DNA of 64,000 nt, taken from Verrucomicrobiia bacterium (GTDB taxonomy: Bacteria > Verrucomicrobiota > Verrucomicrobiia > Verrucomicrobiales > DEV007). Where the stretch lies: positions 248,001 to 312,000 of the forward strand of contig JAUICH010000002.1 of the NCBI GenBank assembly GCA_030427505.1. Direction: 5' to 3'. Numbering within the stretch: position 1 is the stretch's first letter; every line of letters begins with the position of its first letter. Shown here piece by piece: positions 1 to 64,000 of the stretch. The position numbers and the translations under genes are program-made. The notes beneath the pieces were generated by a model. The model was given only the letters and a program-made list of their open reading frames with translations, was not told the DNA's origin and did not search any database.

Positions 1-292
1 CCAGGCGCTCCATCATGGGCTTGTCGTTTTCCACCTGCCGGCTTTTCCAGCCGCCGCCGTGAATGTCCAGGATGCAGGGGCGAGGACCGCCCGCGTCCGG
101 CATGTAAACGAACAGTTCCACGGTGTGCTCGGGATGCTCGGCCACGGTGAAGGTCTGGAGTGTGAATCCCTCAGGCGTGGAGGGTTTCACGTGCACCATC
201 TTCGGCGGTTCCGCGTGTGCCTGGAAGGTGGCGACACAGAGAAGGGAGGCGAGAAGGAGCCCGTGGAGAATTGAGACGCGGGAGGAGTTCAT
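1..292 (-). CDS. Exported alpha/beta hydrolase (esterase/lipase-like), C-terminus off the window
   Basis: The frame reads from ATG at 292 leftwards to base 1 without a stop, giving 97 residues. The N-terminus is a clear Sec signal peptide: positively charged start, hydrophobic core rich in Leu/Ala/Val, and a likely cleavage after AHA. The mature part reaches the motif LDIHGGGW near residue 83, the oxyanion-hole HGGG(W) of the hormone-sensitive-lipase/BD-FAE type of esterases. The nucleophile elbow and the Asp-His pair would lie beyond the window edge, so activity cannot be judged. It lies next to a decayed sialidase and two further secreted esterase-like genes, which suggests a role in removing acyl groups from glycans (inference). 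A small frame upstream overlaps its start by 4 nt. Confidence 0.8.
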   Translation of the reverse strand, partial: MNSSRVSILHGLLLASLLCVATFQAHAEPPKMVHVKPSTPEGFTLQTFTVAEHPEHTVELFVYMPDAGGPRPCILDIHGGGWKSRQVENDKPMMERL

Positions 293-480
293 GGGGTACG
301 CAGTGGGGTAGGGGTTTGGTGGAAAACTTGACGTGCAGCGTAAAGGCCTGGGCTGCGTGGTTCAATCTGGCGACGTCCGGTGGAACTCCCGCGCATTGCG
401 TATACTTCCGCCGCGCGGACGCCGGGGACCGGTAGCAGGCCCGCCAGGAACGCGCCGAGGAGAGGGTATCGGACTTTCAT
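289..480 (-). pseudogene. Short frame with signal peptide, possible remnant of a secreted protein gene
   Basis: ATG at 480 opens a 63-residue frame. Its first 23 residues look like a good signal peptide (MKVRYP, then a hydrophobic stretch ending VRA-AE). The rest (RGSSTGRRQIEPRSPG) is arginine- and proline-rich and resembles no family I know. The stop overlaps the ATG of the esterase at 292 in an ATGA arrangement. It may be the surviving 5' end of a decayed secreted-protein gene or a small leader frame. The remainder of the 293-625 gap holds nothing else I can recognise. Confidence 0.3.
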
Positions 481-625
481 CGAGCCGGGGTTTGCGGGGA
501 GATCCGCCTCAATGGTTCCGCAAGCCATCCCACTGGTCAACACAGGGAACCAAGGAGTCGCGTTCGCCTGATGGCTCCGTATGGCTAAAGTAGAAGGGCC
601 GTTTCAACTTCCACGCTGTCCGCCC

Positions 626-1365
626 ATGCCCCCATTGGTCCGCAATAGAGCTGTCATTCTCCTCTGGCTATGGGCCTTGGGAAGTGGGCAATCCGCCCTG
701 GCCGCAGGCTTCGAAGAAGCGCCCTTCTTTGAAACCACCACGGTCTTTCCCACCGCGCCCGGCAACAAACCCAACCACCGCATTCCAGCCCTGATCCAAA
801 TGCCCGGCGGGGACCTGTTGGCCTTTGCCGAAAAACGGAACGACGGCATTGGCGACGTGGGAAATCACGATCTTGTCCTGAAACGCAGCGCCGACCTTGG
901 CCAAACCTGGAGTGACGAACAGCTCATTTTCGATGACGGTCCGAACACCTGTACCGACACGACGTTGTGCTTCGATCGCCAGCGGAACCGTCTCTTTCTG
1001 TTCTTCCTGAGAGACAAAAAGGAGTTCGGCTATCTGCGCAGTGATGACGAGGGGCGGACTTCTCCAATCCCGCGTTCTCCTTCCGGCAGGAGGAACACCC
1101 CTGCGGCCGCTACAACCTGACGGCACGCCTCAGCTATGACGAAGGCGAGACCTGGACTGCCGGAAAGACCGTCTACCCACATACCTCATCCTACAGCGAC
1201 CTCGCCGTGCTGCCGGATGGCACGATTGGCATCATCTACGAATGTGGACCGAAAGGCAGTGTTCACTATTGGGACGAGGTGCGGTTTGCCCGCTTCAATC
1301 TGGAATGGTTGACCGGCGGAAATGATACTCTCTTCGGGAATGAGAAAGAGAAGAGCGTTCCGTAA
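626..1365 (+). pseudogene. Exo-sialidase (BNR/Asp-box), frameshifted and internally shortened
   Basis: ATG at 626 gives a signal peptide, then the sialidase FRIP-type motif (HRIPAL, with the first triad Arg) and a first Asp box (SADLGQTW). The frame breaks inside the second Asp box: SDDEGRT at about 1040-1060 loses its Trp, and the reading continues in another frame to a stop at 1120. Translation in frame 1 from 1057 gives FSNPAF, RYNLTA, a third Asp box (SYDEGETW) and the C-terminal family motif YSDLAVLPDGTIGIIYE, ending at 1363-1365. The two pieces together give only about 245 residues against roughly 350-450 for bacterial sialidases. A central segment that should carry part of the active site is therefore missing, so this is a deletion as well as a frameshift. 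An assembly error is possible but would not explain the missing length. Confidence 0.8.
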
Positions 1366-1425
1366 AGACGCGCCCGATTCAGACGGCGCTTTACTTCACC
1401 GCGCCACCGCCGTAGCCATCTGGCC

Positions 1426-2781
1426 ATGAAAATCTCCCTATTTGAATCCGTGCCAGGATTCGGAACCCGAGCCCTGGCTGTGACCGGCGCCTTTTTTCTT
1501 CTTTCTCTCGCCTCTGTTTTTGCGGCGGGAGACCCGGAGGCAAAGGAAGCGCCCCCACAGCGCGAGGCAGTGGAGTGCCACGTTCGCGGCGGCTTGCCAA
1601 ACGTTCTGGCCAAGCTTCGCGCCGGCGGAGAGGAGAAGATTCGAATCGCCTACTTTGGCGGCAGCATTACGGCGGCTCAGGGCTGGCGGGTGAAGTCGTT
1701 CAAGTGGCTTCAGGAGCAGTATCCCCAGGCGCAGTTGGAAGAGATTAATGCCGCCATTGGAGGTACCGGTTCGGATCTGGGCGTCTTTCGCCAGGAGCAG
1801 GACGTGCTGAGCCACGATCCCGATCTCGTGTTTGTAGAGTTTGCCGTAAACGACGGCGGAGCGCCACGCGAACGCATTCACCAAGCCATGGAAGGCATCG
1901 TCCGGCAGATCTGGAAGCACAATCCGAATACCGACATCTGCTACGTTTACACCGTCAGCGAACCCTTCCTGGCCGACCTCCAAGCGGGCAAGCTTTCCAA
2001 GTCCGCCAGCGCCATGGAGGAACTCGCGGACTACTACCAGATTCCTTCCATTACCCTCGGCATGGAAGCCGCCCGGCTGGAAAAAGAAGGGAAGCTCATC
2101 TGGAAAGCCGAGATTCCGAAGGACGCCAAACCAGCCTTCGAAGATGTGCCGATGATCTTTTCCAAAGACGGTGTGCATCCGTTGCCGGAAACCGGCCATA
2201 TGCTCTATCAACAAGCGCTGGAGCGTTCTTTCGCGAAAATTGACGGAGTGGGCGAAGCGGGCCCTCATGTCCTGAAAGAACCCTTCCGCGCCGACAACTG
2301 GGAAGCGGCAAAGCTGGTGCCCTTGAGCCCCGCGCTCTTGAGCGGCAACTGGGAAAAGCTGGACCCGGAGACCGATAATATTGCGAAGCGCTTCGCCAAC
2401 CGCCTGCCCGAGTTGTGGAAGGCCTCTCACCCCGGCGATGCCATCCACTGCCGCGTGAAAGGTTCCATCGTCGCCGTGTATGATCTTCTTGGACCCGACT
2501 GTGGCCAAGTCACCGTCAAGGTGGACGACGAAGCGCCGAAGACCGTGCCCCGCTTTGATGGCCATTGCACCTATCACCGGCTGAACAAGCTTCACGTAGC
2601 CGCGGACCTTGATCCCACGCAGGTCCACGACGTGACGCTCGCGCTGTCTCCCGAAGCTCCGGATAAAGCGAAACTGCTTTTCGAACGCAATCTTCCTGAT
2701 CTGGAAGCGCACCCGGAGCGTTACGCGGAAACCAATTGGTACGCCGGCGCCCTGATGGTGCTGGGGGATGTGGTGGAATGA
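1426..2781 (+). CDS. Secreted SGNH/GDSL-type hydrolase (probable carbohydrate esterase)
   Basis: The 451-residue protein has a signal peptide (residues 1-34, cleavage after VFA). The SGNH blocks are all present in order: block I GGSIT with Ser80, block II GGTGS near 112-116, block III VND with Asn142, and block V DGVHP with Asp248 and His251. The remaining 180 residues look like a beta-rich accessory domain with no motif I recognise. The fold normally hydrolyses acetyl or acyl esters on polysaccharides or small glycosides. The position beside a sialidase relic and other secreted esterases suggests O-acetyl removal from glycans (inference). No Shine-Dalgarno is seen before the ATG. Confidence 0.85.
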   Translation: MKISLFESVPGFGTRALAVTGAFFLLSLASVFAAGDPEAKEAPPQREAVECHVRGGLPNVLAKLRAGGEEKIRIAYFGGSITAAQGWRVKSFKWLQEQYPQAQLEEINAAIGGTGSDLGVFRQEQDVLSHDPDLVFVEFAVNDGGAPRERIHQAMEGIVRQIWKHNPNTDICYVYTVSEPFLADLQAGKLSKSASAMEELADYYQIPSITLGMEAARLEKEGKLIWKAEIPKDAKPAFEDVPMIFSKDGVHPLPETGHMLYQQALERSFAKIDGVGEAGPHVLKEPFRADNWEAAKLVPLSPALLSGNWEKLDPETDNIAKRFANRLPELWKASHPGDAIHCRVKGSIVAVYDLLGPDCGQVTVKVDDEAPKTVPRFDGHCTYHRLNKLHVAADLDPTQVHDVTLALSPEAPDKAKLLFERNLPDLEAHPERYAETNWYAGALMVLGDVVE

Positions 2782-2812
2782 GCCATCCATCGTAAATCGA
2801 CCGTTTCGGAAA

Positions 2813-2832
2813 GGTGGTCCTCGACCTCCGGG
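2813..2832. repeat. Dispersed 20-bp motif, copy 1 of 2
   Basis: GGTGGTCCTCGACCTCCGGG lies in the intergenic region after the SGNH hydrolase gene. A copy with one mismatch lies at 52578-52597, also intergenic. Both are followed by GAGCCGGGA (2845-2853 and 52626-52634), so the pair looks like degenerate copies of one longer element. Confidence 0.55.
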
Positions 2833-3013
2833 CGAGGAACTTTGGAGCCGGGAGAACGAACCAAATCGGTGCGAAGTTGACTGATTCGGCGACCGAAAAA
2901 AGGTATTCCCCAACAATGCCCGGGCGTACCCTAAACAGCCATTCGCGAACGCGCTCGGAGCTCGCGTCCCACCTTCTGGCCTGTTAGGCGAAGTCAGGCT
3001 ATAGTCGCCCTCC

Positions 3014-3943
3014 ATGAAACCCCACTTCGCCTCCCTCCGGACCGCCGGGCTTGCGGCTCTGGTTGCTCTTGCAAATCTCTTTACCCCTCACTTCTTTTCG
3101 GCCGCCTTTGCGGCGGACCCCATTCCCCACCCGGACGAAATCCTCCTCTGGCCTGAAGGCGCGCCAGGGTCGGAGAGCCGGGTTTCCGAACCGGAGACGG
3201 CGGACGAGAAGAACCCTAACAACATTCACAACGTCCATCGGCCCACCCTCACGCCCTATCTACCGGAGTCCGAAGCCGGGGCCGCGCCGAAGACCGCCGT
3301 CATCATCGCGCCCGGGGGCGGGCACCGCGTGCTATGCCTGGGGCATGAAGGCTACGCCCTTGGCGAGTGGTTGCGCGGCCACGGCATCGCCGCCTTTGTC
3401 CTGAAATATCGCCTCTGCAATGAAGAGGGCAGCACTTACACCCTGGAAGACCACGCCATGGCCGATGCCCGCCGCGCCATCCGCCTGGTGCGCAGCCGCG
3501 CGGAAGAGTGGGGGATCGATCCCGCCCGCGTCGGCATCATCGGCTTTTCCGCTGGCGGCGAGCTGGCCGCCTTCTCCTCCATGCAGTCCGATCCCGGTAA
3601 TGCAGATGCCGCCGATCCCATCGAACGCCAGGGCAGCCGCCCCGATTTCCAGGGCCTCATCTACCCCGGCAAGTCCGGCATGATGGACGTCCATGAAGGC
3701 ATGCCGCCCGTCTTCATCGCCTGCGGCTACCACGACCGCCCGGACATCTCCAAGGGCATGGCCGAACTCTACCTAAAATACAAGGAAATCGGCATTCCCG
3801 CCGAGCTTCACATCTTCGCCAAAGCCGGTCACGGCTTCGGCTATCGCGGCGCCGAAAACGAAAACGACTCCGCCGCCAACCGCTGGCCCTACCGGTTCCT
3901 GGAATGGCTGGAAGACAGCGGGCTGAAAGAGAAAGGCGAATAG
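3014..3943 (+). CDS. Secreted alpha/beta hydrolase (esterase, prolyl-oligopeptidase/BD-FAE-like)
   Basis: 309 residues with a signal peptide (about 1-34, ending AFA-AD). The catalytic parts are complete. An oxyanion-hole segment APGGGH lies at 99-104 and the nucleophile elbow GFSAGGE contains Ser179. A probable acid Asp241 is in CGYHDRPD and the catalytic His273 is in AGHGFG. The early WPEGAPGS motif is common in this family, whose members are often annotated as acetyl xylan esterases or xylanase-associated esterases. Substrate is unknown from sequence. With the SGNH gene upstream (230 nt away) and the partial esterase at the window start, it probably belongs to an extracellular deacylation set. 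Confidence 0.85.
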   Translation: MKPHFASLRTAGLAALVALANLFTPHFFSAAFAADPIPHPDEILLWPEGAPGSESRVSEPETADEKNPNNIHNVHRPTLTPYLPESEAGAAPKTAVIIAPGGGHRVLCLGHEGYALGEWLRGHGIAAFVLKYRLCNEEGSTYTLEDHAMADARRAIRLVRSRAEEWGIDPARVGIIGFSAGGELAAFSSMQSDPGNADAADPIERQGSRPDFQGLIYPGKSGMMDVHEGMPPVFIACGYHDRPDISKGMAELYLKYKEIGIPAELHIFAKAGHGFGYRGAENENDSAANRWPYRFLEWLEDSGLKEKGE

Positions 3944-3970
3944 ACTGGGCAGGCGAGGTGGACGGCTGAT

Positions 3971-5242
3971 TTACTGCACCGAAGCCTCGAACGTCTCCGC
4001 TTCGCCGCAAAGTAAGGCATGGGCTTCGCCCACCAGGAAGAGGGAGCCGGTCACGAGCACGGCGGCTCGTTCACTGCGCCCGTGCTGCTTCGCCAGTTCG
4101 ATGCCTGATTCTACCGTGGCGGCGACTTCTGCGGGTTTATCAGTTAGCCCGTTCCAGACTTGCAGGATGGCGTCCGTGTCCACGGTTCGTTCGGACTTTA
4201 CCGGGGTGAAGACGGCTCTTGCGCAGATCGGTTCCAGGAGTTTCAAAAGGCTGGCAAAGGCTTTGTCCTTCAGTGCGCCAAATACGAGCACCGCCTGGGC
4301 GTCTTCGCCGAACCGTTCCCGCCAGGTGTCCACGGTGGTCTCAATGCCGCCGGGATTGTGCGCTCCGTCGAGGATCACACGGGGTTCGCCGGCTTCACCT
4401 CCTTCGATGACTTGAAACCGCCCCGGCCAAACCACGTTCTTTAGCCCGGCTTCCACGGTTTCGTTCTTCAGATTCAGTCCCGAAACTTCCAGGGCCGCGA
4501 CGGCCAGGGCGGCGTTCTTGAGTTGGTGCCGTCCCGCCAGCCCGACTTCGCAGGCGACGGCGGCTTCCGGCTCCAGGAAGCGGACGGCTCCATCACCGCC
4601 CGCGCCGATCCGGGCGGCTTCTTTCGCGAAGACTTCCGCCGCCGCGGGCTCCTGAGCCGCGCTCACGACCGGCACGCCGGGTTTCATGATGCCGGCCTTT
4701 TCAAAGGCGATTTCCCCTAAGGTTTCACCTAACCATTTTTGATGATCCAGGGACACGGGCGTGAGCACCGTCACCGTGCTGGCGACGGCGTTGGTGGCGT
4801 CCAGCCGGCCGCCCATGCCGGTTTCCAGGACCAGCACTTCCGCCCCTTCGCGGACGAAATGCTCCAGCGCCAGCACCAGGGTGATTTCGAAAAACGTGGG
4901 GTGATTTTCCCAGCCCCGGACCTGGTCGTGGATCTTTGTTAGCACCTCCGCCACACGGTCTTCGGGAATCATCATACCGTTCACCCGCATCCGTTCCCGG
5001 TAGCAGGCCAGGTGGGGGGAGGTGAACAGGCCGGACTTCAGTCCCGCCTCCCGGCATACGGCGTCCAGCATCGCGCAGACCGAGCCTTTTCCGTTGGTAC
5101 CCGCGGCGTGGAAGATGGTCTTTCCTTTGAGCCGGGCTTCCAGGTCGAACTCCGCCATGAGGCGCCGGGTATTGTCCAGACCCAGCTTGATGCCAAACCA
5201 TTGCGTGGCGTAGAGCCAGCGCAGGGCTTCCTCGTAGCTCAT
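3971..5242 (-). CDS. folC: Folylpolyglutamate synthase / dihydrofolate synthase
   Basis: 423 residues from ATG at 5242. The frame is open further upstream, but only from this Met does the sequence match the family. It begins MSYEEALRWLY and continues with the P-loop region AAGTNGKGSV that binds ATP. DHQKWLG and the C-terminal-domain motif ILDGAHNPGG are also seen, both diagnostic for the Mur-ligase-like FolC family. The enzyme adds glutamates to folates in the cytosol. It is the last gene of a minus-strand set CPBP protease-comF-accD-folC, 65 nt after accD. The accD-folC order recurs in many bacteria. No Shine-Dalgarno is visible. Confidence 0.93.
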   Translation of the reverse strand: MSYEEALRWLYATQWFGIKLGLDNTRRLMAEFDLEARLKGKTIFHAAGTNGKGSVCAMLDAVCREAGLKSGLFTSPHLACYRERMRVNGMMIPEDRVAEVLTKIHDQVRGWENHPTFFEITLVLALEHFVREGAEVLVLETGMGGRLDATNAVASTVTVLTPVSLDHQKWLGETLGEIAFEKAGIMKPGVPVVSAAQEPAAAEVFAKEAARIGAGGDGAVRFLEPEAAVACEVGLAGRHQLKNAALAVAALEVSGLNLKNETVEAGLKNVVWPGRFQVIEGGEAGEPRVILDGAHNPGGIETTVDTWRERFGEDAQAVLVFGALKDKAFASLLKLLEPICARAVFTPVKSERTVDTDAILQVWNGLTDKPAEVAATVESGIELAKQHGRSERAAVLVTGSLFLVGEAHALLCGEAETFEASVQ

Positions 5243-5307
5243 GGCGCGTGCCTGTGGGAAAGCGGACCCGCCTCGCGGGCGCTTTCGGTTGAGATGGAAT
5301 CTACTGG

Positions 5308-6150
5308 CTAGGCCGCCGCCCGCGGCATCATGTAGCCGAGTAGGCTCGTCAGGCATTCCCGCATTTCGGAACGCGGAACGATCCGGTCCACCAGCCCATG
5401 TTTCATCATGAACTCCGCGGTCTGGAAGCCGGGGGGCAGGTTCTGGTGAGTGGTTTCCTTCACCACGCGCGGTCCGGCAAAGCCGATCATGCACTTGGGC
5501 TCGGCGATGATGATGTCTCCCAACGTGGCAAAGCTGGCCGTCACCCCGCCAGTGGTGGGATGGGTCAGCACGGAAATGTAGGGCAGCTTCGCTTCCGCGT
5601 GCCGGGCCAGGGCGCCGCTGGTCTTGGCCATCTGCATGAGGGACAGGATGCCCTCGTGCATCCGCGCGCCGCCGGAGGCGCAGAAGAGGATGACCGCCGA
5701 GTTCTCCGCCGTGGCGGCTTCCACCGCTCGGGTCACTTTCTCGCCCACCACGGAGCCCATGCTGGCGCCGAGGAAACGGAAATCCATCACGCCGATGACT
5801 GCCGGTTCGCCTCCGATCTTGGACCGGCCCGTCACAATGGCGTCTTTCAGGCCGGTGCGCTTCTGGTAGTTTTTGATCTTATCCTCGTAGGATTTGAACT
5901 TCAGGGTGTTCACCGTTTCCAGGTTGGCGTCCATTTCCTCGAAGCTGCCTTGATCCACGATCATCTGGATGCGCTCGTCCGAGTTCAGCGTGAAATGGTG
6001 TTCGCACTTCGGGCAGACGCGGTAACGCTGTTGCAGGTCCAGTTCATGGATCATGGCGCCGCAGGACGGGCATTTCTGCCAGAGGCCTTCGGGCATGTCC
6101 TGCTTCTTTTTGCCAAAGGCACTGATCGAACGCTTCTTGAAAATCGGCAT
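5308..6150 (-). CDS. accD: Acetyl-CoA carboxylase carboxyltransferase subunit beta
   Basis: 280 residues, the usual length. The N-terminal zinc ribbon is complete with Cys27, Cys30, Cys46 and Cys49 (CPSC, CPKC). The crotonase-like core follows, with GEPAVIGVMDFRF, SGGARMHEG and the conserved GGVTASFA loop. With AccA it transfers CO2 from biotin to acetyl-CoA in the first step of fatty-acid synthesis. It lies 45 nt after comF and 65 nt before folC on the same strand, so co-transcription is likely. The bases before the ATG are pyrimidine-rich with no Shine-Dalgarno. Confidence 0.95.
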   Translation of the reverse strand: MPIFKKRSISAFGKKKQDMPEGLWQKCPSCGAMIHELDLQQRYRVCPKCEHHFTLNSDERIQMIVDQGSFEEMDANLETVNTLKFKSYEDKIKNYQKRTGLKDAIVTGRSKIGGEPAVIGVMDFRFLGASMGSVVGEKVTRAVEAATAENSAVILFCASGGARMHEGILSLMQMAKTSGALARHAEAKLPYISVLTHPTTGGVTASFATLGDIIIAEPKCMIGFAGPRVVKETTHQNLPPGFQTAEFMMKHGLVDRIVPRSEMRECLTSLLGYMMPRAAA

Positions 6151-6195
6151 CGAGAAAAAGAGGTAAGGGAAAGTTCCCGGGACTAAAGGATTATT

Positions 6196-6972
6196 TTACC
6201 CTCTCGCAACCGTGATCACAACCACCTTTGCGGCCCGGCCTTCGTTTCGCAGGACCTTGGCGCATTCCGAGGTTGTGGCCCCGGTGGTCAGCACGTCGTC
6301 CACGAGCAGCACGTTCGCGCCGTCCAGTTTTCGTCGCGCCGCGCGGTCGCGGCGCAGGCCGAAAGCCCCTTTCAGGTTCTTCAACCGCTCGTCGCGGTGC
6401 AGGGTGGCCTGCCGGTCCGTGTGGCGGGTCCGGCACAGGGCTTTCACCAGTGGAAAGCCGGTGGACCGCGCGAATACCCGGGCCAGTTCGTGTGCCTGAT
6501 TGTAGTGCCGCTCCCGTTCCCGGCGGGGATGCAGGGGCACCGCCGTCACCAGCCAGGAAGCAGCGGGGTCGATCCGTTCGTCCTCCAGCGCTGCCTCCAT
6601 CATCCGGGCCAGCGGCCGGCAGAGGTGAAATTGCTTTTCGTATTTGAACTGGTGGATCAGATCCCGCGCCAGGCCTTTCGCCTCGTAACCCGCCACGGCA
6701 AAGTCAAAGGCCAGCTTCCGGCCCGCGCAGTTGGAGCATTGGAAAGGCCCGTCGATGTCCGCCGAATACCCCTCGCCACACACCGCGCAATAGGGTGGCT
6801 GGATACGTTTGAGCTGCGATTCGCACGCTTTACAGACCGGCTGGTTGGTCTGGAAAAAATCGAATCGATCTTCACAACCCGCACACAGCGGAGGATATAC
6901 GAGGTTTAAGGCCGCCCGGGCCGTGTCCCGCCACCATGCCGCACTGGCCAGGCTGGCAGCCACGGGTTTCAT
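6196..6972 (-). CDS. comF: ComF family phosphoribosyltransferase-like protein
   Basis: 258 residues from ATG at 6972, which overlaps the stop of the upstream CPBP gene in an ATGA arrangement, so translational coupling is likely. The N-terminus has the ComF double zinc-binding region with CAGC, CKAC, CAVC and CSNC pairs. The C-terminus has the phosphoribosyltransferase PRPP loop VLLVDDVLTTGAT. FKYEKQFHL and the YNQAHELAR motif are also typical of ComF/GntX. The family takes part in DNA uptake in transformable bacteria, but the biochemical role is unsettled. No other competence gene is visible nearby. Confidence 0.9.
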   Translation of the reverse strand: MKPVAASLASAAWWRDTARAALNLVYPPLCAGCEDRFDFFQTNQPVCKACESQLKRIQPPYCAVCGEGYSADIDGPFQCSNCAGRKLAFDFAVAGYEAKGLARDLIHQFKYEKQFHLCRPLARMMEAALEDERIDPAASWLVTAVPLHPRRERERHYNQAHELARVFARSTGFPLVKALCRTRHTDRQATLHRDERLKNLKGAFGLRRDRAARRKLDGANVLLVDDVLTTGATTSECAKVLRNEGRAAKVVVITVARG

Positions 6973-7943
6973 GCGGCGGTGGCCGCCCGGTTCTCCCCTG
7001 AATCCCGGAAAACCGCCCTTGGATTCTGCCGTTGCAAGTAGTACCACACAATGCCTCCGGTCAGGGCGACCACGGCCAGGGAGACGACCCCGATCTTGAG
7101 GTCCTGCCCCGCCCAGGGAAGCATGTCTTCCAGTGGCATCGCCCGGCGCGTCAGCGGGCTGTAAAGCTTGATGCCAAAGACCCAGCCCGCGTGGAGGCCG
7201 ATGGGCATCCATAGAGAAGCTGTCTTCAGCCGCGCGTAGCCCAAGATCCAGCCGACCGAGAACAGAGTGGCGAACTCCGCCGCCAGAAAGGCCGGTTCGC
7301 GGAACTGGGAGAAGATTTGGCCCACGGCCCAGAACCCCGTGCTCCAGGTCACTGGTGGAATCTCAATGTCTCCCGGGGGTTTCAGGAAGTGAACCACGGC
7401 GAAGAACGCGCTCAGAAAGATGAGGGCGGGCAGGGGGCGGGCCGTCCTCAGGATCAGCGCCATCAGGGCGCCCCGGAACAGGATTTCTTCGATCAAGGCC
7501 ACGGCGAAACCCGTGCTCAGGGCCTGAAAAATCGCCTTTGCCAAAGCGGGCGCCTTGTCGTTCGGCCGGTAAAAGCCCATCTGCACCATCCCCCAGCCCA
7601 TCAGGAGGAGCAGGCCTCCCGCCAGCAGAAACCCCACGATCAGGTGCTGAAACCGGCGGGGGTTCCGCCGGAGCCGGAAAGCTTCCGGTCCCTTTCCGGG
7701 GCCGATCCATCTCAGCGCCGGGTAGATGAGGATGAGCGCGGTGATTTGCAGGGAGCGATTGAAGTACCGCGGGAAAGGCGCGCGTTCCAGTTCCCGGTGC
7801 AGGTAGTCCAGCCAGGTTCCCGCCATCCAGCCGTCTTCCACGATGCCTTTTCCCAAGTGATAGGCCCAGGGCGCCACCAGCGCCCCCACACAGATCACCA
7901 CGATGAAATAGGCGCAGATCTTGAAGATGTCGTTCTTCAGCAT
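6969..7943 (-). CDS. CPBP-family intramembrane metalloprotease
   Basis: 324 residues with about seven or eight hydrophobic segments. The CPBP/Abi (Rce1-like) motifs are in place. Motif 1 is IEEILFRG, with Glu152, Glu153 and Arg157. Motif 2 is FFAVVHF, with His185. A third hydrophobic block ending in GLHAGW carries another His. Related proteins are membrane glutamate-type proteases involved in prenyl-peptide cleavage, bacteriocin self-immunity or unknown processing. The substrate here is unknown. It is the first gene of the minus-strand run leading into comF-accD-folC. Confidence 0.85.
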   Translation of the reverse strand: MLKNDIFKICAYFIVVICVGALVAPWAYHLGKGIVEDGWMAGTWLDYLHRELERAPFPRYFNRSLQITALILIYPALRWIGPGKGPEAFRLRRNPRRFQHLIVGFLLAGGLLLLMGWGMVQMGFYRPNDKAPALAKAIFQALSTGFAVALIEEILFRGALMALILRTARPLPALIFLSAFFAVVHFLKPPGDIEIPPVTWSTGFWAVGQIFSQFREPAFLAAEFATLFSVGWILGYARLKTASLWMPIGLHAGWVFGIKLYSPLTRRAMPLEDMLPWAGQDLKIGVVSLAVVALTGGIVWYYLQRQNPRAVFRDSGENRAATAA

Positions 7944-8099
7944 GACAAGGGGAGAGCCGGGGCCGGAGAGAAAAACAGAAAGGAGGTGGAAGCGACTTTT
8001 CGCACAATCCCGCCGGGTTTCCAGCCCGGAAGCGAATTCGGCACAATGGCTGGAAGACGTGGGGGTGTTTTTGAGCTAAGTTAGTTACCAGCAGGCATC

Positions 8100-8357
8100 A
8101 TGGCGGATCATCAGTGGCGAGAACGAACCGAAGGGGGAGAACTGCGCTACGTCCGGGCCAGCCGGCACGCCAAGACTTGGCGGTTTCAGTCCCAGTTGAA
8201 GAATGAAGAGTTCTGGATCGAGCACAATCCGCCTCTGGTTCACGATCTGGAAGCCCTCCGGAAGATTCTCTGGAACAAGTACCAGCGCGGGCGGTTGCCC
8301 TATTCGCAGGTAGAAGAGATTGACGCCATGCTGGTCCAGCGGAATGGAGAAGGGTAG
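8100..8357 (+). CDS. Small hypothetical protein
   Basis: 85 residues, charged and without signal peptide or membrane segment. Aromatic-rich pieces (RHAKTWRFQSQ, EEFWIEHNPP) are followed by a helical C-terminal part (LEALRKILWNKYQRGRLPYSQVEEIDAML). I recognise no domain. It probably is a real gene because it fills the space before bioA neatly (27 nt gap, same strand), has coding-like codon use, and divides the region from the divergent CPBP operon. A function cannot be proposed. Confidence 0.6.
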   Translation: MADHQWRERTEGGELRYVRASRHAKTWRFQSQLKNEEFWIEHNPPLVHDLEALRKILWNKYQRGRLPYSQVEEIDAMLVQRNGEG

Positions 8358-8384
8358 ACCGCTTACTCTTATTTTGCTGCTACT

Positions 8385-9701
8385 GTGACCGGCCCCTCCG
8401 AAAGAACCCGTGCCCTGGCTGAAAGGGACAAGCGCTGCCTGTGGCATCCCTTTACCCAGATGGCGGACTGGTGCGCGCCGGACCATACCCCGCTTGTTAT
8501 CGAATCTGGGGAAGGCGCTCTCCTCCGCGACACGGACGGAAATACCTATGTCGACGGAAATTCCTCCATTTGGACCAACATCCACGGCCACTGCCATCCG
8601 GTGATCGACGAGGCCATCCGGGCCCAGTTGGAAAAGCTGGCCCATTGCTCCGCCCTAGGGTTCACCAACGAGCCCGCCATCCAATTGGCCGAAGCGCTGG
8701 TGGGGTTGTTTCCCGAAAACACCCTGACCCGCGTCTTTCTCACCGACAACGGCTCCACCGCCATCGAATGCGCCTGCAAGATGGCGCTCCAGTACTGGCA
8801 GCTAAAGGGCGGCAACCTGCGGGACACCTTCATCGTGTTTGACCGCGCCTATCACGGCGATACCGCCGGCGCCGCCTCCCTGGGCGGCATTCAGCTTTTC
8901 CACGAACGTTTTGAGTCCTTTGGCTACCGCACCCTGCGCGTGGCCGGTCTGGACGAGCTGAAGGCCCTCTCTCCCGTCACTCTCAGCACCGTGGTGGGCA
9001 TTGTGATGGAGCCTCTCCTCCAGGGCGCCGCCCGCATGCGTCTCTGGCCGGATGGCATGCTGAAAGAGCTGGACACCTGGCGGCGCGAACAGGGCCTTTT
9101 GCTGTTGCTGGATGAGGTGATGACCGGCTTTGGCCGCACGGGCAAGATGTTCGCCTGCGAGCACGAAGGTGTCGTGCCGGACTTCATCGCCCTCGCCAAA
9201 GGGCTGTCCGGCGGTTACCTGCCGCTGGCCGCCACCCTGACCACGGAAGAGATCTTTGAAACCTTTATGGGCGGCACGGAGCGCACCTTCTTCTATGGGC
9301 ACAGCTACTGTGGAAATCCACTGGGCTGCGCCGCCGCCGTGGCCAGCCTGAGGATTTTCCGGGAAGAAGACACACTCGGAAAGCTACCGGAAAAGATCGC
9401 CTACCTGAAAGACTCCCTGGACCGCCACCTGGGAAACTCGCCATTCGTGGGAGAGATCCGGCAGCGCGGGATGATCGCGGGCATTGACGTGCTGAAAGAC
9501 CCGGAGCACGGCATTTCCTTTCCCGCGGAGGACTTTACCGGCGCTCGCATTTGCCGGGAGGCCCGGAAACACGGCCTGCTGACCCGGCCCATCGGAGATA
9601 CCCTGGTGCTCATGCCGCCGCTGTGTATCACGCCGGAACAGATCGACACCGCCGCGCTCGCGCTGCGAAAGGGGCTGGATGCGGTGGTGGGCGCGGGTTA
9701 A
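8385..9701 (+). CDS. bioA: Adenosylmethionine-8-amino-7-oxononanoate aminotransferase
   Basis: 438 residues starting at GTG 8385. The BioA-specific WHPFTQM motif occurs at 20-26. Class III aminotransferase motifs follow: the PLP-contacting segment with [18 protein letters not shown], and the Schiff-base Lys272 in [12 protein letters not shown]. It makes 7,8-diaminopelargonic acid in biotin synthesis using SAM as amino donor. No other biotin genes are adjacent, so the pathway is scattered here. There is no Shine-Dalgarno, and the bases before GTG are pyrimidine-rich. Confidence 0.93.
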
Positions 9702-9808
9702 CCCATGAAAATTCTGGGACGGTCTTTTCGCTTGCGATAAAAACGCCAAACCGCAAAGTTCAGTGCCTTCGTCAACGCTTCTTCCAGCGCTTTTCTCCCT
9801 CTTGTCCC

Positions 9809-10375
9809 ATGGCCGTCATTAAAGTCGCTTGCTCCAAATGCGGACAGAAAGTTTCCGGAGACGAAAGCTTTTACGGCGCCACGGTGGAGTGCCCCATTTG
9901 CTCGGCTTCCATCCATTTTCCCAAACCGGAAGACCTGCCCACGCCGGTCCCGCCCAAAGAGGGCGCTCCGGAACCGGAGGAAGAACCGCCCCACGAACCG
10001 GCCGGCGCGGATCGGGCTAGGATAGAGACGACGTCCATCCCGCTGCCGCCGGAGTCCCGGCATTTTGAGGAAGAAGCGGAACCCGAGCCCGATGGCGTGC
10101 CTGGAATGGCAATCGCGTCCTTGATCATGGGCGGCCTGAATCTTCTAACCGGTTGTCTTCCGGCCATCCTGCTGGCGCCGCTGGCCATCATCTTCGGCCA
10201 CTTGGCCCTGGGAAAACTGAAGCATCAGACCCATCCTTCTGGCACTGGGAGAACCATGGCCATGATCGGCCTCATCCTGGGCTACATTGGCCTGGCGACC
10301 TTTATCCTGGCCATGGTCGGCGTTACGATCTTTCGGGAAGACGTTTCTAAACTGCTTGGCGGCCAGTCCCAGTAG
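9809..10375 (+). CDS. Zinc-ribbon membrane protein with DUF4190-like domain
   Basis: 188 residues from ATG at 9809. The N-terminus has two CxxC pairs (CSKCGQKV and CPIC) typical of a small zinc ribbon. An acidic, proline-rich linker of about 70 residues follows. The C-terminus has GMAIASLIMGG and two hydrophobic helices ending GLILGYIGLATFILAMVG, the pattern of DUF4190 membrane domains. The architecture is frequent in PVC bacteria. The function is unknown, and a membrane-anchored metal-binding role is only inference. It converges with hisF. Confidence 0.7.
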   Translation: MAVIKVACSKCGQKVSGDESFYGATVECPICSASIHFPKPEDLPTPVPPKEGAPEPEEEPPHEPAGADRARIETTSIPLPPESRHFEEEAEPEPDGVPGMAIASLIMGGLNLLTGCLPAILLAPLAIIFGHLALGKLKHQTHPSGTGRTMAMIGLILGYIGLATFILAMVGVTIFREDVSKLLGGQSQ

Positions 10376-10406
10376 TGATCGCCGAGCCGCCGTCGCTCCA
10401 TGTGGC

Positions 10407-11183
10407 TCAGCCTTCGCCAGTCAGGGGCCGCACCGGCAGGCCTTTTTCCGCGAAGTATCGTTTCACGTCGCCCACGGTGTATTCGCCAAAGTGAAAGATG
10501 CTCGCCGCCAGTACGGCGTCCGCCTTACCCCGGTCCAGTACTTCCACCATGTGATCCAGAGTACCCGCGCCACCGCTGGCGATGACGGGAATCTCCACCG
10601 CCTCGCTGACGGCGGCGGTCAGGGCGATATCGTAGCCGTCCTTCGTCCCGTCGGCGTCCATGCTGGTCAGGAGAATTTCCCCAGCGCCACGCCGGGCGAC
10701 TTCCCGCGCCCACTCAATGGCGTCCAGGCCGGTCGGTGTGCGGCCGCCGTGGGTGTAAACTTCCCAGCCGGTGCCGTCCGGTTTCCGCTTTGCATCAATC
10801 GCGACCACGATGCACTGACGCCCGAAGGCATCGGCGCCCTCCGAGACGACCTCTGGGTTTTTCACCGCGGCAGTATTGACCCCCACCTTGTCCGCCCCGG
10901 CCAGCAGCATTTCCCGCATGTCCGCCACCGTCCGGATGCCTCCGCCCACGGTCAGCGGCATGAAGCACTTTTCCGCAGTGCGTTCCACCACATCGACCAT
11001 GGTCTTCCGGTTGTCCGAAGAAGCGGTAATATCCAGGAACACCAACTCGTCCGCGCCCTGTTCGTTGTAGGCCATGGCACTCTCCACGGGATCGCCCGCG
11101 TCTCTGAGTTCCAGGAACTTGGTCCCTTTGACCACCCGTCCGTCGGTCACGTCCAGACAGGGAATGATTCGCTTGGTCAGCAT
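10407..11183 (-). CDS. hisF: Imidazole glycerol phosphate synthase subunit HisF (cyclase)
   Basis: 258 residues with the complete (beta/alpha)8 barrel motifs. The two catalytic aspartates are Asp11 in IIPCLDV and Asp130 in VVAIDAK. Phosphate-binding loops are VGGGIRT and [11 protein letters not shown]. With the glutaminase HisH it converts PRFAR to IGP and AICAR in histidine synthesis. HisH and the other his genes are not in the window, so the pathway is dispersed. It is divergent from the membrane protein at 11357. The bases before ATG show no Shine-Dalgarno. Confidence 0.95.
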
Positions 11184-11270
11184 GGCGGGAAAAATTGAAT
11201 TTTTTGCTGGAGGTTCAACACTCAGTCGTGCGAAAGGTCAAAATAACTAGTCAATGCCGTATTCTTTACT

Positions 11271-11298
11271 TTCCGTTGAGAATCAGAATTGCTATAAT
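11271..11298 (+). promoter_or_regulatory. Putative extended -10 promoter for the gene at 11357
   Basis: A perfect extended -10 hexamer, TGCTATAAT, lies at 11290-11298, with a weak -35 (TTCCGT, 11271-11276) 16 nt upstream. The region is clearly AT-rich in an otherwise GC-rich window. A transcript would start near 11305, about 50 nt before the ATG at 11357. Confidence 0.5.
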
Positions 11299-11356
11299 TA
11301 CTGATTCAATTTCGACCAGCAGGGTCCTGCATATAGCCTAAACTGCTCGAATTGCC

Positions 11357-12172
11357 ATGTTCGAACTTCTTCTGTTCATCGGACTGATCGTCGCCGCGAT
11401 TGGTTGCCGCACCTTTTTTCATCCTCTGGTTCGAAAATTGGGTGGTCTGCTGCTTTTGGTGGCGAGTTACCTGGCCGGTTACTTTCTGACGTCCTCTCAC
11501 TTTGTCGGCGCCGCCGCCATGGTGAGCTGGTTCATGCTGCCGTGGGTGGAACTGCTGACGCGCATCCGCCGTCTGCGCCTTCCCATGACCAAGCGACTGG
11601 AGCACCGCCCGCCGCCGTCCCGCCATCGGTTTCCCCACCTGGATACCTTTACGGAGCAGATCGAAGCGGAAGGCTTCGAGTTCGTGGAAGACACCGGCTG
11701 GGAGTGGGACGGCCTGAATCAGTTCTACCGCATTTTTTACAACGCGGAGCAAAACGCCCAAGCCACTATCTGCATGAACGAGCAGGATCAGATGGCCTTC
11801 GCCTTTGTCGCCATCTCTTCCCGCACCAAGAACGGCCACACCTGGCGCACCTGGAACTACCCGTTTTCCTACACCATGGAGCTGTCCCCCGACATGCACC
11901 TGAACCGGGTGGCGGACGCGGAATCCTTCTCCACCCTGTGGCGGTCGCATCAGCTTTTCCTCCGCCGGAAGCACGTGGCGGCGGAAGACGTGACGCCGGA
12001 CAACCCCGAGAACCTGCCCCAGCAGATGGAAGAAGAAACGCGGGCACAGATCTCGCACAACCTGAACCGCGGCCTCATCTCCGCCAGCGGCGACGATACC
12101 TTTAAGTATTCCTGGCGCGGCCTGGTGTTTCTCTGGGGCCAGTTCGTGAAAGACATGGTGAAGCTCTCCTGA
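11357..12172 (+). CDS. Hypothetical membrane-anchored protein
   Basis: 271 residues. Two or three hydrophobic helices occupy residues 3-70 (LLLFIGLIVAAIG, LLLLVASYLAGYFL, AMVSWFMLPWVELL). A soluble domain of about 190 residues follows, with aromatic-rich stretches (EWDGLNQFYRIFY, HTWRTWNYPFSY) and no motif I recognise. A final segment SWRGLVFLWGQF may associate with the membrane. The soluble part is probably cytoplasmic, but topology is not certain. An extended -10 promoter is seen about 60 nt upstream. Confidence 0.7.
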   Translation: MFELLLFIGLIVAAIGCRTFFHPLVRKLGGLLLLVASYLAGYFLTSSHFVGAAAMVSWFMLPWVELLTRIRRLRLPMTKRLEHRPPPSRHRFPHLDTFTEQIEAEGFEFVEDTGWEWDGLNQFYRIFYNAEQNAQATICMNEQDQMAFAFVAISSRTKNGHTWRTWNYPFSYTMELSPDMHLNRVADAESFSTLWRSHQLFLRRKHVAAEDVTPDNPENLPQQMEEETRAQISHNLNRGLISASGDDTFKYSWRGLVFLWGQFVKDMVKLS

Positions 12173-12221
12173 GCGGAGCCAGTCTTCTTTTTCGTTATCC
12201 TTCATCGCCCTGCCAGGAATC

Positions 12222-12536
12222 ATGGTCATGGGCGATACCGGTGGAACTGTGGATGGGCTGAAGCTCTGCCCGCTTTGCGGCCGGCCCATACCGTCCCACC
12301 TGGAAAGCCGCCATCACCTGACGCCCAAGCTGAAGGGTGGCAAGCACGGCCCCATCGCCGTCCTTCACACCATCTGCCACGGAAAGATTCACAGCGTCTT
12401 CACCGAGGCCGAACTGGCCCGGCATTATGACACCATCGAAAAGCTGCTGGAGCACGAAGAGATCCGGAAGTTCGTCGCCTGGGTGAAGAGACGGCCCATG
12501 GACTACCGGTCGAGCAATCGAAAAAAGCGGGAGTGA
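12222..12536 (+). CDS. HNH-motif nuclease-like small protein
   Basis: 104 residues. A zinc-binding CPLCGRPIP pair begins the protein. SRHHLTPKLKGGKHGP and LHTICHGKIHSVFT follow. Together they form the HNH/His-Me-finger pattern with paired His residues, a Lys-Gly-Gly loop and the CHxxIH helix. Proteins of this type are often annotated as HNH endonucleases, although nuclease activity has rarely been tested. No methylase or defence partner is adjacent. AGGA lies upstream of the ATG, one of the few plausible Shine-Dalgarno sites in the window. Confidence 0.75.
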   Translation: MVMGDTGGTVDGLKLCPLCGRPIPSHLESRHHLTPKLKGGKHGPIAVLHTICHGKIHSVFTEAELARHYDTIEKLLEHEEIRKFVAWVKRRPMDYRSSNRKKRE

Positions 12537-12550
12537 GTAGAGTGGATGTG

Positions 12551-14005
12551 TTAGGACCACTCCCGCAATTGCTCGGGAAACGGGCATTCCGCGCAGTCGC
12601 TGTGGTCTTCCAGACAGAAGTCCTGGTAGAGCTGGAGGAGCGCCTGCTGTTCGTAAAACAGGCGGCCCAGCTTGAGGCGGTCCGGGTGGTTGCCTAACAA
12701 CCGGAGCTTGGCGCGGCGGAGGGACTCGCTGACTTGGGAGCCGGGGAGTTTCAGGTAGGCTTGCCAGGCGGGACAGTCGCCGGCGCTGTCGGCCAGGGCT
12801 AGGGGGAAATAGAGATTTCCCAGGATGTCCGTCACCCGGTCGCGGCCGATCAGGGCCATGGGTTTCGGCGCGGGCTTGGCGCGGAGGGTGTAGTGGGTGG
12901 ACCAGAAGGGATGGTCCAGGCCGGAGAGTATTTTCCGGACGTTGGTGGCCCAGCCGCTCTTCTCGGCGGCCCCTTCGGGAAACGCTTTCCGCAGGTCTTT
13001 CCAATGGTCCAATACCGCCGCCAGGGCACCGAGCCGCCGCTGGGGATGATTGCCGGGCCGGGTTCCGGCGAGGATCCAGTGCGGCTTCCGCTCCTCGCTG
13101 ACGGCCCACTGGGCCTGGTCTTTCCACCACTGGTCCCACAGGCCGCGCAGGTAGGTTCGCGCTTCGGGATCGCCAGTCTCGTAGGCTTCGTGTTCCAGGA
13201 AACCCGCCACGCCGAAGAGACGCGCCTCCCGGGTCACGCGTCCGTTGGAAAGCATTTCCTTTAAAGTAAGCCGTTGCGCCAGGATTCCCAGGGGCAGCTT
13301 GTTGCGCCGGTAGCCGAGCGCTTCGGCAAGGCCCTGGTAGAGCGTCTGTTCCCGCCCATGGGCGTCCGCCATGGCGTTGAGGCGACGGGCTTTCTGCTCC
13401 AGCCGGTGCCGCGCGGCGGAGCGCAGTAAACTGCCTAAGCGGTCCGGGTCCATCCCCTCCAGGGGCACGGAACACCGGCCCAGCCGTGCCTCGGGCGGAG
13501 GGACATTCGGTCTCCCCGCCAAGGCGCCAACGTCCTCCGCACTCAGCGCGACCTGTACCACGTTCCGGTTGGCATGGGTCCGTGTGAAAAAGCGCGGCGC
13601 TCCCGCGTCCTGGAGAAACACATGCAGCACCACCTCATCGTAGGCGGGGTTCTCCGCATGTCCGTGCGCCACCCAGCCGTTTGCCTCCAGATCGATCTCG
13701 ATGGCCCCAGTGCGTTCCTCTCCATTCACCTGGATGGCGGCGTGCATGAAGTCCGGCCCTGCGGCACGGTTCCAGATCCCGAATTGCACCAGGCGAATCC
13801 GTTCGCCCTCCGTTCCCGTGAATTCGCGTCCCAGTTCCCCGGCAAACCAGCGGGCCTGGAGTTCCAGTTCGGAGGGGGGCGTTGCCTGGCTTTTTCCGCC
13901 GGCGCGTTCCCGCAATACTCCGCCGCCGCCGGCCATCACCCGGTCGCGAAACGCCACGTAGCGCGCGGCGGCTTCGTCGATGGGGGGAGAGGCGGTTCCC
14001 GGCAT
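12551..14005 (-). CDS. DUF2851 family protein
   Basis: 484 residues. The family's defining N-terminal features are visible: ELELQARWF, IWNRAAGPDFMHAAI, TGAIEIDLEANGWVAHGH and YDEVVLHVF. A long helical middle follows, and the end carries a cysteine cluster (FCLEDHSDCAEC). The first part resembles a nuclease-like beta core with Glu/Asp in order, but the family has no established function. It converges with the HNH-motif gene (14 nt between stops). A link between the two is unproven. Confidence 0.8.
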   Translation of the reverse strand: MPGTASPPIDEAAARYVAFRDRVMAGGGGVLRERAGGKSQATPPSELELQARWFAGELGREFTGTEGERIRLVQFGIWNRAAGPDFMHAAIQVNGEERTGAIEIDLEANGWVAHGHAENPAYDEVVLHVFLQDAGAPRFFTRTHANRNVVQVALSAEDVGALAGRPNVPPPEARLGRCSVPLEGMDPDRLGSLLRSAARHRLEQKARRLNAMADAHGREQTLYQGLAEALGYRRNKLPLGILAQRLTLKEMLSNGRVTREARLFGVAGFLEHEAYETGDPEARTYLRGLWDQWWKDQAQWAVSEERKPHWILAGTRPGNHPQRRLGALAAVLDHWKDLRKAFPEGAAEKSGWATNVRKILSGLDHPFWSTHYTLRAKPAPKPMALIGRDRVTDILGNLYFPLALADSAGDCPAWQAYLKLPGSQVSESLRRAKLRLLGNHPDRLKLGRLFYEQQALLQLYQDFCLEDHSDCAECPFPEQLREWS

Positions 14006-14117
14006 GGTTCAGATAAGCACATTCAGGCTGAGAATGTAGGACAATCCAGAAGTGCCGCTTTTTTCAATCTAATCCCATGGAAAGTTGCTCCTCCCTGGCC
14101 CACCAGCCTGGAAGGCT

Positions 14118-14309
14118 GGCCGCACAAAGCTAAGGGCGTCAGCCCTGGATAACCGAAGAGATAAGAATTTGCGGCCTGGAAGGCCGCTCGCGAGGGTTCG
14201 CTGCTCCCGGGCGATCTGGTTTGACCGGTCGATCGCGAGCGGCCTTCCAGGCCGCAACCTTTGAAGGGATCACGAATACCAGGGCTGAAACCCTTAGCTT
14301 TGTGCGGCC
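14118..14309. repeat. Nested inverted-repeat element between DUF2851 and PhnP-like genes
   Basis: Outer arms 14118-14148 and 14279-14309 are reverse complements over 31 bases with two mismatches. Inner arms 14169-14193 and 14233-14257 are exact reverse complements over 25 bases. Each inner arm carries the partly self-complementary core GGCCTGGAAGGCC. Small hairpins flank the outer arms: 14103-14119 (CCAGCCT, GGA loop) and 14307-14323 (CCGGGCT, TTC loop). The rest of the 14006-14500 gap has nothing else recognisable. No transposase is present. Confidence 0.85.
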
Positions 14310-14500
14310 GGGCTTTCAGCCCGGTCAGGAGATCGGCGCTTAGTGAGATACCGGGAGGCGTTTCTCTAAACCGTCTGGGAATCTGGGGTATTCCTTTCAA
14401 TTTTGGAGAATCGGACTTCCGCCGCCGTGATCCGAAAGCCCGGCTTGCGAGTTCTCTGCTAGTCCGGCTAGGACCCCCTTCTGACGCGTGCGCGTGGCTA

Positions 14501-15283
14501 TTAAACGGAAATCTTCAGCCCGTCATACGCGAACCGAACGTTTTCCGGAAGCGCAGGCTCCGCGACGGTGTAGTCCACCTCACACGAAAAGTGGGTAAGA
14601 TACAGATTCCGTACCCCGGCCTTTTGCCCGATTTCCACGGATTCCCCGATGCTCAGGTGCGTGGGGTGGGGCGTTTCGCGCAGGCCGTCGATGATCAGGG
14701 TATCCACCCCTTCGATCAAAGACACCGTGTCCGGCTCCAGTTCCTTGGCGTCCGGGATGTAGGCGAGCAGGCTTTGCCCGCCGCGTTGAAAAAGGTAGCC
14801 GTTGGTTTCCACTTTTCCGTGCCGCACCGGCAGGGGCACCAGGCGGGTTTCGCCCAGGGTGAAGGGGCCGTTTACCACCACGGGCACCGGCTTGAAATAA
14901 CCGGGGTAACGGTTCTGACCGTTGAAAGCGAATTCAAAAGCCGTCTGAAGCTGCGCCATGCACTGAGGGTTTGCATAAATGGTCAGCTCTTCGTCCTCGC
15001 CCACCGTAAAGCGGCGCAGGTCGTCAAAACCCATGATGTGATCCGTGTGCGAATGCGTGTAGAGCACCGCGTCCAGATGGCGGATGCGCTCCCTGAGGCA
15101 CTGCATCCGGAAATCCGGCCCGGTGTCCACCACCCAGGCCTGCTCGGGGGAGCGGACGTAGATGGAGGAACGGGAGCGCTTGTTCTTCGGGTCGTCCGAC
15201 TGGCAGACCGGGCAATCGCAGCCAATGACCGGCACGCCGATGGACGTCCCGGTGCCTAGAAAGGTGATTTCGAAATCTGCCAT
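14501..15283 (-). CDS. MBL-fold metallohydrolase, PhnP-like
   Basis: 260 residues. The N-terminal LGTGTSIGVP and the following cysteine pair (CDCPVC) match the PhnP/RNase Z-like branch of metallo-beta-lactamase-fold enzymes. The metal motif THSHTDH contains His77, His79, Asp81 and His82, and later ligands are in LPVRHG, ADAKE-like IPDAKE and LTHFS. PhnP is a phosphodiesterase for cyclic ribose phosphates in phosphonate breakdown, but no phn gene is nearby. A general cyclic phosphodiesterase or other hydrolase role is equally possible. Divergent from recN. Confidence 0.85.
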   Translation of the reverse strand: MADFEITFLGTGTSIGVPVIGCDCPVCQSDDPKNKRSRSSIYVRSPEQAWVVDTGPDFRMQCLRERIRHLDAVLYTHSHTDHIMGFDDLRRFTVGEDEELTIYANPQCMAQLQTAFEFAFNGQNRYPGYFKPVPVVVNGPFTLGETRLVPLPVRHGKVETNGYLFQRGGQSLLAYIPDAKELEPDTVSLIEGVDTLIIDGLRETPHPTHLSIGESVEIGQKAGVRNLYLTHFSCEVDYTVAEPALPENVRFAYDGLKISV

Positions 15284-15486
15284 CGTTGCAAGCGCCAGGG
15301 TGCTGTCAGACTGCCCGCCAATCGGGACGGCGCAAATCGAAAATGAGTCCTGACATTTTCAATCGTGCGCTTTGCCCGAGGAATTTTCAGCCCGGCCCCG
15401 GATGCCACCCGCCATCTTTGACTCAGGCGATTCGCGCATTTACTTTTGGCGGCCAGTTTACATAGTCGAATACCCCGAGGCTCACA

Positions 15487-17148
15487 ATGTTGACCGTTCT
15501 CAAAATCAAAAACCTGGCGTTGGTGGAAGATCTAACGTGGGAAGTGGGCTCGGGGCTCGTCTGCGTGACCGGCGAGACCGGCGCGGGAAAATCGATGATC
15601 GTCGGGGCTCTGAAGCTGATCCTGGGCGAGCGCGCCAGCCGCGACCTCATCCGCACCGGGGAAACCGGCTGTTCCGTGGAAGCCGTCTTCGAACTCTCCA
15701 ACGTGGAGGAGGTGAACGAACTGCTGGAGGACGCTGGCCTGGATGCCTGTGAGGATCGGGTCTTGGTGTTGAAGCGGGTCTTCGGCACCAGCGGCGCGAA
15801 CAAGCAGTTCGTGAATTGCTCGCCCTGCACCCTGACCGTGCTGAAGAACCTGGGCGACATCCTGGTCGATTTGCACGGTCCGCACGATCACCAGTCCCTG
15901 ATTTCCCGGGAACGCCAGCTCGCGATGCTGGATGCCTACGGGCACAGCGAAGAGGAGCGCGAAGCCTATCGCGAATGCTACCGGGCCTGGATGGCGAAGT
16001 CGGACGAACTCGACGACCTGCGCAACGCGGAACGCGCCACCGAGCAGGAGACCGATCTGCTTCGCTTCCAGGTCAACGAGATCGAGTCCGCCGAATTGAA
16101 ACCGGAGGAAGGCCCGGAACTGGAGCAGCGTTTCAAGCTGGCCGCCAACAGCACCCGCCTGGTGGAGGCCGCAAACAGCGTCCTGGAACACCTTAGCGAC
16201 GAAGAAAGCGGCATCCTCGCCCAGATGGCGGACATGCAGCGGGCGATTCGCGATCTGGAACGGATTGACGGCCAGATTGCCACCATCACCTCCGGCTTCG
16301 ACAACGCGCAGGTGGAGTTGGAAGAATTGGATTCCGCCCTGAGGGATTACGTGGACAAGTTGGAAATCGATCCCGAAGAAGCCGCCGCCATCGAGGCCCG
16401 GATCGATACCCTGGAGTCTCTCAAACGGAAGTACGGCAATACCTTGGAAGACGTCATCGCCTTCGGGGAAAAAGCCGCCCTGAAACTCTCCCGCATCGAA
16501 GGCCGGGGCGAAGAGTTGGAGCGGCTGGAGGCCGAGGTGAAAGCCGCCCGCAAAAAGGTGGACGAAGCAGCCGCCACCCTCAGCGCGAAACGGCGCAAGG
16601 CCGCCCCCCGTCTGGGGAAAGATATTTCCCGGCATTTGGGAGATTTGGGCTTCAAACAGTCCCGCTTCGATCTTCAGCTTTCGCCCCTCGAAACTCCCGG
16701 CCCGCGGGGCCTGGAGGAGGTGGACTTTCTCTTCGCGCCGAATCCGGGCGAACCGCCTAAGCCCTTGAGAGTCATCGCCTCCAGCGGCGAGATGTCGCGC
16801 GTCATGCTGGCCGTGAAAAGCGCCCTCGCGCAGCAGGATCAGATTCCCTTGATGGTTTTTGACGAAATCGATGCGAATGTAGGGGGAGAAATCGCCCACG
16901 CGGTCGGGGCTAAAATGGCGGCATTGGGCGACCAGCATCAGGTCCTCTCGATCACCCACCTCCCCCAGGTGGCGGCGGCGGCCCATTGTCATTACGTTGT
17001 GAGTAAAGAATTTGGAAAAGGTTCGACCCGCTCCCTGCTCCGGCAGGTGGAGGGCGAAAGCCGTGTCGCGGAAATTTCCCGAATGCTGGGTGGTGGCGGG
17101 AAATCTGCTGAAGCATTGGCAGAGACACTTCTGGCGGGCGTCCGCTGA
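15487..17148 (+). CDS. recN: DNA repair protein RecN
   Basis: 553 residues, the expected length. An SMC-like ATPase: Walker A TGETGAGKS at 28-36, long coiled-coil arms in the middle (about 150-370), then the C-terminal signature SSGEMSRVMLA and Walker B PLMVFDEIDANVGGE. It acts on chromosomes during double-strand-break repair. The stop lies three bases before the ATG of the giant TPR gene, so the two are almost certainly on one transcript. Confidence 0.95.
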   Translation: MLTVLKIKNLALVEDLTWEVGSGLVCVTGETGAGKSMIVGALKLILGERASRDLIRTGETGCSVEAVFELSNVEEVNELLEDAGLDACEDRVLVLKRVFGTSGANKQFVNCSPCTLTVLKNLGDILVDLHGPHDHQSLISRERQLAMLDAYGHSEEEREAYRECYRAWMAKSDELDDLRNAERATEQETDLLRFQVNEIESAELKPEEGPELEQRFKLAANSTRLVEAANSVLEHLSDEESGILAQMADMQRAIRDLERIDGQIATITSGFDNAQVELEELDSALRDYVDKLEIDPEEAAAIEARIDTLESLKRKYGNTLEDVIAFGEKAALKLSRIEGRGEELERLEAEVKAARKKVDEAAATLSAKRRKAAPRLGKDISRHLGDLGFKQSRFDLQLSPLETPGPRGLEEVDFLFAPNPGEPPKPLRVIASSGEMSRVMLAVKSALAQQDQIPLMVFDEIDANVGGEIAHAVGAKMAALGDQHQVLSITHLPQVAAAAHCHYVVSKEFGKGSTRSLLRQVEGESRVAEISRMLGGGGKSAEALAETLLAGVR

Positions 17149-17151
17149 TTC

Positions 17152-20100
17152 ATGATCCGGCTCAAGTCCAGATGGCGGCAGATCGCCCTGGCAACCGTTC
17201 TTCTGTCCGGGTGGAACGGCGGGGAAGCTGTTCTCTTTGGTCCCGGCAGCGCCCTTGCTCAGAACAGCGCGGAAAAGAGCGCTGCCCAAGCCTGGACGGA
17301 TAGCGATACCAAGCTGGCCAACCAGTACATCCACCTCCTGGAGGCGAAGCCAGAGTATGGCCGGGTGCTGGATTTGCTCTGGGACCTCTACGAAAAGAAA
17401 GGCGCGAAGCCCCTGCTGCTGGAGTATTTCAAGGGCCTTTCGGCTCAACCCGGGGCCTGGACGGCCAAGCTCCTCTACGGCCACCTCCTGCGGAAAGATG
17501 GTCAGTTGGATGCTGCCCGTGGCGTGTACGGGGAAATCGTTTCCTATCAGGCGGACAACCGGATCGCCCTGCGCGGGCTGGCGGAAGTGCTGGAACAGGA
17601 CAAGAAACCGGAAACCGCGGCGGACTGGTATGGGAAGCTGGTGGCCGCCCTGCAGCCTGGCGATCCGGAGCGGCGCGGCGTCTTGTTGAAACAGGCCGCG
17701 CTTTTCCAGCAACTCGGCCGTTTGGACGATGCCGTGACTATCTGGGAGACCCTGCTCCAGGACAATCCGGCGGACACCGCGCAGCGGAAAGAACTGATCG
17801 CCCTCCTGCTGGAAGCCGGGAAGACCGAAAAAGCCATCGGCCACCTGAAGGCTCTCGTCAGCCAGGAAGAGGGGGAAGCCCGTATCGCGGCCCTGGAAGA
17901 ACTGGCGCGCCTCTACGAATTCGTCAACGACTTCGACAACGCCGCCGAAGCTCTGCGCCAGGGCATGGTGACGCTGCACTTTCAGCACCACTGGCACGCC
18001 CGGTTTTTCACCCACCTGGTACGGCTGCATGAGCGGTTCAACCGCCTGCCGGAATTGGAAGAAAGACTGACGGGTCCCGCCTCCACCGACGTTCCCACGG
18101 AACGAGCCGTTTACCTGCTGGCCGAATTTTATCGCCTGACCGCCGCGCCCTCCCGCGAGGAACCCTGGGTGCGCAAGCTGGTGGAACTCCTGCCGAACGA
18201 AGCCAGCTACTCCCTGCGCCTCGTGGAGCTTTACATTGAAAACGATAAGTATGAGGAAGCGGCCCGCTCTCTGGACGACCTGCTGGCCAATGAGCCCGAG
18301 CCGCCGCTTCAGCTCATCCTTCTCCGCGCCCGGGTGGCGCTGAACACCGAGGACAAGAAAGCCGCCGTGTCCGTGTTGGAGAACTACCTCAACCACGGAG
18401 TGCATTCGGAAGAAACGCTCAAGCGCGTCTTGGCTTTCAGCCGGGAGCATTATCTGGACACCATCGTGGAGCAGTTACTGCGCGGTTCCCTGGCCACGCC
18501 CGCAACCAGCGACGAAAGCCGGGTCCCCATCGAGCTGGCCCGCTTCCTCCAGGAACGCGGCCGTCTCAAGGAAGCCCAGGATGCCATCGACAACTACGTG
18601 GCCCAGGCCGGCGATTCGCCCACGCTCAGAGCGGTCCGTTTGGGCGAGGCGGCGGAACTTCTGCGGGACATGCGCCTGTTCGACGCTTCCCGCGAAGCAT
18701 TGGCGGAGGCCATGAAGCTGGAACCGGATAACCTGAAGTTCCGCACCGCCGTTGCCGAGACCCTGATCGACGAAGGCAAGGTGGACGAGGCGGCGGAGAT
18801 CTTCGACAAAGTCTGGGCCGAGACGCCCACCTTCAAAGACCGGGCGGATATCGACCAGCGCATCTTCAGCCTGCTGCGGGGCATCATCGAAGAACCGGAA
18901 GCGCCGAAAGATCCCTTTTCACCGGTCCTGCCAAACCGCCCGCCGGATTCCCTGGAAGATTTTCGCAAGATGGCGCAGGTCGCCTCTCAGGCCATGGGTA
19001 TCGCCACGGACCCGCCGTCGAAGAAGCTGCTGGCGTTCTACGACCGAATCAAAGAGACCGCCAAGGAAGAGCCCACTCCGGCTCACAAGTTCCGTGCCGC
19101 CTGGTGGGCCTTCAAGCTGGTGGACTATCGGGAGACCTATCAGCAGCTCGCGGAGCTGGATCAGATCGATCCCCCCATCGTGGAGGTGGAGCGCCTCCTG
19201 CTGGACCTCGCGGAGCAGACGGAAAACACCGGACTGCTCAACCGCCAACTGGAAAAGCTGGTGGAATTCGACGCTGACAACAAGGCGGACTACCTGCGCC
19301 GCTGGGCGGAAATCCGCATGAGCCGGGGCTACGAGGACGAAGCCATCGGCACGCTGGAAGACCTGGTAAATCAGCCCGACGCCTCGCTCGCGACACTGCG
19401 TTCCCTCGCCACGGCCTACGAATTGCAGGGCCGGAACGAAGACCAGATCAACGTGTGGCGCCGGGCTTACGAGCGGGGGAACGTCTTCGAAAAACGCCAG
19501 ATCGTGCGGCAGCTCACCAGCACCCTGGTGGAACTGGGGGAGACTGAAGAGGCCCTGCGCGTCCAGTTGGACCTGATCGAAAACGAGACCGACATCATTC
19601 AGAAGCGCAAACAGCTTGAAAATCAGCTCTCCCTGGCCTCCCGCCACTACCTGCTTCCCTGGATGGAGAAGCGCTACACCGAATTGGCGCAGGAGAAACC
19701 GCTCGACCGCTTCTTCCCGGAAGCGCTCTCCAAGATCCATCGCGCCATGGGCGATCTGGACGCAGCCTTCCTGGCCATGAAAAAGGCCTACTACATGTCC
19801 GGAAACGACTTGGCGCTGTTGTCAGAGCTGGGCGAACTGGCGGGTCAGTCGGAGGATCTGAAGGCGGCCATCTACTACCGCCGCCAGCTCATCGCGCTGG
19901 ATGAAAGCAAGACGGATATCGAAAGCTGGAAAGCGCTTATCGAAATGCTGGAGCTGGACTTGCGCGCCGGCGAGGCCGACCTCGTGCGCGAGCGGCTGGA
20001 GAGTAAGTTCACGCAAGACGCGGACTTTTTGAAAGGCCTGGCAACTTCCTACTATGGCGCGGGCCGTGCCACTGACGCGCGGCGCGTGCTGCAGCGGCTG

Positions 20101-23100
20101 GCCGATCTGCGGCCCTGGGACGCGGGGTCCCTCCTCGAACTGGGACTGTTGCAGAAAGAAACCGGCCAAAGCGAGGAAGCCTTCCGCTCCTTTACCCGCG
20201 CCATTGAGGCGACTGAGGGGGAAGGGGGGGGCGAGCTCGTGGACGTCCTTTTCTCCGTGCCGGTCATCGATGGTGGCTGGTATAGCGGCGCCGGACCCCG
20301 GCCCATCCGGAATGGCCTGGAACTGTTCGTCCAAGGGCTGGAGGAATACCGCCTGCTGGATCAGGACCTGCAAAGCACGCTGGTCGCCTGGTTCCGGGCG
20401 CCCCGGCCGGAATTCAACCGCGTCCCTCAAGACAAGTCACTGGTTCGCCTGCGCGCGATTGAAGAGGCCGCCGAAATCAGCCGGGGGAATGGAGAGGGGA
20501 GCGCCTCCGCCTGGGCCCAGGGGTGGTTAAACACGTCCGCGGAATCTCTCACGGAGCGTCTCTGGGCCGCCTATCACGGCGGCCTCTATGACGAAACCCA
20601 GCGGATCATTCGCGAGCAGGCGGGGAATGAACACCGCCTCCGGGACCTGCTTCTCTACGCCCTGCTGACCCTCCGGATGGGTCAGGAAGAAACCCTGGTT
20701 TCCTGGATGGAAGCGCCGGAAGACGAACTGGACCAGGCCAACCGCCACTTGGTGGCCGTTCTCTCCATTTTCCTCCTGGCTCGCGAAGACGATGGCGGCC
20801 TGGAAAACGTGGATTGCGAGAAGATTCTCACCCATCTGCAACTTCCCGAAACCGCTTCCAGCAATCTCGTGACCAATCTGGCCCAGGACGGCCGGCTGGA
20901 GTCCGCCCTCCAGTTGGGCCGGGCTCTATCGAACACGCAGGATACCGCGGGACCGGGCTTTTACTATTACCTGGCCCGGATCGCGGACTGGTTGAACGAG
21001 GACGCAGCCTACCGGAAGTGGTTGGAAAAGACCGTTTCGCTCTTGTTGGACGAGCCCCGGTCTTCGTTGACCCACGTCTACTATCCTGCCGTGGCGGAAC
21101 TCTACTACGCCAAGGAGAGCGACACGGAAAAGGCCGCCCTCATCGCCACCCAGCGGAGGAAGCTGGAGGAAATCTACCCGCCCACCTCTGAAATCCGGCT
21201 GGAAGCCGAGACCTCTCTCTCGCTGATCGAGGACGATATCGATCAGGCCCGGCAACACATAGAAGCGCTGGTGGGCACTTGGTCTCGCGACTTGAACACC
21301 ATTCCCTCCGCCATTCAGGGCCGTTTCGCGGAGATCGATTACTGGGCACGGATGAGCCAGTTCATTGATGAAGCCGCGCGCCGCGCGCCCTTGCAGGATT
21401 CCTCCCGGGTGCTGCCTGGAGAACCCTACCTGTCCTCGGTGGTGCTGCCGCGTTCCGAAAGGGCGGGGCTGGAGTATTTCCAGTTCAACCTGTCCCGCAT
21501 GATCTGGGAGTTGGAAAACCTTTCCCAGCCGCAGCGGGAATGGCGGGTGAAGCGTTTCATGGTCACGCTGCCGGAGCCGGAACTGGGTCTGGAGGTGGCT
21601 AGTTCTCTGGAAGCTCACAGCTTTTTCCGCGAGGCCATCTCCATCTACCGCAGCCTTATTTTCCAGACACCGGAGGACTTCACCTTTGTCCGCGGGTTCT
21701 TCACCGCCTGCCGGGAAGCGGGCGAATACCAGCCCGCGCTGGACCTGATTAACCGCTACTACAGCGGCGAGTTGACGCGGTCCTCGGGCATGACGCTGGC
21801 CTACCTCAGCGAAATGCAGGCCCTCTTCCTCAAACAGTCTGGTGACCGACAGGCGCTCATGGAACTGGCCCAGAGCGGTCCGGGCAAAAAGCTGGCCCTC
21901 CTGCCGGACGAACCGGTCACTTCTCGCGAAGAACTGACCCACGAGTTCCGCCGCGCGCTCGTGGACACCTACCTTCAAGCCGACGACGTGGAAGGCGCTC
22001 TGCGGGTGCTCGAAGACCTGCGCGACCGCAAGGAAACGAGCCGGGCGGACCACCTCACCGCCGCCAAACTGTTGATCGACCGGGACCGTTGGAAAGAAGC
22101 CCAGGGCTGGCTGGAAGAGATCGAGTTCGACCAATCGGATCAGTTCATCGAGACCATGGCCGTGACCCAGCTCTCAAATGTCTACTCCCGGCCCGAGATC
22201 GATGACAAAGAAGGCCTGGAACGGCTGGGGCGCGTCAGCCTGAAATATTCCGATCCCGAGTTGACCATCACGGTGGGTACCCGGCTTTTCGCCGCCGGCC
22301 GGTATGCCTCTGGCGACGGCTGCCTGCTCCTGCACGCGCGCAAGGCGGCGAACCCGGCCGAACGTGCCCGGCTGCTCGCCACGCTCATAGGCTTGCGCCT
22401 GCAATATCAGCCGGACCCGGTGCTGGTGAAAAGTTACCTGGAGACCTTCTTCGGAGGCCTGGAACCGGGTTTCGATGCCGCCGATGAGTGGGTGAACCTG
22501 GCGGGCAAATACCCCGATGCCGTTCGCGGGCCCTGGCGGGACATGCGGTCCGGGCTGCTGGACCGGAAAGAAACCCGGCTGGTGGCGCGCCTCACGGACG
22601 CTCAGCTGGATGGCGGTTGGGACGTCTTGGTGAATGAAGCGCTCCAATGGCCCGGCGTCACTCGTGCCGAGTGGGAACTGCTGGTGGAAGCCCTGACCGC
22701 CGCGGAGCATCCCGCGCTGGCGTTGCGCCTCCTGGAGACGCCGAAGGTGAAGGCAAACTCCCTCTTTGGCATGGACGCGGAAAAGCAGCTCCAGGTGTTG
22801 ACCGCGTTGGACGCAAAGACCCGCATTGCGGAGCTCCATGTGCGGCTCGTGGCGGAAGCCTACGCGGAAGGGTTTCACCGGCGTTATTCGGTGGATACGG
22901 TGCCCAATTTCCACAGCCGCCAGTCACTGCCCCGTGCCTTTGCCAGCGCCGGTCTGCTGGATCAGGCGCACGCGCTCTACGGGGCTTACTACCGTTCGCT
23001 TCCCCGCGTGTCCCGGGAACACACCGATTTTCTGGAAGACTACGCCCAGTTCTTGATTGGCCAGAAATACTTTGAAGAAGCGGAAGTCGTCCTGAGCCGC

Positions 23101-23328
23101 GCTTTCCGCAAGTCGCTGGGGTTGAACCCCTCCTTGCTGGTGGACCTGTACGATGCCTGGGGCCGGTTGAATTATCTGGACCGCGAACTGGCTAAGTATT
23201 TCCTGCCCTCCGCGGACCAGCGCCGTGCCATGGAACTGCGCCGCCAGCGAATGAATTCCCGCGCGGCCAACGCCTCCGCCGCCGGTGACGGGCAGGTGGC
23301 TTCGGAACCTCTCGTCCTTGTGCGTTAA
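17152..23328 (+). CDS. Very large exported TPR-repeat protein
   Basis: 2058 residues. An N-terminal signal peptide (about 1-37, ending ALAQ) is followed by near-continuous helical repeats. TPR-type consensus positions (small-Gly-x-x-x-x-A and AL/A patterns) are clear in many stretches, for example near 140-260, 480-560 and 880-1000. No catalytic motif is seen. A scaffold in the periplasm or outer envelope is the simplest reading. It begins three bases after recN, although the two products should be in different compartments. The next gene, a small secreted protein, follows after about 80 nt. Codon use and GC match the neighbours. Frame continuity over 6.2 kb argues for a functional gene. Confidence 0.85.
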   Translation: MIRLKSRWRQIALATVLLSGWNGGEAVLFGPGSALAQNSAEKSAAQAWTDSDTKLANQYIHLLEAKPEYGRVLDLLWDLYEKKGAKPLLLEYFKGLSAQPGAWTAKLLYGHLLRKDGQLDAARGVYGEIVSYQADNRIALRGLAEVLEQDKKPETAADWYGKLVAALQPGDPERRGVLLKQAALFQQLGRLDDAVTIWETLLQDNPADTAQRKELIALLLEAGKTEKAIGHLKALVSQEEGEARIAALEELARLYEFVNDFDNAAEALRQGMVTLHFQHHWHARFFTHLVRLHERFNRLPELEERLTGPASTDVPTERAVYLLAEFYRLTAAPSREEPWVRKLVELLPNEASYSLRLVELYIENDKYEEAARSLDDLLANEPEPPLQLILLRARVALNTEDKKAAVSVLENYLNHGVHSEETLKRVLAFSREHYLDTIVEQLLRGSLATPATSDESRVPIELARFLQERGRLKEAQDAIDNYVAQAGDSPTLRAVRLGEAAELLRDMRLFDASREALAEAMKLEPDNLKFRTAVAETLIDEGKVDEAAEIFDKVWAETPTFKDRADIDQRIFSLLRGIIEEPEAPKDPFSPVLPNRPPDSLEDFRKMAQVASQAMGIATDPPSKKLLAFYDRIKETAKEEPTPAHKFRAAWWAFKLVDYRETYQQLAELDQIDPPIVEVERLLLDLAEQTENTGLLNRQLEKLVEFDADNKADYLRRWAEIRMSRGYEDEAIGTLEDLVNQPDASLATLRSLATAYELQGRNEDQINVWRRAYERGNVFEKRQIVRQLTSTLVELGETEEALRVQLDLIENETDIIQKRKQLENQLSLASRHYLLPWMEKRYTELAQEKPLDRFFPEALSKIHRAMGDLDAAFLAMKKAYYMSGNDLALLSELGELAGQSEDLKAAIYYRRQLIALDESKTDIESWKALIEMLELDLRAGEADLVRERLESKFTQDADFLKGLATSYYGAGRATDARRVLQRLADLRPWDAGSLLELGLLQKETGQSEEAFRSFTRAIEATEGEGGGELVDVLFSVPVIDGGWYSGAGPRPIRNGLELFVQGLEEYRLLDQDLQSTLVAWFRAPRPEFNRVPQDKSLVRLRAIEEAAEISRGNGEGSASAWAQGWLNTSAESLTERLWAAYHGGLYDETQRIIREQAGNEHRLRDLLLYALLTLRMGQEETLVSWMEAPEDELDQANRHLVAVLSIFLLAREDDGGLENVDCEKILTHLQLPETASSNLVTNLAQDGRLESALQLGRALSNTQDTAGPGFYYYLARIADWLNEDAAYRKWLEKTVSLLLDEPRSSLTHVYYPAVAELYYAKESDTEKAALIATQRRKLEEIYPPTSEIRLEAETSLSLIEDDIDQARQHIEALVGTWSRDLNTIPSAIQGRFAEIDYWARMSQFIDEAARRAPLQDSSRVLPGEPYLSSVVLPRSERAGLEYFQFNLSRMIWELENLSQPQREWRVKRFMVTLPEPELGLEVASSLEAHSFFREAISIYRSLIFQTPEDFTFVRGFFTACREAGEYQPALDLINRYYSGELTRSSGMTLAYLSEMQALFLKQSGDRQALMELAQSGPGKKLALLPDEPVTSREELTHEFRRALVDTYLQADDVEGALRVLEDLRDRKETSRADHLTAAKLLIDRDRWKEAQGWLEEIEFDQSDQFIETMAVTQLSNVYSRPEIDDKEGLERLGRVSLKYSDPELTITVGTRLFAAGRYASGDGCLLLHARKAANPAERARLLATLIGLRLQYQPDPVLVKSYLETFFGGLEPGFDAADEWVNLAGKYPDAVRGPWRDMRSGLLDRKETRLVARLTDAQLDGGWDVLVNEALQWPGVTRAEWELLVEALTAAEHPALALRLLETPKVKANSLFGMDAEKQLQVLTALDAKTRIAELHVRLVAEAYAEGFHRRYSVDTVPNFHSRQSLPRAFASAGLLDQAHALYGAYYRSLPRVSREHTDFLEDYAQFLIGQKYFEEAEVVLSRAFRKSLGLNPSLLVDLYDAWGRLNYLDRELAKYFLPSADQRRAMELRRQRMNSRAANASAAGDGQVASEPLVLVR

Positions 23329-23407
23329 GGAGTTGTCCGCCCCAGCCATGGGGAGTAGCTTCCGGCCCCGATCATTTTCACCGTGTTCTGTCTGCCCTCT
23401 TATCCGG

Positions 23408-24103
23408 ATGAATCCTGACCTGCGCCAAGTTTCCACGCCTCCAGAAGATCAGTTGAAAGCCAGTGGATCGGGGCGCCGCGTGGCAGGTCTTTCGGCGGCC
23501 GCTGGTTGGGCGTTGCTGGCTGCCCTCTTCCTGGGAACGGCGTTGACTTCCGTCTCCTGCGTTAAGCGCACCGTGAAGTCTACCCGTCAGAAAATCACCA
23601 TCGTCGGCGAGGAGGAATCGATCGGGAAAAAGCTGAACGATCAGCAGGAAGCCTTCAACGACAAGCGGCGGAGCGAGTACGAATCCAGAGCCTTCGATCC
23701 GGGCGGAAAAGAGCAGGGCAAAGAATCTTTCCGCAATGCCCGCATTATCGACAAGCGTCAGTACCGCCAGCCGGAGTATTTGGAACGGCAGCAGTTCGAC
23801 GCCAAAGAGGCCAAAACCAAGACGGCCCGCGAAGCGGACTTCGATAACTTCCGAGCCGCCGAAGCCGGCCAGAAGGCCCGGACCAAGGACACTGGCCTGA
23901 TCGACCGGATTCTGCCCGGCAAATGGTTTCAGGGTAGCGACAAGGAATACCGCACCTCCACCTATCGCGAGGCCGCCGATGCCCAGGCCCAGGCCCCCAA
24001 CGCCAACCTGGCCCCCGTCATTGACCCCATCACCCAGGAGTATCGCGAGGGAAACCTCGAGATGGACGAAGTCAAAAAACTCCTCAATCCAGGCGCCTAC
24101 TAG
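23408..24103 (+). CDS. Secreted or lipid-anchored hypothetical protein
   Basis: 231 residues from ATG at 23408, chosen because it directly precedes the hydrophobic export segment. That segment (GWALLAALFLGTALTSVSC, about 34-52) ends in a Cys, a weak lipobox. The mature part is very hydrophilic and rich in Lys, Glu, Arg and Gln, and looks mostly helical. No domain is recognised. It lies just downstream of the giant TPR protein on the same strand and may be its partner (inference). The last base of its stop codon is the first base of the 31-bp inverted repeat of the element at 24103-24295. Confidence 0.65.
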   Translation: MNPDLRQVSTPPEDQLKASGSGRRVAGLSAAAGWALLAALFLGTALTSVSCVKRTVKSTRQKITIVGEEESIGKKLNDQQEAFNDKRRSEYESRAFDPGGKEQGKESFRNARIIDKRQYRQPEYLERQQFDAKEAKTKTAREADFDNFRAAEAGQKARTKDTGLIDRILPGKWFQGSDKEYRTSTYREAADAQAQAPNANLAPVIDPITQEYREGNLEMDEVKKLLNPGAY

Positions 24104-24295
24104 GGTGTGTGGACAAATTGGCGGACCGCCCGGCGCGAGGCCATTTTTCGGCTGGCAAGGCGCGCCGAACGCCGTTGGGTGACCCCAATAGAGTGAGGCG
24201 GAACGCAGCCAGGCGTAAAATTCGCCGCTTGCGGGGCTGATTCTGTCTTCCTTTTTCATCTATTCCGGGCGGTTCGGGAATTTGTCCATACACCC
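24103..24295. mobile_element. 193-bp MITE-like element with 31-bp terminal inverted repeats
   Basis: The left end (24103-24133, starting GGGTGTGTGGACAAATT) matches the reverse complement of the right end (24265-24295) at 27 of 31 positions. The interior has no coding frame of interest. It contains a partial internal inverted pattern (CGGCTGGCAAGGCGCG against GCGGAACGCAGCCAGGC). It abuts the stop codon of the upstream gene and fills most of the gap before tyrS. No target-site duplication is evident. No transposase is in the window, so if mobile it would depend on one elsewhere. Confidence 0.7.
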
Positions 24296-24448
24296 AAAAA
24301 GACTTTCCAAGTCTCCCCCTCTTCTTGTCTCCCTGTCTGGCGTAAGACTCCAGCCCCGCTTCGTCGCTCCCGCTCCTAACAACCAACGTTCCCTTCAGGC
24401 CACCAAACCACTTGCCAAGGGAGCCCCTTGCGGTTTCTTTCGCCCATC

Positions 24449-25633
24449 ATGAGCCCCGGAACGGCCACGGAGCAGCTGGAAGCCCTCCTGCGCGGCACCG
24501 CGCAAGTTATTAACGAGAAAGACCTCCTCACCAAGCTGGAGCGGGGCACGCCCCTGCGCGCCAAGCTGGGGGTGGATCCCACCGCGCCAGACATTCACCT
24601 GGGTCACACCGTGCCCCTGGAGAAGTTGCGCCAATTCCAGGAGTTCGGGCATCAGGCCGTCCTCATCATTGGCGACTTTACCGCGCAGATCGGCGACCCC
24701 AGCGGCCGGTCGAAAACCCGCCCCCAGCTCACCCGGGACGAGGTGCTGGATAACGCCAAGACCTACACCAAGCAGGCCTTCAAGATTCTGGACCGCGACC
24801 GCACGGAAATCGTCTTCAATGGCGACTGGTTCAATAAGATGACCTTCGCCGAGGTCATCGCCCTGAACGCCCGCGTCACCATGCAGCAGATGCTGCAGCG
24901 GGAGGATTTCAAGACCCGCATCGCCAACGACCAGGAAGTGCGCCTGCATGAGATCCAGTACCCCCTCGTCCAGGGTTGGGACTCCGTCATGGTGCGCGCC
25001 GACGTGGAGATCGGCGGCACGGATCAGCTCTTCAACATCCTCGTCGGCCGGGACATGCAGAAGTCCGAAGGCATGGAACCCCAGGTGGCCATGTGCGTGC
25101 CCATTCTGGAAGGCCTCGACGGCGTGAAGAAAATGAGCAAGAGCCTCGACAACTACATCGGGGTCAGTGACGAGCCGGAAGACATGTTCGGCAAGGTCAT
25201 GAGCATCAGCGACGAGCTTATGGACCGCTATTACACCCTGCTCCTCGGTGAGAGCCGCGATCCGGAGGACCACCCCATGGACGCCAAGAAGGCCCTCGCC
25301 GCGCGGATCGTTACCCGCTACCACTCAGAAGAAAGCGCCACCAAGGCGCGGGAGAATTGGGAAACCCGCTTCAGCCAGCGCGACCTGGCCAGCGCCGATC
25401 TACCCGACTACGCCCTGGGCGACCGTCGCGACGCCGTGGGAGTCGTTGCCGATGCCTACGCCTCCATTTTTCAGACCAACCGTTCCAACGGCGAAATCCG
25501 CCGCCTCCTCCAGCAAGGCAGCGTCCAGCTCAACGGCGAAAAACTCACCGATCCCAAGGCCGAACCCGCCTGGGCGGATGGAGACATCCTGAAGCTGGAT
25601 AAGAAGCGCAGCGTGCGGGTGAAGGTGGGGTAG
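24449..25633 (+). CDS. tyrS: Tyrosyl-tRNA synthetase
   Basis: 394 residues from ATG at 24449. A TTG seven codons upstream is in frame but unsupported. Class I motifs are the HIGH variant HLGH (50-53) in DIHLGHTVPLEKL and KMSKS at 228-232 in GVKKMSKS. GDFTAQIGDPSGRS is typical of the TyrZ-like branch. The C-terminal region is an S4-like RNA-binding domain (EIRRLLQQGSVQLNG). It charges tRNA-Tyr in the cytosol. The MITE-like element lies between it and the previous gene. Confidence 0.95.
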   Translation: MSPGTATEQLEALLRGTAQVINEKDLLTKLERGTPLRAKLGVDPTAPDIHLGHTVPLEKLRQFQEFGHQAVLIIGDFTAQIGDPSGRSKTRPQLTRDEVLDNAKTYTKQAFKILDRDRTEIVFNGDWFNKMTFAEVIALNARVTMQQMLQREDFKTRIANDQEVRLHEIQYPLVQGWDSVMVRADVEIGGTDQLFNILVGRDMQKSEGMEPQVAMCVPILEGLDGVKKMSKSLDNYIGVSDEPEDMFGKVMSISDELMDRYYTLLLGESRDPEDHPMDAKKALAARIVTRYHSEESATKARENWETRFSQRDLASADLPDYALGDRRDAVGVVADAYASIFQTNRSNGEIRRLLQQGSVQLNGEKLTDPKAEPAWADGDILKLDKKRSVRVKVG

Positions 25634-25695
25634 CGTTCATGATAAGCCATGGCGGCCTGAAGGGTCGCGTGTGGGTGGCTGCGGCTGCTTTTTCT

Positions 25696-26187
25696 CTAGG
25701 CGTCATGAAGTTTTTCAAACTCCCTCACGCAGGCCTCGTAATCCGTGCGATCGAAAGCCATGGGATGAAGTTCTTCGAACCAAGAGACTTCTTTGCCGAC
25801 TTCCTTAGGATCAATAGTCATAGTCTTGTCGATTCCCAATCGTAGCCACCGAACCAGATCGCCCACCGGCATCACCTCCGCGATTATCAGGGAACAAGAG
25901 AAGTCCAGATCGTCCGGACACATCAGAATCGGAACTCTGGCACTCACACCCTCTATTGGGCGCATTCGCTCATAGACCACTTCTTGTTCCCGGGAATCAT
26001 ACATCCAGTTCAGCCAAGCTGGGACCAGGCCTTCTGTGGCGCTATCTGGTAAACGGACGCTGATAAAAAGATCCAGGGGCTCGTTGTCTATTAAGATAGT
26101 TAGATGTGGATCGGCGATGTACTTGCTACGGCGCTTCGCTACGCAGATCGTATTCAGCGGTGTCAGTGGAGCGTTTAACGGGTTCAA
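25696..26187 (-). CDS. Hypothetical protein coupled to an exonuclease gene
   Basis: 163 residues. The start is probably TTG at 26187, which overlaps the stop of the upstream exonuclease gene by 4 nt (TTGA). No in-frame ATG occurs until well into the protein. The product is acidic with alternating beta-like stretches (LTILIDNEPLDLFISVRL) and a helical C-terminus. No signal peptide, membrane segment or known domain is seen. The overlap suggests joint expression with the exonuclease. GC is lower than in the surrounding housekeeping genes. Confidence 0.6.
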   Translation of the reverse strand: MNPLNAPLTPLNTICVAKRRSKYIADPHLTILIDNEPLDLFISVRLPDSATEGLVPAWLNWMYDSREQEVVYERMRPIEGVSARVPILMCPDDLDFSCSLIIAEVMPVGDLVRWLRLGIDKTMTIDPKEVGKEVSWFEELHPMAFDRTDYEACVREFEKLHDA

Positions 26188-26702
26188 AACTTAATCTTCA
26201 ACCCCATCTCTTCCTTCATTGCCAACAACGCCTCGGTGTTTCCTATCGCGTCGTCCACGGGATGGTGAGTGTGCCGGGTGCGGCGCAGGTGTTTGAAGTT
26301 TTGGAAGGTGTCTCCGGCCAGCCCCTTGTAGAGGCTTCCCAGGTTGGTGGAGGAAAACCCAAAAGGATTGGCTCCGGTGAAGTGGTGAAAGTACCAATTA
26401 ATGAACTGCCAGTCGAAGCCGTTGTTGTCGGAGACGAACATCAGGCGATCCCGCGACACGTCTGCCAGCCAATCGGCGAAAGACTTCATGACTCCTTCCG
26501 GTTTCGGAAACTCCAGGGTCTGTTCTCGCGTAAAACCACTCACCGCGAGCGCTTCGGGGACAAAGCGTTCCGAAATGGGACGGAGTTGCCCGTAGAACGT
26601 CCGGCCCAATCCTGGTTCGACCACTACCGCGCCAAAACAGACCATGGAGTAATCCCCCGGGATCGGCCCATCCGACTCTACGTCTACCATGATGTAGCTC
26701 AT
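26184..26702 (-). CDS. DnaQ-like 3'-5' exonuclease (DEDDh type)
   Basis: 172 residues from ATG at 26702, chosen because the catalytic strand begins right after it. An ATG at 26753 is also in frame and would add 17 residues. Exo I is VDVESDGP (Asp and Glu), Exo II lies in FVSDNNGFDWQF, and Exo III is HHPVDDAIGNTEAL, giving the DEDDh set. Proteins of this compact form act as exoribonucleases or deoxyribonucleases, and the substrate here is unknown. The stop overlaps the start of the downstream hypothetical gene, so the two are probably translationally coupled. Confidence 0.8.
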   Translation of the reverse strand: MSYIMVDVESDGPIPGDYSMVCFGAVVVEPGLGRTFYGQLRPISERFVPEALAVSGFTREQTLEFPKPEGVMKSFADWLADVSRDRLMFVSDNNGFDWQFINWYFHHFTGANPFGFSSTNLGSLYKGLAGDTFQNFKHLRRTRHTHHPVDDAIGNTEALLAMKEEMGLKIKF

Positions 26703-26787
26703 TGCATTCCTGGCTAAAAATCCGGACATCACGCTGGGAGTGACGTGGTCCATGCAGAGACTGAGAAGGAAAGCCTAACCCAAGGGC

Positions 26788-27504
26788 TTACTTCATCAAC
26801 ACAATCGGCGCGCAATATTTGTCCGTGCGCAGAGTAAGCTCCTCACCCGCTTTGCATTCGCGGGCGCACACGATCCATTCCGCCGGGGACTCGTTGCTCT
26901 TCAGGTAGTGCTCTTCCCGGACTTCCCGCCACCTGAGTTTCTCGATTTCTTTTCGCGACAGAATGCCATCCTCATTGCCGCTGGGTTCCTCAGTCCAGCG
27001 GGAGTAGAACGCCACGTAGACCATGCCGTCCGACTCCACGCGAAATTTGGTTGTTCCCGTGTGCTTGGAAACCGGCTGGGCGAAGCGGATGGCCTGGTAC
27101 GCATCCGGAATGTCCACCCAGACATAGTCCGCATCGCCGTAGAGCGGCACGCCTTTCTTCAGATCGGCGGTGGGAAAACCTTCCACCGTGACCTTCGCCA
27201 GCACGGGCTCCGGCGCCAGGGCGGACACTTTCGGCATTTTGGCTTCGGAGGGAAAGGCGGTTTTCAGTTCCCGTTCCACCGCCAGGGCGGCATCCAGGTC
27301 GCCCGCCTCGGTAAATTCGGTCTGTAGTTTGAGCAGTTCTTTCCGGTAGGTATCCCGGAGTGGCGCCGTGGCTTTTTCCACAGCGCGTTCGTAGCTCTCG
27401 CGCAAAGCGGCCAGCCGGCCGGCCCCGGGTTCGCCGTGCGAGGGAGAAGCGGAAAGAGCCAAGAGAGCGAAAGCCAGGGCGAGTAGCTGGAGGGAAGATT
27501 TCAT
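26788..27504 (-). CDS. Secreted hypothetical protein with PVC-type helical N-terminus
   Basis: 238 residues from ATG at 27504, which opens a good signal peptide (KSSLQLLALAFALLALSASPSHG). Residues about 26-80 form a charged helical segment with the pattern Y-x(n)-PL-x-x-Y-x(n)-GDL-x-AAL-x-V-x-x-EL. I know this pattern from secreted PVC proteins, where it precedes varied domains. The C-terminal 130 residues look beta-rich (WVDIPDAYQAIRF, VYVAFYSRW). Function unknown. Divergent from the sulfatase at 27648. Confidence 0.65.
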   Translation of the reverse strand: MKSSLQLLALAFALLALSASPSHGEPGAGRLAALRESYERAVEKATAPLRDTYRKELLKLQTEFTEAGDLDAALAVERELKTAFPSEAKMPKVSALAPEPVLAKVTVEGFPTADLKKGVPLYGDADYVWVDIPDAYQAIRFAQPVSKHTGTTKFRVESDGMVYVAFYSRWTEEPSGNEDGILSRKEIEKLRWREVREEHYLKSNESPAEWIVCARECKAGEELTLRTDKYCAPIVLMK

Positions 27505-27647
27505 GATCAGGGAGTTAAACGCTCCAGACATCCTAACCATGGAGGCGATCCGCAGGCAAGCCGCCCTGTCCCTGGAGGGCCGTCCCTTGATCGCGGCGTT
27601 CACCTTCCATTGCCCTCTTTGGGAATCCGGTTAAGAGTAACGGGCTT

Positions 27648-29300
27648 ATGAAAAACCTGTATTCTACCTCCCCGGTACGGTTTCCGGCGCTTCTGACGGT
27701 GTTGGCCTTGGTGGCCGTCCTGTTGGCGTGGCCGGTGGTTCGCGCTCAGGCAGCGGACGCCCAGTCAAACGAACGCCCGAACATCCTTTTCATCTTCACG
27801 GATGACCACGCGCCCCACGCCATTGGCGCCTACGATGGCTGGCTGAAGTCCGTCAATCCCACGCCGAACATCGACAAACTGGCGGCGGACGGCATGCTGT
27901 TCGTGAACAGCTTCTGCACGAACTCCATCTGCGGTCCCAGCCGGGCCGTGATCCAGACCGGGAAACATAGCCACAAGAATGGCTTCATGAACAATGGGAA
28001 CAGCTTCGACTGGAACCAGCAGACCTTCCCCAAGCTCCTCCAGAAAGCCGGTTACCAGACCGCTATTTACGGAAAGTCGCACCTGAAGGGCGATCCGCAG
28101 GGGTACGACGACTGGGCCGTGCTGCCGGGCCAGGGCCTCTACTACAACCCGGATTTCTTTACGCCTGAGGGCAAGATCACCATCGAAGGATACTGCACCG
28201 ACATCGTGACGGACATGACCGTCAAGTGGCTGAAGGAAAAGCGCGACCCCAGCAAGCCCTTCATGCTAATGTGCCAGCACAAAGCGCCGCACCGCAACTG
28301 GATGCCGGCTCCCCGGCACCTGGACCTCTACGAGGACATCGAGATTCCCGAACCCGCGACGCTGTTCGACACCTGGGAAGACAACGCCCCTCCGGCCCGG
28401 AACCAGGAAATGGAGATCGACCGCCACATGCACCTGAACTTCGACCTCTTCGTGGATCTTACGCCGGAGTTCGACGGGAAATCCATTCAGGGCCGCTACG
28501 ACAAGTCTGCTTGGAACAACATGCAGCGCATGACGCCAGAGCAAATGAAGGTCTGGCGCGATGCGTACGGCCCGCGTGACGAGGCTTTCCACGCGGCCAA
28601 CCTCTCCGGCAAGGACCTCGTTCGCTGGAAGTATCAGCGCTACGCGAAGAACTACCTGCGCTGCATCAAGGGTGTGGACGAAAGCGTGGGTACCCTGATG
28701 GACACTCTGAAAGAGCTGGGGCTCTCGGAAAATACCATCGTCATTTATTCCTCCGATCAGGGCTTCTACGTGGGCGACCACGGCTGGTTCGATAAGCGCT
28801 GGATGTATGAGGAAAGCCTCAAGATGCCGCTCATCGTAAAATGGCCCGGGGTCACCCAGCCGGGATCCCGCAGCGAACTGATGGTCCAGAACCTGGACTA
28901 CGCCGAAACCTTCCTGGACGTGGCCGGCGCGCCGATCCCGGACGACATGCAGGGGCGCTCACTGGAGCCGCTGCTGAAAGGGGCCAAGCCGGAAGACTGG
29001 CGCACATCCATTTACTACCACTACTACGAATACCCCAGCGTCCACATGGTGCCCCGCCACAACGGCATCCGCACGGAACGCTACAAGCTCATGCACTTCT
29101 ACCAGTTCGGCGAAGAGTGGGAACTCTACGACCTGCGGGAAGATCCCGACGAACTCAGCAACGTCTACGGCAAGCCGGAATACGAAGAAATTACCAAAGA
29201 ACTGAAGGCCCAGCTAAAAGGCCTGGAGGAGAAGTACGAAGACGATAGCGACATGTCCGAGATGCCGGAAGACTGGCAGAAGAAAGTTCGCGAGAGCTGA
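27648..29300 (+). CDS. Secreted sulfatase (type I, formylglycine-dependent)
   Basis: 550 residues with a signal peptide (about 1-37). Metal-binding Asp52-Asp53 occur in IFTDDHAPH. The maturation motif CGPSR places the catalytic residue at Cys95, which must be converted to formylglycine by a sulfatase-modifying enzyme not seen here. Other conserved pieces include TGKHSHKNG, AIYGKSHLKG and DQGFYVGDHGWFDKR. Such enzymes remove sulfate from algal or host glycans and are numerous in marine Verrucomicrobiota and Planctomycetota. The exact sulfatase subfamily and substrate cannot be set by eye. A hairpin terminator lies shortly downstream. Confidence 0.93.
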   Translation: MKNLYSTSPVRFPALLTVLALVAVLLAWPVVRAQAADAQSNERPNILFIFTDDHAPHAIGAYDGWLKSVNPTPNIDKLAADGMLFVNSFCTNSICGPSRAVIQTGKHSHKNGFMNNGNSFDWNQQTFPKLLQKAGYQTAIYGKSHLKGDPQGYDDWAVLPGQGLYYNPDFFTPEGKITIEGYCTDIVTDMTVKWLKEKRDPSKPFMLMCQHKAPHRNWMPAPRHLDLYEDIEIPEPATLFDTWEDNAPPARNQEMEIDRHMHLNFDLFVDLTPEFDGKSIQGRYDKSAWNNMQRMTPEQMKVWRDAYGPRDEAFHAANLSGKDLVRWKYQRYAKNYLRCIKGVDESVGTLMDTLKELGLSENTIVIYSSDQGFYVGDHGWFDKRWMYEESLKMPLIVKWPGVTQPGSRSELMVQNLDYAETFLDVAGAPIPDDMQGRSLEPLLKGAKPEDWRTSIYYHYYEYPSVHMVPRHNGIRTERYKLMHFYQFGEEWELYDLREDPDELSNVYGKPEYEEITKELKAQLKGLEEKYEDDSDMSEMPEDWQKKVRES

Positions 29301-29340
29301 TCGCGGGCGGGATTTTTTTTCGCGTCTCCTGAGAGAATTT

Positions 29341-29381
29341 CAGAGAAAGAAAAGGCCCGATGAGGATCTGCTCATCGGGCC
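29341..29381 (-). terminator. Rho-independent terminator for the minus-strand gene at 29438
   Basis: Perfect 11-bp stem GGCCCGATGAG / CTCATCGGGCC at 29354-29364 and 29371-29381 with a six-base loop. Read on the minus strand it is followed by TTTTCTTTCTCTG. On the plus strand no T-run follows, so it serves the minus-strand hypothetical gene better than the sulfatase, though the hairpin could also slow plus-strand transcription. Confidence 0.75.
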
Positions 29382-29437
29382 CTCGGTAGGGTAAGGGGAC
29401 TGGCGTCCCGCACCAGGTTCCGGCGGGAGTGGCTTGG

Positions 29438-29839
29438 CTACCAGACTTCTTTCGCGATTTCTTCACATCTCCAGAGAGAGATCACGCGGAAATCCGAGCC
29501 CAGGGTACAAGGGACCGCCTTCCAGAGCAGAATCTTCAGTTGCTCCAGTGAGGCAACGTTCGGCCTGAGTTGCCGGGCGATCTTGAATAGAGGCCGCTCG
29601 AAGTCTTCCCGAAGGCTGCGCTGACTCAAAGAGAACGCGCAGGGGAAATCCGCGGCAGCTGAGTCCGCTGGATTGATTTTCGAATCAATCAGTGATTCCT
29701 TGTGGATGCCATCTGGCACGAGCCTAGTCTTGGGAAACGACCGGTTGGCTGGGGTGCTGGAGGATTCCGCGGATTGCTTGTCACGGCAGCGGGATCCATC
29801 CAGTCCCCAAAACTGGTCTTGTTGGTCTTCAGGTTTCAT
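29438..29839 (-). CDS. Hypothetical protein
   Basis: 133 residues, cytosolic by appearance, with no known motif. The N-terminal half is Ser/Asp/Lys rich and probably disordered. The C-terminal half is helical (REDFERPLFKIARQLRPNVASLEQLKILLW). Support comes from its own strong terminator and from the long AT-rich divergent region upstream. GC is lower than average. It is divergent from the HTH protein at 30092, which might regulate it (inference). Confidence 0.55.
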   Translation of the reverse strand: MKPEDQQDQFWGLDGSRCRDKQSAESSSTPANRSFPKTRLVPDGIHKESLIDSKINPADSAAADFPCAFSLSQRSLREDFERPLFKIARQLRPNVASLEQLKILLWKAVPCTLGSDFRVISLWRCEEIAKEVW

Positions 29840-30091
29840 TATTGGGTTCAGGTTGAGGTTACGTTACGCTCCCCAGGAAGATGGTTAGCGTAAAAATCTT
29901 GCCATTTGGCATTCTAAATGGCTGTAATACAAGAACAATTTTGAAAATTTGATATTTTCTGGCTCTGAAATATGCGAATGGTGCTGAAATGACGGGTTTC
30001 CCGTGGCGCTGGGTTAGATTCGCCTTGCGCAATGGGGACTTTCCGGACATTTTATTCGGTTGGATACCAATTGGTATTCCGGTATTGCCAA

Positions 30092-31099
30092 ATGGTGGAA
30101 ATGGATATGGTCGAATCTCCCTACGAAGACTCCGCGATCGGAGATAAGCTGCATCACCTGCGCAGGACCAAGAAGGTCAGTCAGCGAGAGGTGGCCGAGT
30201 TTCTCTCGCTGGCCTGTGGCCGCCAGCGAAGCACTCGCTGGGTCAGTTCCGTTGAAGCGGGCAATGGAGTCATCTACGAAGATGAAGTCAAAGCCCTGGA
30301 AGCGCATTGGGACATGGATTTTTCCAGTGTGCAGGTGCCTGGCTTCGAAGCTCTTCGGGAGGAATCCGCTGGCCGAAGCGGAATCTTCGTATCCGAGGGG
30401 CGAGACTTTTTCCGGCTGCAGCAGCACTACCTGCAGCAGGATCCCGAAGTGGAGTTCGAGATGTGGTTTACGAATCCGGGAAACCTGCGCTTTCTACGCG
30501 ATCCTGATGCGCGATCGGTGGTGACGGAGAACCTGGCGAACGGGGTCGATTACTGCCTGCTTTGGTCGATGGATTCCACGGAACTCAGCGTGTTTGAAGA
30601 GTTCCTCTTCGCGGCCAAGAGAATTTCCGGCCAATTGGAAGAGAGAGGGATCGAGCCTGGTAGCCGGGGGAAGATCCGGAACTATCCAGTGTCTGGCCTT
30701 TCCCCCTTTTCCGAAGCCGGGAACTCATCAGGGCAGGTTTTGCACCGCCAGTATGGAGCCACGATGCGGAAGCTGAGTGAGGCCTATCCCCTTTGCGAGT
30801 TCAATGAGACTCGCAATGTGTCGAAGTATGAGCAGCCGGAATCGCTTATGCGCCTGTTGTGGACGGAGTGGGCCGAAGACATCAGCCTTTGCGTGTTCTT
30901 ACCCAGGGAAAACTACCGCCTGTTTAAGCCCGAGATTCGGCCCATCGTGCTGCTTCAATTTGAGACCGTGGCCGTGCTGGAGGACTTGGATGTTGCCCAT
31001 GAGGAGCAGGGTTGGCTCATGATGGGTAAAAAATTCACCGACCAACGGGCCAAGATTCTCTGGGACTTCAACCGCTGGCTCCGCGAGTTCGGAGACTGA
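30092..31099 (+). CDS. XRE-type helix-turn-helix protein with unknown C-terminal domain
   Basis: About 335 residues. The start is uncertain (ATG at 30092, 30101 or 30107; the frame is open further). The HTH occupies roughly residues 15-75 (IGDKLHHLRRTKKVSQREVAEFL, then RWVSSVEAG). The remaining 250 residues contain no motif I know. They include FEMWFTNPGNLRFLRDP and VDYCLLWSMDSTELSVFEEF, which look like a mixed alpha/beta sensing or effector domain. An AT-rich region of about 190 bp separates it from the divergent hypothetical gene. The modest GC and lack of housekeeping neighbours suggest accessory DNA. Confidence 0.7.
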   Translation: MVEMDMVESPYEDSAIGDKLHHLRRTKKVSQREVAEFLSLACGRQRSTRWVSSVEAGNGVIYEDEVKALEAHWDMDFSSVQVPGFEALREESAGRSGIFVSEGRDFFRLQQHYLQQDPEVEFEMWFTNPGNLRFLRDPDARSVVTENLANGVDYCLLWSMDSTELSVFEEFLFAAKRISGQLEERGIEPGSRGKIRNYPVSGLSPFSEAGNSSGQVLHRQYGATMRKLSEAYPLCEFNETRNVSKYEQPESLMRLLWTEWAEDISLCVFLPRENYRLFKPEIRPIVLLQFETVAVLEDLDVAHEEQGWLMMGKKFTDQRAKILWDFNRWLREFGD

Positions 31100-31109
31100 A
31101 GAGGGTGGT

Positions 31110-31580
31110 TCAGTCCTCCTTGGCCGCGTCCTTACGGCTGCGGTACACCTTCGCCGCCGCCTTCATCCGAGACAGTACGTAATACACCGTCTGGCTGCGC
31201 AGCCGCACCAGTTCCGCGCCCACGATGCGGGGCACGAAGTCGGCGGGAATGTTAAGGACCTCATCGATGGTGGAACCGTTCAGGCCCTTGCACAGGATAG
31301 ACGTCATGGCCTTCGTCAGGGTCTGAACTTTCGGGCCCAGGGTGATCTTGTAATTCACCCGGTTCTCCCCGTCCTCGTTCAGGAAGACGCCTACCGTGTC
31401 CGTGCATTCCTCATCTTTACGCACGTCTTCCAGGTCAAAGGTCTCGCCCTCCGCGGGCTCCTGCTTCGCGGCGCTGTCCGCGTAGGTAATGAGCATCTCC
31501 CGCTTCTCCTGATCGGGCAGATACTCGAACAACTCGATGATCTCGGTCAGTGCCGCGGGATAAGGTGTGCCTTCAGACAT
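31110..31580 (-). CDS. SufE-like protein (Fe-S cluster assembly sulfur acceptor)
   Basis: 156 residues from ATG at 31580. The SufE fold is suggested by the N-terminal EIIELFEYLPDQEKREMLI and by the C-terminal pattern of PADFVPRIVGAELVRLRSQTVYYVLSRM. The acceptor Cys59 is present in EECTDTVGV, but the usual GCQS setting is replaced by ECTD, so the standard motif is only partly kept. It lies directly downstream of a rhodanese gene (45 nt), which suggests a sulfur-relay pair. SufE normally accepts persulfide from SufS, and no suf operon is seen here. Confidence 0.75.
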   Translation of the reverse strand: MSEGTPYPAALTEIIELFEYLPDQEKREMLITYADSAAKQEPAEGETFDLEDVRKDEECTDTVGVFLNEDGENRVNYKITLGPKVQTLTKAMTSILCKGLNGSTIDEVLNIPADFVPRIVGAELVRLRSQTVYYVLSRMKAAAKVYRSRKDAAKED

Positions 31581-31625
31581 GGCGAAAAGTTGCAAGAGAG
31601 CTAAAGAAAGAACGGCGGCCAGAGA

Positions 31626-32495
31626 TCAGACGTCCTTCTCAATAGGATTGCCCACCATGTTGCCCCATTCCGTCCAGCTTCCGTCGTAGTTGCGAACCTT
31701 GGGATAGCCGAGCAGGTATTTCAGCACGAACCAGGTGTGGCTGGAGCGTTCGCCGATGCGGCAGTAGGCGATGATGTCGTCGCTTTCGCCCAGGCCCAGT
31801 TCCTCCGTGTAGAGATTGCGGAGTTCTTCCGCGCTCTTGAAGGTTCCGTCCGGGTTGGCTGCCCTGGCCCAGGGGCAGCTTTTCGCGCCGGGAATGTGGC
31901 CGCCGCGCAGCACGCCTTCCTGCGGATACTCGGGCATGTGCGTCACCTCGCCCTTGAACTCGCCGGGGGACCGCACGTCCACCATCGGCAGCCCGGCCTT
32001 CATGTGGGCCATGGTCTCCGCGTGGAAGGCGCGGATCGCCGCGTCGTCGCGCTTCGCCGGTTCCGGGTAGTCCGTGGCGGGGTAGGAGGGAACCTCACGG
32101 GTGAGTTCCCGTTCTTCTTCGATCCACTTGTCCCGGCCGCCATCCATGACCTTGGCGTTGGTGTGGCCGAAAAGCTGGAACACCCAGAAGGCATAGCAGG
32201 CCCACCAGTTGGACTTGTCGCCGTAAAACACCACGGTGGTTTCCGGGGTGATGCCGTTTTCCCGGCACAGCTTCGCGAAGCCGGTGGTGCCCACATAGTC
32301 GCGCACCGTCTGGTCATTCAGGTCGCGCCGCCAGTCGATGTGGACCGCGCCGGGAAGGTGGCCGGTGTCATAGAGCAAGATGTCTTCGTTGCTCTCAACG
32401 ATCCGGACGTTTTCGTCCGGGAGATGATCCTGAACCCATTGGGTGCTGACCAGGGCTTCGGGGTGGGCGTAGGCGGAAAATTTATTGTCGCTCAT
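31626..32495 (-). CDS. Thiosulfate/3-mercaptopyruvate sulfurtransferase (tandem rhodanese)
   Basis: 289 residues with two rhodanese domains. The N-terminal inactive domain contains [11 protein letters not shown]. The C-terminal active domain contains [20 protein letters not shown] and the persulfide loop [12 protein letters not shown] with Cys245. The CRIGERS loop favours thiosulfate over mercaptopyruvate. The enzyme moves sulfane sulfur to an acceptor in the cytosol. The SufE-like gene follows 45 nt later on the same strand and could be that acceptor (inference). Confidence 0.9.
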
Positions 32496-32659
32496 GGGTG
32501 TTGGTCGCTTCCGCCCAATGAAAGGCGGTAAGAGTGAGAATCAAGAGGCCACACCAGGCGAACCGCTTCGAATGCGGGCCTGGCGATCGAAAAATCTGAC
32601 GAAGCACCCGGACTGGGATTACAGGGCGGGCGCCGCTTTCCAAAGAAGGCTGCTCAGAG

Positions 32660-33421
32660 TTACGAGGCCGAACTTTCTCCGGCCGCCGGTTCTTCACCGC
32701 TGAGTTTTGCGTTCCAGCGCCGGAAAAAGGCTCCGGTGGAAAGGATGCAGCACTGAATGCCATACTTCAGCGCCCGGGAGAACTTAATGGAGCTACTGTC
32801 TTCCTCGTAACGGGTGGGGCAGGTGATCTCGCAGGTCTGGTAGCCTTTCTCCACCGCCGCCACCAGCAACTCGTTGTCGAAAATGAAATCGTCGCTCAGC
32901 TCCTGGAAAGGAATGCTTTCCAGCAGCCGCCGGGAGTAGGCGCGGTAGCCCGTGTGGTATTCCGTGTGGCGGCGGCCCAGGCAGAGGTCCATGTAGTTGG
33001 TGATGGCCAGGTTCACCAGGTATTTCCAGACCGGCATGCCACCGCTCAGGGCGCCCCGGCCAGAGGTGCGTGAGGCCAGGCAGAGATCGTAAGTGCCTTC
33101 GATGATCATGGCGGCCATGGGGACGATCAGCTTGGGCGTGTACTGGTAGTCCGGGTGCAGCAGGATGATGACGTCGCCCCCCGCGTCCAGGCCGTATTGA
33201 AGGCATCGCTTGACGTTGCCGCCGTAGTTCTGGTTCACCTCGTTCTGGTGAGCCGTGATGTCCAGCGTGGCCGCTATCTCCATGGTGCGATCCCTGGAGC
33301 AGTCATCGCTCAGGATGACTTCATCCACGAGGTCGCGGGGAATTTCGCGGACGGTTTTCTCGAGCGTTTTCTCCGCGAAATAGCTCGGCATGGTGACGAC
33401 GATTTTCTTACCCTGAAGCAT
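32660..33421 (-). CDS. Family 2 glycosyltransferase (dolichol-phosphate-mannose synthase-like)
   Basis: 253 residues with a GT-A fold: VVTMPSYFAEKTL at the start, VILSDDCSRD with the first Asp pair, then LHPDYQY in the DXD position and TGYRAYSRRLL. This pattern matches polyprenyl-phosphate glycosyltransferases of the DPM/GtrB type, here without a membrane tail. It likely transfers a sugar to a lipid carrier or an envelope glycan. It is divergent from the SH3 lipoprotein at 33522, with about 100 nt between. Confidence 0.85.
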   Translation of the reverse strand: MLQGKKIVVTMPSYFAEKTLEKTVREIPRDLVDEVILSDDCSRDRTMEIAATLDITAHQNEVNQNYGGNVKRCLQYGLDAGGDVIILLHPDYQYTPKLIVPMAAMIIEGTYDLCLASRTSGRGALSGGMPVWKYLVNLAITNYMDLCLGRRHTEYHTGYRAYSRRLLESIPFQELSDDFIFDNELLVAAVEKGYQTCEITCPTRYEEDSSSIKFSRALKYGIQCCILSTGAFFRRWNAKLSGEEPAAGESSAS

Positions 33422-33521
33422 GATATCCTATCGGAAAAGAGGCGCCACCATGGGCGCGAATCCCGGAGGGCGCAAGGTTTCAGTTGCGGTCCGGGGGTCA
33501 GGGCGTCACCCTGGAGTTTCC

Positions 33522-34124
33522 ATGAAACGCTGGTTCGCACTCTGCGCCGTGGCCGGGCTCTCGGTTTTTGGCCTTTCCGGTTGCCTCACTCTGGACTCCC
33601 TGCCTTTCGCGGGCGGGGGTGGCGGTGGTTCCCGTGCCGCCCTTCAGGGAGAGGCTCTGGTGGTCTTGGAGGTCACCTCTCCCCGCACTCCGTTTTACAC
33701 CAGCGCGCCCGGAAAGAACGACCTGCCTTTCGTTTACCTGAACGCCGGGGATAACGTGAAATTGATCAAGGAGAAAGGCGACTACGCGAAAGTCCTCATT
33801 TCCACCGGCATGACGGGGTATGTCCCCCTTTCCGGGCTGAGTTCCCCTGGTGGTGGCGCGGCCCCCAGTGGTGGCGGATACCCGGAAGCGCGGACGCCAA
33901 GCCCTGGGGATTCGCCCGGCGCCACACCGGAGTGGGAACAGGAGCTTCTGAATTCACCGGCTCCGCCCGCCGAGCCATACGTTCACCCCATGGAGGGTGG
34001 CGGCTTCGACCCGAATAGGGAACTGGCGCCACTTCCCGTGGATGGCACCCCGCACCGGTCCCGGCCAGAGGTCCAGGCGCCGGAGCCGGATGGCTCGGGA
34101 CCTACTTTCCCGAATCAGCCCTGA
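33522..34124 (+). CDS. SH3-domain lipoprotein
   Basis: 200 residues from ATG at 33522. A lipoprotein signal ends in the lipobox LSGC (Cys near residue 20). A glycine-rich stretch (GGGGGG) is followed by a bacterial-SH3-like domain of about 65 residues (ALVVLEVTSPRTPFYTSAPG to GMTGYVPLSGL). The rest is a proline-, serine- and glycine-rich tail, likely unstructured. Such proteins sit in the outer membrane and may bind cell wall. The 3' end overlaps leuD by 10 nt, tail to tail. Confidence 0.75.
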   Translation: MKRWFALCAVAGLSVFGLSGCLTLDSLPFAGGGGGGSRAALQGEALVVLEVTSPRTPFYTSAPGKNDLPFVYLNAGDNVKLIKEKGDYAKVLISTGMTGYVPLSGLSSPGGGAAPSGGGYPEARTPSPGDSPGATPEWEQELLNSPAPPAEPYVHPMEGGGFDPNRELAPLPVDGTPHRSRPEVQAPEPDGSGPTFPNQP

Positions 34125-34720
34125 AGGTAGGCCAGCTGGCTCGCCGTGGCTTCCACTTCGGGAGCGCCTTCGAGCAGTTCGCCAATGGGATCCCACTTGG
34201 CGCTGATCAGCGCTTCCCGGGCCGTATCCGGGATGTGCACGGGGAACTGCTGGCCGTCACCAAAAAAGACACGCCCGTTTTCCACGTCCACTTTGATCTC
34301 CGTGGCGGGATCGGCCTCGATGGCTTTGGCCAGGGCTTCGATGTCTTCCGCCGTGGCCGCCACGCAGGGCACGCCCAGAGTGGTGCAGTTGCCGAAGAAA
34401 ATCTCCGCGAAGCTCTGGGCGATGACGGCGCGGATGCCGTAGCGGTAGAGCGCCTGGGGCGCGTGCTCCCGGGAACTGCCGCAGCCAAAGTTCACGCCGG
34501 ACAGCAGGATGGACGCTTCCTTAAACTTCGGATCGTTCAGCGGATGCGGTTTCTCGGAGCCGTCTTCGTTGAAACGGACGTCGTAGAACAAATACTCGCC
34601 CAGCCCGTCAAAGGTCACGCATTTCATGAAGCGCGCCGGGATGATGCGGTCGGTATCGATGTCAGAACCGGGGACGTAAACGCCCTTGCCGGTGACTTGG
34701 AGAATCTTTTCGAGTGCCAT
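34115..34720 (-). CDS. leuD: 3-isopropylmalate dehydratase small subunit
   Basis: 201 residues, the normal length. The swivel-domain motifs DIDTDRIIPARFM, GVNFGCGSSREHAP and NCTTLGV are present. With LeuC it isomerises 2-isopropylmalate to 3-isopropylmalate in leucine synthesis. It follows leuC by 45 nt on the same strand. The ATG is preceded by a pyrimidine-rich tract and no Shine-Dalgarno. Confidence 0.95.
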   Translation of the reverse strand: MALEKILQVTGKGVYVPGSDIDTDRIIPARFMKCVTFDGLGEYLFYDVRFNEDGSEKPHPLNDPKFKEASILLSGVNFGCGSSREHAPQALYRYGIRAVIAQSFAEIFFGNCTTLGVPCVAATAEDIEALAKAIEADPATEIKVDVENGRVFFGDGQQFPVHIPDTAREALISAKWDPIGELLEGAPEVEATASQLAYLQG

Positions 34721-34765
34721 GGTCGTGGAAAGAAAAAATAGGGTGTGTGAAGAAGCGAGGCCGGA

Positions 34766-36199
<1,434 letters not shown>

Positions 36200-36403
36200 G
36201 ACTGATATGGGGCTGTAAACCTGTAATGGACTGTGGTGGCGGCAGTTTCCTTTCAGGAAAGGCCGGACTGTCATCCTACCACACCCTTGGGGAGGCAGGT
36301 AACGGATTCTTGACGTCGCTCCTCGATAAGAGGTTGCAATTTTGGCGGGAAATCGTTACGGGAAGATGTCGACTCCATACATCAACACACACTCCAATAC
36401 GTT

Positions 36404-36604
36404 ATGAAACTTAAAGAACTTCTCAAAACCGGCCTCTTTGCCGCCATCGCCGCCAGCTTCGCTATCGCGACCATCAGCTGCAGCGAAACCGCTGAAGAAG
36501 CCCCTGAAGCTCAGGAAGCTGAAGAAGCGCCCGCTACTCCGGCTGAGCCCGCTCCGGCCGCCCCGGCCGAACCGGCCCCCGCGGAACCTGCTCCGGCTCA
36601 GTAA
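36404..36604 (+). CDS. Small Ala/Pro/Glu-rich exported protein, probable lipoprotein
   Basis: 66 residues. The signal segment (about 1-26) ends ATISC, a weak lipobox with Cys26. The mature part is almost only Ala, Pro and Glu in repeats of PAEPAPA, like a flexible spacer. No Shine-Dalgarno is seen, but a strong terminator follows within 40 nt, so it is likely an independent transcription unit. Function unknown; an envelope-associated role is the natural guess. Confidence 0.7.
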   Translation: MKLKELLKTGLFAAIAASFAIATISCSETAEEAPEAQEAEEAPATPAEPAPAAPAEPAPAEPAPAQ

Positions 36605-36642
36605 GCCGTTTGCCAGGATCGGCTAAGTCGATCTATTTCGGG

Positions 36643-36675
36643 ACGCTCCGCTGCCTTCGGGTGGTGGAGCGTTTT
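36643..36675 (+). terminator. Rho-independent terminator after the small lipoprotein gene
   Basis: Stem ACGCTCC (36643-36649) and GGAGCGT (36666-36672) with an internal partly paired loop, followed by TTTT. It ends the short transcript of the Ala/Pro/Glu-rich gene and lies just before the convergent transporter stop at 36681. Confidence 0.65.
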
Positions 36676-36680
36676 CCGTT

Positions 36681-37667
36681 TCAGGGGGCGGGGAAGATGG
36701 AGGGCAGCCCTGACGGATGAATGTCCAGCCAGTCCATGGCCAGGGAAATGGCGAGAGGGGCAGTGAAAATGCTGGCGAAAATGGTGGAGAGCACGACCTG
36801 CACCGCCGTTACCGGATGTCCGCCGTAGAGCCGGGCAATCACGATCGGCATCACCGCCGCCGGCATGCCTGCCTGTACGATGAGGACCTTTTTCAGGTCT
36901 TCCGGCAGCGGCAAGAATGCGACAAAAGCCAGGATCAGAGCCCCCAGCACACCCAGGCGGAGCACGATGCCCGCGAAGGAGGTTTTCCAGGCGTTCTCCC
37001 ACACTCCGGGCGCGAAGAGTTTCCCGATAGTGGCGCCGATCATGAACAGACAGATCGGAATGGCCGTCCGCCCCAGCATGGAAATGGCCGTCAGCACCAC
37101 TTCCGGCACAAATTTGTAGAATCCCGTGTAGGTGAAAAACAAGCTCACCACCACCGCGATGAAGGGTCCATTGATCAGGAGCTTCAGTGCCGGGCCCGCC
37201 TGCCGGCTCATGATCAGGATTCCCACCGTCCACATGGCCACCTCCACCCCCAGCCCGTGGATGAAGACCAGCGCTTTCGGGCCTTCCTCCCCGGGAAAAA
37301 TCGTCAGAATGACCGGAAGGGCGATGAAACCGTAGTTCTGAATGCCACAGGCAATGGCGAAGGTGCGCCGCCCTTCGCCCTTCTTGAGCCCGAAAATTCC
37401 CGCCGCCCCATAGGACACGGCGAAACTCAGGCAAATAATGACAAAGCCCACCCCCATGGCCCAGGCCACCGTGGAGACCTGCTTCAGGTCGTCCTTGCCC
37501 ATGACAAAGTCGATGATCAAGCAGGGAGTGAGGAGATTCAGGGCCAGCTTCATGACCCCGGTCTCCAGATCCTCCTGAATCCAGCGCCGCTTGTGCATCA
37601 CGAAGCCCGTCCCCATCACCAGGAACACCGGGAAGATGGCGGTCAGGATGTCAGCGTAAGACAGCAT
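36681..37667 (-). CDS. AEC (auxin efflux carrier) family transporter
   Basis: 328 residues from ATG at 37667. About ten hydrophobic segments make two sets of five helices, as expected for the AEC/BART superfamily. Typical pieces are FPVFLVMGTGFVM, CGIQNYGFIALPV and GMPAAVMPIVIARLYGG, the last resembling the conserved P-A-x-x-x-P motif of the C-terminal half. The family exports small organic acids or takes up malate and malonate. The substrate here is open. It is on the same strand as the tandem uvrA gene, 189 nt downstream. Confidence 0.85.
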   Translation of the reverse strand: MLSYADILTAIFPVFLVMGTGFVMHKRRWIQEDLETGVMKLALNLLTPCLIIDFVMGKDDLKQVSTVAWAMGVGFVIICLSFAVSYGAAGIFGLKKGEGRRTFAIACGIQNYGFIALPVILTIFPGEEGPKALVFIHGLGVEVAMWTVGILIMSRQAGPALKLLINGPFIAVVVSLFFTYTGFYKFVPEVVLTAISMLGRTAIPICLFMIGATIGKLFAPGVWENAWKTSFAGIVLRLGVLGALILAFVAFLPLPEDLKKVLIVQAGMPAAVMPIVIARLYGGHPVTAVQVVLSTIFASIFTAPLAISLAMDWLDIHPSGLPSIFPAP

Positions 37668-37855
37668 GGCATTGTCGCGGCGGGCGGGAAGGAAAAGAAG
37701 AGAGGAAGCGTGACCTTCCGGCGGGAGCGCGTCTCTGGCAAGTCCGGGCCTGCGTGCGCCCGTGGAAGGCCATCCGCCACGGACACTTCCCTGTCTCCAT
37801 GTCTCCCCCCTCTCCTTGTCTGGGAAAACGGGATCGCTTCTCTCCAAGCTACGCC

Positions 37856-40800
37856 CTACGCCCCCTGCAACACCTCGCGCACGAAAGGCGCCGTCCGGCT
37901 CGTCTTGTCTTTGGCCACCTCCTCCGGCGGGCCAAATGCCACCACTTCGCCCCCGGCATCTCCGGCTTCCGGGCCGATGTCGATGAGGTAGTCGGCCTCC
38001 GCGATGATGTCCAGGTTGTGTTCGATGACCACGACGGTGTGCCCGTCATCCACCAGCCGGTGCAGCACTTCCAGGAGCCGCCTCACGTCCGCCATGTGCA
38101 GGCCAATGCTGGGCTCTTCAATGAGATAGAGGTTTGCCTTCGCTTTTCGGTTCTGGCGGATGCGGGCATGCTCGCTCCGGCCAATGCCACGCGTCAGTTC
38201 GGTGACGAGCTTGATCCGCTGGGCTTCGCCGCCGCTCAGGGTGGGGCTCGGCTGGCCGAGCTTCAGGTAGCCGAGACCGGTATCGCGCAGGAGACCTAGG
38301 GTGCGGTGCAGTTTCGGGTGACCCGTGAAGAAGTCCGTGGCTTCGTCGATGGTCATGTTCAGGACCTCGCCGATGCTCTTACCGTTGTAGAGTATCTCCA
38401 GCGTGGGCGGGTTGTAGCGTAGGCCGTGGCAGTCCTCACAGGGCACGTAGCTGGTGGGAAGAAACGTCATCTCCAGCTTGATCTGGCCGTTGCCGTTGCA
38501 GGTCTCGCAGCGGCCGCCTTCGGTGTTGAAAGAGAAGCGGCTGGGTGTGTAGCCCCGGGCGCGGGCGTCCGGCAACTGGGCATAGAGCTTCCGAATCTCG
38601 TCGAAGATCTTTACATACGTCGCCGGCGTGGAGCGCGAGGTCTTGCCGATGGGAGATTGGTCCACCTCGTACACCGCTTCGAACGCGTCCGCGCCTTTCA
38701 CCTCCCGCCAGAAGGTTTCTTCCTTGGTCTTCCGGGCGCGTTTCCGGGCCTTGTTCAATTCGATGTCCATCGCGGGCTTCAGCACCCCGCGCATGAAGGA
38801 GGACTTTCCAGACCCGGAGATGCCCGTGATGACGCAGAGCCGCTCCGTGGGAATGCGGATGTCCACGTTTTTGAGGTTATTCTTCCGGCAGCCGTAGAGG
38901 CGCAGCCAGCCCTCCTTGGCGTTGACGGCGGGGATGGGTCGGCGTTCCCCGTTCAGCGGGTGGACCATGGGGTCCTTCAGATACTTCCCAGTGGTCGATT
39001 CCCCGTTCTTCTGCACCTCCGCCAGCGTGCCTTGCGCGGTCACCTGCCCACCCAGCGCCCCGGCACCAGGGCCGAGGTCGATGATGTGGTCGGCCCTCCG
39101 CATGGTGTCCTCGTCGTGCTCGACGACGATGAGGGAGTTGCCCTTGTCGCGCAGGTTCGTGAGGGTCTCCAGCAGACGGGTGTTGTCCCGGGGGTGGAGG
39201 CCGATGGTCGGTTCGTCCAGGACGTAAAGCACGCCCCGCAGATTCGAGCCCAGCTGCGCCGCCAGGCGGATGCGCTGGCTTTCGCCGCCGGAGAGGGTGG
39301 TGGCGGAACGGTCCAGTTGCAGGTAGCCGAGACCCACCTCTTCCATGAAGTGCAGGCGCTGGGAAATCTCCGGCAGGATGTCGCGGGCGATGGTGGCGTC
39401 CTGGCCGGTGAACTTCAGGCCTTCCATGGCGACGCGCGCCTCGCTCACGGTCTGGCGGGCGATCTGGTCGATGGTGAAGTCCTTCACCTTCACGTGCAGC
39501 GCCACTTCGTTCAGCCGCGCGCCCTTGCAGGTGGGGCAGGGGACGAACTCGCTCTCCTCCGCGCGGGAGCGGCGGTACTCCTCGCGCAGTTCCGCGTCCA
39601 TGACGGATTCAGCGCTGGGATCTTCCTCGCGGCGGGGCTGCTTGGCGATCTGGCCGTAACCCCGGCACTCCGGGCACCAGCCGTGGGGGGAATTATAGGA
39701 AAACAGGCGGGGGTCCAGCTCTTCGAAGGACCGGCCCGTGACGGGGTCGCTCATCCGCGTGCTCACCACCTGTAGTTCACCCTTGGTGTCTTCGAACTTC
39801 GCGGTGTCCTTCCCGATCTTTAGGGCTTGCTCGATGAGGTCCCGCACCTCGGGCAGCTTCTGGTCCTTGGTAATCTGGCCCACCACCACATCAATGGTGT
39901 GCTCCTTGAATCGCTCCAGCTTGGTGAAGCCTTCCACTGGCCGGTATTTTCCGTCCACGAGCAGGGTATCGAAGCCCTTCCGGCCCGCCCATTGGGCGAC
40001 CTCGGTATGAAAACCCTTCCGCGCCTTGATCAGCGGGGCTAGGAGTTTGACCGGACCCTTCTTCGCCGCGTCGCGGATGCGGGTGACGATGGAGGACGTG
40101 CTCTGCTTTTCCACCGGCAGGCCGGAGTCGGGCGAATGCTGAATGCCGACCTTGGCAAATAGCAGGCGCAGGAAGTGATACACCTCCGTGACCGTGGCGA
40201 CAGTCGATTTGCCCCCGCCGCGCGAGATGCGCTGCTCGATCGCCACCGTGGGCGGCAGCCCGGCGATGTGGTCGATGTCCGGCCGTTCCATCTGCTCCAC
40301 GAACTGCCGGGCATAGGCGGACATACTGTCGAGGAAACGGCGTTGCCCTTCCGCGAAAAGGATGTCGAAGGCCAAGGTGGATTTGCCCGAACCGCTCAGA
40401 CCCGTGATCACCACAAACTCGTCGCGCGGGATATTGAGCGAGACGTTCTTCAGGTTGTGCTCGCGGGCGCCGTGCAGCTCGATGCTGCCATTGACCGTGC
40501 TGCCGTAGCCATGACCGGGCAGCGCTTTCAACGCGGTGGCGTCTTCCGCCACGCGGCGGGTCTTGCCCAGATTCCGCGCCCCGGCGGGCGTTTCGAGCAG
40601 CTCTTTCAGGAAGCGGCCGGTGTGGGATTTTGCCACCTGGGCTACCGCTTCCGGCGTGCCCATGGCGACGACCTGACCGCCATGCTCGCCCGCTTCGGGC
40701 CCCAGGTCGATCAAGTGGTCCGCGCTCTTGATGACCTCCAGGTTGTGCTCGATGACGATGAGGCTGTCGCCCTGCTCTACCAGGCGGTCGAAGACCTTCA

Positions 40801-43552
40801 GCAACATCGCCACGTCGTCGAAGTGCAGACCGGTCGTTGGCTCGTCGAAAATCAGCAGAGGGCTTTTCCCCTTTGTGTCCTGCGCCTTGGCCTTCTGACC
40901 TTCCAGAAGATGAGCGACCAGTTTCAGGCGCTGACTTTCGCCGCCTGACAAGGTGTTCAGCGGCTGGCCGAGCCGCAGGTAGCCCAGGCCCACGTCCGAG
41001 AGCACCTGCAGGGCGCCGATGATCGAGGTGGCCTTCCGCCCCCCGATGGCGAAGAAAAACTCGATGGCGCCCGTCACCGTCAGGTCCAGTACTTCGTAGA
41101 TGGACTTGTCCTCCAGCTTTACGTCCAGCGCCTCGGGCGTGTAGCGCTTGCCTTCGCATTCCGGGCAGGTCACGTAGAGATCGCTCAGGAACTGCATCTC
41201 CACTTTTTCGAAACCATTGCCCCAACAGCGTTCGCAACGGCCCGCACCGGAGTTGAAGGAAAAATACCCCGGTGTCAGCCCCCGGGCCACGCCGTCCGGC
41301 GTTTCGGCGAAGAGTTTCCGAATCTGTTCGAAGACCCCGATATACACTGCCGGTGTCGAGCGTGGCGTCCGGGATAGGGGCGACTGGTCCACCAGCAGCA
41401 CGTCTGAAATCTGTCCCGCGCCCAACACTTCCTTGCAGCGGCCAGGCTCGTTTTCCGAGGTCCGGCCAAACTGACGGATCAAATTTTCATAGAGAACGGA
41501 GTGGACCAGCGTCGACTTTCCGGAACCGGACACGCCCGTCACGCAGCAGAACACGCCGAGCGGAATCTCCACGTCCACCTTTTGGAGGTTGTGCTGCACC
41601 GCGCGCTGAATGGCGAGCGAGCCCTTGGCCTCCCGCCGCTTTTTGGGGACTGGAATAGCCTTCTGCCCTTTCAGGTAAGCCGCGGTCAGCGAGCCGTTTT
41701 TGCCGCCTTCGGATAACTTCGAGGGCGCGCCCTCAAAAACGACCTGCCCACCATGCTCGCCACGGCCCGGGCCGATGTCGATGAGGTGATCCGCCGAGCG
41801 GATGACGCTCTCCTCATGCTCAACAACGACCAGCGTGTTGCCGTTGTCGCGGAGCTGCTCCATCACTTCGATCAGCCGCCCCACGTCGCGCGGATGCAGG
41901 CCGACGGTCGGTTCGTCCAGGACAAAGAGCGCATTTGTGAGGCTCGCCCCCAGGCAGGTCGTCAGGTTTACCCGCTCCGTCTCGCCGCCGGACAGCGTCC
42001 GCGTGGGCCGGTCTAGGTTCAGGTAGCCCAGGCCCACCCGGTCCAGGTAGCGGAGCCGTGCCAGAATCTCGCCGTGCAGCATCTGGCCGGTCTTATCTCC
42101 CTTGGGAAGCTTCAACTTTTCCAGGAACGGCACCAGCCGCTCGACGGACATCTCCCAAAAGTCCGAGATGGTCTTGCCTTCCACCCGGTAGTTCAGCGAC
42201 TCCGGCTGAAGGCGGCCGCCGTTGCAGACCGGACAGGTGGTGTAGGACCGGTAGCGGCTCAGAAAGACGCGGACGTGCATCTTGTAGGTGCGCGCTTCCA
42301 GGTAGTCGAAGAAACCGCGCACGCCATACCACTCGCCGCGCTCCCAGGCGGACTCGGCGTCGCCCTTGTAGTCGCCTTGGAGCACCCACTTCTGGTCTTC
42401 CTCCGGCAGTTCGTCGAAGGGAGTATCCAGATCTATCCCCCGGATTCGCGCGGTCCGTTCCAGGTCTGTTTGGCATTCGGAATGAACTTCTCCCTGAAAT
42501 GCCTTTACGACGCCGTCCGCGATGGAGAGTGACTTGTCCGGCAGTGCCCGGTCCAGGTCGATCCCGATGACGCGGCCAAAACCCCGGCACTTCGGGCAGG
42601 CCCCGAGGGGATTGTTGAAGCTGAAGAGGTTTGGCGTCGGCGGGCGCAGGTCCGTGTCCGTGCTCGGGGAGTGCCAGCCGCGCGAATACATCGCCCGTTC
42701 CCCGCTCTCGGTTTCCACCAGGGTCACCTTGTTCTTCCCGAGGTGCAGGGCCTGTTCCACCGCCTCCTGGAAGCGCGAGGTCCGCGCGGGTGACACCCGG
42801 TCCTGGATCACATCCACCAGGGCGGGAAGCGCTTTCCGGTCATAGGCTTCCGGCTTGTCGGTCCGGTAAATGGTGCCGTAGAGAAAGACCCGCAGGTAGC
42901 CCTGCTGCTGGAGGAACTCAAAGAATTCGTCCTTGCCTGCGTCTTTCGGCGCTTCGATGCCGAAGGTAATCAGGAGCGGCAGTTCACCGAACTTCTCCTT
43001 CGCCTTCGCCGTGATGGACTGCGGCGTGTCCGGCACGACTTCCTCGCCGGTTTCCGGGTCGTAGCCCTTGCAGAGCCGGGGGAAAAGGAGCTTCAGGTAG
43101 TCATTGATCTCCGTGATCGTCCCGACGGTGGATCGGGTGGTCTTGACCGTGTTGCTCTGCTCGATGGCGATGGCTGGGGGAATTCCGTGAATCGCCTCCA
43201 CCCGGGGCTTGTCCATCCGGTCGAAAAACTGCCGGGTGTAGGGCGAAAAGGTCTCCACATACCGCCGCTGCCCTTCCGCATACAGCGTCTGAAAGGCCAG
43301 TGACGATTTCCCGCTCCCGCTTGGTCCGGTGACGACGTTTAACTTCCCCAGGGGGATATCGAGGTCGATCCCCTTCAGGTTATTCTGCGAGGCCTGCCGC
43401 ACCTGGATGACATCCAGGGGCGCTGCCTTCGGTTTCTTTTTTTTGGACGTGCCCCGAGCCGTGGCACGCGAAGCCGCCGCTTTCTTCTTGGTCTTGCTGT
43501 TGCCGCTGCTGGAAGCCCGTTTCCGGGCCGCTTTGGTCGTCGGTTTTGCCAT
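37856..43552 (-). CDS. uvrA: Double-length UvrA (two UvrA units, four ABC ATPase domains)
   Basis: 1898 residues from ATG at 43552, against about 940 for normal UvrA. A basic tail (1-44) precedes unit A (about 45-1010) and unit B (about 1015-1898). Four Walker A motifs occur: GPSGSGKSS near 76-84, GVSGSGKST near 672, GLSGSGKST near 1050 and GISGSGKSS near 1577. Each domain has an LSGGE signature and a CxxC...CxxC zinc module (CPKC/CPVC, CERC/CPEC, CPEC/CPTC, CETC/CEDC). Walker B sequences are VLDEPT, IFDEPT, VLDEPT and, in the fourth, LIEEPS, with the Asp replaced by Glu. UvrA normally dimerises to find bulky DNA damage for nucleotide excision repair. This chain may be a covalent dimer. No second uvrA is in the window. 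Confidence 0.93.
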   Translation of the reverse strand: MAKPTTKAARKRASSSGNSKTKKKAAASRATARGTSKKKKPKAAPLDVIQVRQASQNNLKGIDLDIPLGKLNVVTGPSGSGKSSLAFQTLYAEGQRRYVETFSPYTRQFFDRMDKPRVEAIHGIPPAIAIEQSNTVKTTRSTVGTITEINDYLKLLFPRLCKGYDPETGEEVVPDTPQSITAKAKEKFGELPLLITFGIEAPKDAGKDEFFEFLQQQGYLRVFLYGTIYRTDKPEAYDRKALPALVDVIQDRVSPARTSRFQEAVEQALHLGKNKVTLVETESGERAMYSRGWHSPSTDTDLRPPTPNLFSFNNPLGACPKCRGFGRVIGIDLDRALPDKSLSIADGVVKAFQGEVHSECQTDLERTARIRGIDLDTPFDELPEEDQKWVLQGDYKGDAESAWERGEWYGVRGFFDYLEARTYKMHVRVFLSRYRSYTTCPVCNGGRLQPESLNYRVEGKTISDFWEMSVERLVPFLEKLKLPKGDKTGQMLHGEILARLRYLDRVGLGYLNLDRPTRTLSGGETERVNLTTCLGASLTNALFVLDEPTVGLHPRDVGRLIEVMEQLRDNGNTLVVVEHEESVIRSADHLIDIGPGRGEHGGQVVFEGAPSKLSEGGKNGSLTAAYLKGQKAIPVPKKRREAKGSLAIQRAVQHNLQKVDVEIPLGVFCCVTGVSGSGKSTLVHSVLYENLIRQFGRTSENEPGRCKEVLGAGQISDVLLVDQSPLSRTPRSTPAVYIGVFEQIRKLFAETPDGVARGLTPGYFSFNSGAGRCERCWGNGFEKVEMQFLSDLYVTCPECEGKRYTPEALDVKLEDKSIYEVLDLTVTGAIEFFFAIGGRKATSIIGALQVLSDVGLGYLRLGQPLNTLSGGESQRLKLVAHLLEGQKAKAQDTKGKSPLLIFDEPTTGLHFDDVAMLLKVFDRLVEQGDSLIVIEHNLEVIKSADHLIDLGPEAGEHGGQVVAMGTPEAVAQVAKSHTGRFLKELLETPAGARNLGKTRRVAEDATALKALPGHGYGSTVNGSIELHGAREHNLKNVSLNIPRDEFVVITGLSGSGKSTLAFDILFAEGQRRFLDSMSAYARQFVEQMERPDIDHIAGLPPTVAIEQRISRGGGKSTVATVTEVYHFLRLLFAKVGIQHSPDSGLPVEKQSTSSIVTRIRDAAKKGPVKLLAPLIKARKGFHTEVAQWAGRKGFDTLLVDGKYRPVEGFTKLERFKEHTIDVVVGQITKDQKLPEVRDLIEQALKIGKDTAKFEDTKGELQVVSTRMSDPVTGRSFEELDPRLFSYNSPHGWCPECRGYGQIAKQPRREEDPSAESVMDAELREEYRRSRAEESEFVPCPTCKGARLNEVALHVKVKDFTIDQIARQTVSEARVAMEGLKFTGQDATIARDILPEISQRLHFMEEVGLGYLQLDRSATTLSGGESQRIRLAAQLGSNLRGVLYVLDEPTIGLHPRDNTRLLETLTNLRDKGNSLIVVEHDEDTMRRADHIIDLGPGAGALGGQVTAQGTLAEVQKNGESTTGKYLKDPMVHPLNGERRPIPAVNAKEGWLRLYGCRKNNLKNVDIRIPTERLCVITGISGSGKSSFMRGVLKPAMDIELNKARKRARKTKEETFWREVKGADAFEAVYEVDQSPIGKTSRSTPATYVKIFDEIRKLYAQLPDARARGYTPSRFSFNTEGGRCETCNGNGQIKLEMTFLPTSYVPCEDCHGLRYNPPTLEILYNGKSIGEVLNMTIDEATDFFTGHPKLHRTLGLLRDTGLGYLKLGQPSPTLSGGEAQRIKLVTELTRGIGRSEHARIRQNRKAKANLYLIEEPSIGLHMADVRRLLEVLHRLVDDGHTVVVIEHNLDIIAEADYLIDIGPEAGDAGGEVVAFGPPEEVAKDKTSRTAPFVREVLQGA

Positions 43553-43769
43553 ACAGGGGAAGGGAGAAAAGAGGGAATAATGAGATACGCACGGCCCACA
43601 CAGGCCGCCACGCAAATACCAGCGAGCCGGAGATTTTCTCTTCCCTGGGACCCCTGCTTATTGACGCCGGCAGGTGGGAAGAGTCCGGACTCGTAATGGA
43701 AGCTAGACGAAAACGGAGAATCCGCCTTTCAAAATTCCACCTCGACGGGAGGAATTTTGGCGAACTTTC

Positions 43770-44387
43770 TCAATCCGCCGAAACCGGCATGTCCCGCAGT
43801 TCCTGGGAAAGTTGGAACAGGCGGTGCACCTGGGAAATGGGGATGTGCGGAATGTCGATGCGCTTCTCCAACCGGAGCAGGACCGAGAAAATGCCGAGGC
43901 CGCTGCCTTCGTCCTTCATCAGCGTGTTACTGACATCCGGCCACCGATAGGCTTCCAGTTCGAAACCGGAACGCTTTTGGTGGAGGATGAGGAAGCGCTT
44001 GTTCGTCAGGATGACGCAGGCTTTTCCCTTGCTGAGCAGGCCGGACTTGTGCTGCACCGCGATGTAGTAAATCTGCTCGTCCTGGGCGGTAATTTCCGAA
44101 ACTTCCCGGAAGCTCAGGGCCACCATCTGCCGGTCCTGCCCGTCGTCCACGAAATGGCTGATTTGCTCCTGGATGTCGAAGACCTTTTCGACCAGTTCCC
44201 AGTCCAGCAGGCCTTCGTAGTAAACGTAGTCGTGGCGGGTCAACTCGTCGCGCTGCAGCATGCCGAGAATGTCATCCAGTGAAACCGGCCCGATGGGCTG
44301 AGTATCGCCGCGCCGGAGGATGGAGAACGAAATCGCGCTGGGCTCCTGGGCTTCGGCGGCGTTTACGTTGGGTGTGTCGTAGCTCAT
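43770..44387 (-). CDS. GYF-like plus PH-like domain protein
   Basis: 205 residues. Residues about 20-70 (FSILRRGDTQPIGPVSLDDILGML, YYEGLLDWELVE) resemble the GYF_2/DUF4339 module common in PVC bacteria. Residues about 100-200 resemble a bacterial PH-like domain (YIAVQHKSGLLSKGKACVILTNKRFLILHQ). No signal peptide or membrane segment is present, so it is cytosolic or peripheral. The family role is unknown, but both modules usually mediate protein or membrane contacts. It lies between the thioesterase and uvrA on the same strand, separated from both by intergenic DNA. Confidence 0.7.
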   Translation of the reverse strand: MSYDTPNVNAAEAQEPSAISFSILRRGDTQPIGPVSLDDILGMLQRDELTRHDYVYYEGLLDWELVEKVFDIQEQISHFVDDGQDRQMVALSFREVSEITAQDEQIYYIAVQHKSGLLSKGKACVILTNKRFLILHQKRSGFELEAYRWPDVSNTLMKDEGSGLGIFSVLLRLEKRIDIPHIPISQVHRLFQLSQELRDMPVSAD

Positions 44388-44589
44388 GAGACGAAGGAGA
44401 GGTGAAGTTCGGGAGTGGACTTGATCTTTGAACTAACAGACCAGATGTGAAAAGCCAAAAGACCAGCTTATTTTTTGTATTTACATGGTATTCGGATTTC
44501 GCGGTCAGGTGCAAGCCCTTTTTCTCTTTCAATACTGACACTTTCCGACCGGCCGCGAAAGGTGGGCCCGAAGCCCATAGTCTATTGAT

Positions 44590-45033
44590 TTAACCCTGGT
44601 TACGCCGCTCGTGTTTCTTTTGGAGATGGGAGTATTTTTCCAGCCATTCGGCGGGTAGCCGCTCCGGTTTTCCAGGGGGTATCCGGACCAGGGCCAGTTG
44701 TTGGCGGCTGGTGGCGATGAGGCTGCCGTCCGAGGGCCGGGTGATGCGAAAGGCACACCAGAACCGGAGCCGGTCCAAGGATTCCAGACCCCCTGTGATT
44801 TCTAGAATGTCCCCCAGCACGGCGGCCCGGCGATAGTCGATTTCCGTGCGGAGCAGAGCAGGGAAAAGGTGGGTTTGGGTCATTTCCCGCAGGTTCATCC
44901 CCATCTGGGTCGCCAGGCGGGTCCGGGCGGTCTCGATGAAGCGGAGATAAGCCAGGTTGTGAACGACGCCCCCGCAGTCGGTATCGAAAAACATGACTTC
45001 TTCCTGGGTGGTGATGGTGGGTGTGTCGGGCAT
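44590..45033 (-). CDS. YbgC/FadM-like acyl-CoA thioesterase
   Basis: 147 residues from ATG at 45033, the usual hot-dog-fold length. The family motif DTDCGGVVHNLAYLRFIE contains the catalytic Asp, followed by an RTEIDYRRAAVLGD pattern. YbgC-type enzymes cleave short-chain or aromatic acyl-CoAs, and in Gram-negatives are often linked to tol-pal. Here the neighbours do not include tol-pal, so the physiological substrate is unclear. Divergent from the Lon-type protein pair. Confidence 0.85.
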   Translation of the reverse strand: MPDTPTITTQEEVMFFDTDCGGVVHNLAYLRFIETARTRLATQMGMNLREMTQTHLFPALLRTEIDYRRAAVLGDILEITGGLESLDRLRFWCAFRITRPSDGSLIATSRQQLALVRIPPGKPERLPAEWLEKYSHLQKKHERRNQG

Positions 45034-45254
45034 GGCGGTAGTGGAGCGTGGGATCGGGGCCCCTGGTTTATTTGAGGTGGAGGATGAAAGTGACGAGATT
45101 CTTTTCAGCAATGGCTTTTCGGCCGGGAAACAGTCGTGTTAAGCTGCGTTTTCCATGAAATCCGGTGTTCGAACTTTCCCCAGAAGGCCCTTGCGGCGTC
45201 TCGCGACGTGAATTCAGGGGAAACGCAGGTTAAGTTCTGCACTCGCGTCAGGTG

Positions 45255-47312
45255 ATGAAGCAATTTCTTTTCCTTGTCCAATCCGCGCCGTTCCGTGCCA
45301 TGGCCGTCTGCCTTGTGTGGTGGGGCCTGGGGGCGGCGGTATTGCCCGTCCGCGCGGACTACGAAGTTCCCAATTTCGACACGAATCTCTTTAACGTGGA
45401 TGCGCTGTCCCTTTCCGTTGAGGAACGGGATGAAGTGGTGCTGGCGCTCGCCGGCCTGGCGGCGGGAGATTCTTTAACCACCGAAGTGGATGACGATCTA
45501 CGGGAAAAGGCGCTCTACCTGGCGTTGCAGTTGAATCCGCTGAACCCAGCCGCGCGCGAGGTACACCGGCAGCTCTCCGCAGGAGAGGGAGAGGCCACGA
45601 AAGCTGGCGGGGACGCCGCTTTTCCCGAAAACGCTTGCGGGGTGCTCTCCGGTTCTGGCATCCGGCTCCTCCAGGAGAAAGCGGAACCGGAAGACGCCAA
45701 ACTCGCTCTGCTGTTGTTGGAGGTGGTTCTCGGCGCGGAGGTGGAACTCGACCAATCCGCGATCAAGGCTTTTTGGGAGGCCACGGCTCCGAAGCACGAA
45801 GTTTCCTGGGGGAAAGCGGTCGCCTGCGATCCTCAGTCGAGCCCCTCCATGAGACGGGTGGCCAGTAAGTTGGCGGCGTTCTCCGTGGCTTATGCTGAAA
45901 AGGATAGAGCCGTGAGTCAGATGGCTGCGTCCAAAGCGCCACCCGCCGCCCTGGATCCTTTCGCGGAGATGGAGACAGGCCCCTCCAATCTGGGCAGCAA
46001 CCTGCCAACCGCCGGTTCCGCGCCCAGCATTGGGAAAGAGCCCCGGATTGCCGAACTGAAGCGGCGCGACGGCAGCCTGATCGTGGTGGCCGGGGGCGGA
46101 CAACCCGGAACGTACCATACCGTCCGGGTGACGCTGAAGGTTAGAGACCTCTCGGAGTTTCAGGACGGCCGCTTTGGGCTTTTTAGTGAAGACGAGGCCC
46201 AGGTCCAGCCCATGTTCATGGCCAACGCGGACCCGGAGCGGAAGGGCGAAGGACTGAAGCTGGCGGAAAGCGCGCTCCGCGAACGCTATGATCGATTGCC
46301 CACCGGCGTCGTGGCCGAACTGAGCGTGGAGAGTTTACCTCCTGGCGCCGGAGGAGAAGGCGCTCCGGAACCGGCGATGGCCGGCGAGGCGAGCACCAGC
46401 CTGGATCTGAGCCTGGCGGCCCTGGTTCTTGTGGAAAGCGCCTTTCAGGGGATTCAGTTTGATTCCACCGCCGCGGTTGGCGGATTCCTGGCGGAGGGTG
46501 GCTTGTTGGGCATGGGGGTGGATGCCGTGCCGCTGCTGGAAGAAGCCGGCCGGCATGAGATCCGGGTCCTCGCCCTTCCCGCGGCGGCTGAAGAGTTTCT
46601 GCCCGATGCCACCAAAGAAGCTGGCCTGGAACTGCTCGTGCGGCCTCAACTCCTGGCGGCGGCGGATGTGGAGGGACTCATCCGTGTCCTCCGCGCCAAC
46701 CGGGCCGATAAGATTCAGAAGGCGATCGACGATTTTTCCAGCGTGGAGAACCTGACGCCACAGCGGATGACCTTGGAAAATGCCGCCACCAATCAGGCGG
46801 TCCAGCGCCGGTTGCGAGGGGTCCTGGAAGCGGTTCCGGAGCATCTTTCGGCCGCCATGCTGCTGCGCTTTGGCGAAGAAGGATCCGCCGGTAACAGCCC
46901 GGCAAACGAATTCTCGGGCGAACCGGAGCCCGGCTCTCCCATGCCCCCATCGGCGGGTTCCAGTCCGGACACACCCAAACCGCCGTCCTCCACGGGCGTC
47001 ATGGATGAGATCGAGGCTGTTATGTTGCCTCTGAAAACCATGGCGGACGCCACCTCCGTCGTGACCATTCCAGGTCAGGTGGACGCCTTGTGCGGAAAGG
47101 CTCGCGATCTCATTCGCACCCGGCGGACCGAAGTGGACGTGTCCATGCGAAACTACATGAACCAGGCAGAAAACGTGCTGGAGGCTTACAAACTCTTTCT
47201 GGATCTGTCCAATCGTTCGACCAGCATCGCACAACAGCGCCGCCGGGAACTGCGGGAGGCGCTCGCCAATTTGAGTGCGGAACGGACTCGAGTGGAAGGC
47301 ATGGAACGATGA
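45255..47312 (+). CDS. Exported S16 (Lon-type) pseudoprotease paralog
   Basis: 685 residues from ATG at 45255 (a GTG lies one codon before). The signal peptide (about 1-35, ending VRA) is followed by a helical N-terminus sharing the pattern YxxPNxxxNLF with the next protein. A Lon-like region follows at about 330-442. There the catalytic Ser position is Asp384 (SLDLSLAALVLVES against GPSAAVACSLLLES in the neighbour) and the Lys position is lost (GVDAVPLLEE against GVDGKIRGAT). Low-complexity stretches lie before and after (Ser/Pro/Gly). The C-terminus has a helical domain. The downstream gene encodes an intact relative, 57 nt away, so a regulatory or partner role for this dead homologue is plausible but unproven. 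Confidence 0.75.
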   Translation: MKQFLFLVQSAPFRAMAVCLVWWGLGAAVLPVRADYEVPNFDTNLFNVDALSLSVEERDEVVLALAGLAAGDSLTTEVDDDLREKALYLALQLNPLNPAAREVHRQLSAGEGEATKAGGDAAFPENACGVLSGSGIRLLQEKAEPEDAKLALLLLEVVLGAEVELDQSAIKAFWEATAPKHEVSWGKAVACDPQSSPSMRRVASKLAAFSVAYAEKDRAVSQMAASKAPPAALDPFAEMETGPSNLGSNLPTAGSAPSIGKEPRIAELKRRDGSLIVVAGGGQPGTYHTVRVTLKVRDLSEFQDGRFGLFSEDEAQVQPMFMANADPERKGEGLKLAESALRERYDRLPTGVVAELSVESLPPGAGGEGAPEPAMAGEASTSLDLSLAALVLVESAFQGIQFDSTAAVGGFLAEGGLLGMGVDAVPLLEEAGRHEIRVLALPAAAEEFLPDATKEAGLELLVRPQLLAAADVEGLIRVLRANRADKIQKAIDDFSSVENLTPQRMTLENAATNQAVQRRLRGVLEAVPEHLSAAMLLRFGEEGSAGNSPANEFSGEPEPGSPMPPSAGSSPDTPKPPSSTGVMDEIEAVMLPLKTMADATSVVTIPGQVDALCGKARDLIRTRRTEVDVSMRNYMNQAENVLEAYKLFLDLSNRSTSIAQQRRRELREALANLSAERTRVEGMER

Positions 47313-47369
47313 ATTGTGGAATTAGCCGTGACAGGAGAAAGCTGTTTAGAATACTGTGATACCACTGCC

Positions 47370-49121
47370 ATGAATGCCAAGAAACGCTTCTTTTCGTTAT
47401 TTCAGGCGCTCGTTTGGGCCGTCATGTTAACAGGGTTGATGGCCGCTTCGGCTTGGCAGCCGGTCTTGGGGCAGGAGGCTCCCTATCAAGAACCCAATTT
47501 GTCGGCGAATTTGTTTGAGGCGGAAAAGATCGAATTTGCCGCTGAAGAGAAAGAGCGCCTGACCGATTACCTGACGAAGGTGGCGCGAAATCTGGAGGTC
47601 TCCAATCGCGTCAAAGCCAAAGCCTTGGCGCTTGCCTTGAGGTTGGAACCCACCAAGAAGGAAGCCTTTGTCGCGAACTACCAACTCAAGCGGGGCGAAA
47701 CGCCGGAGCCCTTGGAAGGTCCCGCCGACCCAGCGCAGATCGCGAATTTTTTCTGGGAGTATGGGGATAGTCTCAGAGCCTTTGGCGAAGACAATCCAGA
47801 CGCCCTGAAACTGGCCGGATTCCTGATGGACATGGCGGTGGAAGTGGACCCGGACAACGTGGACCGGGCCTATGCCCTGGCGATGTACAAGCAGGAGGGT
47901 AACGCCGTGGATTGGGGCCTCACCATGCCGGTTGCCGCCGCCGCGAAGACCAGCATGTCGTCGATGAAGGTTCCCGCGACTCCCGGTGGGAAGGATGCCG
48001 AACTGGCCCGTACCCAGTCTTTGATCAAAGGGCTCCTGGTGCGCCCCCTGGAAGGCAGCCGTTATGCGGGCAAGGCGTCCCAGATGAATGCCACGGCCAC
48101 CGAAACGGGAGGCAATCAAGAGATGAAAGTCGATTTCAATCAGGAAGTGGGAGATTCCATGCATTCCGCCCTGAACGAAGTGGTCAAATACCTTCGGGTC
48201 CGGCATGGGCGGCTTCCTTCCGGGTATGAGGTGGAGATCAGCTTTGAGGAGCAATACATCCCCAAGGACGGTCCTTCCGCCGCAGTCGCGTGTTCCTTGC
48301 TTCTGGAATCTCTGATCTCCGGCATGGAGATCGACGAAAACTTTGCCGTCACCGGGGACCTGAACGCGGACGGCACCGTCCAGCCGGTGGGTGGCGTGGA
48401 TGGTAAGATCCGCGGCGCCACCAAGAGGGACTGCAACGTCATCGCCATCCCGAGTCAGAATGTCAGCGTGGTGAGCGATCTTCTGCTCATGTCCGGACCG
48501 GCCGCCATCACGAACATCCAGGTCTTCAGCATCGAGACTTTCGAACAGGCCGCCGCTCTGGCCCAGGCGCCAGAGAAACGTTCTGAAGATCTCCAGAAAG
48601 CCATCGACAGCTTTACGGAAATTCAGGAAGTGCTCCACCGTCCCAATGGTTTCGCGTATCTGAAAAACGCCAAGGTTCAGGAACGTCTGCGGGAAGTCGT
48701 CAAACTGGCGCCGAACCACCAGTCCGCCATCTGGCTGCTGTATGAAGGGCTGGGCCGCTCCCCGGACCGGCTGACGCTTCAGGGGTCTCTTATTTACATC
48801 GACCGGGCGGCGGAGCCCCTCATCCGTGCCATTCGCCAGGGCAAGTTTGATGCCCAGAGCCCTCTGGACGGAGATGAGTACGCGGACTCAGCCTATGCGT
48901 TGCGGCGGCTTCGGAACAAGCTGGACAACCGCACGGTGGATCTGGCGGATGCCATCATCTCCTACGCTTCGTTGATGCGTACCTTCGTGAACGACCGGCC
49001 GAATTCCTATAACAAGCTGAATGAACTGATCTCGGAAATCCGGAACGCGGGGTCAGCCGTTTCCCGAGCTTATGACGACTTATACAATCGCGTCGATGTT
49101 CAGGAAGAACTGATGCAGTGA
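47370..49121 (+). CDS. Exported Lon-type (S16) serine protease without AAA domain
   Basis: 583 residues from ATG at 47370. A signal peptide (about 1-35, ending VLGQ) is followed by a helical, TPR-like N-terminus (about 55-190). The S16 domain spans about 215-400. The Ser-Lys dyad is intact: Ser303 in IPKDGPSAAV and Lys346 in GGVDGKIRGA, a spacing of 43 residues, the same as in E. coli Lon (Ser679, Lys722). FAVTGDLNADGTVQPVGG matches the conserved Lon core. No ATPase domain is present, and the signal peptide places it outside the cytosol. The C-terminal 180 residues are helical. Substrates are unknown. It probably forms one transcription unit with the degenerate relative upstream. Confidence 0.85.
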   Translation: MNAKKRFFSLFQALVWAVMLTGLMAASAWQPVLGQEAPYQEPNLSANLFEAEKIEFAAEEKERLTDYLTKVARNLEVSNRVKAKALALALRLEPTKKEAFVANYQLKRGETPEPLEGPADPAQIANFFWEYGDSLRAFGEDNPDALKLAGFLMDMAVEVDPDNVDRAYALAMYKQEGNAVDWGLTMPVAAAAKTSMSSMKVPATPGGKDAELARTQSLIKGLLVRPLEGSRYAGKASQMNATATETGGNQEMKVDFNQEVGDSMHSALNEVVKYLRVRHGRLPSGYEVEISFEEQYIPKDGPSAAVACSLLLESLISGMEIDENFAVTGDLNADGTVQPVGGVDGKIRGATKRDCNVIAIPSQNVSVVSDLLLMSGPAAITNIQVFSIETFEQAAALAQAPEKRSEDLQKAIDSFTEIQEVLHRPNGFAYLKNAKVQERLREVVKLAPNHQSAIWLLYEGLGRSPDRLTLQGSLIYIDRAAEPLIRAIRQGKFDAQSPLDGDEYADSAYALRRLRNKLDNRTVDLADAIISYASLMRTFVNDRPNSYNKLNELISEIRNAGSAVSRAYDDLYNRVDVQEELMQ

Positions 49122-49175
49122 GGCCATCCGGTTTTCTGAGCCGGTTCGCGATTGCAGAAGCGGTTCCGCCGGGTT

Positions 49176-51215
49176 ATGGGGTGGGTTTTCCGGGTTCCAA
49201 GGTTCCGGAAAAAACGAAACCGCAACGCTACCCGAACTCGATTGGCGCCAGCAGATCACAGCCCCAGCGGAGACACCGGGCGTCCCGTTCGCCGGATCGC
49301 CTATCTGTATTCCCGTTACCCAGTGGTTTCGCAGACCTTTTGCGATTCCGAGATGCTGGCCCTGGAAGCCAAGGGGTTCCGCATCGAGATCGGTTCGCTG
49401 AATCCGCCCAGGGACGCCTTCCGGCACGAGCGGTTCACCAGCCTGGAGGGGCAGGTCCATTACCCACCGCCACCGGAGATCCTGAAGGCCCTCGTCGGGC
49501 TGGAGGAAAAGAGCGGCGCCTGGCAGGAGCGCCTGGTGCCCATGATCCAGCGGCACGAGGAAGTCTATGGCGCTTCCTTCAAGCCGGACGTACGCGCGCG
49601 GAACGCGCTCTATTTTTCGGGTCTTTTCCAGCGCCTGGGCATCCAGCACGTCCACGTCCACTTTGCCAACCGGGCCACTCACACCGCGCTTTTCATGAAG
49701 CAGTGGGCCGGGCTGCCCTTCAGCTTCACGGCGCACGCGCAGGATTTCATGGTGGATCTGGGCAGTGACGAACTGCTCCGCGAACTGTGCCGGGAAGCGG
49801 AGTTCGTTGTGGCGGTCAGTGATTTCAGCAAGGCGCTGCTCCAGGAAAAATGCCCGGATTCGGCGGACAAGATCTTCCGCGTTTACAACGGCATTACGCC
49901 CTCCGCCTTTCCGGGCGCGCGCATCGGGGGCGGGCCGCTGCGCATCATTTCCATCGGGAGACTCATTGAGTTCAAGGGCTTTCACCACCTCATCGGCGCC
50001 TGCGGTCTGTTGCGAAAGCGGGGCTTCGATTTTTCCTGCACCATCATCGGTGACGGCCCTTGGCGGGAGATCCTGGAAGTCCACGCCAAGGAGGGCGGCA
50101 TCGAGGACCGGGTCCACTTTCCCGGCGTGCTGACTCAAGAGGAGGTCAAGGCTCGTTTTCAGGAAAGCGATGTCTTTGCCCTGCCCTGCATCGTGGACCG
50201 GAAGGGGGCTTCCGACATTCTGCCCACCGTCATCATGGAAGCCATGGCCTGCGGACTGCCCGTGGTATCCACCCGGCTGGTCGGCGTTCCCGAAATGGTC
50301 GATGATGGCGTGACGGGTCTGCTGGCGGAGCCTGGGGACGAAAAAGGCTTCGCCGATGCGCTGGAACGCCTGGCTTTGAACCGCGAACTGGCCCGTCAGC
50401 TCGGCGAGGCCGGGCGGGCCGCGGCGGAAGAGAAGTTCGATCAAGAAAAGACGTCGAGCCAACTCGCGGAAAAATTTGGGGCCCTCTTGCCGGAGCCTTC
50501 CGCCAGCCCGGAGGCGAAGTGGGCCTACCTGATGGCCGACTGGCCGGGCCGTGGCGAACGGAACGTGAATGCCGAGCTGTGTTTCCTTTCCGAAAGTGGT
50601 AAGCCGGGAACGGAGGTGGACCTTCTCTGCTGCCGGCTCTCGAAGCGGTTCCGTCCCAACGGCCTGGACGAAGAACAAGCCGCGTTGCTTCCCCGGATCG
50701 AGTTCTTACCGGATGCCATCGTGGCGGAGGCGGAGTGGCGGCAGTCCGCCAGCGAGGCCCGTCGCATTTTGGAATGGCGGCTCGAGTTCGGCACCGCCCT
50801 GCAGACGGAAGACTACCTGGTGCAGGGGCGCCGGGCGTTGGTGCTTTCCCGCCTGGTGGAAAAGCGCGGGCTGCGGCACGTTCACGCCGCCCGCTCCGAC
50901 GTGGCCCTGGCGGCTTGGCTGGTGGGTCGCCTCAGCGGCGTGCCCTTCAGCGTGACCATCGAAGAAGACCCCACGCTGCCCGCCGCCATCATCGACCGCA
51001 TTCTGGAAGACGCCGCCTTCGCCAACGTCTGCCGGCCGGAACGCTACAAAGCCGCCGCCGCGTTCCGGGACGACCTGGGCCTCGAAAAGACGGACTCCCG
51101 CCGCCGCGTCAAAGTCGGTCCCGTGAAACTGAGCTGGAAAGGCCGCGATCCGGCCACTGACCCCGCGCCTCTGTATGAGGCCTGGTTCTCGAAACTGACC
51201 GCTTCCCTGCGGTGA
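49176..51215 (+). CDS. GT4-type glycosyltransferase with long C-terminal extension
   Basis: About 679 residues from ATG at 49176. TTG at 49152 would add 8 residues. The N-terminal 420 residues form a GT-B enzyme: YSRYPVVSQTF, HVHFANRATH, FTAHAQD, and the donor-site region RLIEFKGFHHLI. The C-terminal domain motif IMEAMACGLPVVS is also present. GT4 enzymes use nucleotide sugars for exopolysaccharide or lipopolysaccharide synthesis. The final 260 residues resemble no known domain and could be a decayed or diverged second GT-like module (RHVHAARSDVALAAWLVGRLSGVPFSVT echoes the HVHFANRATH region). The GT2 gene follows 52 nt later. Confidence 0.85.
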   Translation: MGWVFRVPRFRKKRNRNATRTRLAPADHSPSGDTGRPVRRIAYLYSRYPVVSQTFCDSEMLALEAKGFRIEIGSLNPPRDAFRHERFTSLEGQVHYPPPPEILKALVGLEEKSGAWQERLVPMIQRHEEVYGASFKPDVRARNALYFSGLFQRLGIQHVHVHFANRATHTALFMKQWAGLPFSFTAHAQDFMVDLGSDELLRELCREAEFVVAVSDFSKALLQEKCPDSADKIFRVYNGITPSAFPGARIGGGPLRIISIGRLIEFKGFHHLIGACGLLRKRGFDFSCTIIGDGPWREILEVHAKEGGIEDRVHFPGVLTQEEVKARFQESDVFALPCIVDRKGASDILPTVIMEAMACGLPVVSTRLVGVPEMVDDGVTGLLAEPGDEKGFADALERLALNRELARQLGEAGRAAAEEKFDQEKTSSQLAEKFGALLPEPSASPEAKWAYLMADWPGRGERNVNAELCFLSESGKPGTEVDLLCCRLSKRFRPNGLDEEQAALLPRIEFLPDAIVAEAEWRQSASEARRILEWRLEFGTALQTEDYLVQGRRALVLSRLVEKRGLRHVHAARSDVALAAWLVGRLSGVPFSVTIEEDPTLPAAIIDRILEDAAFANVCRPERYKAAAAFRDDLGLEKTDSRRRVKVGPVKLSWKGRDPATDPAPLYEAWFSKLTASLR

Positions 51216-51267
51216 CCCATCACCGGCCCGGCTTCTCCCTCGGCTGTTCCGGTCCTCCCCCTTTTTC

Positions 51268-52554
51268 ATGGAAGCCAAACTCGGAGTCATCATTCCCTGT
51301 TACAACCACGCGAAGTACGTGGGCGCCGCGATCGAGTCGGTGCTGGGTCAAACCCGTCCGCCAGACCGGTTTCTGGTGATCGATGACGGTTCGAAGGACG
51401 ATTCCGTGGCGGTCATTGAAAAGTACCGCGCCCAGGGCGTGGAACTGATCGTTCAGGAAAACGCCGGCGCGCATGAGACCATCAATCGCGGCATCCGGGA
51501 ACTGAGCCGCGACTGCCAGTGGATCAGCATTCTGAATTCCGATGACGTATACGAACCGGGCCGCTTTGAAGCCTGTCTGTCTGAGATAAGCAAGGAGCCA
51601 GCCCTGTCCGTGGTCTGCACGGGGCTGCGGATGATCGACCCGGAAGGCGAGCCCCTGCCTGAAGGCGAACCCCGCGCCAAGTGGCTGCGCGCCGTGTGGT
51701 CCGCCGGGGGAGAGTCCGGCGAAGACATCGCCCCGCCGGAGTGGCTGGGGTTGGCGAACTTTCTCGTGACCAGCTCGAACATCGTGGCCCGCGCGGAATA
51801 CCTCCTGGCGAACCCCTTCCGGCCCTATCGCTTCAATCACGATTATTTTTTCCTGGCCGGAGCCGCCCTTCGTGGCGGGCTGAAAGCCATTCCGGACGTG
51901 CTGCTCCAGTACCGCGTGCATCCCACCAACAACATCAACAGCGCCCCCGCGCCACTCCTCCGCGAGATGTTGCGCATGCATGTGGACCTTTATGCCCACT
52001 TCGCCAAGGAACTGAGAGAGGACGAAGCCGCGCGACACCGTTTCTATGAGTTTGCCGCCGCGTCCTGGCGCAGCGTATCCAGCTTTCACGCCGGATTGTT
52101 CCAGGTGCTGCTGGCGGAATTGGCCAGCGCCAAGAGCGAAGCCGAACGCGAAGCGCTGGTGGAATCCCTGACGGACGAAGCTTTCGCCGAACTGCACGAC
52201 TACCCTAACAAAGCCCTCGTTAACGAATGGGATGGCCGGACCCCGCTGCAATCCGGCGAAGGGTTGAACGAAAAATACCAGATTCTCCGCGAAGAAAAAC
52301 GCGCCCTGGAAGGCGACCGCCGTGTGTTGCGCGAACTGACCACGCTGCGCCGCGATCTCCTGCGTTCCAAGTGGGTGGGCCTCGGCCAAGCCCTCGGTCA
52401 AGACAAGCGGCTGAGTGCGGACGAAGGCAAGACGCCGGAGGAGAAACTGGAGAATCAAAAGACCGCTATCCGGGATTCTTTCTGGCTGACGTTGGGAGCG
52501 TCGCTCGGCTCGAAAAGCGCGAAGGCTTTGTTGGAGGTTGCCGGGAGGGAGTAG
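51268..52554 (+). CDS. Family 2 glycosyltransferase
   Basis: 428 residues. The GT-A core is clear: GVIIPCYNHAKYV, VIDDGSKDDS, and the metal-binding region SILNSDDVYEPGRF. NHDYFFLAGAALRGG and YRVHPTNN are also seen. About 170 helical C-terminal residues (charged, with coiled-coil character near 330-400) form an extension. It probably adds a sugar to an envelope or exopolysaccharide glycan together with the GT4 enzyme just upstream. No other polysaccharide export or polymerase genes are visible. Confidence 0.9.
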   Translation: MEAKLGVIIPCYNHAKYVGAAIESVLGQTRPPDRFLVIDDGSKDDSVAVIEKYRAQGVELIVQENAGAHETINRGIRELSRDCQWISILNSDDVYEPGRFEACLSEISKEPALSVVCTGLRMIDPEGEPLPEGEPRAKWLRAVWSAGGESGEDIAPPEWLGLANFLVTSSNIVARAEYLLANPFRPYRFNHDYFFLAGAALRGGLKAIPDVLLQYRVHPTNNINSAPAPLLREMLRMHVDLYAHFAKELREDEAARHRFYEFAAASWRSVSSFHAGLFQVLLAELASAKSEAEREALVESLTDEAFAELHDYPNKALVNEWDGRTPLQSGEGLNEKYQILREEKRALEGDRRVLRELTTLRRDLLRSKWVGLGQALGQDKRLSADEGKTPEEKLENQKTAIRDSFWLTLGASLGSKSAKALLEVAGRE

Positions 52555-52577
52555 CTGGAAAGGGTTCGCTGCACGGA

Positions 52578-52597
52578 GGTGGTCCTCGATCTCCGGG
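52578..52597. repeat. Dispersed 20-bp motif, copy 2 of 2
   Basis: GGTGGTCCTCGATCTCCGGG differs by one base from the copy at 2813-2832. It lies in the convergent gap between the GT2 gene and hemL and is followed by GAGCCGGGA at 52626-52634, like the first copy but with 16 additional bases between. Confidence 0.55.
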
Positions 52598-52791
52598 GTC
52601 CGAGCCGGACTGGCAGGAAACTCGCGAGCCGGGAATGCAAATCTCAGGCGGAGGATTGAAATCGGATTGAAGCCCGTCTTCGAACTCTGGATATCCTGCC
52701 CAATTACATAAGGAGCGATTTGGTCATTCCCGAACGCGCCCGGAGAATCGCGTTCCACCTTCAGCGAAAGCGCTTGAGGGAAATGAAATGC

Positions 52792-54084
52792 TTACAAAGC
52801 CTTCAGCGCCGCGACCGTGACCTCCGCCGTTTTGGACATGGCGGCTTCGTCGTGGGCGGTGGAAATGAAACCGGTCTCGTATTGGGAGGGCGCGAAGTAG
52901 ACCCCTTCGCCCAGGCAGTGCCAGAAGAAGCGGTTGAAGGCATCGAAGTCCGCTTTCTTCACGTCGTCTACGTTCAGGATCTCGCCCTCCGCGAAGAGGA
53001 GACAGAACATGGACCCAATGCGGTGGAAGGTCAGGTTCCGGCCCGTTTCTTTGAGAGCGGAGCGAACCGCGTCCTCCAGGGCTTGGCCGCGGGACTCCAG
53101 CAGGGCCCAGCCGTTGATGCGCTCCATTTCTTTCAACTGAGCCAGTCCCGCCGCCATGGCCACGGGGTTGCCGGACAGCGTGCCGGCCTGATAGACTGGG
53201 CCGTCAGGGGCCAGGTAGTCCATGATGTCCGCCCGGCCGCCAAAAGCACCGACCGGCAGGCCGCCGCCGATGACTTTGCCCAGGGCGGTCAGATCCGGCG
53301 TCACGCCGCTGCGTTTCTGCACGCCCCCTTTCGCCACGCGAAAGCCCGTCATCACTTCGTCAAAGATCAGCAACGCGCCGTGCTTGGCGGTCAGATGGCG
53401 GAGTTGCTGGAGGTAGCCTTCCTTGGGAAACACCAGTCCCGCGTTCGCGGGGACCGGTTCCAGGATGACCGCCGCGATACGGTCGCCTTCTTCCGCGAAG
53501 GCTTTTTCCAAGGCTTCCGTATTGTTGAAGGGCAGGATCAGGGTGTGCTTCGCGAAATCCTCCGGCACGCCTGCGCTGTCCGGTTTGCCATGGGTTAAGG
53601 CGCCACTTCCCGCGGCGACAAGAAGGGCGTCCACATGGCCGTGGTAACAGCCATCGAATTTCACGATCAAGTTCCGGCCCGTGAACCCGCGCGCCAGCCG
53701 GATGGCCGACATGGTGGCTTCCGTGCCGGAATTCACCATCCGTACCTTTTCCACGGAAGGCACCCAGTCGCAGATCAGCTTGGCGATCTCCACTTCATAG
53801 GGGTTCGGGGTGCCGAAACTGGTGCCGTGCCTGGCCGCCTCGATCACGGCTTCGATCACCACCTCCGGAGCATGGCCCAGGATGGCCGGGCCCCAGGTGC
53901 CCACGTAGTCCACCAGTTCCCGCCCATCCGCGTCCCAGATCCGGCAGCCTTTTGCCCGCTCCACGAAAAAGGGCTCGCCACCCACGTTGCGAAAGGCGCG
54001 CACCGGGCTGTTCACCCCGCCGGGGATGTAACGGAGGGCTTCCTGATAAAGTTGGTGCGAACGGGGTGTCTGGGAATCGGACAT
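52792..54084 (-). CDS. hemL: Glutamate-1-semialdehyde 2,1-aminomutase
   Basis: 430 residues, the family length. Motifs include GGVNSPVRAF, FDGCYHGHVDALLVAAGSG, LIFDEVMTGFRV and the PLP Lys270 in LTALGKVIGGGLPVGAFGG. It makes 5-aminolevulinate in the C5 haem pathway. No hemA is adjacent, and it faces the GT2 gene convergently. The ATG is not preceded by a Shine-Dalgarno. Confidence 0.95.
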   Translation of the reverse strand: MSDSQTPRSHQLYQEALRYIPGGVNSPVRAFRNVGGEPFFVERAKGCRIWDADGRELVDYVGTWGPAILGHAPEVVIEAVIEAARHGTSFGTPNPYEVEIAKLICDWVPSVEKVRMVNSGTEATMSAIRLARGFTGRNLIVKFDGCYHGHVDALLVAAGSGALTHGKPDSAGVPEDFAKHTLILPFNNTEALEKAFAEEGDRIAAVILEPVPANAGLVFPKEGYLQQLRHLTAKHGALLIFDEVMTGFRVAKGGVQKRSGVTPDLTALGKVIGGGLPVGAFGGRADIMDYLAPDGPVYQAGTLSGNPVAMAAGLAQLKEMERINGWALLESRGQALEDAVRSALKETGRNLTFHRIGSMFCLLFAEGEILNVDDVKKADFDAFNRFFWHCLGEGVYFAPSQYETGFISTAHDEAAMSKTAEVTVAALKAL

Positions 54085-54323
54085 GATGAAAATCGTGAAA
54101 CAGGGTGGGGGAGCTTCGCCGAAGAATTCTGGTGATTATCAGGGTTGCAAGAAGGCGGAACCTCTTCTTCCGGGCCGCTGTCTTCGGGCTTTTCCGGTCC
54201 GGGAATGAATAGTATGATCCGGTAGGCGTCAAAAACCAAAGGGAGGTCTAGCCACGCGCGGCAGGGTATCTGTGGGGAAAGGAAAAGACGGCGGACCTCC
54301 CGTCCAAACTCGTATTCGTGCCC

Positions 54324-55052
54324 ATGAAACCTCGCCTCCACTCCCGCACCGGCTCCTCCTTGGTCTTAGCCTTCGCCCTGGTCCTCCCGGCGCTGGCTTA
54401 CGCGGATCTGCCCTCAACCAATCTCATCCGGGAGGAAAACGCCGTTTATCTGGAAGATATTCTAGAGAAGGAAATCAAGCTGAAGGTCGTGAAACAGGCG
54501 CCGGTTTATTCCACTCTGGAAGCCGACCGTTGGCTCGGCAACCTGGTCGCTCCCGGGGATGCCGTCCTGCTCGCCGTCAGCGACCGGGCCTGGCGGGTCC
54601 GCGCCCGCGCTCAGCAGGGCCAGGTGGCTGGCTGGGTATCTCCCGCCGCCTTCGAGGGCCTTAGCGAAGAAGCCCTGGCCAATCTGAAGAAATTCTGCGA
54701 GCGCCAGCTCATCGTCCAAGACCTGATAAGCAAAAACCAGGTCGCCCTGGGCATGACTATCGAGGAGGTCATGACCTCCCTCGGAAAGCCGGACGAGAAA
54801 AGTTCCAAGATCGATCAGGAAGGCCGCACGGATACCCTGGAATACATCACCTACGAAAAAGTCCCGCAGACCACCACCCGCTTCGATGCGCTGGGCCGCC
54901 CCTTTCGCACCACCGTTTACGTGAAGGTGCCCACCGGGCGGGTATCCATCAACTTCGCCAACGAAGTCGTCACCAGCATCGAAGAAACCGAAGGCGCGCC
55001 CGATTTTGGCGGCGGGGTCAAGATCGTGCCGCCGCCGATTATTCTGTTCTAA
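54324..55052 (+). CDS. Secreted SH3-like / BamE-like protein
   Basis: 242 residues from ATG at 54324 (a GTG two codons earlier is in frame). The signal peptide (about 1-28, ending AYA) precedes an SH3-like segment (KVVKQAPVYSTLEADRWLG to AGWVSPAAF). The second half has the SmpA/BamE-type pattern ALGMTIEEVMTSLGKPD and a hydrophobic strand YVKVPTGRVSINF. It ends in a run of Val/Pro/Ile. BamE helps assemble outer-membrane proteins, but this protein is larger and such a role is only a guess. It converges with fabD. Confidence 0.7.
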   Translation: MKPRLHSRTGSSLVLAFALVLPALAYADLPSTNLIREENAVYLEDILEKEIKLKVVKQAPVYSTLEADRWLGNLVAPGDAVLLAVSDRAWRVRARAQQGQVAGWVSPAAFEGLSEEALANLKKFCERQLIVQDLISKNQVALGMTIEEVMTSLGKPDEKSSKIDQEGRTDTLEYITYEKVPQTTTRFDALGRPFRTTVYVKVPTGRVSINFANEVVTSIEETEGAPDFGGGVKIVPPPIILF

Positions 55053-55064
55053 GGGCTTGGGGGC

Positions 55065-55994
55065 CTACGCCAGGGCTTCGACGGCCTTGTCCAGCGAGGC
55101 CTGATCTTCCACCACATGCACCGTGGCCTCGCGGTCGATGCGGCGCATCAGTCCGGCGAGGACGCCGCCGGGTCCCAGTTCGATAAAGGTCTTTTCGCCT
55201 TTTTCCAAGAAGGCTTGCATGGAGGGCGCCCAGCGGACGGATCCGGTCACCTGGCGTTCCAGGGTGTCGCGAATTTCTCCGGCTTCGGAAACTTCGCGGG
55301 CCTCGACGTTGCAGACCACCGGCACGGTGGGCTCGCTCATGGCCGTAGCTTGGAGGACGGCGGCCAGTTTGTCCTGCGCCTTTTGCATGAGGCGGGAGTG
55401 ATACGCGCCCGCCACGCTGAGTTCCTTCGCCATTTTCACCCCGTGAGCCTTGGCGTTTTCGATGGCCTTGGCGATGCCCTCTTTGGTTCCGGAAAGAACG
55501 GTTTGGCCGGGGGCGTTGTAGTTGGCCACATCCACCCCGGAGGCTTCGGCCAGGGTCTTTACCCCGGCATCGTCGCCACCGATCATGGCGGCCATGGTGC
55601 CTTCCACTTCGTTGGTGGCTTCCTCCATGAACTGGCCGCGCTGCGCCACGAGCGACAGGCCGGTCTCGAAATCGAAGGTGCCCGCAGCGGCGTGGGCGGT
55701 GAATTCTCCCAGGGAAAGTCCGGCCACGCCGGCGATCTCCAGATCCGGGACGCGTGCTTTCAGCAGATCCAGGCAGGCCAGGCCGTGCAGATAGAGGGCC
55801 GGCTGACAGCGCGAGGTGCGCGTCAACTCTTCCATCGGCCCGTCAAACATGACCTGGCTCAACTCAAAGCCGAGCGTGGCGTCCGCTTTTTCGAATAGAT
55901 CCCGGATTCCAGCGTTAGATTCCGCCAGATCGCGACCCATGCCGACCTTTTGAGCGCCCTGTCCCGCAAATAATAACACCGCACGTTTACCCAT
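55065..55994 (-). CDS. fabD: Malonyl-CoA-ACP transacylase
   Basis: 309 residues from ATG at 55994. GTG three codons earlier is possible. The acyltransferase motifs are complete: FAGQGAQ near 9-15, nucleophile Ser94 in GLSLGEF, and catalytic His199 in AGAYHSRLM. It loads malonyl groups onto ACP for fatty-acid synthesis. It is the last gene of a minus-strand group glycerate kinase-methyltransferase-fabD, 21 nt after the methyltransferase stop. The fab neighbours (fabH, fabG, acpP) are not here. Confidence 0.95.
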   Translation of the reverse strand: MGKRAVLLFAGQGAQKVGMGRDLAESNAGIRDLFEKADATLGFELSQVMFDGPMEELTRTSRCQPALYLHGLACLDLLKARVPDLEIAGVAGLSLGEFTAHAAAGTFDFETGLSLVAQRGQFMEEATNEVEGTMAAMIGGDDAGVKTLAEASGVDVANYNAPGQTVLSGTKEGIAKAIENAKAHGVKMAKELSVAGAYHSRLMQKAQDKLAAVLQATAMSEPTVPVVCNVEAREVSEAGEIRDTLERQVTGSVRWAPSMQAFLEKGEKTFIELGPGGVLAGLMRRIDREATVHVVEDQASLDKAVEALA

Positions 55995-56015
55995 GGCGCC
56001 CACTTCTGAAGCACA

Positions 56016-56882
56016 TCACTCCGAAGTGCAACCGGGTTTTTCCGCAACGATCAATCCATACCCCAGTGCCCGGCGTGTATAGGCGGTCATGATCCGCGGA
56101 AAAGTGAGAGCAAATTTCCGGTCGCTCTTCATATTGCTCCAAAGAAACTGCCGGTACTCCCGGCGGGAGAGAAGCCTGCGCAGGATTCGCGAGGTGATCA
56201 CGCGCCAGGTTTTCGAGACTTGCGGGCCGATGTCTCGCGCTTCCACCACCCTCAGGCCGGCGGCTTCGATCCGGGTGCAATATTCGTTGAGGCTCAATAG
56301 ACCCGCCAGGCGGCCATCCACGCAGATGGGTTCCAGCAGCCACCGCGTTTCCCAGACGGAGGGGTGCTCCTTAGACAGCCAGGCCGCCATGGAGAGACGG
56401 CCGCCGGGTTTCAGGACGCGGGCGATCTCAGAGAGAAAGCCGGACTTGTCCCACACATGGGACACGCACTCGATCGAGACCACGGCGTTCGCCCACTCGT
56501 CAGCCAGGCCGTTTTTCAGCCAGTCACAGAGGTGGAAGGTGGGTGGGGACTTCAGGCCCTTTGCGTCTCCTTTCCGGGCGGCGTCCCGCTGGCGGGCGGA
56601 CAGCGTGTAGCCCACGACCTCGGCGGAAAATTCGCGCGCCATCTGCCAGCAAAGCGCCCCGTGACCGCAGCCCACGTCACACACATGGTCCCTGGGCCGT
56701 ATTTGGGCGCCATCCAGAACGGTCTGGGAGAGGTGAGCGACCGCTTCCTCCGTGGTCTCGTGACCCGTTTCCCAAAATCCGTGATGCAGGTGGGGGCCCC
56801 AGACATCCAAATAAAACTCGTCCAGGCTGTCGTAGTGTCCCGCGACCGCCTCGCTGCCAATGGCTTTTTCCGGGCAGATCAC
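56016..56882 (-). CDS. SAM-dependent methyltransferase
   Basis: 288 residues starting at GTG 56882, which overlaps the stop of the glycerate kinase gene by 4 nt (GTGA). Motif I is VCDVGCGHGALC and motif post-I is VVGYTLSARQRDAAR. ARVLKPGGRLSMAAW is also present. The start HYDSLDEFYLDVWGPHLHHGFW resembles gamma-tocopherol and sarcosine/small-molecule methyltransferases. The substrate is unknown. The coupled position suggests co-expression with the kinase and fabD rather than a shared pathway. Confidence 0.85.
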   Translation of the reverse strand: MICPEKAIGSEAVAGHYDSLDEFYLDVWGPHLHHGFWETGHETTEEAVAHLSQTVLDGAQIRPRDHVCDVGCGHGALCWQMAREFSAEVVGYTLSARQRDAARKGDAKGLKSPPTFHLCDWLKNGLADEWANAVVSIECVSHVWDKSGFLSEIARVLKPGGRLSMAAWLSKEHPSVWETRWLLEPICVDGRLAGLLSLNEYCTRIEAAGLRVVEARDIGPQVSKTWRVITSRILRRLLSRREYRQFLWSNMKSDRKFALTFPRIMTAYTRRALGYGLIVAEKPGCTSE

Positions 56883-58045
56883 GCCGTGGGTGCGGGTTGA
56901 AAGACTCTTCCGGCCCAGGCGCGAACAGCCAGTTCCAGGTAGTGGGCGGCGTTGTCGAGGGCGACCTTCACCGGCAGATTCCGGGGGGAAATCTCCACCA
57001 CTTCGTCAAAGAGTTCGCTCAGAGGGCCACGGGCTTCGTCATCCACCCGACCGGCAAAGGCGGTGACGGATTTGCCGAGGTCTTTCGCCAGCCGGGCCAC
57101 GCCACAGGGGGCTTTGCCGTTCAGAGACTGCCGGTCCAGGCTGCCTTCGCCGGTAATGACGTAGTCCGAACGCTGGATTTCGTCTTTCAGGTTTAGAAGC
57201 TCGGCCACCAGCTCGAACCCAGGGCGGAGTTCCGCCCCGGCAAAGACCATCAAGCCATAGCCCAGCCCGCCCGCGGCGCCCGCGCCGGGGGTGGCCTCCT
57301 TTCCGGTCTTTTCAGACAGGGTGGAAACCAGGTTCGCCAGGTGTTTCATCCGCTCTTCCAGCAGAGGCAGATCTTCCGCTTTGGCGCCCTTTTGTGGCCC
57401 GTAAACATAGGTCGCGCCTTCGGGACCGAGCAGGGGATTGGTAACGTCGCAGGCCACCTGGACTTCGGGAAGGGCCGGGCGGCCCCCTGGCGGAGGCTGA
57501 ATCTTCACGACCCGTTCCAGCTCCCGGGGCAAGTCATCCACGGAATACCACCCGGAATCCAGAAATTGAAAACCCAGCGCTCGGGCCAGGCCGCAACCGC
57601 CGTCGTTGGTCGCGCTGCCGCCGATACCCATCAGGATGCGCTCTACCCCGGCCTCCGCCGCGGCCAGCAGCATCTGACCGGCCCCATAGGTGGTGGTTCG
57701 CACGGGGTCCCGGTCTGCGCCGGGCAGCTGAGCCAGGCCGCAGGCCGCCGCCATTTCCATGAGGGCGACTTTCCGGCCTGCCGGGTCTTGTGCGATCAAG
57801 ATGGGTGCCTGGAGATCCCGGTTTCCCGTGGCGTCCTTCACCGGAGCCTCCATCCATTCGCCGCCCAGAGTTTCATTCAACACGGCGGCGGTGCCTTCTC
57901 CGCCATCCGCGATGGGCAGGGTCACGATTTCCAGTTCCGGAAGTCCCTGGATGGACTCCAGCACCCGCCGGATGGTCCCGCACACCGCGTGCGCGGACAG
58001 CGAGCCTTTGAACTTGTCAGGGCAGACCAGAATGCGGGCGGGCAC
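56879..58045 (-). CDS. Glycerate 2-kinase (GarK/GlxK type)
   Basis: 388 residues starting at GTG 58045. The type I glycerate kinase motifs are clear: CPDKFKGSLSA near the start, PIADGGEGT, GIGGSATNDGG, and GAAGGLGYGL and VITGEGSLDRQS in the second half. It phosphorylates D-glycerate to 2-phosphoglycerate. This links glyoxylate, glucarate or serine breakdown to glycolysis. It is the first gene of the group that continues with a coupled methyltransferase and fabD. Confidence 0.92.
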   Translation of the reverse strand: MPARILVCPDKFKGSLSAHAVCGTIRRVLESIQGLPELEIVTLPIADGGEGTAAVLNETLGGEWMEAPVKDATGNRDLQAPILIAQDPAGRKVALMEMAAACGLAQLPGADRDPVRTTTYGAGQMLLAAAEAGVERILMGIGGSATNDGGCGLARALGFQFLDSGWYSVDDLPRELERVVKIQPPPGGRPALPEVQVACDVTNPLLGPEGATYVYGPQKGAKAEDLPLLEERMKHLANLVSTLSEKTGKEATPGAGAAGGLGYGLMVFAGAELRPGFELVAELLNLKDEIQRSDYVITGEGSLDRQSLNGKAPCGVARLAKDLGKSVTAFAGRVDDEARGPLSELFDEVVEISPRNLPVKVALDNAAHYLELAVRAWAGRVFQPAPTA

Positions 58046-58110
58046 ACCGGATCATCGCATTAGAGGCCCGGCGTCCGCAAGCCTGTCTGTGACGAACTTT
58101 TTACTTGCGG

Positions 58111-59391
58111 CTATTCTTCCTTGGCATCCACCTCCGCGGCCATTTCGGCCAGCCATTCCCGGCGCCCGGTTTCCGGCACCTCCAGGGTCCGTTGAGTGGG
58201 TTCGCGTTCTGGATAACCTCCCACTTCTTCCTGGCTGTCGATGACGATCTTGGTTTGATTCAGGGATTCTTCGATAATCCGCTGGTCGATAGGGTCGCGG
58301 TCCCCCGGGCGGGCTCCGGCGTGTTTGGAGACGTAGGCAATGACTTCGCTGGAAGGCATGGGCTCCAGGCCCTCGGGCCACAGCGGAGGCTCAGTCAGCT
58401 TAGCTTCTCCCTGGCGAATCTCCGGGATGGGTTCTCCCTGTACGTTTTTCCCGAAGTTGTCTTTCAGAAACCAATCCGCGGGACCCTCGGCCACGGCGCT
58501 GTCTTTCTTGGACTTGGGTCCCAAGAGCACGGCATTGCCCACGGCGGCGACCTCAGGTGAGACGTAGGGCTTTCCCTTTTCCGGCTTGTAGGTGTGAATG
58601 GAGCGCTGTCCTGGCGCCGCGATGAAACAGTTCACGACCACGCCGGAGGTATCCTGTTTGAATACCGGGTTACGTTCATGGTTAGCGGCATAGAGGCAAC
58701 GCACAATAGCCACCTGACGGGTGCGGTCATGGACCAGGGTGCCCTTGGAGTGAGGCCCCTTGTCATGGGACGAGTCGTTGAGGCTTTCGCCGATCAGGCA
58801 ATCGCGGAAGAAAATGCGCTTGGCGCCATCTCCTTTGGGCGCGCCGTAGCTGGAAGCGCTCAGGCATTCATCCACGGACCAGGTACAGGAACAGTGGTCC
58901 ACCCACACATCTCGTGCCGCGCCCAAGGTGGTGATGCCGTCAGGCGTGAAGCCGCTGCGCTTCGCCGCGCCCATGTCTCCGGGCCGCACCGCGAGGTGCT
59001 GCACGAGTACCTGGGAGGCGTTGATGGTCATCCCTTCGCCGATCAGGGTGATTCCAGGGGAAGGCGCTGTCTGCCCGGCGATGACAATCTGGGGATTGCT
59101 GATCGTCATGGATTTCTTATCCAGATTGATCACGCCGCCCACTTCGAAGACCACGATACGGGGGCCTTTGCCCCAGATGGCTTCCTGCAGGCTGCCTTTT
59201 CCATTCCGCTCCAGCGTGGTGACCTTGTACACTCGCGCCTGGTCCAGGTCGAAGCCCAGGTCCGGAACCGGATCGTCCGTCCATCGCCACTCTTTGGAGG
59301 CTTCGGGTTCGGCTTTCGTCGCCAAAGGCATTGCCAGGCCCTGAAGCAGTAGGGGAAGTAGGATCAGAGGTCGAAGGTGAGTTCTTTTCAT
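58111..59391 (-). CDS. Secreted pectate-lyase-like parallel beta-helix protein
   Basis: 426 residues from ATG at 59391, which opens a signal peptide (THLRPLILLPLLLQGLA, about 1-26). GKGSLQEAIWGKGPRIVVFEVGG at about 60-85 is the usual entry into PL1-type beta-helices. VWVDHCSCTWSVDECLS follows, a conserved strand-turn with likely Ca2+ or catalytic neighbours. RNPVFKQDTSGVVVNCF continues the helix. Substrate is probably a pectin-like polysaccharide, but many such proteins are only lyase-like. An isolated gene, 65 nt upstream of the glycerate kinase. Confidence 0.88.
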   Translation of the reverse strand: MKRTHLRPLILLPLLLQGLAMPLATKAEPEASKEWRWTDDPVPDLGFDLDQARVYKVTTLERNGKGSLQEAIWGKGPRIVVFEVGGVINLDKKSMTISNPQIVIAGQTAPSPGITLIGEGMTINASQVLVQHLAVRPGDMGAAKRSGFTPDGITTLGAARDVWVDHCSCTWSVDECLSASSYGAPKGDGAKRIFFRDCLIGESLNDSSHDKGPHSKGTLVHDRTRQVAIVRCLYAANHERNPVFKQDTSGVVVNCFIAAPGQRSIHTYKPEKGKPYVSPEVAAVGNAVLLGPKSKKDSAVAEGPADWFLKDNFGKNVQGEPIPEIRQGEAKLTEPPLWPEGLEPMPSSEVIAYVSKHAGARPGDRDPIDQRIIEESLNQTKIVIDSQEEVGGYPEREPTQRTLEVPETGRREWLAEMAAEVDAKEE

Positions 59392-59506
59392 CGCGGTAAG
59401 AAGTGCAACCTGAGTGTGGCACACCTTTAATGGATACTACCCCGAATCTGCAAATCTTCTGTTTGCCCACCAAAAATCAGCCCAAATTTCAAGAGTCTCG
59501 GTATCG

Positions 59507-59619
59507 GCGACTTTTCCTTGCGGAGGCCCCTGGAGGCGAGCAGTTTAAAGATTCTGCAAGGTTTCTCCCGCGAATCTCGACTGGAGGGGTGGCAGAGCGG
59601 TTGAATGCACCGGTCTTGA
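59507..59619 (+). pseudogene. Truncated duplicate of tRNA-Ser and its upstream region
   Basis: Bases 59507-59619 repeat 59736-59848 with a period of 229 bases and a few mismatches in the upstream part. The tRNA part (59583-59619) is identical to the first 37 bases of the tRNA-Ser and stops after the third base of the anticodon. The 3' half is absent, so it cannot fold as a tRNA. The sequence between the copies has no gene I recognise. Confidence 0.85.
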
Positions 59620-59811
59620 CCGCTTGATCGCGCCAGCGGACACCACCTCGCGGAGGCGAAGCCGCAGCCAACCTGCGGAGCCCGCGCGCACGAAGTGCGT
59701 CGTGGGATAAAACCGGAGGTTGGGGAGTTAGGGTTGCGACTTTTTCTTGCGGAGGCCGCTGTAGACGAGCAGTTTAAAGATTCTGCAAGGTTTCTCCCAC
59801 GAATCTCGACT

Positions 59812-59899
59812 GGAGGGGTGGCAGAGCGGTTGAATGCACCGGTCTTGAAAACCGGCATACGGCAACGTATCGTGGGTTCGAATCCCACCCCCTCCGCCA
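59812..59899 (+). tRNA. tRNA-Ser(UGA), CCA encoded
   Basis: Seven-base acceptor GGAGGGG (59812-59818) pairs with CCCCTCC (59889-59895). The discriminator is G59896 and CCA (59897-59899) is encoded. The anticodon stem CCGGT/ACCGG encloses CTTGAAA with anticodon TGA at 59846-59848. A long variable arm (TACG-GCAA-CGTA) and T-arm GTGGG-TTCGAAT-CCCAC confirm a class II serine tRNA. msrB follows 22 nt after CCA. A truncated copy lies 229 bases upstream. Confidence 0.97.
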
Positions 59900-59909
59900 C
59901 CTAAGGCTT

Positions 59910-59915
59910 AAGGAG
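59910..59915 (+). promoter_or_regulatory. Strong Shine-Dalgarno for msrB
   Basis: AAGGAG lies six bases before the msrB ATG at 59922. It stands out because most starts in this window lack such a site. Confidence 0.8.
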
Positions 59916-59921
59916 ATTCTC

Positions 59922-60590
59922 ATGCGTTATTCCAAATCCTTCACTTCCGTGCTGGCCGGGTGTCTCGTGCTGGCAGTCATTGGTGCTTATATGGCTTTTC
60001 AGTCCCAAGCGAGCGATCCTTTTGAATCGAAACCCGGGAAAGCCAGCGCCGAAAAGCCCATTATCGAGACGCTTGAAACCCCTCCCGCTCAGCCAACGAG
60101 TCCCGTGAAGAGAACGGATGAGGAATGGAAGAATCTCCTCACCCCAGAGCAATACCACATCCTGCGCGAAGCCGGCACGGAGCGGGCCAACGGGCAGGTG
60201 TATCACGAGTTCAAGGAACAGGGTGGCGGCACCTACTACTGTGCCGGATGTGGCGCGGAGCTGTTTTCCTCCAACGAGAAGTTCGATTCCCATTGCGGCT
60301 GGCCGTCCTTTTACGATCCCTCCAACGCCAAGAACATCACGACCAGCACGGATTACGTGCTCGGCTACCCGCGCACGGAAGTGCGTTGCGCCGTCTGCGG
60401 CGGGCACTTAGGCCATGTCTTCACCGGCGAAGGTTTCGATACGCCCACCGACAAACGCTACTGCATCAACGGCACCGTTCTGAAGTTCGTGCCCTTCAGC
60501 GAGCAGGAAGAAGGGAAAGAAAGCGCCGCCGAGTCGAAGACGGAAGAAAAAGCCGAGCCAGAGAAAGGGGAAGGCGAAGCCAGCGAATAG
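59922..60590 (+). CDS. msrB: Exported peptide-methionine (R)-S-oxide reductase
   Basis: 222 residues. The N-terminus (about 1-31) is a hydrophobic signal or anchor (SVLAGCLVLAVIGAYMAF), then a linker, then the MsrB domain (about 63-192). Zinc ligands Cys107, Cys110, Cys156 and Cys159 are present (CAGC, CAVC). HCGWPSF and the catalytic Cys181 in KRYCINGTVLKF are intact. A Glu/Lys-rich tail of about 35 residues follows. The protein should repair oxidised methionines in the periplasm. It follows tRNA-Ser and precedes the TonB receptor. Confidence 0.93.
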   Translation: MRYSKSFTSVLAGCLVLAVIGAYMAFQSQASDPFESKPGKASAEKPIIETLETPPAQPTSPVKRTDEEWKNLLTPEQYHILREAGTERANGQVYHEFKEQGGGTYYCAGCGAELFSSNEKFDSHCGWPSFYDPSNAKNITTSTDYVLGYPRTEVRCAVCGGHLGHVFTGEGFDTPTDKRYCINGTVLKFVPFSEQEEGKESAAESKTEEKAEPEKGEGEASE

Positions 60591-60962
60591 TCCGTGGAGT
60601 TGCCTTACACTCAGACTTGCTGAGTTAGCGAGGTGGGACACTGGTCTAGATCCCTCCCACGTTTATTCCACTTGGGGCGTGCAGCGCCCTAGCGAGCAGC
60701 GAATTTCTCCGCCAGTCCGGCCCGGCTCCGCTCAGGGGATTGGAGCCGGAGGCGCCCTCCCCATTTCCAATCAGCGGTGAACGGCATTCGCCGATTCCTG
60801 GCTGAAAACAGGTGGGGCACTCGCCCTCTCCAAAGCGGAAGACGCAAACGCGTACACAAAAATATTTGCGCAAAAACGCAACTATTGTTCCAGTCTCCGG
60901 CGGACCTCCCTGGCGTTGGAAGGGTGGTCCGCTCCCAAACCTCACACCATCGACGGATCGAT
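60591..60962 (+). other. Long leader region before the TonB receptor gene
   Basis: 372 bases without a convincing gene. A short hairpin (GGCTCC...GGAGCC, near 60724-60750) and an inverted pair TTGCG-N6-CGCAA at 60866-60881 could be an operator. The region around 60855-60890 is AT-rich and may hold the promoter. I find no cobalamin, TPP or other riboswitch core and no clear Fur box. Confidence 0.35.
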
Positions 60963-63143
60963 ATGCTCGTTACCAAACCGCTTGCTGCTGGCGGAACCGC
61001 TCTGGTTCTGACGCTTCTTGTTTCACTTCCTCACGCTCTCCGGGCGGAGGACTCCGCCGGGGCGGAAGGTTCCCCCGAACCGGCTCCCGAGTCCACGCCC
61101 GTGGAGGAGGAAACGGATGCGGGCGTGCTGCCGGAATTGATCGTCTCCGGTCTGAAAACTCCGGCCTCGCTGAAGGATGCGCCCCTGAGTGAAACCGCAG
61201 TGCCCTATGACACGCTGCGCTCGGCGGACGTGCGCGTCATCCAGGACGTGGTCAAATTCGCGCCCAACACCGTCATCACCGAGTTCTCCGCCCGGAAGCT
61301 GAGCAATCCCCGTTTTCGTGGCATCGGGTCCAGCCCACTGAACCCGGCCATCACGACATACATCGACGGCGTGCCGATTCTAAACGCCAACGCCGCAAAC
61401 CTCAATTTTTTGAACGTGGGGCAAATCGAGTTCGTGCGCGGCCCCCAGAGCACCCTCTTTGGCCGGAACAATCTGGCCGGGGTGATCCTGGTGGATAGCC
61501 TGGACCCGAAGGACTACTGGACCGCCCAGAGCATTACCAGCGTGGGCGACTACTCCCTGATCGACACGCGGGCGACGGTTTCCGGCCCCCTGACCGACAA
61601 CCTCGGCGTGGCGCTCTCCGGCGGCTACGAATCGCGGGACGGTTACAGCACCAACGATCTCACGGGACACGATGTGGACTACCGGGAGTCCGGCTTCGGG
61701 AAGGTGCAGTTCCTCTTTCAGCCCACCGAGGACCTGACCCTGCGCCTGAACGTGCTGGGCGAATCCTCTGACGATGGCGATTACGCCCTGCAGGATCTGG
61801 CAAGTCTGCGGGAACATCCCTACCACGTGTCGCGTGATTACGAAGGCTACACCCAGCGGGACCTGGCGCTGGGTTCCTTTGAACTGCTCTACGAGGGCGA
61901 TGGCGTCGATTTCACTTCCACCTCCGGCTACCTTTGGTGGAACACGGTGGACAGCACGGACCTGGACTACACGCCCCTGCCGCTGATCCGCCGCTACAAC
62001 GAGGAAGAGGGTAACCAGTTCACTCAGGAGTTTCGCCTGTCCTCGCCCGCGGAAGAACCTCTGGTGTTCAACCCCAACGCCGAACTCCACTGGCAGACGG
62101 GGCTATTCTTCTTTACCCAACATTACGAGCAGGAAGCCATCAACCACATGAGCCCCCTGGTGACGGGTCTGCCCTTCACCCTGCTGGACGCCACTACGGC
62201 GGAGCTGGACGACTGGGGCCTGGGTGTCTATGCGCACGGCACCCTGCGGCTGTGTGACTTTCTGGATCTGACCGCCGGGGTCCGCGCGGATTACGAGGAG
62301 AAAGAAGCCACCCTGGGCGCCTACACCTCTCCGGCTTTCTCTTATCCCACCCTGCTGGATCTGGAAGACGACTTTGTGGCCGTCTCGCCCACCTTCGCCG
62401 TGGGGATTGACGTGACGGACAATGTCCGCCTCTACGGCTCCATCGCCAGGGGATATAAGGCGGGCGGTTTCAACGGCATCTTCCACGAGGGCGGCGCCGT
62501 GTATGACGAGGAAACGAGTTGGAACTACGAGGGCGGCGTGAAGACCACCTGGCTCGACGGACGGGTTCGCGCGAACGCGGCCTTCTTTTACACCAGCTGG
62601 GACGACCTCCAGCTAAACGTGCCGGTGCTCAACGTGCCGGGCCGGTTCTATGTCGATAACGTGGGCCAGGCTGCCACGAAAGGTTTCGAACTGGATCTCC
62701 AGGTGCAGCCCACGGATTTCCTGGCCGCATACGTGGCCTTTGGCCTGGCGGACACGGAGTTTCTCTCCGGCAGCGAATCAGACGGCGTGTCCATCGCGGG
62801 GAACGACCTGCCATACTCCCCGGAATACACCGTCAGCACGGGGGCCGAGTTGAGCTTCCCGCTGAACCCCTCCGGGCTGGAGCTTTTCGCCCGGGCGGAC
62901 ATCGCCATTGCCGGCCGGTATGCCTACGACGCTTCCAACGTGGCCGGTCAGGACAGCTACGCCCTGGCCGACTTCCGCCTGGGAGTACGCCATGGACGCT
63001 GGTTCCTAGAAGGCTGGGTGCGGAACGCCTTTGACGAAGACTACGTGCCCACCGCCATTCCCTACACCTTGGCCGCTTCCGGTTACGTGGGAGAAAACGG
63101 CGCGCCAACCACCTTCGGGCTGCGTTTTGGGCTGACTTTCTGA
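60963..63143 (+). CDS. TonB-dependent outer-membrane receptor
   Basis: 726 residues from ATG at 60963, which opens the signal peptide (about 1-30, ending LRAED). An acidic linker is followed by a plug domain (about 55-165: ELIVSGLKTPASL, PRFRGIGSSP, TTYIDGVPIL, IEFVRGPQSTLFGRNNLAG). A 22-strand beta barrel continues to the C-terminal Phe (FGLRFGLTF), the usual end for BAM insertion. GYKAGGFNGIF and LRLYGSIARG-like strands are typical of siderophore or small-molecule receptors. The ligand cannot be told from sequence. No TonB/ExbBD is adjacent, so energy must come from another locus. Confidence 0.92.
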   Translation: MLVTKPLAAGGTALVLTLLVSLPHALRAEDSAGAEGSPEPAPESTPVEEETDAGVLPELIVSGLKTPASLKDAPLSETAVPYDTLRSADVRVIQDVVKFAPNTVITEFSARKLSNPRFRGIGSSPLNPAITTYIDGVPILNANAANLNFLNVGQIEFVRGPQSTLFGRNNLAGVILVDSLDPKDYWTAQSITSVGDYSLIDTRATVSGPLTDNLGVALSGGYESRDGYSTNDLTGHDVDYRESGFGKVQFLFQPTEDLTLRLNVLGESSDDGDYALQDLASLREHPYHVSRDYEGYTQRDLALGSFELLYEGDGVDFTSTSGYLWWNTVDSTDLDYTPLPLIRRYNEEEGNQFTQEFRLSSPAEEPLVFNPNAELHWQTGLFFFTQHYEQEAINHMSPLVTGLPFTLLDATTAELDDWGLGVYAHGTLRLCDFLDLTAGVRADYEEKEATLGAYTSPAFSYPTLLDLEDDFVAVSPTFAVGIDVTDNVRLYGSIARGYKAGGFNGIFHEGGAVYDEETSWNYEGGVKTTWLDGRVRANAAFFYTSWDDLQLNVPVLNVPGRFYVDNVGQAATKGFELDLQVQPTDFLAAYVAFGLADTEFLSGSESDGVSIAGNDLPYSPEYTVSTGAELSFPLNPSGLELFARADIAIAGRYAYDASNVAGQDSYALADFRLGVRHGRWFLEGWVRNAFDEDYVPTAIPYTLAASGYVGENGAPTTFGLRFGLTF

Positions 63144-63355
63144 GCTAATCTGAGAACAAGAAAGCTCTCGATCTTGAGCCATGTTGTCGCAGGAATAGAT
63201 GGAGCAATACCACTGGGATGAATTCCGGGACAGTGCTAGCCAGTAGCCTTTGTTGCCAATCTCTTTGATGACAGCGAATCAGTCGTCAAATCGGCTGAGG
63301 AACATCAATTAGACCTACTTGGATAGAGCGGTTCGTGTATACAAGGATCCAATTT

Positions 63356-64000
63356 TCATTGGTAAGATTGTGCACTTTCTTGAGCCAAGGTTCGTTCTGC
63401 TGCCAGCGTAATGGGCTGGAGATCGACTCGGGAGTCTGCATTCGATAGATCTAGAAGCTCTTCGGGTAGCAAATGGTCAAACTTATACCGGATTTTGGCA
63501 CTGGTTGCTTGGGCGATTTGCAATGGAGAGAATTCCTGCCTCTGAAGTTTCTTCAGAAAAGATTCAAATTCAGCTAACGGGCACCTACACATTACGCTGA
63601 TACTTCGCGCACTTAGACTAAGGCCAGCAAGGCGGGCTGCGGCGGCAATAGTATTGATCGCACGGGTCCCAAGCCAGGGAAACCACTCAACATCTCTTTT
63701 GCCCGGTAGCAAATCTCTCGTGTCCAGCCCAGTGCGATAGTAGGCGTCCCGCGCTCTTTCCAGTGATTCGCGGGCGGATGGGTGAAGGTAGGCATAGCCT
63801 TGCGAAGAAGCCAATATGTCTCGCATTTTCTGGACTATACGGTCGTGAATCTCACCGCCATCTCCTATGAAAGTGGGAGGGGCGGCCCCCTTGGAAGGCG
63901 AGACGGTCACGAGCCGCTGGGTGCTTTCGATTTCCTCGATCTTCCATCGCTGTCCATTCAGGATGAAGTGATGACCCGGTGGAGGGATGACTTGAGGAGG
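63356..64000 (-). CDS. C-terminal part of a DEAD/DEAH-box (Lhr-type) helicase, 5' end off the window
   Basis: The frame is open from base 64000 to the stop at 63356, about 214 residues. A GTG at 63910 is internal, because the frame is coding-like upstream of it (GHHFILNGQRWKIEEIE). The LNGQRWKIEEI and PPTFIGDGGEIHDRI segments resemble the region after the helicase core in Lhr-like helicases. No helicase motif itself is in the window, so the call is by similarity of this tail only. The region has lower GC than the housekeeping DNA to its left, which suggests accessory or defence-related DNA (inference). Confidence 0.6.
   Translation of the reverse strand, partial: PPQVIPPPGHHFILNGQRWKIEEIESTQRLVTVSPSKGAAPPTFIGDGGEIHDRIVQKMRDILASSQGYAYLHPSARESLERARDAYYRTGLDTRDLLPGKRDVEWFPWLGTRAINTIAAAARLAGLSLSARSISVMCRCPLAEFESFLKKLQRQEFSPLQIAQATSAKIRYKFDHLLPEELLDLSNADSRVDLQPITLAAERTLAQESAQSYQ

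Follow-up and report, generated by a model that had tools for sequence, protein, structure and literature searches.

Two Lon-Type Genes and Their Neighbors

The window, a stretch of 64,000 nucleotides, carries two adjacent genes on the forward strand, 57 bp apart, whose products both combine a signal-peptide-like N-terminus with a Lon-type core. The first encodes P1 (45255 to 47312, 685 aa), a putatively exported Lon-like pseudoprotease whose S16-like core lacks the catalytic serine and lysine, and the second encodes P2 (47370 to 49121, 583 aa), a putatively exported Lon-type (S16) Ser-Lys protease with no ATPase domain. Both frames are intact, that of P2 running from an ATG at 47370, with a GTG at 47316 as a possible earlier opening. 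The initial annotation had placed two proteins sharing the N-terminal pattern YxxPNxxxNLF at these positions, and this holds, the two versions of the pattern being YEVPNFDTNLF and YQEPNLSANLF. BLASTP aligns P1 with P2 at 28% identity over the C-terminal part (E 2e-12) and at 29% over the first 189 residues, making them paralogs along most of their length, and the order of secondary-structure elements is identical in their predicted structures, in each of which helical arms flank a Lon-type core. The two structures were predicted from alignments of 34–35 sequences, that of P1 including two active sequences (P0002 and L094). A profile-profile match of the alignments A1 and A2 (E 4e-69) is set aside as evidence because it is partly circular: sequences of either group also occur in the alignment made for the other. 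Repeats resembling TPRs are discernible by eye in the arms of both proteins, for example ALALALRLEPTKKEAF and VVKLAPNHQSA, and TPR models gave no match to these arms; judging from the residue pattern, the arms may be TPR-like. By a simple hydropathy rule, rather than a trained predictor, signal-peptide-like N-termini are present in 26 of 27 P1-type and 24 of 28 P2-type relatives.

Divergently from P1, on the reverse strand, lies a gene for a YbgC/FadM-type acyl-CoA thioesterase (44590 to 45111). It is a marker of the P1 locus in three families, f1, f2, and f6, where P1-type genes stand head-to-head with it. Further out on the same strand is a conserved neighbor of the locus encoding a GYF_2-domain protein (43770 to 44387), assigned by Pfam on the L077 ortholog, with a weak bPH_3 match. 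A UvrA gene follows beyond the thioesterase in several relatives, including L067, L134, and L135; in the window it is double-length (37856 to 43615, reverse strand, 1919 aa) and also matches the chlamydial-type model PRK00635. On the other side, a family-4 glycosyltransferase gene (49152 to 51215, forward strand) directly succeeds the P1-type gene in members of f1 and f6, while in the window P2 intervenes.

P2 has an N-terminal helical domain (47472 to 47950). In relatives the N-terminal domain of P1 and P2 also forms entire exported-looking proteins by itself, each about 200 residues long (L159–L166), and some of these loci lie near a guanido-kinase gene that is McsB-like by eye; such independent occurrence suits a binding module. 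The S16 proteolytic domain of P2 (residues 214–398, 48009 to 48563) matches Pfam Lon_C with an E-value of 3.3e-15 and 56.7 bits (gathering score 21.1), with no other match of weight, and all significant matches in a PDB sequence search are Lon proteases. As originally annotated, Ser303 (codon 48276–48278) and Lys346 (codon 48405–48407) lie 43 residues apart, within PKDGPSAA...GGVDGK, which contains the LonA-type motif DGPSA. The AlphaFold2 model built on the family alignment (mean pLDDT 90.6) superposes on the proteolytic domain of E. coli Lon with TM scores of 0.83–0.86, normalized to the length of the domain, and an rmsd of about 2.6, the value of 0.86 being reached with 1rr9. By profile, Ser-Lys dyad, and predicted fold, P2 thus belongs to MEROPS S16. 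No AAA or AAA-like module was found by Pfam and NCBIfam scans or in the model, which has helical arms only; Pfam gave no PDZ match, and the NCBIfam SepM model scored 20 against a cut-off of 200. Together with the Lon_C match, the Lon-like model, and a signal peptide that looks cleavable, this bears out the earlier proposal of a predicted-exported, ATPase-less protease of the Lon fold. Pfam Lectin_C (C-type lectin domain) is also matched by 3 of the 34 proteins of alignment A2, which is nearly all P2-type.

P1 is laid out as a putative signal peptide (about residues 1–34), an N-terminal helical domain (36–232, 45357 to 45950), an S16-like core (269–480, 46059 to 46694), and two C-terminal helical regions (481–546 and 578–685). 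Pfam and NCBIfam scans of P1 matched no curated family, and phmmer with the single sequence found no match in the PDB, Lon being reached only with a family profile; a profile from P1-type proteins alone retrieved only Lon-like chains from the PDB (best E 1.4e-4). The AlphaFold2 model, also built on the family alignment (mean pLDDT 82.3), has its best fold matches in Lon proteolytic domains (TM 0.75–0.77), followed by the Lon-like domains of BrxL and RadA, two proteins that have this fold but are not known to be proteases. Comparison of the predicted structures with the Lon proteolytic domain, which had been proposed as a check, thus gives an S16-like fold for both proteins (TM 0.86 for P2 and 0.77 for P1). 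The helix after the catalytic serine starts at 305 in the P2 model and at 386 in that of P1, which equates Ser303 with Asp384, and the helix bearing Lys346 starts at 343 and 424, which equates Lys346 with about Leu427; there is no lysine in P1 between residues 362 and 453. The reported aspartate at the serine position and the missing lysine are therefore correct for the P1 of the window, but the aspartate is not a general trait. It sits in a stretch absent from most P1 orthologs and is peculiar to this protein, so that Asp384 was rejected as a meaningful catalytic replacement; what generalizes is the loss of both Ser and Lys. The Ser-Lys dyad of an S16 peptidase is lacking in P1 and in all orthologs having that region, and given its TM score of about 0.77 to Lon and its profile similarity, P1 is a non-peptidase homolog with the S16 fold.

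Dyad State and Conservation across the Order

About 100 members of this protein family were collected from 142 genomes of the order and aligned; the order is taken to be Verrucomicrobiales, partly on account of the double UvrA of chlamydial type. Both Ser and Lys are kept in 45 of the 47 members of the P2-type clade, the exceptions being L111 (Ser/Met) and L116 (Ser/Arg). The latter is the middle copy of a triple tandem of Lon-like genes (L116:6576–13616), in which Arg replaces the catalytic Lys. On the other side of the family, the dyad is missing in 27 of 27 P1-type proteins of f1, which form one clade (support 98), and these fall together with the dyad-less proteins of f2 and f6 on the same side of a branch that also has a support of 98. 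P1 is accordingly a true pseudoprotease, as had been suspected, and since none of the homologs of P1 retains the dyad, a local mutation or a pseudogene was rejected on both the dyad survey and the tree. A single loss of catalysis ahead of the split of f1, f2, and f6 would explain this most simply. A distinct second dead lineage is represented by L096, L098, and L100, and a single clade uniting it with P1 was rejected (p-AU 0.003).

The distribution of near-invariant columns differs between the two groups: in P1-type proteins they number 25 of 187 in the N-terminal domain and 3 of 199 in the S16-like core (Fisher p 5e-6), whereas in the P2-type proteins of f1 they number 3 of 145 and 68 of 185, respectively (Fisher p 1e-16). 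P1-type proteins have about 35 such columns in all, and their best conserved part is the N-terminal helical domain with the first C-terminal helical region. Within the N-terminal domain of P1, D49, D79, and R101 are invariant and D81, E84, and K85 nearly so. The core offers no conserved candidate for an alternative nucleophile. Among its Ser, Cys, His, and Lys residues S395 alone is conserved, and it corresponds to a non-catalytic position of P2. P1 shares 21–30% identity with its orthologs, whose frames are open and full-length. Constraint has thus moved to the arms, and the pseudoprotease is therefore not decaying.

Co-occurrence, Tandems, and Gene Context

P1 is present in 28 of the 42 sampled f1 genomes and as a fragment in one more. 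In 13 of the 28 P1-bearing genomes, a search by profile recovered only P1 itself and cytosolic Lon, with no P2-type gene. In total 16 f1 genomes have both, 13 P1 only, 2 P2 only, and 11 neither, which is above chance (Fisher p 0.02, uncorrected for kinship), and as many of the genomes are draft assemblies, these absences are soft. P2-type genes also occur in further orders of the class; there the only matches to the P1 profile were partial ones, to P2-type proteins. Whether the pseudoprotease always accompanies the protease had been proposed as a check, and it does not: within the order, P2-type genes mostly lack a dead neighbor, this being the rule in f4 and elsewhere, and in the closest relatives (G061 and G007) the glycosyltransferase gene comes directly after P1, with P2 on another contig. 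P1 as an obligate partner of P2 is consequently not supported.

Tandems of a dead and an active gene nevertheless occur in seven genomes (the window, L096, L098, L100, L118, L120, and L121), representing three dead lineages, and the dead copy always comes first. The tandems at L096:6743–10017, L098:8015–11409, and L100:7157–10416 are independent, their two genes overlap by 4 bp, and their dead copies have GPAA or similar, with Arg for Lys. Given the rejection of a single clade for P1 and this overlapping lineage, the tandem arrangement arose more than once. Recurrent tandems and above-chance co-occurrence argue for some functional link. Of the original idea of a protease with a dead partner, the recurring dead-first arrangement gives partial support, while the dedicated partnership is not supported, leaving the case for such a system weaker than thought. 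Many relatives have retained P1, frequently in the absence of the protease, which suggests that it does its own job in the cell envelope.

Four f2 loci (L118, L121, L130, and L146) have a gene of an HtrA/DegP-type cluster directly downstream of a pseudo-Lon gene, either alone or with an active Lon-like gene. The HtrA/DegP-type protein of L118 matches Pfam Trypsin_2 plus PDZ, and in some of these loci an OmpA-family gene comes next. By context, these neighbors suggest a place for the Lon-like family in protein quality control of the envelope.

Possible Roles of a Dead and an Active Lon Paralog

We consider the two proteins to belong, probably if by no means certainly, to an exported, ATP-independent Lon-like family in which an old pseudoprotease branch serves as a binding scaffold that is sometimes coupled to the protease. 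P2 would have a LonA-like catalytic domain in which helical, TPR-like arms replace the AAA+ motor, and it would cut unfolded or loosely folded proteins beyond the inner membrane in an ATP-free manner. P1 would be an old paralog that lost catalysis before three or more families in the order diverged, retaining the S16-like fold as a scaffold, with selection now acting on the helical parts at its N- and C-terminal ends. Its most likely role would be that of a cell-envelope binding protein, for a client or a partner, working alone in many genomes. When encoded immediately before an active copy, as in the window, it may in addition deliver substrates to that protease or become part of its oligomer. 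Export of the two proteins, the activity of P2, the binding role of P1, and any physical interaction are inferred.

Several other accounts of P1 have to be set against this reading. That it is a functionless, decaying duplicate is scarcely credible, for the strong drift of the S16-like core and the low identity to orthologs are countered by full-length open frames, the near-invariant columns, and a locus conserved across three families. An enzymatic activity exerted through other residues of the S16-like or helical parts is very improbable: the charged residues conserved in the N-terminal domain might invite it, yet they sit in a helical repeat of no known catalytic fold, and the core is devoid of conserved Ser, Cys, His, and Lys apart from S395. 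We also regard it as rather unlikely that P1 is dedicated to P2 as its regulatory or structural subunit, acting through a mixed Lon-like ring, substrate delivery, or inhibition. The close spacing of two full-length paralogs on one strand, the dead-upstream-of-active tandems with their occasional 4-bp overlap, and the hexamers formed by Lon-like proteases (PMC3391209) would all fit, but the genomes with P1 alone, the separation of the genes in the closest relatives, and the many P2-type genes without a dead neighbor weigh against it. 

For P2, a site-specific processing role on one or a few substrates, like that of SepM or YlbL, is somewhat unlikely but worth keeping in view, and it is compatible with the P1 half of the scaffold reading. 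SepM and YlbL, the exported proteins of the Lon-like type that have been characterized, each have particular substrates (PMC11197336, PMC6051672), and P2 is without an ATPase; on the other hand, P2-type genes are multicopy and varied, with a lectin domain in some relatives, and the HtrA/DegP-type and OmpA-family neighbors in f2 fit envelope quality control. A broader and improbable extension is an envelope proteostasis system of the order, in which inactive Lon paralogs, evolved repeatedly, mix with or feed active ones alongside HtrA.

LonC is a cytosolic protein. Like P2, MtaLonC has a Lon domain with catalytic Ser and Lys and no working ATPase, but it retains a degenerate AAA-like module that P2 lacks, and in vitro it needs no ATP to cleave proteins that are unfolded or flexible (PMC3391209). 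Full-length LonA, LonB, and LonC differ from both P1 and P2 in having the protease domain fused to an AAA+ or AAA-like module. YlbL and SepM have an extracytoplasmic Lon-type Ser-Lys domain without an AAA+ ATPase, as is predicted for P2, and YlbL shows that a Lon-like protein of this kind can be functional outside the cell; however, YlbL is membrane-anchored and has a PDZ domain (PMC6051672), whereas P2 has no PDZ match, a cleavable-looking signal peptide, and helical arms on both sides. RadA and BrxL are cytosolic, DNA-acting ATPase proteins, in contrast to the exported-looking, ATPase-less P1. An active protease with dead paralogs retained by selection is also known from ClpP/ClpR and FtsH/FtsHi (PMC6508832, PMC8197885), but these have other protease folds, and ClpR takes its place as a subunit in the ring of the protease core, whereas P1 occurs without P2.

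In the open-access literature searched, we came across no account of a Lon pseudoprotease that is exported, and the exported Lon-like family with its ancient pseudoprotease branch appears to be little studied. Lon is best known as an ATP-driven protease of the cytosol, and here exported, motor-less Lon-type proteases are predicted in members of a whole bacterial class, one branch of which was dead before three families split, its flanking helical domains still being under selection. The family would thereby offer a natural test of the role of the Lon fold without proteolysis or ATP, and of the way in which pseudoproteases function in the cell envelope.
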